Shown: in pieces, positions 1 to 32,413 of the stretch
How the letters are laid out: each line of letters begins with the position of its first letter
How positions within the stretch are numbered: the stretch's first letter is position 1
NCBI GenBank assembly: GCA_017550315.1
Contig: JAFZPN010000080.1
Coordinates: 1-32,413 of the forward strand
Source: Clostridia bacterium
GTDB lineage: Bacteria; Bacillota; Clostridia; Oscillospirales; CAG-272
Length of the DNA: 32,413 nt
Direction of reading: 5' to 3'
The notes under the pieces: model-generated
Told to the model about the DNA's origin: nothing
The model's input: only the letters and a program-made list of their open reading frames with translations
Database searches by the model: none
Translations under genes and position numbers: made by a program

Positions 1-172
1 CCTTCCGTCCGCGATCGCCGCGTCATGGCTCGGAGCTCCCGCGTGGGTCGTGTTCGCCTGCCTGAAATGCGATCAGATCCTAAAATGCATCGTGGCATTC
101 TTCAAGATCAACAGCTTCAACTGGATGCACAACCTCACGAGAGATACGGACAAGTCGGGAGAACCGGCGTAA
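1..172 (+). CDS. MATE family efflux transporter, C-terminal end (partial)
   Basis: The reading frame is open from base 2 to the TAA at 170-172 and gives the last 56 residues of a membrane protein. The tail reads LPSAIAASWLG, then WVVFACLKCDQILK, then FFKINSFNWMHNLTRD. Such an end, with a last transmembrane helix followed by a short basic segment carrying W and LTRD, is typical of MATE multidrug/Na+ antiporters of Clostridia. The 5' part lies outside the window. The next gene begins 24 bases downstream with its own ribosome site, so this is probably the first visible gene of a plus-strand operon reaching to the hairpin at 2762. Family assignment rests on tail similarity only. Confidence 0.65.
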   Translation, partial: LPSAIAASWLGAPAWVVFACLKCDQILKCIVAFFKINSFNWMHNLTRDTDKSGEPA

Positions 173-196
173 ACACAAAATAAAAGGAGCAGAGAT

Positions 197-493
197 ATGC
201 AGTTCATCATTACGGCACACGACGGCGCGGGGACGCTTGAGAGACGGATGCAGGCGCGCCCGCGTCATCTCGAAAACCTCGGAAAGATCAAAGGAAGGAT
301 CCTCTGCGCCGGAGGACTTCTGGATGAGAATGGGAGGATGAAGGGGTCCGTCCTCGTCATGGAGTTTGAAAACAGGGCCCTTCTCGAGGAGTACCTCAGG
401 TCCGAACCCTATCTTCTCGAACACGTCTGGGAGAAGGTCGAAGTCGAACCGATGAACGTCGTTCTTCTGAACGGGGAAAAGGTCGGCGGATAA
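197..493 (+). CDS. YciI-like protein
   Basis: A 98-residue protein that starts MQFIITAHDGAGTLERR and has the pattern of the YciI/YCII fold. An N-terminal beta strand is followed by RPRHLENLGKIKGRIL, a GG-LLDENG-MKGS-LV segment, a helix around FENRALLEEYLRSEPY, and a last strand with a valine-rich end. YciI proteins are small ferredoxin-like (dimeric alpha+beta barrel) proteins, often found beside oxidoreductases; most have no proven reaction, though relatives of muconolactone isomerase and a dehydrochlorinase belong here. The start is fixed by AAAGGAGCAGAGAT just ahead of the ATG. The dehydrogenase follows after 32 bases, suggesting cotranscription. Confidence 0.85.
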   Translation: MQFIITAHDGAGTLERRMQARPRHLENLGKIKGRILCAGGLLDENGRMKGSVLVMEFENRALLEEYLRSEPYLLEHVWEKVEVEPMNVVLLNGEKVGG

Positions 494-525
494 GCAAAAT
501 CCTACATCGAAAAAGGAGAAATGAT

Positions 526-1701
526 ATGAATAATTTCACGTTTTACTCCCCCACCTGCTTTGTATTCGGCAGGGAGACGGAAAATCAGGCCGGAAGCCTT
601 GTCCGGCGTTTCGGCGGCACCCGCGTTCTGATCCACTACGGCGGCGGCAGCGCTCTGCGGTCCGGGCTGATCGACCGGGTCAGGGCGTCGCTCGAGGGGG
701 AGGGCATTTCCTCCGTCCTGCTCGGCGGCGTACAGCCCAATCCCCGCAGCGGGCTCGTATACAGCGGGATCGATCTGTGCCGCTCCGAAGGGATCGATTT
801 CATCCTCGCGGTCGGCGGCGGGAGCGTGATCGATTCCGCGAAGGCCATTGCGGCGGGCACGGTGTACGACGGCGATTTCTGGGATTTCTACTGCGGGAAG
901 CGGATCGAAAAGGCGCTGCCCGTCGGTACGGTCCTGACCATCTCCGCCGCGGGAAGCGAAGGCAGCCCGGACAGCGTGATCACGAAGGAAGAGGGGATGT
1001 TCAAGCGCGGCGCGAGCGGCGACGCCGTCCGTCCCCGGTTCTCCGTCCTCAATCCGGCACTGACGGAAACCCTTCCCCCCCATCAGACCGCCGCGGGCAT
1101 CACGGACATCATGGCCCATCTGTACGAGCGGTATCTCACAAACACCGCGGAGGTGGAGGTGACCGACCGGCTGATCGAGGCGCTGCTGCTCACCATGATC
1201 CACGAAGGGCCGCGCGTCATCGCCGATCCGCACAACTATGACGCCCGCGCGAACATCATGTGGGCCGGCATGATGGCGCACAACAATTCCTGCGGGGTGG
1301 GCCGCAGTCAGGACTGGAACAGCCACAACATCGAACATGAGCTGTCCGCGCTCTATGACTGCGCGCACGGAGCGGGGCTTGCCGTCACGATGCCCGCGGT
1401 GTTCTCCTATGTGATGGAACACGACGTCATGCGTTTTGCCCAGGCGGCGGTCCGTGTCTGGGGATGCAGCATGGACTTCCGCCATCCGGAGGTCACGGCG
1501 CGGGCGGGAATCGAAGCCTTCCGGAATTTCCTCGTCTCCATCGGAATGCCTAAAAACTTCGAGGAACTCGGCGCGAAAGAAGAGGACATCCCCGCGCTGG
1601 TCCACGCCCTCTGCTGGGGCAACGGACGGCAGGGGAGCATCTCCGGCTTTGTGACGCTCAACGAAGAGGACTGCGGGAAGATCTACCGCATGATGGTTTG
1701 A
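526..1701 (+). CDS. Iron-containing alcohol dehydrogenase, YqhD/butanol dehydrogenase type
   Basis: A 391-residue group III (iron-dependent family) alcohol dehydrogenase that should reduce aldehydes to alcohols with NAD(P)H in the cytoplasm. The N-terminal dinucleotide domain shows VGGGSVIDSAKAIA at about 96-109. The helical C-terminal domain carries the expected metal ligands D194, H198, H267 and H281, the same spacing as in E. coli YqhD. The segments FYSPTCFVFG at the start and HELSALYDCAHGAGLA are characteristic of the butanol dehydrogenase subfamily. Length is normal and no key residue is missing. AAAAAGGAGAAATGAT precedes the ATG. It sits between a YciI-like gene and an APH-fold kinase on the same strand. 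Metal and cofactor choice (Zn or Fe, NADPH or NADH) cannot be read from the sequence. Confidence 0.93.
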   Translation: MNNFTFYSPTCFVFGRETENQAGSLVRRFGGTRVLIHYGGGSALRSGLIDRVRASLEGEGISSVLLGGVQPNPRSGLVYSGIDLCRSEGIDFILAVGGGSVIDSAKAIAAGTVYDGDFWDFYCGKRIEKALPVGTVLTISAAGSEGSPDSVITKEEGMFKRGASGDAVRPRFSVLNPALTETLPPHQTAAGITDIMAHLYERYLTNTAEVEVTDRLIEALLLTMIHEGPRVIADPHNYDARANIMWAGMMAHNNSCGVGRSQDWNSHNIEHELSALYDCAHGAGLAVTMPAVFSYVMEHDVMRFAQAAVRVWGCSMDFRHPEVTARAGIEAFRNFLVSIGMPKNFEELGAKEEDIPALVHALCWGNGRQGSISGFVTLNEEDCGKIYRMMV

Positions 1702-1752
1702 TGCTGTCATCGGCGGAAAAACGCGCAGACCGATGAGAAAAAGAGGGTTATC

Positions 1753-2751
1753 ATGACGACGGATCTGTTTCGCGAAGCCTCCCGGGAAGAGATTGAGCTC
1801 GTGACACGGGAAATCCTCGGGGATGCGGTGCTGTCCTTCCGGCTGCTCTCCGGAGGCTTGTTCAATACGTCTTATCTTCTCGAAACCGGGAAAAACGGTA
1901 CCGCGGTCCTGCGGCTCGGTCCGGTCAACCGCCATCTGCTCCTGCCCTACGAGCATTTTCTGATGGAATCCGAGGTTGAAGTCTACCGCCTCTGCGCGCT
2001 GTACGGCATTCCGGCATCCGAAGTTCTGGCGGCGGACACGTCAAAACAGGTGATCGACCGGGACGTGATGTTTGTCCGGTATATCCCCTCCGTGCCCCTG
2101 TCGGAGGTCGAAGACTCGCTGGAACCGGGCGAACGGGAGGCGATTTTCGGCGATCTCGGCCGCGCGATGCGCGCATTCAACGGGATCGAAGGCGTACGCT
2201 TCGGGCGGATCGCTGACGTTCTGCACGGCGGCGGTTCTGCGCGGTGGAGCGACGCGCTCGGGAAGGAGCTTTGCGAGTGGGAATCCGTATGCAGGAAGAC
2301 CGATTTCGTCCCCGCGGAGCAGTACGGACGTTACCGGACGGCACTGGAACGGGCGAGGCCCATCCTTGACGAAGTGAAAACGCCGCGTCTGCTTCACAAC
2401 GACCTGTGGAGCGGGAACGTTTTGCTGACACGGGACGAGACCGGCAGACGCCGCTTTGCCGCCGTCATCGACGCCGACCGGGCTCTGTGGGGGGATCCCG
2501 ACATGGAAGTCTTCTGGCTCGGGAAGGACGCGAAGGCATTCTGGGACGCGTATTCCGCGCCCCGGTCCGAATCGCCCGATACCGGCATCCGCCGCGCCTT
2601 TTACCGGATGCTCACCCACCTGTGGGCAGTCTATATCTATGGATTGGAATACCAGTCTCCCGATATTGCCGTCCGCGAACGGAAAAGAGCGGACGAGGCG
2701 TGCGATGCCGTCCTTGACGGAATCAGGAAGAATCCCAAAACGAAATCGTAA
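1753..2751 (+). CDS. APH-fold small-molecule phosphotransferase
   Basis: A 332-residue kinase of the aminoglycoside phosphotransferase/choline kinase fold. The catalytic loop (Brenner motif) is HNDLWSGNVLL with H215 and D217, and the metal-binding segment is VIDADRALWGDPDMEV with D240. The N-terminal lobe has LSGGLFNTSYLLE, the nucleotide loop usual in this family, followed by the beta strand TAVLRLG. Relatives include fructosamine kinase, homoserine kinase ThrB2 and antibiotic kinases; the substrate is not evident. HNDLWSGN is also typical of fructosamine/ketosamine kinases, so a sugar or amino-sugar adduct is as likely as a drug. It begins 51 bases after the dehydrogenase, with GAAAAAGAGGG upstream, and is closed by the hairpin at 2762. 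Confidence 0.88.
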   Translation: MTTDLFREASREEIELVTREILGDAVLSFRLLSGGLFNTSYLLETGKNGTAVLRLGPVNRHLLLPYEHFLMESEVEVYRLCALYGIPASEVLAADTSKQVIDRDVMFVRYIPSVPLSEVEDSLEPGEREAIFGDLGRAMRAFNGIEGVRFGRIADVLHGGGSARWSDALGKELCEWESVCRKTDFVPAEQYGRYRTALERARPILDEVKTPRLLHNDLWSGNVLLTRDETGRRRFAAVIDADRALWGDPDMEVFWLGKDAKAFWDAYSAPRSESPDTGIRRAFYRMLTHLWAVYIYGLEYQSPDIAVRERKRADEACDAVLDGIRKNPKTKS

Positions 2752-2761
2752 AAGCGTCACG

Positions 2762-2797
2762 CCCCCTCGACCCATTCAGGAAACGGAGTCGAGGGGG
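2762..2797 (+). terminator. Strong intrinsic hairpin after the MATE-ADH-APH operon
   Basis: A perfect 10-bp stem CCCCCTCGAC / GTCGAGGGGG with a 16-nt loop starts 11 bases after the kinase stop. It is followed by ACTTGTTTATT, a weak T tract. It probably ends the plus-strand operon and separates it from the remnants that follow on the minus strand. Confidence 0.75.
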
Positions 2798-2803
2798 ACT
2801 TGT

Positions 2804-3359
2804 TTATTCCCGAAGGAATGCTCTGCCGAGAAAACGGATGCGGTTTTCGATCTGTTCTTTCACGATGCTGCTTTTTAGCATCATATCGTATCCGTGGACC
2901 GTTCCCTTTGTGTTTCGGATTTCAACCGCGATCCCAGACTCGCTGAGCCTCCCGGCGTAAAGGACCGCTCCGTCGCGCAGGCAGTCGAATTCCGCCGTTT
3001 CGATATAGGTCGAGGGTATCCCCTCATACGATTCCGCCTCTATGGGCGAACGGTAAGCCTTCTTTCCCGCAGATTCATCCTGAACATACCATTCTCCGTA
3101 GATCTTCATGTCGCGGGTATTGCACATCGGGGTATCCGTATATCGTCTGATCGATTCGGTTTCACCGCACTCACCGACGGAGGGGTAGGTCAGAAGCTGT
3201 GCGCATGGCGGGGGAAGACGGCGGTCGACAGCCATGAGGCAGACTGCCATGGCAAGCGTTCCGCCGGCACTGTCCCCGCCCACAGCTGTCGGCAGGCCCT
3301 GTGCATGGTTCAGGAGCCATTGATATGCCGCGAAACAGTCTTATCGAATATTCCGGACT
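2804..3359 (-). pseudogene. Alpha/beta hydrolase (HSL/esterase-lipase type), 3' remnant
   Basis: Read on the minus strand, the frame from 3340 gives DCFAAYQWLLNHAQG, then VGGDSAGGTLAMAV with the nucleophile elbow GDSAGG, the acid segment TAEFDCLRDGA and the C-terminal histidine in TVHGYD. This is the C-terminal two thirds of an HSL-type esterase. The oxyanion motif HGGG and everything before it are absent. A short SPEY is encoded at 3348-3359 in another frame, only 7 nt before DCF. In the intact homologue at 31171 SPEY and DC are 13 residues apart, so a small internal deletion plus loss of the 5' half is the simplest reading. An in-frame TAA at 3341-3343 blocks translation. A GTG at 3283 could start a short product lacking the oxyanion hole, which is unlikely to be active. 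Confidence 0.8.
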
Positions 3360-3360
3360 G

Positions 3361-3510
3361 TCATGGGCTAAACGCCGTTTCTGATAGATTGTTTTCCTTC
3401 GCCAGATTTATCATGGATTTTTCACTGATACACCTGTCCATGACGCAGACGGCGGCGGGGTTCCCGGAAAACGGCTTGTCTGTAAATGCATCCACAATAT
3501 ATTGCTTCAT
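3361..3510 (-). pseudogene. PhzF-family isomerase, 5' remnant
   Basis: A 49-residue frame begins MKQYIVDAFTDKPFSGNPA and ends ENNLSETAFSP before TGA. These are the hallmark N-terminal elements of PhzF/YHI9-type epimerases (the xVDAF-x-GNPAAV strand-loop, and LSETAF with the catalytic glutamate). Normal members are about 260-300 residues, so over 80% is missing. GGAAGAAGCATA ahead of the ATG is a fair ribosome site, so the original start survives. The frame breaks directly after ETAF, where the sequence runs into the hydrolase remnant. Confidence 0.85.
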
Positions 3511-3657
3511 TATGCTTCTTCCATAATCATTTGATTTCCCGATGATAGCCATGTTCGGTACGATTCATGGAATTCCGTGCTTCCTTCAGGCTTTTATAGA
3601 TTTCAGACGATCGAGCAGTTCGATTTTCTCGCGCAGGGTTTTATCCGTTTCGTTTCC

Positions 3658-4239
3658 TCAGAACGGTTCCAGCACCAGAGACGCCCTTTCCGTATCGCAT
3701 CTCTGGAGCAGGGACATGGAATAGATGGAAGCCGTATGTTCCCCCTTTTCGTCAAAGGACTGATACAGCCGATACGCCTCGTCAAACCGCTCCTGCCTAT
3801 CGATAGCGTAAAGCATACTTCCCGTCCAGATATCACGGTTCGCCTGTTCGTCCCATTCAAACAGATTCAGCATATCCCGGCTGAAGGATTCCATCGCCGC
3901 ATACTCTTCAGCATCGTCAAAGAATCTGTTGATCCCGAAGATGAGCGTAATAAAGTCGTCTATGATCTGTCTGCCATATCTTCTGTGAATCTCCGGACTC
4001 GGAAAGGGGATGGATAACGCGGACATGCGCACAAGCCCTTTCGCGTTCATCCGTGCCTGCGTGACAATAAAGTATCGGGCGGCGGGCCAGAACTTCTGAA
4101 AGGAGCGCGAAATGTTTTCCGCGTTTTCTGCCGTCCCGCCCCACTTTCCGTCCATGGAAAGAATCAGACAAAGAATGGGACTATTGGTTTTGCTCCATTT
4201 GAGGATTTCGTTCTGCAGCTTGCGGGAGGGGATGATCAT
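3658..4239 (-). CDS. Hypothetical protein, 193 aa, unrecognised
   Basis: I do not recognise this protein. From the ATG at 4239 it reads MIIPSRKLQNEILKWSKTN and continues for 193 residues. It has a hydrophobic strand SPILCLILSMDGKWGG, a middle part with SIPFPSPEIHRRYGRQIIDD, and a helical, acidic and aromatic C-terminal half (RFFDDAEEYAAMESFSRDML, then DRQERFDEAYRLYQSFDEKG) that could form TPR-like helix pairs. No signal peptide or clear membrane span is seen. The 4239 start is chosen because GGAGG lies 11 nt upstream and a good promoter lies at 4316-4344; an upstream ATG at 4359 would precede the -10. It is richer in A+T than the neighbouring metabolic genes and stands alone among gene remnants. 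Confidence 0.6.
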   Translation of the reverse strand: MIIPSRKLQNEILKWSKTNSPILCLILSMDGKWGGTAENAENISRSFQKFWPAARYFIVTQARMNAKGLVRMSALSIPFPSPEIHRRYGRQIIDDFITLIFGINRFFDDAEEYAAMESFSRDMLNLFEWDEQANRDIWTGSMLYAIDRQERFDEAYRLYQSFDEKGEHTASIYSMSLLQRCDTERASLVLEPF

Positions 4240-4315
4240 CTGGAATGGCACCTCCGATGAGGAAAGAAAGCGTGACAAAGACCAGATGATAGATCCGGGC
4301 CTCTGTATCAAAGGC

Positions 4316-4344
4316 ATTATACAACAAGACCGGAAGAATGGAAA
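4316..4344 (-). promoter_or_regulatory. Sigma-A promoter of the 193-aa gene
   Basis: On the minus strand a -35 TTTCCA (4339-4344), a 17-nt spacer and a perfect -10 TATAAT (4316-4321) lie about 80 nt before the chosen start at 4239. Confidence 0.6.
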
Positions 4345-4370
4345 GGGATTTACGGCCAATTACTAAAAAG

Positions 4371-4388
4371 TTTACATTTATGTGTAAA
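4371..4388. promoter_or_regulatory. Palindrome TTTACA-N6-TGTAAA, possible operator
   Basis: A perfect 6-6-6 inverted repeat sits between the promoter of the minus-strand gene and the plus-strand SDR remnant. Its size and symmetry suit a dimeric repressor such as TetR or GntR. No candidate regulator is adjacent, so the role is inference. Confidence 0.35.
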
Positions 4389-4446
4389 AATACCTTCTCT
4401 CAACCCGTATCATGGAGTTTCAGCCGGATCCGGAGCAGAAATCAGC

Positions 4447-4863
4447 TTCCGGGTCAACACGGTCGTGCCTGCCATGATCTGTTATCACTTTCTGCCCGGC
4501 ATGATCATGCGGGGAAGCGGACGGATCGTGAACACGACGAGCGGCATTTCTCTCGATGTATGTCAGGCCGGGTATTCAGCCAGCAAGGCGGCTCTCGACA
4601 AAATCACGATCGATCTGGGCAGCAGAGTGCAGGGAACGAATGTGATGATCAATCTGACGGATCCCGGATGGTGCCGGACGGATCTGGGAGGTCCCCACGC
4701 GCCGGACGCCCCTGAGAGCACGATCCCCGGCGTCGTTGTCGGTGTGTTTGCGGACGACGGGAAATCCGGCAGGATTCTCGGCGCCCAGCATTTTGCCGGG
4801 ATGACTCTGGAGGAAGCTGTCCGGAAAGCGGAGAGGGAGTTCGACAGCCCGTATCGCAGATAA
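4447..4863 (+). pseudogene. Short-chain dehydrogenase/reductase, 3' remnant
   Basis: The frame gives FRVNTVVPAMICYHFLPG, then SGRIVNTTSGIS with the catalytic-serine strand, then the catalytic YSASK (Tyr-X3-Lys), then a DPGWCRTDLGGPHAP loop after the active site and the end AEREFDSPYRR. These are the second half of a classical SDR. The cofactor-binding half with TGxxxGIG is missing; upstream sequence in this frame has no similarity and no ribosome site. About 135 of an expected 240-280 residues remain. It converges on the chromate-transporter remnant, leaving 11 nt between the stop codons. Confidence 0.85.
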
Positions 4864-4874
4864 GGGTGATTCCC

Positions 4875-5009
4875 CTAAGACAGAACCACGTCCCGGATGA
4901 GAGAGATCGCGCTGTACCCGCCGCTGAAGGTGAACAGCCCGATTTTGGCGAAACTCAGAAACAGATCAAACAGCCTCCCGTCCTCCGGATCCGTGATTTG
5001 CTTTCGCAA
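4875..5009 (-). pseudogene. Chromate transporter (ChrA/CHR family), 5' remnant
   Basis: A 44-residue frame overlapping the end of the DUF5714 gene reads LFDLFLSFAKIGLFTFSGGY, then SAISLIRDVVLS before TAG. The FxKIGxFTFGGGYAxIxLI segment is the signature first helix of CHR-family chromate transporters, here with S for one G. Family members are about 180-400 residues; this one stops after its first helix. The likely initiator is TTG at 5009, inside the DUF5714 gene, so it may once have been translationally coupled to that operon. It is cut at the same place where the SDR remnant ends. Confidence 0.75.
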
Positions 5010-5682
5010 ACGGACAGCGTTTTCCGATGCACTGATTGTTCTTCGCGGAATGGGTGCAGACGACCTCCGGCTTTTCCATCTCCACGCCGAAGTATTCCTT
5101 CACGAAGTCGACGGCGGACAGGATCGACAGGTACGAATCCCGCTTGCAGCACCGCGGACCGCCGATCTCGCCGATGGCGCCGAGCGATTTCGCCGTCATT
5201 TTGTGCGACAGCGCGAACGGCTCCTCGGTCAGGGGCGTGGAGCCGGAAATGATCGAGACGAACATGCCGGAAGAGATCCCCGCGCCGCAGGCACCCCAGA
5301 AACCGCACGCGCCGCCCGGCACGCTCTTCCCGCGGTTCATCATCTCGCCGAGCGACTTTTCGAGGTCGATCTCCCCGCCCGCGTTCCGATAGGCCGTGAG
5401 AAGCGCCGCGCCGACCATGACGTGGTGCTCCGGCCCGTGCATGTGGCAGAACGGGAGCGCCATCATTTTTTCGAGGATCAGGACGGGATCCTTCGATGTC
5501 TCGCTGAGGCACAGACCGACAATCGCGTCCATCCCGGCGGTGTGACACGCGCCGCACACATAATGGCCCCGGACACAGCGGGTCTTGCTGTTCTCTTTCC
5601 TGTGACAGACCGTGCACTCCATCGGCTGATCCGCTTCCAGATATTCAAGCGGGGAGCCGCAGATCAGGCATTCGTCGTTCAT
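4966..5682 (-). CDS. DUF5714-type cysteine-rich protein
   Basis: A 238-residue protein beginning MNDECLICGSPLEYLE. The N-terminal 50 residues hold zinc- or cluster-type cysteine pairs (CLICG, CTVCHRKE, CVRGHYVCGACH). They are followed by a conserved core with MALPFCHMHGPEHH, GGACGFWGACGAGISSGMF and GGPRCCKRDS, and a C-terminal CTHSAKNNQCIGKRCPF. This pattern fits the DUF5714 family of anaerobic Clostridia, whose reaction is unknown; the many conserved Cys and His suggest metal binding. The start is set by AGAGAGGAGAACGCGG before the ATG, and that ATG overlaps the YunG-like stop (ATGA), indicating translational coupling. It is the third gene of an operon headed by a metal-cofactor-type regulator. 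The family name is recalled from pattern and was not searched. Confidence 0.75.
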   Translation of the reverse strand: MNDECLICGSPLEYLEADQPMECTVCHRKENSKTRCVRGHYVCGACHTAGMDAIVGLCLSETSKDPVLILEKMMALPFCHMHGPEHHVMVGAALLTAYRNAGGEIDLEKSLGEMMNRGKSVPGGACGFWGACGAGISSGMFVSIISGSTPLTEEPFALSHKMTAKSLGAIGEIGGPRCCKRDSYLSILSAVDFVKEYFGVEMEKPEVVCTHSAKNNQCIGKRCPFAKANHGSGGREAV

Positions 5683-6137
5683 CCGCGTTCTCCTCTCTGT
5701 AATTCGGTTTCGGCAATACCCGGCAGCCGGGCGAAGAGCCTGGCTTTCAGGAGTTCGTATCTCTGCCGCTTTTCCTCTTTGGCGAAATGCGTCTCCCGGA
5801 ACTGTTCGGGGCAGTCGGCGTAATTCAGCGTTTTTTCTCCGAACTGCTCGCTCGTCAGATCGAACACGCAGTCGTCGACGACGTTGAAGCAATGGTAGTT
5901 GCCGTCGCCGAGCGGTACGCCGAAAACCTTTCCGCCGTACAGATCCTGCAAGAGAAACGCGGTGATCGAGCACTGACCGAGCGTCTTGTTCTCCGGCGAC
6001 CAGTCGGAGCGCATCCGCGGCGCGCAGGTATCCGCGCACCAGATTTCCGAGAGCAGATCGTAATAATCGCGCGGCGTCAGTCCGCGTTCATCCTTGATAT
6101 CGGCGCTCTCCCAGCCGTAAAACCCGTATTCCGCCAT
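5679..6137 (-). CDS. YunG-like protein
   Basis: A 152-residue cytoplasmic protein with the YunG family pattern: WCADTCAPRMRSDWSPEN, then LGQCSITAFLLQDLYGG, then HCFNVVDDCVFDLTSEQF. The Cys (GQCSIT), His (YHCFN) and Asp (FDLTSEQF) resemble a Cys-His-Asp papain-like (transglutaminase/NlpC-like) arrangement; no activity is proven for the family. The ATG directly abuts the upstream stop (TGA then ATG with no gap), and its own stop overlaps the DUF5714 start, so the three genes form one coupled unit. The C-terminal third is charged and helical (AKEEKRQRYELLKARLFARL). Confidence 0.75.
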   Translation of the reverse strand: MAEYGFYGWESADIKDERGLTPRDYYDLLSEIWCADTCAPRMRSDWSPENKTLGQCSITAFLLQDLYGGKVFGVPLGDGNYHCFNVVDDCVFDLTSEQFGEKTLNYADCPEQFRETHFAKEEKRQRYELLKARLFARLPGIAETELQRGERG

Positions 6138-6926
6138 TCAGTTGCCCCCGCAGGAACCGTGCCCGCAGCCGCCTCCGTGGTGTCCGCACGCGTGCTCTTC
6201 CCCGTTTTCGTTACCGCAGCTTTCGCCGTGGCGTCCGCACGCGTGATCTTCCCCGTGCCCATGCCCGTGGTGATCGCATTTCGCGTCGGGATCGAACCGG
6301 AGCGTCCCTTCCGCCAGCGCCTTAGCCGCAGCGTCCGCCGATCCCGTCACGCCGCCGTAAAGCGCGATCCCCGCTTCCGCCAGCGCGTTCTGCGCGCCCA
6401 TGCCGATGCCGCCGCAGATGAGGGCGTCGACCTGCGCCGCTTTCAGAAAGCCGGCCAGCGCGCCGTGACCGCTTCCGTTCGTCGGGACGATCCGCTCTCC
6501 GACAATTTTCCCGTCCATGACGTCATAGATCTTAAACTGTTCCGTGTGTCCGAAATGCTGAAAGATTTCTCCGTTTTCGTAAGTGACCGCGATTCTCATG
6601 GTATTCTTTCCTTTCTCCGGAATCAGATCCGTTTTTTGATTTTCCAGCGCATAACTCCCGCCCCGGATGCGAAGCTCCTTGCCGTCGACAAGGGCTTCGG
6701 CGATCTTGCGGCGGGCGTTTTCGTAGATGGCGGTGACGGTGGTCCGCGCCACGCCCATCCGTGCGGCGCATTCCTCCTGCGTCATCCCCTCCCGGTCGAG
6801 CAGCCGAACGGTCTCGAACTCATCGAGCGTCAGAACGACCGGATCGCCCTCTGGATGCTCCTCCGGCGAGAAGACCCAGCAGTCCGGGTATCCGCCGATT
6901 TTTCGGCAGCGCGGTTTTCTCGGCAT
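6138..6926 (-). CDS. DUF134 DNA-binding domain fused to NifX/NafY-like cofactor domain with His/Cys tail
   Basis: A 262-residue fusion. Residues 1-95 are a DUF134 domain, a sigma-70 region-4-like helix-turn-helix (MPRKPRCRKI, then LDEFETVRLLDREGMTQEEC and VARTTVTAIYENARRKIAEA). Residues 109-210 are a dinitrogenase Fe-Mo cofactor domain (MRIAVTYENGEIFQHFGHTE, then VDALICGGIGMGAQNALAEA). The last 45 residues are a metal-binding tail with two tandem 17-residue units containing GE(D/E)HACG. The protein is probably a metal- or cluster-sensing regulator or carrier; no nif genes are in the window. GCAAAGGAGGCGG fixes the start. It leads the operon with the YunG-like and DUF5714 genes. This fusion is known in Clostridia; what it senses is not. 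Confidence 0.88.
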   Translation of the reverse strand: MPRKPRCRKIGGYPDCWVFSPEEHPEGDPVVLTLDEFETVRLLDREGMTQEECAARMGVARTTVTAIYENARRKIAEALVDGKELRIRGGSYALENQKTDLIPEKGKNTMRIAVTYENGEIFQHFGHTEQFKIYDVMDGKIVGERIVPTNGSGHGALAGFLKAAQVDALICGGIGMGAQNALAEAGIALYGGVTGSADAAAKALAEGTLRFDPDAKCDHHGHGHGEDHACGRHGESCGNENGEEHACGHHGGGCGHGSCGGN

Positions 6927-6946
6927 GGTTCCGCCTCCTTTGCTGT

Positions 6947-6989
6947 CTTATGTCAGAAATCAGTATAGCACAATTTCGGACTTATGTCA
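6947..6989 (-). promoter_or_regulatory. Direct repeats TGACATAAG flanking the promoter core, candidate operator
   Basis: TGACATAAG occurs at 6981-6989, overlapping the -35, and again at 6947-6955, at the predicted transcription start. The offset is 34 bp, close to three helical turns. A dimeric regulator bound to both would clamp the promoter, fitting autorepression by the DUF134 protein encoded directly downstream. The role is inference. Confidence 0.45.
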
Positions 6990-6990
6990 A
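6962..6990 (-). promoter_or_regulatory. Consensus sigma-A promoter of the DUF134-NifX operon
   Basis: On the minus strand, TTGACA (6985-6990), a 17-nt spacer and TATACT (6962-6967) lie 36 nt ahead of the ATG at 6926. The near-perfect match predicts strong transcription unless repressed. Confidence 0.85.
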
Positions 6991-7023
6991 GAATGATTTC
7001 GAGGAAATCTTTACGCGACGTTT

Positions 7024-7575
7024 TTATTTCATCCGCTTCTCGAACCGGAACATCCCGTCGAAGCTGTCGTCCCCGTCATACGCGTTCTCTTCTCCGGTCT
7101 CGGGGTCGTGCGGATCGGGATGGAACCGATTGAAGAACTCCACGGCGTGGAAGCCGCATTTGTTGATGTAAAAGTGAATGTTGCGCGTCTCGAAATACGG
7201 CGTGCAAGTCTCCCAGACAGTAACGTCAGGATACAGCCGTTCCACCTCGCGCCACGCTGCTTGACCGATCCCCTTGCTGTGCGCCGCGGGCTCGACGAAC
7301 AAGAGCTCCAGATCTCCCCGCCGCGTCTCTTCGTCGATGTGCAGAACAACCCCGCCGACGATCTGACCGTTTTCGCGGATGCGGTAAGCGGTACCCCCGT
7401 CGATGCTCTGCTCGATGGTCCTGCGGGAGATGATTTCGCCCTCCTCCTCAAAGTGGTCGTCCCGCTGCCCGAACTCCTGCATGGCGCCGAATTTGAAGGC
7501 GTACTGGTTGTCCTTGATGAACTGCTCGCGGTCGTCCTCCGTGAGGGGCGTGAGGGTGATGTTCTTTGCGATCAT
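7024..7575 (-). CDS. GNAT family N-acetyltransferase
   Basis: A 183-residue acetyltransferase. Motif A/B is seen as GQIVGGVVLHID, then GDLELLFVEPAAHSKGIGQA (acetyl-CoA pyrophosphate loop HSKGIG), then WETCTPYFETRNIHFYINKC, which is the GNAT motif B with the aromatic cofactor contacts. The substrate is unknown. Start: the ATG at 7575 is used because GGAGG lies 6 nt upstream; an in-frame ATG at 7632 lies inside the terminator of the leader and is not supported by the second leader copy, where that frame ends before the gene. It is expressed behind its own promoter and a structured leader, which suggests conditional attenuation. A truncated paralogue, 86% identical over 64 residues, lies at 30749-30943. 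Confidence 0.88.
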   Translation of the reverse strand: MIAKNITLTPLTEDDREQFIKDNQYAFKFGAMQEFGQRDDHFEEEGEIISRRTIEQSIDGGTAYRIRENGQIVGGVVLHIDEETRRGDLELLFVEPAAHSKGIGQAAWREVERLYPDVTVWETCTPYFETRNIHFYINKCGFHAVEFFNRFHPDPHDPETGEENAYDGDDSFDGMFRFEKRMK

Positions 7576-7715
7576 AGCTAACCTCCAAGAAAAAATGCCC
7601 GCAGCAAAAACTGCTGCGAGCGCACTCGTCATCTTATCCGGCAGGCGGCCTGCAAAGCGAGCCGAAACACGCTTTACGATCCCCTACGCTGCGGCGTACT
7701 GCCCTCCGATGAATC
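7576..7715 (-). ncRNA. Structured 5' leader of the GNAT gene (copy 1), putative attenuator
   Basis: A 140-nt untranslated leader runs from the predicted start (GATTCATCGG) to the ribosome site. On the minus strand it holds a hairpin AAAGCG/CGCTTT (7654-7675), a hairpin GCAGG-CCG-CCTGC (7641-7653) and a terminator stem CGCAGCA/TGCTGCG with six Ts (7590-7618), then GGAGG (7582-7586). The upstream segment CCGCAGC (7688-7694) is exactly complementary to GCTGCGG in the terminator's 3' arm, so an alternative fold could release the gene. A copy with about six differences precedes the GNAT remnant at 30.9 kb. It lacks T-box or other leader motifs I can recognise. The RNA function and any ligand are inference. 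Confidence 0.6.
7590..7618 (-). terminator. Intrinsic terminator inside the GNAT leader
   Basis: A 7-bp stem CGCAGCA/TGCTGCG with a 5-nt loop is followed by GGC-A and six Ts, only 3 nt ahead of the GGAGG ribosome site. Its place before the gene rather than after it makes it an attenuator. Confidence 0.7.
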
Positions 7716-7721
7716 GTAAGA

Positions 7722-7750
7722 ATTATATCATGTTTTTCGGGGATTGTCAA
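7722..7750 (-). promoter_or_regulatory. Perfect consensus promoter of the GNAT leader
   Basis: TTGACA (7745-7750), 17-nt spacer, TATAAT (7722-7727) on the minus strand. The predicted start falls at about 7715, exactly where strong similarity to the second copy begins. Confidence 0.85.
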
Positions 7751-7864
7751 TACATAGCGGCGTGATCCGCGGGATGATATTATATTGCAATTACCTGCTG
7801 AGTCATGTGATATGTCTCAAAGAGACGATATGGTCATGAGCGAGAGCTTCTTCAGCGTCTGATC

Positions 7865-9508
7865 TCATCCGTCCTTCCGGAACCGCAGCGTGACCGCCGT
7901 GCCCTCGCCGATCTCGCTCTCCAGCGAAACAGCGGCGTGATGCAGCAGCGCGCCGTGCTTGACGATCGAGAGGCCAAGGCCCGTGCCGCCGATCTCCCGG
8001 GAATGGCTCTTGTCCACCCGGTAGAACCGCTCGAATACCCGGTCCCGATGAGCGTCCGGGATGCCGATGCCCGTGTCCCGCACCGTGAGCGTCACGTCCG
8101 AACCTTCGTCCGTGATCTCCACGTCGACCGATCCGCCGTCCTTGTTGTATTTGATCGCGTTGTCGCAAAGGTTGTAGACCATTTCGTTCAGGATGCGCCA
8201 CACGCCGCGGACCTGTCCAGAACCGGTCAGCGTCATGGTGATACCCCGCTTGTCCGCAGCAGAGCGGAGCGTGTCGAGCACATCCGCCGCGAGATCCCCG
8301 AGCTCCACCGTCTCCCACTCGTAGGACACGCCTTCCTCGTCGAGCTTCGAGAGCTTGATGATGTCGTCCACGAGTGCGATCATGCGCTGGGACTCCTTAT
8401 AGATATCGCTTGCGAATTCGGCCGTCATGTCCGGCGAGACCATGCCGCGCATCAACAGTTCCGCGAAGCCGGAAATGGAGGTGAGCGGCGTTTTGAGTTC
8501 ATGGGAGACATTCGCGGAGAACTCGCGTCTGAGCTGTTCCCGCTGCTCCTGCTCCGTGACGTCCACCGTCAGGATGACCGCGCCGGAAAGCCGCCCTTTC
8601 TGCAGGATGGGGGAGGCGATGATCCGCATGGTGCGGGCGTTGTCCGTCTCAAGCCGGGTTTCCGTCCGCTTTCCTTCAAGCGCGTCCCGTACGGCCTCCG
8701 AAGCGGCGGACGCGGGGGTCTCCGGAAACGTGTCTCCTTCCTGCGCGTCCCGGAACAGTTGCAGCGCTTCGCTGTTGGCCGAGAGGATCACGCCGTTTCT
8801 ATCGAGCAGAAGGAAGCCCTCGCTCATGGAATCCGTCAGGGTGGTGAATTCACGCTGACGGGCGAGCAGTTCTTCTTCCCGTTCCCGGATCGTCAGGTTT
8901 TGTTCTTCGATCCGTCCGACGAGGGGGGCAAGCTCCGGATAGGCCTTCGACGCGTCGGGATGATCGAGGTCGATGGCGTTCACGGGCGCGAGGATCTGCT
9001 TCGATACCCGGAACGCGAGCGCGCCGGAGACGAGCAGAACGAGCACGACTACCCAAAGCACCGGGGATACGGCCTGAAGGGCGTAGCGGAATGCGCCGAG
9101 GGGCCTTGAAAGCCGGAGCACGGTCCCGTCTTCGCAGAGCACCGCGCAGTACATCGTGGACTGCCCGGACGATTCCGATTTCCGGATGCTCTGTCCCTCC
9201 CCCGCTTCGCGCGCCGCCGCGACCTCCGGAAGATGGCTCTGGTTGCCGACGGTACCCCCGAATTCGCTGTCGTACAGCACCGTTCCGTCCCGGTCGATCC
9301 ATGTGATGCGGTGCTCGTTGTCGAGTGTTTCAAGATATTTCTCCCCGGACAGGGCGATCCCGTTCGCCGCGTAGACTGCTTCCTGCCTGAGGGCGTCGTA
9401 GGTTTCTTCCTTTGTCTGCGTGTACTGCAGGCCGAAAAAGACCGCCGCGCAGAGCAGAAGCACGGATAGTCCCACGAGGAACGTGTTTTTGAAGATTTTC
9501 GCCGTCAT
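7865..9508 (-). CDS. phoR: PhoR-type sensor histidine kinase
   Basis: A 547-residue membrane kinase. TM1 spans about 10-29 and TM2 about 148-166, bracketing an extracytoplasmic sensor of about 115 residues. A juxtamembrane segment follows, then a PAS domain (FTTLTDSMSEGFLLLDRNGV, residues 221-240 on), then the H box FSANVSHELKTPLTSISGF with H336, the N box NLCDNAIKYNKDGG, DTGIGIP, FERFYRVDKSHS and GGTGLGLSIVKH. The order TM-sensor-TM-PAS-HisKA-HATPase is that of PhoR. The start at 9508 overlaps the response-regulator stop (ATGA); longer upstream frames run through that gene and are rejected. It lies opposite a phosphate transporter and a Pho-box-like array, supporting phosphate control; the sensed signal remains inferred. 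Confidence 0.9.
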   Translation of the reverse strand: MTAKIFKNTFLVGLSVLLLCAAVFFGLQYTQTKEETYDALRQEAVYAANGIALSGEKYLETLDNEHRITWIDRDGTVLYDSEFGGTVGNQSHLPEVAAAREAGEGQSIRKSESSGQSTMYCAVLCEDGTVLRLSRPLGAFRYALQAVSPVLWVVVLVLLVSGALAFRVSKQILAPVNAIDLDHPDASKAYPELAPLVGRIEEQNLTIREREEELLARQREFTTLTDSMSEGFLLLDRNGVILSANSEALQLFRDAQEGDTFPETPASAASEAVRDALEGKRTETRLETDNARTMRIIASPILQKGRLSGAVILTVDVTEQEQREQLRREFSANVSHELKTPLTSISGFAELLMRGMVSPDMTAEFASDIYKESQRMIALVDDIIKLSKLDEEGVSYEWETVELGDLAADVLDTLRSAADKRGITMTLTGSGQVRGVWRILNEMVYNLCDNAIKYNKDGGSVDVEITDEGSDVTLTVRDTGIGIPDAHRDRVFERFYRVDKSHSREIGGTGLGLSIVKHGALLHHAAVSLESEIGEGTAVTLRFRKDG

Positions 9509-10182
9509 GCGTCTTCCCCCTTCATCCGGTAGCCGATCCCCCGGACCGTTTCGATGGTTGAGCCAGCCTCGCCGATCTTTGCGCGCAGCGTGCGGATATG
9601 GACGTCCAGCGTGCGGTTCTCGCGCTCGGCTTCCAGTCCCCAGATCCGGTCCATGATGACGGAACGGGTCAGCACCATGCCCCGGTTTTCGCAGAACAGG
9701 CATAGGAGGGTGAATTCCTTGTAGGTCAGAGCGACGGGTTCTCCGTTTACGCGGATCTCGTGCCGGTCCGGGCAGACGTACAGCGCACCGATGCGGTATT
9801 CCGAGGCGGCGGGCGTCGAATCCGTGCGGCGGAGAAGAGCGCGGATGCGGGCGGCAAGCTCCATCATGCCGAAGGGCTTCGAGATGTAGTCGTCCGCTCC
9901 GGCGTCCAGTCCCTCCACGCGGTCATACTCGCTGTTCTTTGCCGTCAGCATGATCACGGGCAGGGAGGCGGTGGCGGGTGAAGAGCGCAGCTTTTTCAGG
10001 ATCGAGATGCCGTCCTCGCCGGGGAGCATGATATCGAGCAGAACGAGGTCCGGTTTTTCGCGCTTCATCGCCGCCCAGAAGGCAGAGGGCTCCTCGAACC
10101 CCCGGGCTTCGACCTCCTGACTGCGGAGCGCGTACACCACGAGCTTGCGGATGCTTTCGTCGTCTTCAAGAAGATAAATCAT
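9505..10182 (-). CDS. phoP: PhoP/PhoB-type response regulator (OmpR family)
   Basis: A 225-residue regulator. The receiver domain begins MIYLLEDDESIRKLV with acidic D7/D8, phospho-acceptor D50 in LVLLDIMLPGEDG, TAKNSEYDRVEGLDAGADDY and the conserved lysine in ISKPFGMMEL. The winged-helix output domain shows ALTYKEFTLLCLF, then LTRSVIMDRIWG, then VHIRTLRAKIG and IETVRGIGYRM. The start at 10182 is chosen because GGAGAAAACC precedes it; upstream in-frame ATGs lie at the promoter. Translation is coupled to the kinase gene. It probably binds the GATTTAAC-type repeats at 10235-10296, between itself and the divergent transporter gene. Confidence 0.92.
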   Translation of the reverse strand: MIYLLEDDESIRKLVVYALRSQEVEARGFEEPSAFWAAMKREKPDLVLLDIMLPGEDGISILKKLRSSPATASLPVIMLTAKNSEYDRVEGLDAGADDYISKPFGMMELAARIRALLRRTDSTPAASEYRIGALYVCPDRHEIRVNGEPVALTYKEFTLLCLFCENRGMVLTRSVIMDRIWGLEAERENRTLDVHIRTLRAKIGEAGSTIETVRGIGYRMKGEDA

Positions 10183-10213
10183 GGTTTTCTCCGTATTTCG
10201 GATTGATGAGACC

Positions 10214-10242
10214 ATCATATCATATTCCGGGGCCGATGTAAA
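10214..10242 (-). promoter_or_regulatory. phoPR promoter
   Basis: On the minus strand, TTTACA (10237-10242), a 17-nt spacer and TATGAT (10214-10219) lie about 30 nt upstream of phoP. Its -35 overlaps the outermost repeat of the Pho-box-like array, consistent with autoregulation. Confidence 0.7.
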
Positions 10243-10296
10243 CAGATTTTGTGCGATTTAACGCCGATTTAACACGCCGCGCGACTTGGATTTAAC
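10235..10296 (+). promoter_or_regulatory. Pho-box-like direct repeat array
   Basis: Three exact GATTTAAC units start at 10255, 10266 and 10289 (offsets 11 and 23), preceded by the degenerate GATGTAAAC (10235) and GATTTTGT (10245). Tandem units at about 11-bp spacing are the hallmark of PhoB/PhoP binding. The last unit ends 10 bp before the -10 of the transporter gene and so takes the place of a proper -35, as in activated pho promoters. Confidence 0.75.
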
Positions 10297-10312
10297 CCGA
10301 GGGGGGTATACT
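10284..10312 (+). promoter_or_regulatory. Activator-dependent promoter of the Na/Pi cotransporter
   Basis: A good -10 TATACT (10307-10312) has only the poor -35 ACTTGG at 17 nt, overlapped by the proximal GATTTAAC unit. This suggests activation by the neighbouring response regulator. Confidence 0.6.
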
Positions 10313-10362
10313 GACTCTGGAATAAAGAAAAAGATTCATGATGAATCGGAAAGCGTGGGAAG

Positions 10363-12111
10363 TTGAGCTTTCGTGAAATTATGACCCTCGTCGGCGGGGT
10401 CGCGCTCTTCCTCTTCGGCATGACGCTGATGGGGGACGGGCTGAAAAAAGTGGCCGGCAGCAAGCTGGAGCTGGTTTTATACCGTTTGTCCAGCACCCCC
10501 TTCCGTGCGGTGCTTCTGGGAACGGGCGTGACGGCGGTCATCCAGTCGTCCTGCGCCACGTCGGTGATGACAGTCGGATTTGTCAACTCCGGGATGATGA
10601 AGGTGCGGCAGGCGGTGAGCGTCATTCTCGGCGCGATCCTCGGCACGTCGATCACCGGCTGGATCATCTGCCTCAGCACGGTCGGCGGAGGCAGCGGCAT
10701 TGCCAGCATATTCTCGACCGCGACCCTGACGGCGTCGGTTGCGCTTGTCGGGATCCTGTTCCGGATGTTCTCGAAAAAGCAGACGCTGCGGCATGTGGGC
10801 GACATCATGATGGGCTTTGCCGTTCTGATGTTCGGGATGAGCTCCATGTCCGGCGCGGTCTCCTCCCTCGGTGAAGCGCCCGGATTCCGGACCATGCTCA
10901 TCTCCATGTCGAATCCCCTGCTCGGCATCCTCGCCGGCGCGGTCTTCACGGCGGTGCTCCAGTCGGCGTCCGCGGCAGTCGGTATCATTCAGGCGCTGTC
11001 CATGACGGGCGAGCTTCCGTTTGAGACCGCTCTGCCTCTTCTGATGGGCGTGGCGATCGGCGCGTCCTTCCCCGTGCTGCTTTCCGCTGTCGGCGCGAAT
11101 ACGGACGGCAGGCGTGCGGCTCTGGTCTATCCCGTCGCCGGTGTCGTCAGCGCGATGGCATGCGCCGCGGTCTTCTACATTGCAAACGCGATCTTCCGTT
11201 TCCCCTTTCTCGAGGAGATCATGAACCCCGTGCGGATCGCTGCGCTCAATACGGTGCTTCGCTTTGCCATGGTCGGCCTGCTTGCGCCGTTCTCCGACGT
11301 GCTCGAAGCGCTCGTTGCGCTGCTCGTGCCCGGGAAAACGGACGAAAGCGACCCTGCGCTGCGGCTGGAAGAGCGCTTCATCCGGCACCCATCCATCGCC
11401 GTGGAACAGAGCCGCCAGACGGTCGAAGCGATGGCCAACCTGACCGAGGAGTCCCTCGATGAAGCGCTCGAATTGCTCCATACGTTCAGCGCGGACGGGT
11501 ATCAGGCGGTGAAGGACAAGGAGGTCGCGGTAGACCGCTACGAGGACGCGCTCGGGACGTACCTCGTCAAACTCACGGGACACGAGCTGACCGAGCGGCA
11601 GAACAAGGATGTGTCGAAATTCCTGCACACCCTGTCCGATTTCGAGCGCATCTCCGACCATGCCCTCCGGATCGCGGACAGCGCGGCGGAGCTCAAAGAG
11701 AAAAACCTCGTCTTCTCCGGCGAGGCGAAACATGAGCTTGACGTGATCGGAAGCGCGGTGCGGGAGATCGTGCGGCTGACCTTCCGGGCGTTCATCGACG
11801 GGGACCGGGAGGCCGCTGCGCGGGTGGAGCCGTTCGAGGAATGGATCGACAGCCTGTGCGGGGAACTGAAGCTCCACCACGTCGAACGCCTGCAGAAGGG
11901 ACAGTGCACCATTCATCAGGGGTTCGTCTTCAACGATCTTCTGACCGATTACCGGCGCGTGTCCGACCACTGCTCCAACATCGCCGTCGCCATGATCGAA
12001 CTCGAAGCGGATCTGTTTGACACGCACGAATATCTGAGCCAGGTCAAGGAAAAGCGGTCCGCGGATTTCGACCGCGTTTACGGCGAATACAGCGCGCGGT
12101 TTGCGCTTTGA
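10363..12111 (+). CDS. Na/Pi-cotransporter II-related protein with C-terminal PhoU domain
   Basis: A 582-residue membrane protein of the SLC34/NptA family that imports phosphate with sodium. The N-terminal part has two inverted Na_Pi_cotrans repeats with signature motifs VIQSSCATSVMTVGFVNSG (about 60-78) and VLQSASAAVGIIQ (near 205). About eight hydrophobic helices run to residue 325. The last 230 residues form a helical PhoU-like domain (HPSIAVEQSRQTVEAMANL, then FLHTLSDFERISDHALRIAD, then RRVSDHCSNIAVAMIE). The start appears to be TTG at 10363 with GGAAAG 9 nt upstream; the frame is closed further upstream, and the next ATG (10381) lacks a ribosome site. It faces phoPR across a Pho-box-like array, so phosphate-starvation induction is likely. 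Confidence 0.93.
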   Translation: MSFREIMTLVGGVALFLFGMTLMGDGLKKVAGSKLELVLYRLSSTPFRAVLLGTGVTAVIQSSCATSVMTVGFVNSGMMKVRQAVSVILGAILGTSITGWIICLSTVGGGSGIASIFSTATLTASVALVGILFRMFSKKQTLRHVGDIMMGFAVLMFGMSSMSGAVSSLGEAPGFRTMLISMSNPLLGILAGAVFTAVLQSASAAVGIIQALSMTGELPFETALPLLMGVAIGASFPVLLSAVGANTDGRRAALVYPVAGVVSAMACAAVFYIANAIFRFPFLEEIMNPVRIAALNTVLRFAMVGLLAPFSDVLEALVALLVPGKTDESDPALRLEERFIRHPSIAVEQSRQTVEAMANLTEESLDEALELLHTFSADGYQAVKDKEVAVDRYEDALGTYLVKLTGHELTERQNKDVSKFLHTLSDFERISDHALRIADSAAELKEKNLVFSGEAKHELDVIGSAVREIVRLTFRAFIDGDREAAARVEPFEEWIDSLCGELKLHHVERLQKGQCTIHQGFVFNDLLTDYRRVSDHCSNIAVAMIELEADLFDTHEYLSQVKEKRSADFDRVYGEYSARFAL

Positions 12112-12142
12112 CCCGATTTGATGCGGAAGGAGGGATGGATCC

Positions 12143-12670
12143 ATGAAGATACCGTACAATCATTTCGTGCCTTTCGCCGTTTTGGCGCTGGCAGTGCTGA
12201 TCCTTGCGGCGGGCGCGCTTCTGATCCCGCAGAAGGAAACCGCCTCCTCCTTCCTGACTTTGACCTATCCCTCGCCCGAACGGTCGGAATCGCTGCTTCT
12301 TGTCTGCGGCGGCGTGACGGCGGTGCTCGATCCCTCGGAGGACGACGAGGAACGGCTCGCCGTGATCCTGAGGGACAGACGGATCAAAAAGATCGACTTC
12401 GTTTTCACGACAAAATCCCGTGAAACGATTTCCTCCATCGCGGACATCCCGGTCGGGGAAACGGTCCGCCTCGGCGACTGTCCGGACGGGATCCCGATCG
12501 GCGAAGCGCTGCTCAATATGAAGTCCGGCGTTCCAGTTTTGCGTCACGGCAATATGACGATTGATGTCCTGCCTCTCACGAACAGTCATCCCCGGCTTCG
12601 CGGCGCGTCCGTGCTTGTCAGCGACGGCGAAAAGATCCGCGTTCAGCCGGACGGGAGCAGGTGGGAGTGA
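12143..12670 (+). CDS. Membrane-anchored protein, possibly a degenerate ComEC-like metallo-beta-lactamase fold
   Basis: A 175-residue protein with an N-terminal anchor (VPFAVLALAVLILAAGALLI, residues 9-28) and an extracytoplasmic domain. The domain shows SLLLVCGGVTAVLDPSEDDE, then RRIKKIDFVFTTKSRETISS. In ComEC-type metallo-beta-lactamase domains the same positions read a G-V-LIDxG strand, then IDxLxxTHxDxDH. Here the metal-binding HxHxDH is replaced by TTKSRET, so if the relation is right the domain is catalytically dead. AAGGAGGGATGGATCC sets the start, 31 nt after the phosphate transporter, so it is probably cotranscribed and PhoP-controlled. The fold is a tentative reading; the protein could equally be an unrelated small lipoprotein-like product. 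Confidence 0.65.
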   Translation: MKIPYNHFVPFAVLALAVLILAAGALLIPQKETASSFLTLTYPSPERSESLLLVCGGVTAVLDPSEDDEERLAVILRDRRIKKIDFVFTTKSRETISSIADIPVGETVRLGDCPDGIPIGEALLNMKSGVPVLRHGNMTIDVLPLTNSHPRLRGASVLVSDGEKIRVQPDGSRWE

Positions 12671-12707
12671 GGAGGAAGATGGGAAGGTTCATGTTTGATT
12701 TTCCCTG

Positions 12708-12830
12708 TTAGTGTCTGATTTCTTTGCAGTACTCCTCAAAAGCTATCAAATCCTTCACCGCACGGTCGCGGAGCTCGGATGCGTGTCTCGACCACGCCTC
12801 GAACTCCCCGGCCGTCATTTTCTTTTTCAT
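12708..12830 (-). other. Small ORF, 40 aa, probably the tail of a decayed gene
   Basis: A frame starting MKKKMTAGEFEAWSRHASEL and ending AFEEYCKEIRH is a plausible amphipathic helix. It has no ribosome site, and the frame stays open upstream (ARDARY) towards the HsdR fragment, from which it differs by a frameshift. I read it as the end of a decayed coding region and not as an independent gene; the parent gene is not recognised. Confidence 0.3.
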
Positions 12831-12840
12831 ATACCGGGCA

Positions 12841-13200
12841 TCACGCGCCATAGGCTGTGACGTATCCGCCGTCCGGGTTTTGTGGATTTCCAGCGCCGCC
12901 GTCGTTTCCTCTTCCGTTGCTACCCTGGTTGAATGGAAGAAAGGTCGTATTGCTTCCCATGAGGCGTGTAGTCATGGATGCGCGGTAAAGATCCAAGGCG
13001 AAATATACCAGGATACGGCGATTGAACTGAAATGCTTCTTCTAGCGGATCCCGGTCCGTCATCCACTGGGCAATGGCGTTGTCGATGTTCTGACCGGTAA
13101 GCTGGTTTTTCAACTCCAAAGCGACCAGGGGTATATGGTATCTCCCATTCTCATCCCGATGCTTGATTCGATGGCGGATCTCGAAATAAACGACAGCCCT
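12841..13200 (-). pseudogene. hsdR: Type I restriction endonuclease subunit R (HsdR), internal remnant
   Basis: Minus strand, frame open from 13200. It reads GRYHIPLVALELKNQLTGQN, then IDNAIAQWMTDRDP, FQFNRRILVYFALDLYRASM, then FLPFNQGSNGRGNDGG and AGNPQNPDGGYVTAYGA before a stop. The ELKNQLTGQ segment contains the ExK of the PD-(D/E)xK nuclease core, and the rest matches the HsdR region between nuclease and helicase. HsdR is about 1000 residues; only about 120 remain and no initiation site is present. No hsdM or hsdS lies nearby. It is a relic of a lost restriction-modification system. Confidence 0.85.
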
Positions 13201-13320
13201 TTAGCGGCATAACGTATAATTTTCGAGAAGCCCCCTGATATGTGCTGTGTCAATGACTGTTCACAAGAAATGCTTGCTCCTCATTATACCACATCTGAAT
13301 TTAAAAACATGATTTCTATG

Positions 13321-13355
13321 AAAAAACCCCGTATTTGCCATTCAGCCATTACGGG
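13321..13355 (-). terminator. Intrinsic terminator of the GH4-esterase-glycosidase operon
   Basis: Stem CCCGTA (13328-13333) with TACGGG (13350-13355) and a 16-nt loop. On the minus strand it is followed by G/C and a run of six Ts (13321-13326). It lies 40 nt after the stop of the 990-residue glycosidase. Confidence 0.7.
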
Positions 13356-13394
13356 CTTTTCTCGTGTTATGGTGAACGGTATCGCATCCAGCTT

Positions 13395-16367
13395 TTACCG
13401 TGCGACGGTGATCCCCATCACGCCCGCGACGACGTCTGGGCAGGTGGTCTCGATTGTAACAGACGCGAGCACGATGCCCTCCCTCAGAGGCCAGCGGAGG
13501 ATGAGCGCGCGCAGGTTTTCGCCGAGCGGCAGGACCTCGGGCGTGAAGTTTTCGAGCAGTTCTTCGTCATACGGATTGAACACGTCGCGGCGGACTTCAT
13601 AGCCCTTCGTGGGCGCACGCTCCGTGTACGGCGAGAGCTGGATGTAATTCCGCGGGTTTACGAGGGGGAGGATCTCTTCCGTTCCATCGGCATAGCGGAA
13701 GATCAGCCGGGCATTTTCGATCCCGCAGAGGTTCGGGTTGGTCGATCCGGCGACGACGACAAACGCCATCCTGCCAGCACGGTTCACGGGGATCTGTATG
13801 CTGTCCGGATAATTGTCCCAGAGGGAGGTGAAAACGATGTTGCGCTCCCCAGCTTCGATACGCACGGGAACACCCGCCAGGCTTGTGAGCAAGCCGGTTT
13901 TTTCGATCTTCATTGCGAGTGGCTGAATCCCCCAGAACGGGAAGGTCCAGAGAGAATAGCCGTCGTATCCGATCTCGGCATGACAGCCCCTTGCCGGCCG
14001 CGGGGTGCGATAGTCCTGATGGAAGATCTCTGTCACGTCCGCGTTGCAGTACGGGCTGAGATCGACCGTCTCAAACCGCGCGTTCTCCGGGACGGGTTCG
14101 CGCTGACGGCGCAGCAGCTCCGCCTCGGCGGGATCCTCCCCGAGGTCGAATAGGATCGGACGGTACCATCCGCCGGAGGTCTCGCGGAACATCATGTGGT
14201 GTCCCCAAGGCGTCTCGGCGGCGTTCTGCGGGTCGACGATCCCGGTCATGTCCTCCGGCAGGGAGGTCAGTTCCTCCGGCTTATCGAAATCGCGGAAGCC
14301 TTCGACGTTGAGTTTCAGCTCCGCCTCGTCGGTTGTCCCCATGTCCGCTTCGACGATCATGCCGCCGACCGCGGGGATCAGCCGCCAGCTCTGTGCCCCT
14401 TCGACACTGAGGAGCCTGTCCGCGTACAGCCGCATCCGGAGGGTGAGCCGTGCCGGACGTGTCAGGCGGACCTTCATGCCCGTTCTTGTATAGTTCAGTT
14501 CAAAATCCTGCGTTTTGATCCTGGCTCTTTCCCACGACGCCGGGATCGACGGCTCGAGGGTGACTTTGCCGTTCGGGTAATCCGGGCGGTATCCGAACAG
14601 CCCTTCCACGACCGCCCGCGCCAGCTGGGTCGCGGCCTCGCTCGTAGGATGGGTCAGCTCGCCCGGAACAACGGAATCCAGCGCGCGTTTCGCCAGTCCC
14701 GAGAGGACCGCGGCGGATTCGTCCGGCTTTCCGGCTTTGAATCCGGCAATGGCAAGCTGCATGTTTTCCCCGGGGGAGCATTCCCGCACCGACCAGATGC
14801 CGGGCGTCCAGTTGGAGATCCAGTAAAGCCCCTTTTCATCCCGTTTCAGAGCCCAGCGGGGATAGTCCACGTTTTGGAAGGCTTCGAGCCCGCTCACCAG
14901 CCCGCATTCGATCGGCAGAAAGGCGGCGTAGATCCACGCGTCCGGGTGCAGGCGGCGGTGTCCTCCGTATTCGGCGAACTCGCCGGGATACCCGCGCTCC
15001 GCGATCCAGAGCTTGTCGAAGAAGGCTTTTTTGATTTTCTTCGCCTTCCGTTCGCACGCCTCCCGCTCTTCTCCTTCCGTCAGCTCCGCAAGGGCTTTGT
15101 ACTGGTGATACACATAGCAGGTCTCCTCCACCGCGCCGCCGGGCGTATAGACGCTGTCGGTCGGCCAGGTGTTGATGACGCTCTCGTACAGTCCCGTCCC
15201 GTCGGGATCGAAGCATTCGTCCTCGCGCTTCAGGTGCAGCCGGAGCATGTCGCGCAGGATCGCCCCGGTCTCCTCGTCGCCGCTGTACCGCCAGGCGGAG
15301 ATCATCTGGTGGAAGAACTGGGTCTGCATGTTGTAGAAAAACTGATCCTCGGCGATGTATCCCTGCCCGTAGAAGCGGGAATCGCCCGCGGGAAGCGTGC
15401 CGCTCTCGTTCCGCTCGTACCCGCGCTTCGTGTCGTCCTTGATCTGCGCTTTTGCATATGCTTCGAGGGTGGCCTTCGCGCGGTCGTGCCAGCCGGGGAT
15501 GTGCTGTCCGTGGAGCATCCACCCGACAAGGGGCTGGTTCCAGCACATATTGCCGTGCACGGACTTCGGCGGATGCCAGCAGCCGTTGATCTCCGCGACC
15601 GCCGCGTGCGCCGCCGCGTTGATGACCTCGTCCGGGGTCTCGACATCCAGCGCGTTCCACAGCTCCTCCCCGCGTTCCAGTCCCGCCTGGAACAGGGCGG
15701 CAGGGGCCTCGAAGGCCAGGTCTTCGGGGACGGCGGTTGACGCGGCGAGATAACGCCGGAAGGAACCGGAGATGATCCCGTTCTTATCCTCGCAAAGCCC
15801 GTCGGAGACGAGATACACCCTTCCGGCGTCCCCGAACCGCCGTGCCGCTGCCTCGCTTTCGATATAGCAGACGCCGTTTTCTTTCCCGGAACGGTTCCCT
15901 TCGAGCCACGCGGGATCGAATTCGGTTTCAAGCAGAGACTGATCCCCGGAGAACGGGGAGAAATTCCACTCCTCGCTCGGCGACCAGCCCGGATCCGGTT
16001 TTTTGTTGACAATGCCGCGGAAAACGAAGGTCAATTCGGTCTCCGGCTCGGCGCGGACGACGAATCCGAGCCCTTCTCCGGGCGTCGTGACGGTGAGCTC
16101 AAAGGGCTCTTTCCCGCGCACCGTCCAGCGGACGATGTTCGGGCTGTATTCAAGGCGCACATCGTCTTCCTCGTCGAGGGGACGTCCGTCCCGGAACAGC
16201 CGCAGCGTCCCCAGAATCCACCGGTTGTGGCAGAAGCGCAGGTGGACCCGGTCCCCCGCCAGGATGTACGCGCTCGTGTGTCCTTCATAGAGGGCGCGGT
16301 TCGAGTAGTGTTTGTCGGCAAGTCCGTCGCCGACGATTTTGCCGCCCACGGGCTGGTATCTGGTCAT
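13395..16367 (-). CDS. Large (alpha/alpha)6-type glycosidase, DUF4450-like
   Basis: A 990-residue protein without signal peptide, so cytoplasmic. An N-terminal beta-sandwich (start MTRYQPVGGKIVGDG, then YSNRALYEGHTSAYILAGDR) precedes a long alpha-helical toroid rich in W, Y and H. Examples are GCWHPPKSVHGNMCWNQPLV, then LHGQHIPGWHDRAKATLEAY, then EDQFFYNMQTQFFHQMISAW and THPTSEAATQLARAVVEGLF. A C-terminal beta domain with CGIENARLIFRYADGTEEIL follows. This order and the SNRALYEGHT opening resemble DUF4450 proteins of plant-polysaccharide loci, which have a six-hairpin glycosidase fold; the activity and catalytic acids are not assigned here. GGAGG lies 5 nt before the ATG at 16367. It is third in an operon with a GH4 enzyme and an esterase, implying pectic or other acidic, acetylated oligosaccharides. 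Confidence 0.65.
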   Translation of the reverse strand: MTRYQPVGGKIVGDGLADKHYSNRALYEGHTSAYILAGDRVHLRFCHNRWILGTLRLFRDGRPLDEEDDVRLEYSPNIVRWTVRGKEPFELTVTTPGEGLGFVVRAEPETELTFVFRGIVNKKPDPGWSPSEEWNFSPFSGDQSLLETEFDPAWLEGNRSGKENGVCYIESEAAARRFGDAGRVYLVSDGLCEDKNGIISGSFRRYLAASTAVPEDLAFEAPAALFQAGLERGEELWNALDVETPDEVINAAAHAAVAEINGCWHPPKSVHGNMCWNQPLVGWMLHGQHIPGWHDRAKATLEAYAKAQIKDDTKRGYERNESGTLPAGDSRFYGQGYIAEDQFFYNMQTQFFHQMISAWRYSGDEETGAILRDMLRLHLKREDECFDPDGTGLYESVINTWPTDSVYTPGGAVEETCYVYHQYKALAELTEGEEREACERKAKKIKKAFFDKLWIAERGYPGEFAEYGGHRRLHPDAWIYAAFLPIECGLVSGLEAFQNVDYPRWALKRDEKGLYWISNWTPGIWSVRECSPGENMQLAIAGFKAGKPDESAAVLSGLAKRALDSVVPGELTHPTSEAATQLARAVVEGLFGYRPDYPNGKVTLEPSIPASWERARIKTQDFELNYTRTGMKVRLTRPARLTLRMRLYADRLLSVEGAQSWRLIPAVGGMIVEADMGTTDEAELKLNVEGFRDFDKPEELTSLPEDMTGIVDPQNAAETPWGHHMMFRETSGGWYRPILFDLGEDPAEAELLRRQREPVPENARFETVDLSPYCNADVTEIFHQDYRTPRPARGCHAEIGYDGYSLWTFPFWGIQPLAMKIEKTGLLTSLAGVPVRIEAGERNIVFTSLWDNYPDSIQIPVNRAGRMAFVVVAGSTNPNLCGIENARLIFRYADGTEEILPLVNPRNYIQLSPYTERAPTKGYEVRRDVFNPYDEELLENFTPEVLPLGENLRALILRWPLREGIVLASVTIETTCPDVVAGVMGITVAR

Positions 16368-16427
16368 ATCGGCCTCCAAGATTGTTTCCTGTCAGTTTTT
16401 TGTGGAAGTGATAACGGAAAGAAATGT

Positions 16428-17499
16428 TCAAGCCTCTCTGCCGAAGAGATACCGGTCGATCCCTTCCATCGACTTCGTCCCGTGCCACATGTGCGGGCCG
16501 GCGAAAATGTCGTGGCAGAGCAGGTCTTCGCATCCGAAGAGGCGGTAGGCAGAGCGGACCTGTTCCACGTAGGGCTTCACATTGTCAAGCCCGCCCTTTC
16601 CGTTCAGCGGATCAACGTCTCCCGTCTCGATCACGAAGGGCCGCGGAGCGATCAGCGAACCGATGTCACCGACGTCGAAATTCTCCCACATGTGGGGGGA
16701 TGTAGTTGCAGGAGCAGTTGTACATTTCGAGCAGAGACTGCTTGAAGCCGTAGAAATACCCGCTGCACGCAGCATAGGCGATCCGATCCTCCATCGCCGT
16801 GAAATACAGGGTCTGCAAACCGCCGCCGGAGAGGCCGATGCACCCGATCTTTCCGGGATTCACGTCGGGCTGGGCCTCGATGTAATCCGTCAGGCGCATC
16901 AGATCCCACACCCACATCCCGGTCACGCACTGGCCGAGCGGGAGGGCCATGAAGTTGAGATAATAGCAGGAGCTGGAAAGGCGCGCCCCGGCATGATCGC
17001 CCTGCACGTTGATTTCCCGTCTCTCGCCGAACCCGCGCGCGTCGGGACAGAAGACGATCGTGCCTTTTCTCACAGCCTGAACCCCGTAATCGTAGTTGTG
17101 GACCCTGATCGCCTCGGCGAGCTCAGGGAAGAATCCGTTCCCGGCGACGGCTTCCTTGCCGCAGCTTCCGTGTCCGTGGGAGGCGATCACGGCGGGGCGC
17201 TTTTCCCCGTCTGCGATCCCGTCCGGGACGAGCCGGTAGAACGTCATCAGAACGTCCGGTTCGGTTTTGATCGTCCACTTCTCGCGGGTGTAGCCGTCCA
17301 TCTTTTCGCTCGAAAGCAGCTCCGGCTCCGGCTCGCACCACGTCATCCGATCGAGACCAAGCAGAGAATAGAGCTTTTTCCTTGCCTTTTTCTTCCAGAT
17401 TCGGTATTCAGCAGCGGATTTGCATTTCATGTGCATCGCGGGTTCATAGTTTTCCATGATCGCGACGAAGTGCGGCAAGCATTCGTAGTATCGGCTCAT
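16428..17499 (-). pseudogene. Alpha/beta hydrolase (acetyl-esterase/Abhydrolase_7 type) with one frameshift
   Basis: Frame one (17499 down to about 16695) starts MSRYYECLPHFVAIMENYEP and carries ASHGHGSCGKE, CPDARGFGERREIN and the nucleophile elbow IGLSGGGLQT with S224. It then shifts at a run of six G on the plus strand (16694-16699). Removing one base joins NCSCNYIPHMWENFDVGDIG to the second frame, which supplies APRPFVIETGDVDPLN (acid) and GPHMWHG (histidine), ending at 16428. The repaired product is 356 residues, a complete esterase of the type that deacetylates plant sugars. The break in a homopolymer with all triad residues intact suggests either a sequencing error, a very recent mutation or programmed slippage. 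AAGGAGTCTGAACG precedes the ATG. It lies between the GH4 and DUF4450-like genes. Confidence 0.85.
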
Positions 17500-17534
17500 C
17501 GTTCAGACTCCTTTCAGACCCTTATCTTCTCCCG

Positions 17535-18923
17535 TCAGGAAAAGAACCGCGGGAGCCATTTCTTATTGGCGTTCAAAAGGTCGTCGCACAGCTCCGGGAT
17601 CCGCCCGAAGTCCATCGTCCCGGTGGAGGGATCGAGGCTCATGGCTTCGACGAGCAGACGGCGGTCTCCGTTCAGCGCGGCTTCCACCACAATTTCGTTG
17701 ATCCCGGTGTGGAGATAGCAGAGGTGATGAATGGGACGAGGCAGCTCTCCGGCCGGGAGAGGCGTGATCGAGCCGTCCTTCTCCTTCCGCACCAACGTCT
17801 CCACGATCGCTCCCTTCGGAAGATTGGAGATCTGGCCGATGTTCGGACGGTTGCAGATCGTGACCATTTCGGTTTTATCGAGGTAGGACTGCATGATCCC
17901 GACAATCTCCTCCCCGGAACGGCTGAACGTCACGGGCTCTTCGCCGCTTGCGATCCGGTCGATGTACTGCTTCTGGAGAACCTTGTCCAGCCGCCGGGAA
18001 TCCACTGTGGTTTTGAGAACGCCGTACTTCATGCCAAAGCCCGTCTGATTGTTGCAGAGGGAAGGCCAGAATTCGATAAGGTGCCGGTCGCCGGGGATGG
18101 GCAGGTATCCGAACTGACGGCACAGCGCCAGCTTGGCCTGACCGTTGTTGGCGTAGGTGTCGGTCGGGACATAATCAGGGCCGATATCCTGAAAGCCCTC
18201 GTGTTCCTCGGCGAACTGACGGATCCTGCCGAGCATGTCCTCGCCGTTCAGATTGGCCTTCACCAGCCAGATATAGTGGTTGATCCCGGCGACGGCATAG
18301 TCGAATCCGATTTCGTTTAGATAGGAGTAAAGATAGGTGCCGATCTCCATGCCCCGGGGACAGTTCAGTCCGAGGATCCTGCCGAGATAATACCCGAGCT
18401 TGTTGATTTCATGGCAGATCCCGTAGACGGTAACGGTCTTCGCGGGGAGGTTGAATGCCTTCGTCACCGCGGTCATCGGGTTGGTGACGTTCAGCAGCAC
18501 CGCGCCGGGACAGACCTCTTCCATGTCCCGGGTGATTTCATACGCGACGGGAACGGTCCGCAGGGCGGCGGAGATCCCGCTGATGCCGCAGGTCATGGAG
18601 ACCGGGAGCCGGACGCCGTATTTGACCGGGATTTCCAGATCGTTCCGGAAAGCGTCCATCGCGCCGGGCGAGAAGGTAGTCAGGACGAAATCGCATCCCG
18701 CGAGCGCGGCTTTCCGGTCTTCGACGATCGAGACGTCAAAGTTCTTGTCCGTCAGCTCGTTGAATTTAAGCAGCATGTTCTTCACGCTCGTGACGTGGTC
18801 GGTGTTCGGATCGACCAGACGGATCTCCCCGCCTTCGACGCCGTTCAGGGTATAGACGTCCTTCATCAGGCCCCGCATCCAGTTGACGCTTCCGCCGCCT
18901 ATTACTGCAATTTTGATTTTCAT
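17535..18923 (-). CDS. GH4 glycosidase, alpha-galacturonidase-like (CHEI motif)
   Basis: A 462-residue family GH4 enzyme. These enzymes use NAD+ and a divalent metal and cleave by oxidation, elimination and re-reduction. Seen: the Rossmann start KIAVIGGGSVNW (4-15), NVTNP (145-149), the metal-site motif CHEI (170-173) and GINHYIWL (213-220). The four residues after the metal cysteine sort GH4 enzymes by substrate; CHEV is known for alpha-galacturonidases such as B. subtilis LplD, and CHEI differs by one conservative change. Alpha-galacturonidase activity on pectin oligomers is therefore the best guess, not proven. It is the first gene of the operon, with promoter at 18992-19021; GGAG lies 12 nt before the ATG, a slightly long spacing. 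Confidence 0.88.
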   Translation of the reverse strand: MKIKIAVIGGGSVNWMRGLMKDVYTLNGVEGGEIRLVDPNTDHVTSVKNMLLKFNELTDKNFDVSIVEDRKAALAGCDFVLTTFSPGAMDAFRNDLEIPVKYGVRLPVSMTCGISGISAALRTVPVAYEITRDMEEVCPGAVLLNVTNPMTAVTKAFNLPAKTVTVYGICHEINKLGYYLGRILGLNCPRGMEIGTYLYSYLNEIGFDYAVAGINHYIWLVKANLNGEDMLGRIRQFAEEHEGFQDIGPDYVPTDTYANNGQAKLALCRQFGYLPIPGDRHLIEFWPSLCNNQTGFGMKYGVLKTTVDSRRLDKVLQKQYIDRIASGEEPVTFSRSGEEIVGIMQSYLDKTEMVTICNRPNIGQISNLPKGAIVETLVRKEKDGSITPLPAGELPRPIHHLCYLHTGINEIVVEAALNGDRRLLVEAMSLDPSTGTMDFGRIPELCDDLLNANKKWLPRFFS

Positions 18924-18991
18924 GACGGTATTTCTCTCCTTCAGGTCTTCCGGGGTGTGAACCGGATGGAATACTATGGATTCCCGCTGTT

Positions 18992-19021
18992 ATTATACCG
19001 TATCTCATGCGGCCTTGTAAA
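18992..19021 (-). promoter_or_regulatory. Promoter of the GH4 operon
   Basis: Minus strand: TTTACA (19016-19021), 18-nt spacer, TATAAT (18992-18997), about 70 nt before the GH4 start. No clear cre-type palindrome is seen around it. Confidence 0.7.
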
Positions 19022-19571
19022 GGGAAAATCGAATCAAAAAATCAGAAAATCCGCTCATTTCCGGGTCGATATTCCTTTCCCGGCGTGGTAAAATATATGA
19101 AACAGCTCCGGAGGCAGCCATGAACGGCGAAGTTGATGTCGAAGTCGATCTTGTGGAAGACAAAGTGGCAGTTCTTGTCCAAAACACGATCACAAATGTG
19201 TACGACAATTATGCAAGTAACGAATATCCCACAACGCATCACCAAAAGCACGAGCTCTGCGCATGCCGTACGCCCTCGGCCATTGCTTTTTGCGGAGACA
19301 ATACGGTGCGGCTCAGCGGAGATTTTGCGGTTTTCTATCTCGATCGGTAAGCCTGAATAAACAGAATACTCCTTCTCTTTTCCGTTTTCCGGTACATAAA
19401 TAACGATCTGCTGTTGAGGTTTAATCACGCGCCCGGATTCATTTCGTTCAGATATGCGTTCAGAATCCATCAGAAGTCGGAAATCCATGCTGCGATGGTG
19501 GAATCATGGAGGGAAACTGATGAATGATTATGAAAAGGCACCTCAGATCGAGATGCCTTCTCTTGATTTCC
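19022..19571. other. Gene-poor stretch with unconvincing overlapping ORFs
   Basis: Two opposing frames overlap. A plus-strand ORF at 19120-19350 begins MNGEVDVEVDLVEDKVAVLV behind a good GGAGGCAGCC site and encodes 76 residues of no known family. A minus-strand ORF at 19042-19488 (148 residues, containing KPQQQIVIYVPENGKEKEYS) lacks a ribosome site. At most one is real. Base composition is more A+T-rich than the flanking sugar genes, which fits decayed or foreign DNA next to the tRNA fragment. Confidence 0.35.
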
Positions 19572-19629
19572 CGCAGGGTGTGGGATTCGAACCCACGCGG
19601 GCTTTCGCCCAAACGGTTTTCAAGATCGT
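19572..19629 (-). tRNA. tRNA-Ser(UGA), 3' fragment only
   Basis: Read on the minus strand, the anticodon arm ACGAT-CTTGAAA-ACCGT carries anticodon TGA, with one A-C mismatch in the stem. It is followed by a long variable arm with GGGC-GAAA-GCCC, a perfect T arm GTGGG-TTCGAAT-CCCAC, the acceptor strand ACCCTGC and discriminator G. The long variable arm and anticodon identify a serine tRNA. The D arm and the 5' acceptor strand (expected GCAGGGT) are absent upstream, so it is not a functional gene. Such 3' tRNA pieces are typically left by integration of a mobile element into a tRNA gene. Confidence 0.75.
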
Positions 19630-19772
19630 GTCCGGTATCGGAAAATGTCGGATTTTGGCAGATGATGACGGAAGCTACCGGAAGATAGAAGAGGCCGAAA
19701 AGTGAATAAAAGGGTTTCCGCATATCCGGGCAAAAAACTTTTCGGGAACTGTACAGGCATTGGCTTGACGAG

Positions 19773-19820
19773 GTCTTTCTAATATTCTGCGGGTTATGTT
19801 AGAAAAAGTGTTAGAAAGAC
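19773..19820. repeat. Inverted and direct repeats of TTAGAAA
   Basis: A perfect 10-bp inverted repeat GTCTTTCTAA (19773-19782) and TTAGAAAGAC (19811-19820) encloses a further copy TTAGAAAAAG (19799-19808), which lies in direct orientation 12 bp before the last. Three ordered sites in 48 bp, about 150 bp from the tRNA fragment, resemble arm-type or excisionase-type binding sites. The function is inference. Confidence 0.5.
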
Positions 19821-19841
19821 GGTGCACTCGCATCAATACAT

Positions 19842-19891
19842 GGGAACACCGGTGCTCCCTAAATCTACCGGTAAACAGATCAAGGACCGGT
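19842..19891. repeat. Two adjacent hairpin-forming palindromes downstream of the lipase
   Basis: GGGAACACCGGTGCTCCC (19842-19859) is a near-perfect palindrome with one mismatch pair, and ACCGGT recurs at 19867-19872 and 19886-19891 around a 13-nt loop. They lie just after the lipase stop (minus strand) and could help end its transcript, but neither has a T tract. Confidence 0.35.
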
Positions 19892-19897
19892 TGCAAA

Positions 19898-20641
19898 TCA
19901 GATAATAGGTGACTGATAGAAGACCCTCGTGCTCAGGTCCAGGATCAGTTTTGCGTTTCCGTATTTCGTTCCGGTTACATCATACTTACCCCAGACATCA
20001 GCACGGGTGTAGGATTCCTTGTGCGCTGTGACCGGCTGGAGGGAGTACCCGCCATCCTCGCGATTCAGGCCAGCAAGAGCGCGGATTGGGGAGAGGATCG
20101 TCTGGACGGAGAGCAGAGGAACTACGTCAGAAACATCCCCGAGACGGCGGACCGTACCTTCTCTGGCTCCGTTAGAGAGAAGGGGAGAGCCGAAGGCAAC
20201 GGTATTCAGAATGTTGTAATTCCGCTTTATCGTAGAATCTGCGGCGACCTGTTGGGCGATCATCCCACCGAGACTGTGTCCTGCGAGGATCAGATTGGAT
20301 CCCTTCGGGATGTTTGCGGAGATGATGTTTACAACATTGTAATAGTAAGCGCTCTTGAGGTTGAATCCGGAGAAAAGATCCGTGAGGGCTTCTGTGGACT
20401 GGTTGAAAACCCATTCGGTTCCGGACAGCGTGATTAGGTAGACGGACTTGCTGGAGAAGGTGGTCTTGAGGGTTCCTTTGGTGATCGAAATTGGACCCTT
20501 CGTTCCCTGATTATATCCGTCAGACACGAGCTGTGCGATCTCGGCAGCGTTCTTGTAGGTGGTCGAGCTCGCAGATACGCTGGTCACAAGCACGGACAGC
20601 ATCAGGGCAAGTACCAGAAGTGTTGAAATGAGGCGTTTCAT
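19898..20641 (-). CDS. Secreted lipase (class 3-like alpha/beta hydrolase)
   Basis: A 247-residue exported hydrolase. The signal peptide is MKRLISTLLVLALMLSVLVT with likely cleavage after SVSA. The fold shows VYLITLSGTEW (oxyanion strand), then LILAGHSLGGMIAQQVA with nucleophile S123, AFGSPLLSNG, then the acid D172 in GDVSDVVPL and the histidine H207 in VTAHKES. This is a complete triad of the Lipase_3 type, acting on lipids or esters outside the cell. No cell-wall anchor is present. GGAG lies 7 nt before the ATG, and a clear promoter is at 20709-20737. It stands alone between the tRNA fragment and a gene-poor stretch. Confidence 0.88.
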   Translation of the reverse strand: MKRLISTLLVLALMLSVLVTSVSASSTTYKNAAEIAQLVSDGYNQGTKGPISITKGTLKTTFSSKSVYLITLSGTEWVFNQSTEALTDLFSGFNLKSAYYYNVVNIISANIPKGSNLILAGHSLGGMIAQQVAADSTIKRNYNILNTVAFGSPLLSNGAREGTVRRLGDVSDVVPLLSVQTILSPIRALAGLNREDGGYSLQPVTAHKESYTRADVWGKYDVTGTKYGNAKLILDLSTRVFYQSPII

Positions 20642-20708
20642 AAGTGCTCCTTTCCATCAACTAGTTAGGTGTTGGCTAGCCTTGGATAGAGATATGCCGG
20701 GCATAATC

Positions 20709-20737
20709 AGTATATCATACCGGAGACGGATTGTAAA
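20709..20737 (-). promoter_or_regulatory. Lipase promoter
   Basis: Minus strand: TTTACA (20732-20737), 17-nt spacer, TATACT (20709-20714), about 65 nt before the lipase start. Confidence 0.75.
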
Positions 20738-20910
20738 GAAGGAGCAGGGATTTTTTGTCAGAAAATTGACAGGGCGGATCGATTCCCCTGACGAAGTAGG
20801 CTGTCAGCCGAATGGCATCGGACCATTTTGTCGGGGGGAGACGGGCTAAACTGTCACCAAGCAGCCGAAGTAAATTGTCGTTCCGGTACGCCCCATTTGA
20901 CTGTGCCTGC

Positions 20911-20939
20911 TTGCAAAGGGCTGCTTTTTCTGATATAAT
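20911..20939 (+). promoter_or_regulatory. Orphan promoter ahead of a small Cys-rich ORF
   Basis: TTGCAA (20911-20916), 17-nt spacer, perfect TATAAT (20934-20939). The predicted start falls at about 20946, on top of the ATG at 20945, so either the message is leaderless or the promoter serves something else. Confidence 0.5.
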
Positions 20940-20944
20940 AAATA

Positions 20945-21091
20945 ATGAAAGCAAAGACACGAGTTGATAAACGGAAATCAAGAACCACATCGTGCAGTCA
21001 CTGCGACGAGCGCTGTCCCTTCGGCGTGGAGCAAAGCGTGCGAATGCGGGAAATCGCGGCTTATTTCGCGGACGGAACCGGAAAAGATTGA
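20945..21091 (+). other. Small ORF, 48 aa, with CxxC-type cluster
   Basis: The frame reads MKAKTRVDKRKSRTTSCSHC, then DERCPFGVEQSVRMREIAAY and ends FADGTGKD. SCSHCDERC could bind a metal, and the basic head would suit a nucleic-acid-binding peptide. There is no ribosome site and I know no family. The stretch that follows up to about 21390 (300 bp) contains only overlapping frames on both strands without start signals or recognisable motifs; I see no gene there. Confidence 0.25.
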
Positions 21092-21395
21092 TCGGTCCGG
21101 CATGCGCGTTCCCGCATGTCGTATTCGGCTTATTCCGCATGGTTCTGTCCGGCATGTCCGATTTCGCCGGAAGGCGACTATTTCCAACTCCCGCACGACG
21201 TTCGCTGCAGCTGGAATGCTCACGGCGGGCACGTTCGGAAGATTTCCTTCATAGTTCGGAGAAATCGGACGGCGGCTCTCTTTGGTCCAACTGTTTCCGG
21301 AACAAAAACGCCTGCCGAAGGAGCGCCATTTTTCACGCAAGTGCAGGATAGTGGCATAATATTGCCGATTCATTATAGTATTTTTTTCTCAAGCG

Positions 21396-21404
21396 TGATA
21401 CAAT
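21396..21404 (+). promoter_or_regulatory. Extended -10 candidate for the sugar operon
   Basis: TGA-TACAAT is an extended -10 about 70 nt before the lipoprotein gene. There is no matching -35, which fits a promoter needing an activator such as the AraC protein encoded in the same operon. Confidence 0.4.
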
Positions 21405-21471
21405 CAAGGTACCATCATTTCGTCGGGAAACAGTCAACAAACAGACGTCCGACACAAAAAAGGAGTACCTT

Positions 21472-22200
21472 ATGAAAAAAACGCTTCTTCTCTCCCTCCT
21501 TCTGGTTTTCCTTCTCATCGTCTCCTGCGGCAAAGCGGATACGCCGGCCGAAGGGCAGACCGCTGACAACACCGGTACGGCAGCCGATGCCGCAGACGCC
21601 GCGCCGGACGCTTCCGCCGGGACGCCCGATGCGAACGCTCCCGAAGCGGCCCCCGAAGCGGTTCCCGCCGGAGAACCCGCCGCGGAAGCTGCCGCTGAAC
21701 CGGCCGGTCAGGGCGAACTACCCTTCACAACGGACGGAGCGCACGATCTCTCCGGGGATATTCTCTATTGGGATTTCGAGCTTAACGACGGAGACGGAAA
21801 ATGGTTCCTCGGGGATGACGGCACGCAGATGAGCGATCCGCTGACGGAGGATCTCCTCCGCGAATACCGCTATTTCGTCGTCACCTACGAATGCGGGAAC
21901 TGCGACGCTGATTCCCAGATTGCCCTGATGTTCAAGTATCACCACGACGATGACACCAAGACAGAATACCTCTGCAACGCCTGGCAGCAATGGGGCCCCG
22001 CGGGGATGACGTTCCAGGCTTCCGAATTCGCCACCGACACGGTGTATGAGGAAGGCGCGTTCTACGTCCCGACGTCCCTATTCCTCGAAAACGAGAATTA
22101 CCGCGCGGGCGACATCATCGACCAGATGGGATTCGCGGCGGTCGAGTGGTCCGGCACCTATGTCAGTCTCACGATCACCGGCGCCTACCTGGCGAAATGA
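21472..22200 (+). CDS. Lipoprotein with acidic Ala/Pro linker and unknown C-terminal domain
   Basis: A 242-residue lipoprotein. The signal MKKTLLLSLLLVFLLIVSC ends in a lipobox with C19. Residues 20-80 form a flexible Ala/Pro/Glu/Asp linker. The last 160 residues are a compact, probably beta-rich domain with ILYWDFELNDGDGKWFLGDD, then RYFVVTYECGNCDADSQIAL, then CNAWQQWGPAGMTFQ and ending VSLTITGAYLAK. Three cysteines and many aromatic residues suggest a surface-exposed carbohydrate-binding role, but I do not recognise the family. AAAAAGGAGTACCTT precedes the ATG, and the solute-binding protein follows after 12 nt. It is likely to work with that protein in capturing oligosaccharides at the cell surface. 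Confidence 0.8.
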   Translation: MKKTLLLSLLLVFLLIVSCGKADTPAEGQTADNTGTAADAADAAPDASAGTPDANAPEAAPEAVPAGEPAAEAAAEPAGQGELPFTTDGAHDLSGDILYWDFELNDGDGKWFLGDDGTQMSDPLTEDLLREYRYFVVTYECGNCDADSQIALMFKYHHDDDTKTEYLCNAWQQWGPAGMTFQASEFATDTVYEEGAFYVPTSLFLENENYRAGDIIDQMGFAAVEWSGTYVSLTITGAYLAK

Positions 22201-22212
22201 GAGGAGATAACG

Positions 22213-23670
22213 ATGAAACAACTTCTTGGAATTCTTCTGGCCCTTCTCCTTCTTGCCTCCTGTGCGGCAGGGACTGCCGGAAACGACGGAACCGAAGCGC
22301 AGTCCGGCAATCCGTCCTCCGACCCTTCCGGGACGGGGAGCGACACGCCTGAGACGCAGGTCCACGACCGTGTGCCCGCAATGGATTTCGGGCAGGATAT
22401 GGATCTGCTCATGTCCAATATCAGCTGGGCGACGACGAATATCGTCGGGGATGAGATCACCGGCGACCTCATTGGAGACGCACAGTACAATATGAAGCTC
22501 TCCATGGAGGAACGCTTCAACACGACGATTAACGAGATTTACACGGACGATATCTGGAGCACGGCTTATGTGACCCGGCTGATCACCGCGGATGACGACA
22601 CCTATGAGATCTGCTTCGTGCTGGACCTATACGCGCCCGGATACGCCAACAGCGGACTCGTGCGTTCTCTGGAGGAAGTCCCGTACATCGATCTCACGCA
22701 GCTCTACTGGGACCAGAGCCTGCATCCCTGCGTCACCATCGCGGGGAAAACCTGGTTCGCATTCGGCTGCTTCGACCTCTCCTACTACGACCTGACGCAC
22801 ATCCTGACCTTCAACAAGTCGCTGAATCAGGATCTGAATCTCGACGATCCCTACACCCTCGTGAAGGAAGGGCGGTGGACGGTCGACGCGTTCGAGACCG
22901 CGGCAAAGGCGGCGGTCCGCGACGTGGACGGCGACGGCACCATGACCGAGGCGGATTCCTGGGGCTTCACGAGCGTTGCCAAGCAGATCCTTCCCTGCTT
23001 CTGGATGTCGGCGGGCGAACAGAGCATCGCCAAAAACGAAAAAGACCTGCCCTATCTGAACATCGAAGGGAACGAACGGTTCTTCAACATCTTCGGCCGC
23101 ATGTACGCCGTCATGTGGGACAACGAGATCTGGTGTCCCAACACCGAAGACCAGAACTTCTGGTCCGGCACGGTCAACATGTTCGGGAACAACCGCGCGC
23201 TCTTTGCCGCCCAGACCTTCTATTATCTGAACGAGTTCCGCGATCTCGACGCGGACTTCGGCATCCTGCCCTATCCGAAATTCACGGAGGATCAGGACGG
23301 CTATCACAGCCGCGTCGAGGGCGGATGCAAAATTGCCGTGATCCCGATCAACAACAAGAATCCCGAATACGCGGGCGCGCTGCTCGAAGCGATGGCGGCG
23401 TACAGCTACCGCGAGATCATTCCGGAGTACTACGAAGTCGTCCTGAAGCGGAAGAATTCCCGCGACGAGGATTCCTCCGCCATGCTCGATCTGATCTTCT
23501 CCACCCGCAGCTATGACCTCGGCGACACCTGGTGGTGCAACGAACTGCGCGACGGCATGTTCAAGCCGATGTTCCGGGACAATGTCCGCGATCTTGCTTC
23601 GGAAATCAAAAAACGCAGCAAGGTCATAACCAAAACGATCGACAGAGCGATCTCAACATTTGTCGGCTGA
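22213..23670 (+). CDS. Extracellular sugar-binding lipoprotein (ABC solute-binding protein family 1)
   Basis: A 485-residue lipoprotein with signal MKQLLGILLALLLLASC (C17), a short Ser/Gly/Thr linker and a two-domain solute-binding fold. Typical segments are YNMKLSMEERFNTTINEIYT, then LTHILTFNKSLNQDLNLDDP, then YTLVKEGRWTVDAFETAAKA, the calcium-type loop DVDGDGTMTEADSWGF, then FGILPYPKFTEDQDGYHSRV and GGCKIAVIPINNKNPEYAGA. This set is common in carbohydrate ABC transporters of Clostridia. No ABC permease or ATPase is found in the window, which is unusual, since permeases generally follow directly. AGAGGAGATAACG precedes the ATG. Residues after W/Y-rich loops suggest an oligosaccharide ligand; its identity is not deducible. 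Confidence 0.92.
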   Translation: MKQLLGILLALLLLASCAAGTAGNDGTEAQSGNPSSDPSGTGSDTPETQVHDRVPAMDFGQDMDLLMSNISWATTNIVGDEITGDLIGDAQYNMKLSMEERFNTTINEIYTDDIWSTAYVTRLITADDDTYEICFVLDLYAPGYANSGLVRSLEEVPYIDLTQLYWDQSLHPCVTIAGKTWFAFGCFDLSYYDLTHILTFNKSLNQDLNLDDPYTLVKEGRWTVDAFETAAKAAVRDVDGDGTMTEADSWGFTSVAKQILPCFWMSAGEQSIAKNEKDLPYLNIEGNERFFNIFGRMYAVMWDNEIWCPNTEDQNFWSGTVNMFGNNRALFAAQTFYYLNEFRDLDADFGILPYPKFTEDQDGYHSRVEGGCKIAVIPINNKNPEYAGALLEAMAAYSYREIIPEYYEVVLKRKNSRDEDSSAMLDLIFSTRSYDLGDTWWCNELRDGMFKPMFRDNVRDLASEIKKRSKVITKTIDRAISTFVG

Positions 23671-23705
23671 TCGGGAACCGGCCGCGCCGACGAGCAGGAA
23701 TCCGT

Positions 23706-24584
23706 ATGAACCTGAACATTTCACTTGAAATAGAAAACCGCCGCGAAAAGAGCGAATTCCCGTTCTTTGCCTACTGGATGCCGGACTATGGCGAGAACAC
23801 GCCGCTGGTTCCTCCGCACTGGCATCGGGAAATGGAGATCCTCTGGTCCGAGGACACCGCCGGGATCCTCTACATCAATGACCGTTCCTATGAGATCAAG
23901 CCGGGGGATGTGTTCTTCATCAATCCCGGCTGCATCCACCGCACTTTCCGGAAGACGCACGGGTTTATGTCGCATGTGGTGTTCGACCCGTCGATCCTCA
24001 TTACGGGAAGCAGCGGGAGAAATCCGGTCAATCAGATTCTTGCCGATCTTGCGAGAGAACGCGTCGGGCTGCTCGAAGCGCCGGAAGGGGAATTTCTCGA
24101 AGCGCTCAGGCCCCTTCTGCGCGATCTCGTGACGCACGGCGAGCACACGGTGGAGATCGGCGCGGAAAGCTGCCGAGTCACGGCCATCCTTTTCAGCGTT
24201 CTTGCCGAGTGTTTCCGGTTCGAGGCTTTTCGCAGGGAAGGCGACGAGAATCTGTACGGTCTGCGTTATATCACGCAGATGATGGAGATGATCCGCGACC
24301 GCTTTGCCGAGCCGATCAACGCGGAAAGCCTCGCGGCGTCCGCTGGGATCTCGCAGACGTATGTCTATAAGCTTTTCCGCGATTATGTCGGTTCGTCCCC
24401 CGTCAATTACATCAACGCGGTCCGGCTGAGAGAGTCCTACCGTCTGCTCGAGGACGGGCATAACGTTACGGAAGCCGCGGTCTCCTGCGGCATCCCGAAC
24501 ACCAGTTATTACATCAAGCTCTTCAAGGAAGCCACCGGCATGACGCCCTATCAGTGGCTCCGGACGAGAAAGGAACATCTATGA
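23706..24584 (+). CDS. AraC family transcriptional regulator
   Basis: A 292-residue regulator. The N-terminal cupin-like sensing domain has VPPHWHREMEILWS, then SYEIKPGDVFFINPGCIHRT. The C-terminal double helix-turn-helix spans about 195-290, with INAESLAASAGISQTYVYKL, then FRDYVGSSPVNYINAVRLRE, then VTEAAVSCGIPNTSYYIKLF and GMTPYQWLRTRKEHL. It most likely senses a sugar released by the enzymes downstream and activates this operon. AGGAATCCGT lies before the ATG at 23706. Its stop overlaps the GH31 start (ATGA), so regulator and enzyme are translated together. Confidence 0.93.
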   Translation: MNLNISLEIENRREKSEFPFFAYWMPDYGENTPLVPPHWHREMEILWSEDTAGILYINDRSYEIKPGDVFFINPGCIHRTFRKTHGFMSHVVFDPSILITGSSGRNPVNQILADLARERVGLLEAPEGEFLEALRPLLRDLVTHGEHTVEIGAESCRVTAILFSVLAECFRFEAFRREGDENLYGLRYITQMMEMIRDRFAEPINAESLAASAGISQTYVYKLFRDYVGSSPVNYINAVRLRESYRLLEDGHNVTEAAVSCGIPNTSYYIKLFKEATGMTPYQWLRTRKEHL

Positions 24585-26839
24585 TTCAGAAAGGCACGCT
24601 CATTCCTCTCGACGGCGCGGTCCTCCGCGTCCTCCCGTATTCCGGCCGGGTCATCCGCATGACCTTCGGCCCCGCCGACAGTCCGGAACCCGCCTCCTTC
24701 TCCGTCACCGCGCCGATGCCGGACGATCCCGTCTGCGAGGCGCGGACCGACGGCGAGCGCATAGTCGTCACAGCCGGGGAGCTCACCGTGACGGCCGGGA
24801 AAACAGGCGTGACGGTCAGCCTCGGCGATACGTACCTCACCCGCGCGCACGGCTTTTCCCTGACGCCGTATGAGATCAGACGGCAGACCGGCGGGGACGT
24901 GACCTTCCGTCAGACGGTCGACGGCCTCCGGGCTTCCCGCGAGGGCGGGGACGAGGAATTCGTCCGGCAGTCCAGCCACGGAAAGGTGACCTTCGATTTC
25001 ACGGAGGAGGAGACCCTTTTCGGCCTCGGCAGCCACGAGGAAGGGTATCCGAACCTGCGCGGGCAGTTCGTGCCGCTGTATCAGGAGAACATGCGCATCG
25101 CCGTCCCCGTCTTCGTCAGCACGAAGGGGTACGCCGTGCTCGTCAACTGCGCGTCCGTCATGACTTTCGACGCGACGGACTGCCGGCGGGGGAAGTTCTT
25201 CCTCGATTCGGCCGATGCCGTGGACTTCTGGGTCGTCTGCGGCGGGGACTACGCGGGCGTATGCCGGGGACTGCGCGCGCTTACCGGGGAGACGCCGATG
25301 CTCCCGAAATGGGCGTTCGGCTACGTGCAGTCGAAGGAGCGGTACGCCACGCAGGACGAGCTGCTTTCCGTCGCCCGGCGCTACCGTGAAGAGGGCATCC
25401 CGATCGACACCCTCGTGCAGGACTGGCTGTACTGGCGGGACGGCTGCTGGGGGGACAAGCATTTCGACAGGAACCGGTATCCCGATCCGCAGTCCCTGAC
25501 TGACACGCTGCATGGGATGGATTTGAGACTCATGATTTCCATCTGGCCGAACCTCTCCGGCGACACGGATGATCGCCGGGAGATGCACGAAGCCGGGTTC
25601 CTCCTCAGCGACGGCTCGACCGTGAATTCCTTCGACAAAGGCGCGCGGGCGATGTACTGGAAGCACGCCGAAACCGGCCTGTTCCGCTATGGCATCGACG
25701 GCTGGTGGTGCGATTCCTCCGAGCCCTTCGACGCCGGCTGGGGCGGGAAGGAACGCGCGCCGCTGCCCGAGCGGATGGCCAAATCCGTCGGGGAGTTCAA
25801 GAAATACCTCGACGACGGCGTGCTGAACGTCTATTCCCTCCATCATTCGATGGGCATGTACGAGAATCAGCGGAAGAACAGCGAAAAGCGCGTCGTGAAC
25901 CTCACCCGCTCGGGATTCTGCGGTCAGCACCGCTACGGCACCGTCGTCTGGTCCGGAGACGTCAGCGCGAACTGGGAGACCCTGCGCCGCCAGGTCCGCG
26001 TGATGCAGAACTACGTTGCGACCGGCGAGGCGTACTGGAACTCCGACATCGGGTCCTTCTTCGCCGCAGGTGGGTACGAGTGGTTCCGCGACGGCGACTA
26101 CCCCGCAGGCTGTGACGATCCCGCCTACCGCGAGCTCTACACGCGCTGGCTGCAGTTTGCCGCGTTCACGCCGATGATGCGCTCCCACGGGACGAACACG
26201 CCGCGCGAGGTCTGGCGCTTCGGCGAACGGGGGACGGCGTACCGGGACGCGATCGAAAAGGCGATCCGCCTGCGCTATGCTATCCTTCCCTATCTCTATT
26301 CGGTCCATGCGGCCGTGACCTTCGACGGCACGATGCCCGTCACGCCTCTCGCGCTGGCTTATCCGAAAGACCGGGAAGCTGCGAAGGCGAGCGGCGAATA
26401 CCTCTACGGTCCTTCCCTCCTCGTCTGCCCCGTCACCGATCCGGGAGCCGATTCCGTGGAGGTCTGGCTCCCCGACGGAGGATGGTACGACTACGAAACC
26501 GAAGAATTCTTCGCGGGCGGCCAGTATGTGAAGGTCCCGGTCGGCATCGACAAGATCCCGCTCTTCGTCAAGGCCGGAGCGATCCTTCCAGTCGCGCCGC
26601 CCGTGCAGTTCACCGCGGAACTGACGGGAAAGCCGTATGAACTGAGAATCTATGCGGGTGCGGACGGGACGTTCACCCTTTACGACGATGGCGGACTCGA
26701 CTACGCATATGAACGCGGCGATTACACCGCCGTGACCTACACGTACCGCGACATAGACGGCACCGTGACGGAAACCCTCGCCGGGAAACCCGACTGGAGG
26801 CATGACGTGACCGTCCGGGTGGTCGGGCGGGATCGTTAA
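24581..26839 (+). CDS. GH31 alpha-glycosidase (alpha-xylosidase/alpha-glucosidase type)
   Basis: A 752-residue cytoplasmic glycoside hydrolase of family 31. An N-terminal beta-sandwich, including FDFTEEETLFGLGSHEEG (galactose-mutarotase-like), precedes the (beta/alpha)8 barrel. The nucleophile is D378 in GIDGWWCDSSEP and the acid/base is D460 in VVWSGDVSANWETL. Further family signatures are LPKWAFGYVQSKERYATQDE, LVQDWLYWRDG and YWNSDIGSFF. C-terminal beta domains end at VRVVGRDR. Length is normal and no signal peptide is seen, so it trims imported oligosaccharides. Family 31 includes alpha-xylosidases, alpha-glucosidases and alpha-galactosidases; the neighbours favour a plant hemicellulose or pectin side chain. 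Start overlaps the AraC stop; AAAGGAACATCT precedes the ATG. Confidence 0.93.
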   Translation: MIQKGTLIPLDGAVLRVLPYSGRVIRMTFGPADSPEPASFSVTAPMPDDPVCEARTDGERIVVTAGELTVTAGKTGVTVSLGDTYLTRAHGFSLTPYEIRRQTGGDVTFRQTVDGLRASREGGDEEFVRQSSHGKVTFDFTEEETLFGLGSHEEGYPNLRGQFVPLYQENMRIAVPVFVSTKGYAVLVNCASVMTFDATDCRRGKFFLDSADAVDFWVVCGGDYAGVCRGLRALTGETPMLPKWAFGYVQSKERYATQDELLSVARRYREEGIPIDTLVQDWLYWRDGCWGDKHFDRNRYPDPQSLTDTLHGMDLRLMISIWPNLSGDTDDRREMHEAGFLLSDGSTVNSFDKGARAMYWKHAETGLFRYGIDGWWCDSSEPFDAGWGGKERAPLPERMAKSVGEFKKYLDDGVLNVYSLHHSMGMYENQRKNSEKRVVNLTRSGFCGQHRYGTVVWSGDVSANWETLRRQVRVMQNYVATGEAYWNSDIGSFFAAGGYEWFRDGDYPAGCDDPAYRELYTRWLQFAAFTPMMRSHGTNTPREVWRFGERGTAYRDAIEKAIRLRYAILPYLYSVHAAVTFDGTMPVTPLALAYPKDREAAKASGEYLYGPSLLVCPVTDPGADSVEVWLPDGGWYDYETEEFFAGGQYVKVPVGIDKIPLFVKAGAILPVAPPVQFTAELTGKPYELRIYAGADGTFTLYDDGGLDYAYERGDYTAVTYTYRDIDGTVTETLAGKPDWRHDVTVRVVGRDR

Positions 26840-26867
26840 AACACGTTTATTGCAAGGATGGATCCCT

Positions 26868-27791
26868 ATGGCTTATCTTTTTGTTCACTTCACCAGCCGC
26901 GGATACGACGACCGCGAATGCGTCTGGTTTTCCGTGAGCCGCGACGGGCTTCACTGGACCGATCTCGGAAACGGCGAACCTGTTCTGCGCTCGAACATCG
27001 GCACCCGCGGCATCCGCGATCCGTTTCCTGTGTACGACGCGCGGCTCGGGAAGTATTTCATCCTCGCCACCGATCTCAATACCGAAGGGGGCGACTGGGA
27101 CCGGTTTTCCCACCGCGGCAGCCGGTCGATCCTGATTTGGGAATCACAGGATCTGATCCGCTGGTCCGAGCCGCGTCTCGAGAAACTGGCACCTCCGGAC
27201 GCAGGCTGCGCGTGGGCGCCGGAAGCCGTATGGTGTGCCGAGCGGAAACGCTGGCTCGTGTTCTGGGCCTCGTGCATCCGGTTGGCGGGCGATCCTGTCC
27301 CCAAACAGCGCATTTACGCCGCGTTCACCGACGATTTCCACCGCTTCAGCCCGACGTTTCTCTGGATCGAGGGACCGAACGACATCATCGACACAGACGT
27401 TGTGCGGGATGGGGACTTCTACTATCGCTTCTCGAAGGACGACAACGGTAAGATCATCACAGTGGAACAGAGTCACGTGCTCGTTCCGGAGAACGACGGA
27501 GGCTGGGAACGTGTTCCGTGCCCCCTGCTCGACGGTTTCTACGGGCTCGAAGGCCCGGCGGCGTACCGGCTCGCGGAGCGGGGAGAGTGGTGCCTTCTCG
27601 TGGATCAGTACCGCGCCCAGACCGGATACCTGCCCCTTGTGACGGACGATCTGAAGTCCGGCGAATTTCGCGTGCTCGCGCCGGAGGAATACGATTTCGG
27701 AAAGCGCCTAAAGCGTCACGGCGGAGTGCTCGAAATCCCGGACAGTGCGGCGGTCCGGCTGACGGAGGCGCTCGGAGTTGCGGGATCATGA
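26868..27791 (+). CDS. GH43-like five-bladed beta-propeller glycosidase
   Basis: A 307-residue cytoplasmic enzyme of the GH43/GH32-type propeller fold. The blade signatures are YDDRECVWFSVSRDGLHWTD, then GIRDPFPVYDARLGKYFILA (candidate catalytic D51), then SQDLIRWSEPR, CAWAPEAVWCAERKRWLVFW (E119) and FYGLEGPAAYRL (E228, the expected acid in E-GP). Families 43 and relatives release arabinose, xylose or galactose. The protein lacks a C-terminal sandwich domain and a signal peptide. CAAGGATGGATCCCT precedes the chosen ATG at 26868; an upstream TTG is not needed. It starts 28 nt after GH31, and its stop overlaps the GH95 start. Confidence 0.85.
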   Translation: MAYLFVHFTSRGYDDRECVWFSVSRDGLHWTDLGNGEPVLRSNIGTRGIRDPFPVYDARLGKYFILATDLNTEGGDWDRFSHRGSRSILIWESQDLIRWSEPRLEKLAPPDAGCAWAPEAVWCAERKRWLVFWASCIRLAGDPVPKQRIYAAFTDDFHRFSPTFLWIEGPNDIIDTDVVRDGDFYYRFSKDDNGKIITVEQSHVLVPENDGGWERVPCPLLDGFYGLEGPAAYRLAERGEWCLLVDQYRAQTGYLPLVTDDLKSGEFRVLAPEEYDFGKRLKRHGGVLEIPDSAAVRLTEALGVAGS

Positions 27792-30274
27792 CAGGAAAAA
27801 CACGGACCTACGGTCCGCACGACTGGCACAGAGGGCTGTTCGCGGGGAACGGGAAACAGGGGCTGACCGTCTACGGCGAGGCCGACGACGAGATCCTCGT
27901 GTATCAGCATATGGATCTCGTCCTTCCCACATGGGAACCCCGGTTCACCCCGCCCGAGGTGCGCGGTCAGCTCGAGGAGGCGCGTCAGAGCGTGCTCCGT
28001 TTCGACGACGAATGGGACATTCATCACCGGAGGCGCACGTTCCTCTACCCGTTCCATCCCGGGATGCAGCTGCACGCCGTCCGGGAGGATGCTCCGGGAT
28101 GCCCGGCAGAACGCCGGGGAGAGATGCGTCCCGACAGCGGGGAGATCGTTCTGCGGGATCCCGCTGTCTCCGAGCGGCACTTCGTCTCGGTAACGCGGGA
28201 CGCGGTTTTCTCGGAATTCACGTCCTCCGGGGATGAGCGCATTTCGCTTGATCTGTTCCCCGCCCTGCCGGAGGAGATGCCCGGATTCCATCGGGATCGC
28301 CCGGACGCGCCGGAAGCGAAGATGAAATTCCGGTTTTATGCCGGGGAATCCCATCTCGCGCTTCTCGGAAGGTATCACGACTATGCGGAAAGCGACATGA
28401 AGGGCTGCGGGTTTCTCACCGTCGTGAAAATCGTTCAAGACGGATCAACAGTTCTCTCATGGGTTGAAAACCGTCCGTGCCTCTCGATCCGGGACGCGCG
28501 GAAAATCACGCTGATCGGCGCCACGGTCCCGCTTTCCGGGCTGGCCGAGCCGGATGCCCTGTTCGCCGGTCCCGCCGAAGCGCTTGTGAAAGAGGAGCTC
28601 GCCGGGCTCGACGTCCTTTTCGCACAGGTCGGCGCAGATTACGACGCCGCGCTCGCAGAAGACCTCCCTCTCCGACGCGATCGGGACGGACGGAATACGC
28701 TCGCGGTTCCGAGAGACGAGGGGGACGAAGCCCTTACGCTCGCGGAACTTCTCGCAAAACAAAAAAGCGCACCCGCCTTGAACGGAGAGCTCCTTTCGCG
28801 GCTGTACCGCCTTTCCCGGTATATCCTGTCCTCCGCGGGGACTTACACCGCTCCGCGGCTCTGCGGCCTGTGGACGGGTCAGTGGTATCCCGGCTGGAAC
28901 GGGTACTATACGATGGACGCCAACGTCAACATCCAGGTTTCCGGCATGAACGCGGGGAATCTGCCCGAGGCGGCAGAGGGGTATTTCCGTTTCCTCGCGC
29001 TGCAGCTGGACGACTGGCGGGAAAACGCCGCTCTGGTCTACGGCATGACGGACGCCCTTCTCTGCCCGGTCAACACGGACGGACGGCGCGCCGTGATGGT
29101 CGAATACGACATCGGTTATCCCTTTGAATACTGGAACGCGGGGGCTGCGTGGATGCTGAATCCGGTGTTCGAAGCATGGCAGTGTTTCGGCGATCTGCCT
29201 TTGACGTGGAAAGGTGCGCCGGAGGGAGGACTTGCGGAAGGACTGCTGCGTCCCCTCGTCCGGATGACGCTGAACTTCTGGCGGCAGCTGCTGGACCCGG
29301 AATACTTCACGGACGCCGCCGGAGAGGCACGGTATGAACGCGGCAAAATCCGGCTCGAAGCGGGAGAGCACTATCTCATCCTCCCCGGCTATTCACCCGA
29401 AAACCACCCTGCCGGACGGCGCAGTCCGCTTACCATGAACACGGCGATGGACATTGCCGCCGCGCGCGATACGATCCGCATGGCAAGGCTGTTTGAAACC
29501 GCCGTTCCCCAATCGGGCAGGACCGGAAACGGCATCCTCGAATGGGACAGCGAAGAGATCCTCGCGCTGTGCAATGAGCTGGAGGCAGGGCTTCCTCCCT
29601 ACCTGACGGACGAAAGCGGCGCGCTGAAAGAATGGGCGTATCCCGGGTATCGGGAGAACAACGAACACCGCCATGTCAGCCACCTGTACTGCGCATGGCC
29701 GGGATATGAGACATACAGCGATCCCGCGCTTCATGCCGCCGCCGTCCGCGCGCTTGAAAATCGCAGGCAGTACAACGTCGGCAAGGACGACACGGCCTCC
29801 CACGGCTGGATCCACCGTCTGCTCGCCCTCGCGCGGCTGGGGGAACGGGAAGCGCTGGCGAAAGACCTGTTGCATCTCGTATCAAGCGACGTGTTTTACG
29901 AAAACGGCATGACCGACCACAACCTCGACCGCCGCCTGAACGTTTTCTGCACGGACACGCTGCTGGGGCTCGGCGGGATCATACAGGAAATGCTCGTTTA
30001 TTCTGATTTCCATTCCGTCGAGCTGCTCTGCGGCTTGCCGCCGGAGTGGAGGACGGGCAGCTTTACGGGCCTTCGCACCCGGTGCGGGTTGATTCTGGAA
30101 CGGCTCGACTGGGATCTTGACGCCGGCATCGTGACAGGGGAATTTACCGCATGGAGGGAGACGGAAGCAAAGATCTCGCTCGGTCTGCCAAAGACGTTTG
30201 AGAATCCGGACAGAGGAAGCAGAAAGTTCACGAGCGGAGAACGACTTGTCCTGACATGGATTTCCCGCAACTGA
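27788..30274 (+). CDS. GH95-like glycosidase (alpha-L-fucosidase/alpha-L-galactosidase family)
   Basis: An 828-residue cytoplasmic enzyme. The N-terminal beta domain starts MTGKTRTYGPHDWHRGLFAG, and the (alpha/alpha)6 barrel begins near 330. Family landmarks: YTMDANVNIQVSGMNAGNLP (377 on, matching the asparagine-bearing active-site loop N-x-N), PGYSPENHPAG, ENNEHRHVSHLYCAWPG (E626 to G640), SHGWIHRLLALARLG, and CTDTLLGLGGIIQEML with D723 at the position of the catalytic Asp of QIDGNFG in classical members. The last loop is altered (CTDTLLG instead of QIDGNFG), so this may be a divergent subfamily with a different substrate such as L-galactose or another sugar. The ATG at 27788 overlaps the GH43 stop (ATGA); a longer frame upstream lies inside GH43 and is rejected. 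Last gene of the operon. Confidence 0.82.
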   Translation: MTGKTRTYGPHDWHRGLFAGNGKQGLTVYGEADDEILVYQHMDLVLPTWEPRFTPPEVRGQLEEARQSVLRFDDEWDIHHRRRTFLYPFHPGMQLHAVREDAPGCPAERRGEMRPDSGEIVLRDPAVSERHFVSVTRDAVFSEFTSSGDERISLDLFPALPEEMPGFHRDRPDAPEAKMKFRFYAGESHLALLGRYHDYAESDMKGCGFLTVVKIVQDGSTVLSWVENRPCLSIRDARKITLIGATVPLSGLAEPDALFAGPAEALVKEELAGLDVLFAQVGADYDAALAEDLPLRRDRDGRNTLAVPRDEGDEALTLAELLAKQKSAPALNGELLSRLYRLSRYILSSAGTYTAPRLCGLWTGQWYPGWNGYYTMDANVNIQVSGMNAGNLPEAAEGYFRFLALQLDDWRENAALVYGMTDALLCPVNTDGRRAVMVEYDIGYPFEYWNAGAAWMLNPVFEAWQCFGDLPLTWKGAPEGGLAEGLLRPLVRMTLNFWRQLLDPEYFTDAAGEARYERGKIRLEAGEHYLILPGYSPENHPAGRRSPLTMNTAMDIAAARDTIRMARLFETAVPQSGRTGNGILEWDSEEILALCNELEAGLPPYLTDESGALKEWAYPGYRENNEHRHVSHLYCAWPGYETYSDPALHAAAVRALENRRQYNVGKDDTASHGWIHRLLALARLGEREALAKDLLHLVSSDVFYENGMTDHNLDRRLNVFCTDTLLGLGGIIQEMLVYSDFHSVELLCGLPPEWRTGSFTGLRTRCGLILERLDWDLDAGIVTGEFTAWRETEAKISLGLPKTFENPDRGSRKFTSGERLVLTWISRN

Positions 30275-30349
30275 AAATGACTATCACGCCTCATCAAAAG
30301 AGGGCTGTTGACATAGCTTGGCTGAAATCGGGCTCTTCACAATTCGAGA

Positions 30350-30598
30350 GGATACGGTAAGAGCGCGGCACGGGTAGTTCTTCGCTGGAATGCGCAGCGC
30401 GGTGTGTCCATTATTCCGAAGTCTGTCCATGTGGAGCGTATGGAGCAGAACATCGACATCTGGGATTTCTCCTTTACCGATGAGGAAATGGCAAAGATCG
30501 CCGGGAAGGATCTGGGACACAGCAAGATCGTGAACCACGATGATCCGGCATTCGTGAAGTTTGTGCAAATCTGCACTAAGGAGCACAGGATATCATGA
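30350..30598 (+). pseudogene. Aldo-keto reductase, 3' remnant
   Basis: The frame reads GYGKSAARVVLRWNAQRGVS, then IIPKSVHVERMEQNIDIWDF and SFTDEEMAKIAGKDLGHSKI before the stop. RW-x-x-Q-RGV-x-IPKS with the coenzyme-binding lysine-serine and the (N/D)xxxxDF segment identify the C-terminal third of an aldo-keto reductase. The catalytic tetrad (D, Y, K, H) lies in the missing N-terminal part. No start or ribosome site is present upstream; the frame is closed at about 30321. Its stop overlaps the ATG of the flavodoxin remnant, preserving the old operon joint. Confidence 0.88.
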
Positions 30599-30755
30599 AG
30601 ATTCTGTTTTTCAACAGCAGTCCGAATCCGAAGGGCAACACGGCTTCGGTCTCGGTACCGGCACGGTTGCGGAAGGCTGGATCGAAAACGCTGTAGGGTT
30701 CTGGGAAAAACAGATAGAACAAAAAATGAAAGACGGAAAATATGGCAGTCAGTAA
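30595..30755 (+). pseudogene. Flavodoxin-fold NAD(P)H oxidoreductase with its middle deleted
   Basis: The start MKILFFNSSPNPKGNTASV is the FMN-phosphate loop of flavodoxin-like reductases. A few codons later, in another frame, come LGTGTVAEGWIENAVGFWEK and QIEQKMKDGKYGSQ, the usual end of such proteins. About 17 N-terminal and 36 C-terminal residues of an expected 180-200 survive, so more than 100 residues were deleted. The start still has AAGGAGCACAGGATATC in front of it. Confidence 0.8.
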
Positions 30756-30943
30756 GCGGTGCCGCCGTCGAGACTCTGCTCGATCGTTACGCGGGAGATG
30801 ATCTCGCCGTCCTCCTCGAAATGGTTGTCCCTTTCCCCGAACTCGGCCATTGCGCCGTATTTGAAGGCGTACTGGTTGTCCTTGATGAACTGCTCGCGGT
30901 CGTCCTCCGTCAGGCGAGTAAGGGTGATGTTCTCTGCGATCAT
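30749..30943 (-). pseudogene. GNAT acetyltransferase, 5' remnant (paralogue of 7024-7575)
   Basis: It encodes 64 residues starting MIAENITLTRLTEDDREQFI and ending SLDGGTAY before TGA. Of these, 55 match the first 64 residues of the complete GNAT. The acetyl-CoA-binding part is missing, and the tail overlaps the flavodoxin remnant. The promoter, leader and ribosome site ahead of it are nonetheless well preserved. Confidence 0.92.
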
Positions 30944-31081
30944 AGCTTCCTCCGAGAAAAAATGCCCGCAACAAAAACTGCTGCGAGCGCACTCGTCATC
31001 TTATCCGGCAGGCGGCCTGCAAAGCGAGCCGAAACACGCTTTACGATCCCCTATGCTGCGGCGTACTGCCTCCGATGAATC
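30944..31081 (-). ncRNA. Structured 5' leader (copy 2)
   Basis: A 138-nt leader with about six differences from that at 7576-7715 (single-base indels near GGAGG and after the ribosome site, and four substitutions). All hairpins are kept; the one change inside the terminator turns a C-G pair into a U-G wobble (3' arm TGTTGCG), so pairing survives. The gene it once controlled is broken, so its good preservation needs another explanation: recent duplication, gene conversion, or a function of the RNA itself. Confidence 0.6.
30957..30985 (-). terminator. Intrinsic terminator in leader copy 2
   Basis: CGCAGCA (30979-30985) pairs with TGTTGCG (30967-30973), then GGC-A and six Ts. It lies just ahead of CGGAGGAAGCT and the ATG of the GNAT remnant. 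Confidence 0.65.
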
Positions 31082-31087
31082 GCACAT

Positions 31088-31118
31088 AGTATATCATAAT
31101 TTCTATATGGATTGTCAA
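31088..31118 (-). promoter_or_regulatory. Promoter of leader copy 2
   Basis: TTGACA (31113-31118) and TATACT (31088-31093) are separated by 19 nt, 2 nt more than in copy 1. The spacers of the two copies differ strongly, while the hexamers and everything after the start are conserved. Confidence 0.6.
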
Positions 31119-31170
31119 CACATCGAGACCGGTCCCGATGTTTTCGTGCTTTCGTACTTTCATTCGTGCT

Positions 31171-31992
31171 TTATGCTTTATCGGCACAGCGCGAAGATCG
31201 ATTATGATGGTTATTTCCGTCCGGATCCAGTACCTTCCCCGCAGCCCGGATCAGCTTCTTTTTCGCTTCCTTCGCATTCTTTGTCCAGAACAGTCCGTCG
31301 AAGGCGTGGGTCTTTCCGTGAAACACGTCAGCATGGGCTTCAACGCCCGCTTCTCTGAGCTTTCGAACATAGGTCAGGGTCTCGTCGTAAAATGGCTCGC
31401 CGTCTTCCACATAGGTGTAGCAGGAGGGCAGACCGCGGTAATCCTCCGCACGGGCGGGACTGGCATAAGGAGGGACTCTTTTCGTGCCGTACAGGTCCCC
31501 GAGGTAATGACGCCAGCCCCAGTGATTCCTCTTTGTGTTCCAGACTCGTCCGTGATTGTCCCGGGAGGAATCCGTGTCTTCGCAGTCGAGCATCGGGTAG
31601 AGGGGAATCTGAAAACGGATCGGAATTCCCCCGTGATCCCTTTCGTACAGGCACACTGCAGCCGCAAGCCCGCCGCCCGCGCTTTCCCCGCCCACGACGA
31701 TGCGGTCCCGCTCGACGCCGAGCTCCTCCGCGTGGTCGTACAGATAGCGGAGCGCAGCAGTACAGTCCTCAAGCGCGGCGGGATACGGAGCCTTCTTTGC
31801 CAGCCTGTACTCCGGGGAAACGACAACTCCGCCGAATCTCTTCGCCAGCACCCGGCCCATTGAACAATATACCATGGACGCCATGCCCAGCACATACCCA
31901 CCACCGTGGATCCAAAGGATGCCGGGACCTTTCCCGTATGACAGGACGATGAGCTTCATCCTGCCACCCGGCGTATCGATCACACGCTTCAT
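31171..31992 (-). CDS. Alpha/beta hydrolase fold-3 esterase (HSL type)
   Basis: A 273-residue cytoplasmic esterase. Seen: the oxyanion motif WIHGGGYVLG (HGGG 29-32), VVVSPEYRLAKKAPYPAALE, the nucleophile elbow VVGGESAGGGLAAAV with S104, the acid region TYVEDGEPFYDETL, and the histidine in GKTHAFDGLFW. All parts of the hormone-sensitive-lipase-type triad are present. Acetyl or short acyl esters are the usual substrates. The start at 31992 is preferred; a longer frame to 32175 would overlap the MATE gene. The ribosome site is only fair (AAAGG, 12 nt away). It lies 31 nt after the MATE stop and is probably cotranscribed. Confidence 0.88.
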   Translation of the reverse strand: MKRVIDTPGGRMKLIVLSYGKGPGILWIHGGGYVLGMASMVYCSMGRVLAKRFGGVVVSPEYRLAKKAPYPAALEDCTAALRYLYDHAEELGVERDRIVVGGESAGGGLAAAVCLYERDHGGIPIRFQIPLYPMLDCEDTDSSRDNHGRVWNTKRNHWGWRHYLGDLYGTKRVPPYASPARAEDYRGLPSCYTYVEDGEPFYDETLTYVRKLREAGVEAHADVFHGKTHAFDGLFWTKNAKEAKKKLIRAAGKVLDPDGNNHHNRSSRCADKA

Positions 31993-32023
31993 TTTCTCTG
32001 AAACCTTTCGTCTGCTTGTTGGT

Positions 32024-32413
32024 TTACCCTCGCTTATTGTGTCCCCGGAACATGCCGCTGCGATCCGGTTTCCATCCGACCATGGCAGCGCGGCCTTCGG
32101 GCGTGATGGGCTTGATCCATTTCCCGCTCCAAAGATGGATCTGCATGAGGACATACCGGATCGGCTCGTCGGCATAGCAGAAAACGAAGACCGCGATGGT
32201 CGGCAGCTTCCACACCATGCCCGTCAGCCAGACGGAGGGGACGACCATCGCCCACATGAAGACGATCTCCATGACCGTCCCGTACGTGGCGTCCCCGGCG
32301 GAGCGGAACGTGTCGTTGTGCGTCCAGTTGCCCATGCGGATCACCGCGGCGACAGCGTAGACGCACAGGAAGCCGAACGCGATGCGGAAGCTGTCTCCTT
32401 CCATGCCCATGAG
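32024..32413 (-). CDS. MATE family efflux transporter, C-terminal part (5' end outside window)
   Basis: The last 129 residues of a transporter, entering the window at 32413 on the minus strand. Membrane helices are seen at FRIAFGFLCVYAVAAVIRMG, at TYGTVMEIVFMWAMVVPSVW, and at MVWKLPTIAVFVFCYADEPI, then the soluble tail SGKWIKPITPEGR. GNWTHNDTFRSAGDATYGT is a typical MATE loop (FRSGGDT-x-F). It should export cationic drugs or metabolites using Na+ or H+. The ATG at 32410 is internal and not the start. Confidence 0.9.
   Translation of the reverse strand, partial: LMGMEGDSFRIAFGFLCVYAVAAVIRMGNWTHNDTFRSAGDATYGTVMEIVFMWAMVVPSVWLTGMVWKLPTIAVFVFCYADEPIRYVLMQIHLWSGKWIKPITPEGRAAMVGWKPDRSGMFRGHNKRG

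What the first reader, a model, noticed from the sequence alone, without database searches (positions are those of the whole stretch)
7576..7715. Candidate new attenuator RNA ahead of a GNAT gene
The leader has its own consensus promoter, two small hairpins, and an intrinsic terminator placed 3 nt before the ribosome site. The segment CCGCAGC (7688-7694) is exactly complementary to GCTGCGG of the terminator's 3' arm, so two exclusive folds exist: terminator on, or terminator undone. I recognise no T-box, riboswitch or ribosomal-protein leader motif. A regulatory RNA, perhaps sensing a drug or metabolite that the acetyltransferase modifies, is plausible. The switching is inference.
Basis: partly seen in the sequence, partly recalled or inferred. 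Interest (0 to 1): 0.8.

Follow-up and report, generated by a model that had tools for sequence, protein, structure and literature searches.

The report
Candidate riboswitch before efflux, acetyltransferase genes
The start of this mRNA folds into a conserved RNA switch that probably senses a still unknown compound and turns on genes for drug export or acetylation in gut bacteria; it matched no RNA family in the library searched.

Summary
The leader (7715-7576, minus strand) has a 12/12 promoter and an intrinsic terminator just before the ribosome site. It belongs to a widespread structured RNA: covariance models built here found it in 32 of 394 genomes of the order and 17 of 391 of the class, own genome included; a capped pattern scan gave 118 stretches, mostly Clostridia, also Bacteroidales and Actinobacteria.

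Compensatory changes support five helices: 21 of 25 pairs; 96.8% of cells pair against 76.8% in shuffles. In 48 of 56 leaders the terminator's 5' arm uses a strand of the conserved fold, so folding should block termination: an ON switch. Exporters (MATE, ABC, MFS) or GNAT follow in 101 of 118 loci.

Rfam has no match. A guanidine-IV model made here does not match the fold. The published orphan variant Gd4v could not be tested directly but seems unlikely. Ligand unknown; binding, direction and kissing loop are inferred.

The parts
7722..7750 (-). sigma-70-type promoter of the leader (TTGACA 7750-7745, TATAAT 7727-7722)
   Evidence: 12/12, spacer 17
7616..7712 (-). conserved aptamer-like RNA core, long form (P1-P5), 97 nt
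   Evidence: CM matches; covariation; coordinates
7708..7711 (-). P1 5' strand CAUC (pairs with 7633-7630 GAUG)
   Evidence: helix 1, 3 of 4 pairs with change on both sides
7699..7703 (-). P2 5' strand GGCAG (pairs with 7644-7640 CUGCC); internal loop GGAG/GGAUAA lies between P1 and P2
   Evidence: helix 2, 4 of 5 pairs with change on both sides
7685..7698 (-).
   Evidence: helix 3, 5 of 5 pairs with change on both sides
7652..7677 (-). P4 hairpin, absent from the short forms
   Evidence: helix 4, 6 of 7 pairs with change on both sides
7630..7644 (-). 3' strands of P2 and P1 with GGAUAA between
   Evidence: coordinates
7617..7628 (-). P5 hairpin CGAG-UGCG-CUCG; its 3' strand is part of the terminator's 5' arm; loop 7624-7621 is the other half of the putative kissing loop
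   Evidence: (3 of 4 pairs with change on both sides)
7597..7621 (-). intrinsic terminator hairpin, T run 7595-7590
7582..7586 (-). ribosome site GGAGG
   Evidence: sequence
7024..7575 (-). GNAT-family N-acetyltransferase gene (183 aa)
   Evidence: PF00583 E 3.7e-11
30983..31078 (-). second copy of the RNA core in the window (one G less in the GGAGGG run, one broken pair in P3)
30749..30943 (-). truncated GNAT after the second copy, ends at TGA after 64 codons

Best explanation
A riboswitch-type transcription attenuator. RNA polymerase starts at about 7715 and makes the leader. Without signal, the 3' strand of P5 is taken up by the terminator and transcription stops before the GNAT gene. When the (unknown) small molecule binds, the P1/P2 helix with its nearly invariant GGAG/GGAUAA internal loop and the P3 hairpin form, and P5 is held, probably by kissing of the P3 loop (CGCA) with the P5 loop (UGCG); the terminator cannot form and the gene is transcribed (ON switch). 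The same RNA, with or without extra P4 and junction parts, controls exporters of three superfamilies and this GNAT, so the ligand is most likely a toxic compound met in guts that is pumped out or acetylated. Shown here: homology, covarying helices, terminator overlap, gene contexts. Inferred: start site, ligand binding, direction of switching, kissing loop, ligand type.
For: Covariation: 21 of 25 pairs change on both sides, 251 such cells against 77 shuffled, 96.8% of cells paired against 29-37% when slid (alignment A6). Nearly invariant bases in the loops and the internal loop. A simple script puts the terminator's 5' arm over the P5 3' strand in 41 and over the P2/P1 3' strand in 7 of 56 leaders. 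Calculated energy without ligand favours the terminator fold, -52.1 against -44.5 kcal/mol with the aptamer pairs forced. Unrelated genes: MATE 38, GNAT 29, ABC 20, cytidylate-kinase-like plus MATE 10, MFS 4 of 118 (family names checked on representatives only). Tandem copies before ABC exporters in L118, L137 and L073. Found before homologous GNATs in several families of the order and class (GNAT starts read by eye).
Against: No binding or transcript data. The kissing loop is not proven: its outer pairs are invariant, and pairing is no better than in shuffled columns (116 of 500 shuffles as high), with one clear double change (L056, CCCA/UGGG). The script left 7 of 56 terminators unassigned and found none in L188. 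Two of its assignments, L033 and L055, are doubtful. A protein ligand is not excluded. A6 was fitted to the model's structure, which favours it. 17 of 118 loci have no gene assigned to an exporter or GNAT (8 of them end within 300 nt).
Confidence: 0.72

Rival explanations
1. It is the published orphan riboswitch candidate Gd4v (guanidine-IV variant) or a branch of it.
For: [quoted passage not shown] Our RNA shares the genes and the phyla, has P5 on top of the terminator in some short forms (for example L042), and the base after P1 is never G (T 42, C 7, A 7 of 56), though which position corresponds is my guess.
Against: Gd4v is described as extremely similar to guanidine-IV in primary and secondary structure. 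A guanidine-IV model built here (R3) has hits in 40 of 148 class genomes, but none at our core in the window and 52 leader loci, and our model R2 does not match L200 or L201. Gd4v stands before a transaminase in over half of cases; 101 of 118 of our loci have other classes and no transaminase was recognised in the rest, of which 8 run out of sequence and not all of the others were identified.
Confidence: 0.1
2. An RNA-binding protein, not a small molecule, stabilises the fold (protein-dependent antitermination).
For: The data show structure and gene association, not the ligand's nature.
Against: No shared regulator gene appears among the downstream same-strand genes clustered (upstream and opposite-strand genes were not examined); occurrence before unrelated genes in several phyla and long invariant loops are typical of small-molecule aptamers (general knowledge).
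Confidence: 0.12
3. Ribosome-mediated attenuation by a small leader ORF starting at the AUG/GUG in the P1 3' strand.
For: AUG (43) or GUG (7) stands there in 50 of 53 distinct leaders.
Against: 3 of 53 have no start codon there; 50 frames end after 3 to 206 codons and 3 have no stop in the stretch read; the peptides are alike only over the codons that make P5 (my reading); the start codon covaries with CAUC as a helix would.
Confidence: 0.03
4. A terminator and a recently spread repeat with no sensing role.
For: Three copies lie in this genome, the other two 97% and 89% identical to the window's over about 200 nt.
Against: Compensatory evolution across families and orders and a position ahead of a small set of gene families in 101 of 118 loci.
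Confidence: 0.03

Closest known systems
Guanidine-IV riboswitch (GGAM-1, mepA motif)
   Same: Two hairpins thought to kiss, terminator-based ON switch, stands before MATE genes (PMC7736828 and PMC11611296, passages; own examples L200, L201, L221, L345-L364)
   Different: Sequence unlike (hairpin 1 UGCCACCGGGUA, loop 2 GUUAGGUCNNNGAAG in most own examples); lacks the P1/P2 helix with GGAG/GGAUAA; also before sugE and PnuC; covariance models do not cross-match
Gd4v motif (guanidine-IV variant, ligand unknown)
   Same: GNAT and MATE genes, gut bacteria, terminator ON-switch design, extra hairpin on the terminator (PMC9788692)
   Different: Described as extremely similar to guanidine-IV and mostly before a transaminase; neither was found here. 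Its alignment could not be read
yjdF (azaaromatic) riboswitch
   Same: Possible sensor of toxic compounds ahead of a protective gene (PMC7266159, passages)
   Different: It has an Rfam family (RF01764, table seen) and no match was found

Membership tests
Riboswitch (general kind) | Conserved structured leader with covariation and conserved unpaired bases | tested here: met
Riboswitch (general kind) | Expression platform overlapping the aptamer | tested here: met
   48 of 56 terminators by script (2 of these doubtful); 7 unassigned, 1 none
Riboswitch (general kind) | Found before several unrelated gene families | tested here: met
   families of representatives
Riboswitch (general kind) | Direct binding of a small ligand | not testable with these tools
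   needs in-line probing or transcription assays
Guanidine-IV riboswitch | Hairpin 1 loop and loop 2 sequences (R3 model) | tested here: not met
   no match at the core in the window and 52 leader loci; the 3 seeds score 81-87 bits
Guanidine-IV riboswitch | Before sugE or PnuC genes | tested here: not met
   101 of 118 loci have other classes; none of these two was recognised in the rest
Gd4v motif | Extreme similarity to guanidine-IV | tested here: inconclusive
   R3 does not match, but the Gd4v alignment itself was not available
Gd4v motif | Transaminase as main gene | tested here: not met
   101 of 118 loci have other classes; no transaminase recognised in the rest
Gd4v motif | GNAT and MATE genes, gut phyla | tested here: met
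Any Rfam 15 family | Score above gathering cut-off | tested here: not met
   window and 15 related loci: only a tRNA in one locus; permissive scans of the leader and 5 loci gave nothing convincing at the core
Ribosome-mediated attenuator | Conserved leader peptide | tested here: not met

The most novel reading that the evidence does not exclude
An unreported riboswitch class that senses one toxic or antimicrobial compound common in animal guts and commands a shared defence regulon (MATE, paired ABC and MFS exporters, a GNAT) across Clostridia, Bacteroidales and Actinobacteria, with the window's long form being a version whose extra P4 domain has become tied to the acetyltransferase.
Probability: 0.4. 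Interest if true: 0.85.

Novelty: new member of a known kind. Interest (0 to 1): 0.7.

Why it matters
Riboswitches with unknown ligands point to chemistry that cells care about. This one stands before three unrelated exporter superfamilies and an acetyltransferase, so finding its ligand would name a compound that many gut bacteria expel or modify, and would suggest substrates for a set of unassigned multidrug-type pumps and a GNAT. The ligand question is directly testable because the RNA core is short (57-99 nt in A6) and the readout, read-through of a terminator, is simple.

Tried and rejected
Leader peptide: no conserved frame. Known Rfam family: none; the best permissive match at the window's leader, trpB at 22 bits against a cut-off of 59, was not seen in the 5 other loci scanned that way. 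Viral contigs: two patterns gave no match to this RNA. GNAT homologues on plasmids (29 records): five were fetched and R2 found nothing in them; a short-form leader had no plasmid match. Phages: no GNAT match. R3 hits: the 20 best loci and 20 lower hits were read to look for Gd4v with its extra hairpin; of the 20 lower ones 14 look like guanidine-IV and 6 like chance; none showed the extra hairpin; their genes (PnuC, MATE, SMR and a few others) were named by eye except for the SMR genes.

Full report
What is there. On the minus strand a perfect sigma-70-type promoter (7750-7722) starts a leader of about 140 nt (start site inferred) that ends in an intrinsic terminator (7621-7597) 3 nt before GGAGG and the ATG (7575) of a 183-aa GNAT-family acetyltransferase. 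Rfam 15 gives nothing at gathering score for the whole window; with permissive settings the best match at the leader is trpB at 22 bits against a cut-off of 59.

Relatives. The same leader occurs twice in the window (second core 31078-30983, before a GNAT cut short by a TGA) and a third time in the genome (C175), before a complete GNAT 92% identical to the window's. In a first look by BLAST 5 of 59 genomes, the own one included, had it; in three of the other four the match covers about the first 100 nt and leaves out the terminator, in one close relative it covers both. A covariance model from six leaders (R1) found the RNA in 32 of 394 genomes of the order (28 of 169 genera). A broader model (R2) found it in 17 of 391 genomes of the class and 3 of 398 of the phylum, the own genome counted each time. 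By my count of the titles 88 of 118 name Clostridia or a group that I place there, 12 Bacteroidales or its members, 4 Actinobacteria (Adlercreutzia, Coriobacteriaceae, Bifidobacteriaceae, one unnamed), and single MAGs name Elusimicrobiales, Lentisphaeria, Acholeplasmatales, Anaeroplasmataceae and Anaerolineaceae; the rest are unspecific or other Firmicutes. Many titles name gut or rumen samples. R2 confirmed each of the 100 of these 118 loci that were given to it. The scan was stopped early, so its numbers are not frequencies. The window's genome is in the genus of G024, whose contig with this RNA has the length and position of one named uncultured Ruminococcus sp. RUG12770 (inference).

Structure. 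On 56 model-found leaders (53 distinct rows, A6; 54 loci were given, duplicate loci of the window's own copies left out) five helices are strongly supported: P1 CAUC/GAUG, P2, P3 with loop CGCA or CGUA, P4 (absent in short forms) and P5 CGRG-UGMG-CYCG. 96.8% of cells pair against 76.8% in shuffles and 29-37% when slid; 21 of 25 pairs change on both sides. A6 was fitted to the model, so the numbers lean towards the structure; plain examples in MAFFT alignments (CAUC/GAUG to CACC/GGUG; GACAG/CUGUC to GGCAG/CUGCC) do not depend on that. Between P1 and P2 lies a nearly invariant internal loop GGAG/GGAUAA.

Kissing loop. The P3 loop and the P5 loop are complementary in most members. In A6 the outer pairs are invariant (51 of 51, 50 of 50 with letters), the inner ones are GC 30, CG 1, other 20 and CG 27, UG 21, other 3; 116 of 500 shuffles pair as well. 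Among 111 distinct pattern-found RNAs the loops go together, CGCA with UGCG 59 times and CGUA with UGAG 29 times, against 7 (CGUA/UGCG) and 2 (CGCA/UGAG) mixed cases, the other 14 being rarer loops or hairpins that the script misread. The second type is common in long forms (CGUA in 14 of the 23 long rows of A6, my count), so shared descent may explain part of this. L056 has CCCA with UGGG. L037 and L044 lack the P3 loop and L045 has an altered one, and in these three the P5 loop is not UGNG. I call the kissing loop likely but unproven.

Switching. A simple script put the terminator's 5' arm over the 3' strand of P5 in 41 of 56 leaders and over the 3' strand of P2/P1 in 7 (two of these, L033 and L055, doubtful); 7 were not assigned and L188 had no terminator. 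In the window the terminator fold has -52.1 kcal/mol, the fold with P1-P5 forced -44.5: off without help, on when something holds the aptamer (inference).

Genes. Among 118 loci the called gene or one of the first two downstream ORFs is MATE in 38, GNAT in 29, ABC exporter in 20 (often two in a row), cytidylate-kinase-like with MATE in 10, MFS in 4; 2 have the kinase-like gene alone, 7 something else or nothing recognised, 8 end within 300 nt (family names from representatives). By matched length: 83 nt or more, GNAT 27, MATE 4, other 4, end 2; 52-56 nt, no GNAT among 47 classed; 64-80 nt, GNAT 2 of 23 classed. Tandem copies stand before ABC exporters in L118, L137 and L073; L031, L038 and L076 also carry two or more.

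Known or not. The nearest published systems are the guanidine-IV riboswitch and its orphan variant Gd4v, both of which also stand before MATE and GNAT genes (PMC9788692). Of PMC9788692 I read the outline and parts 1 to 4 of 6 of the text; of PMC7736828 passages and part 1 of one section; of PMC11611296 the outline and passages. To test the relation I searched SMR exporters and a pattern, found three guanidine-IV leaders (L200, L201, L221), built a model (R3) and had hits in 40 of 148 class genomes at E up to 0.01. The 20 best loci, and 14 of 20 lower hits that I fetched, have the guanidine-IV loops and stand mostly before genes that I read by eye as PnuC or MATE, as published; 6 of the lower hits look like chance. 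R3 does not match the core in the window or in the 52 leader loci given to it; outside its seed loci its best hits are two weak ones beside, not in, the core of L007 and L008 (16 and 15 bits). R2 does not match L200 or L201. So the RNA is not guanidine-IV. Gd4v is described as extremely similar to guanidine-IV and mostly precedes a transaminase; neither was found here, but its alignment was out of reach, so about 10% is kept for it. Literature searches (listings) and passages of PMC11109978, PMC8632094, PMC8040213, PMC2965389, PMC2864571, PMC7266159 and PMC6429828 showed no other candidate; supplementary tables, such as those for the 3,161 predictions of PMC8040213, were not searched, and the motif could be among them.

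Verdict. An orphan riboswitch-type attenuator, in its long form ahead of a GNAT, belonging to a class that I find in no library searched. Structure and gene association are shown; start site, ligand, direction and kissing loop are inferred.

Noticed in passing
30749-31118: Second copy of the promoter, leader and GNAT start in the same window; the GNAT is truncated after 64 codons, the promoter spacer is 19 nt (my count), and the RNA has one G less and a broken pair in P3, as if decaying.
   Followed up: yes
L038 1384-1500; L031; L039; L137: Between or after copies of the RNA lies a small ORF with a repeated ending such as WGRSPP or CGRSPP (read); it might be a second, peptide-based control.
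   Followed up: no
L093, L101, L121, L136, L138, L150, L153, L164, L177, L181: A cytidylate-kinase-like gene (PF13189 for L093) is next to the RNA-controlled MATE gene in 10 of 118 loci, suggesting a shared but unknown role.
   Followed up: partly
L188 1501-1588 and L140 2487-2574: Long-form RNA before a MATE gene with no terminator found in L188; L140 has the same downstream sequence. Perhaps a translational version.
   Followed up: no
L373, L383: Guanidine-IV-type leaders (R3) before genes that look like pyridoxamine-phosphate-oxidase-like proteins (my reading of the sequence), a gene association not named in the passages I read.
   Followed up: no
6138-6926: A gene with MPRKPRCRKIGGYPDCW (DUF134/NifX-like by recall) follows the GNAT; a homologue also follows the GNAT in L108.
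   Followed up: no
L190-L205: The Rfam copy recognises Guanidine-I in 9 of these 16 loci with SMR genes but gives no hit on the guanidine-IV leaders of L200 and L201.
   Followed up: yes
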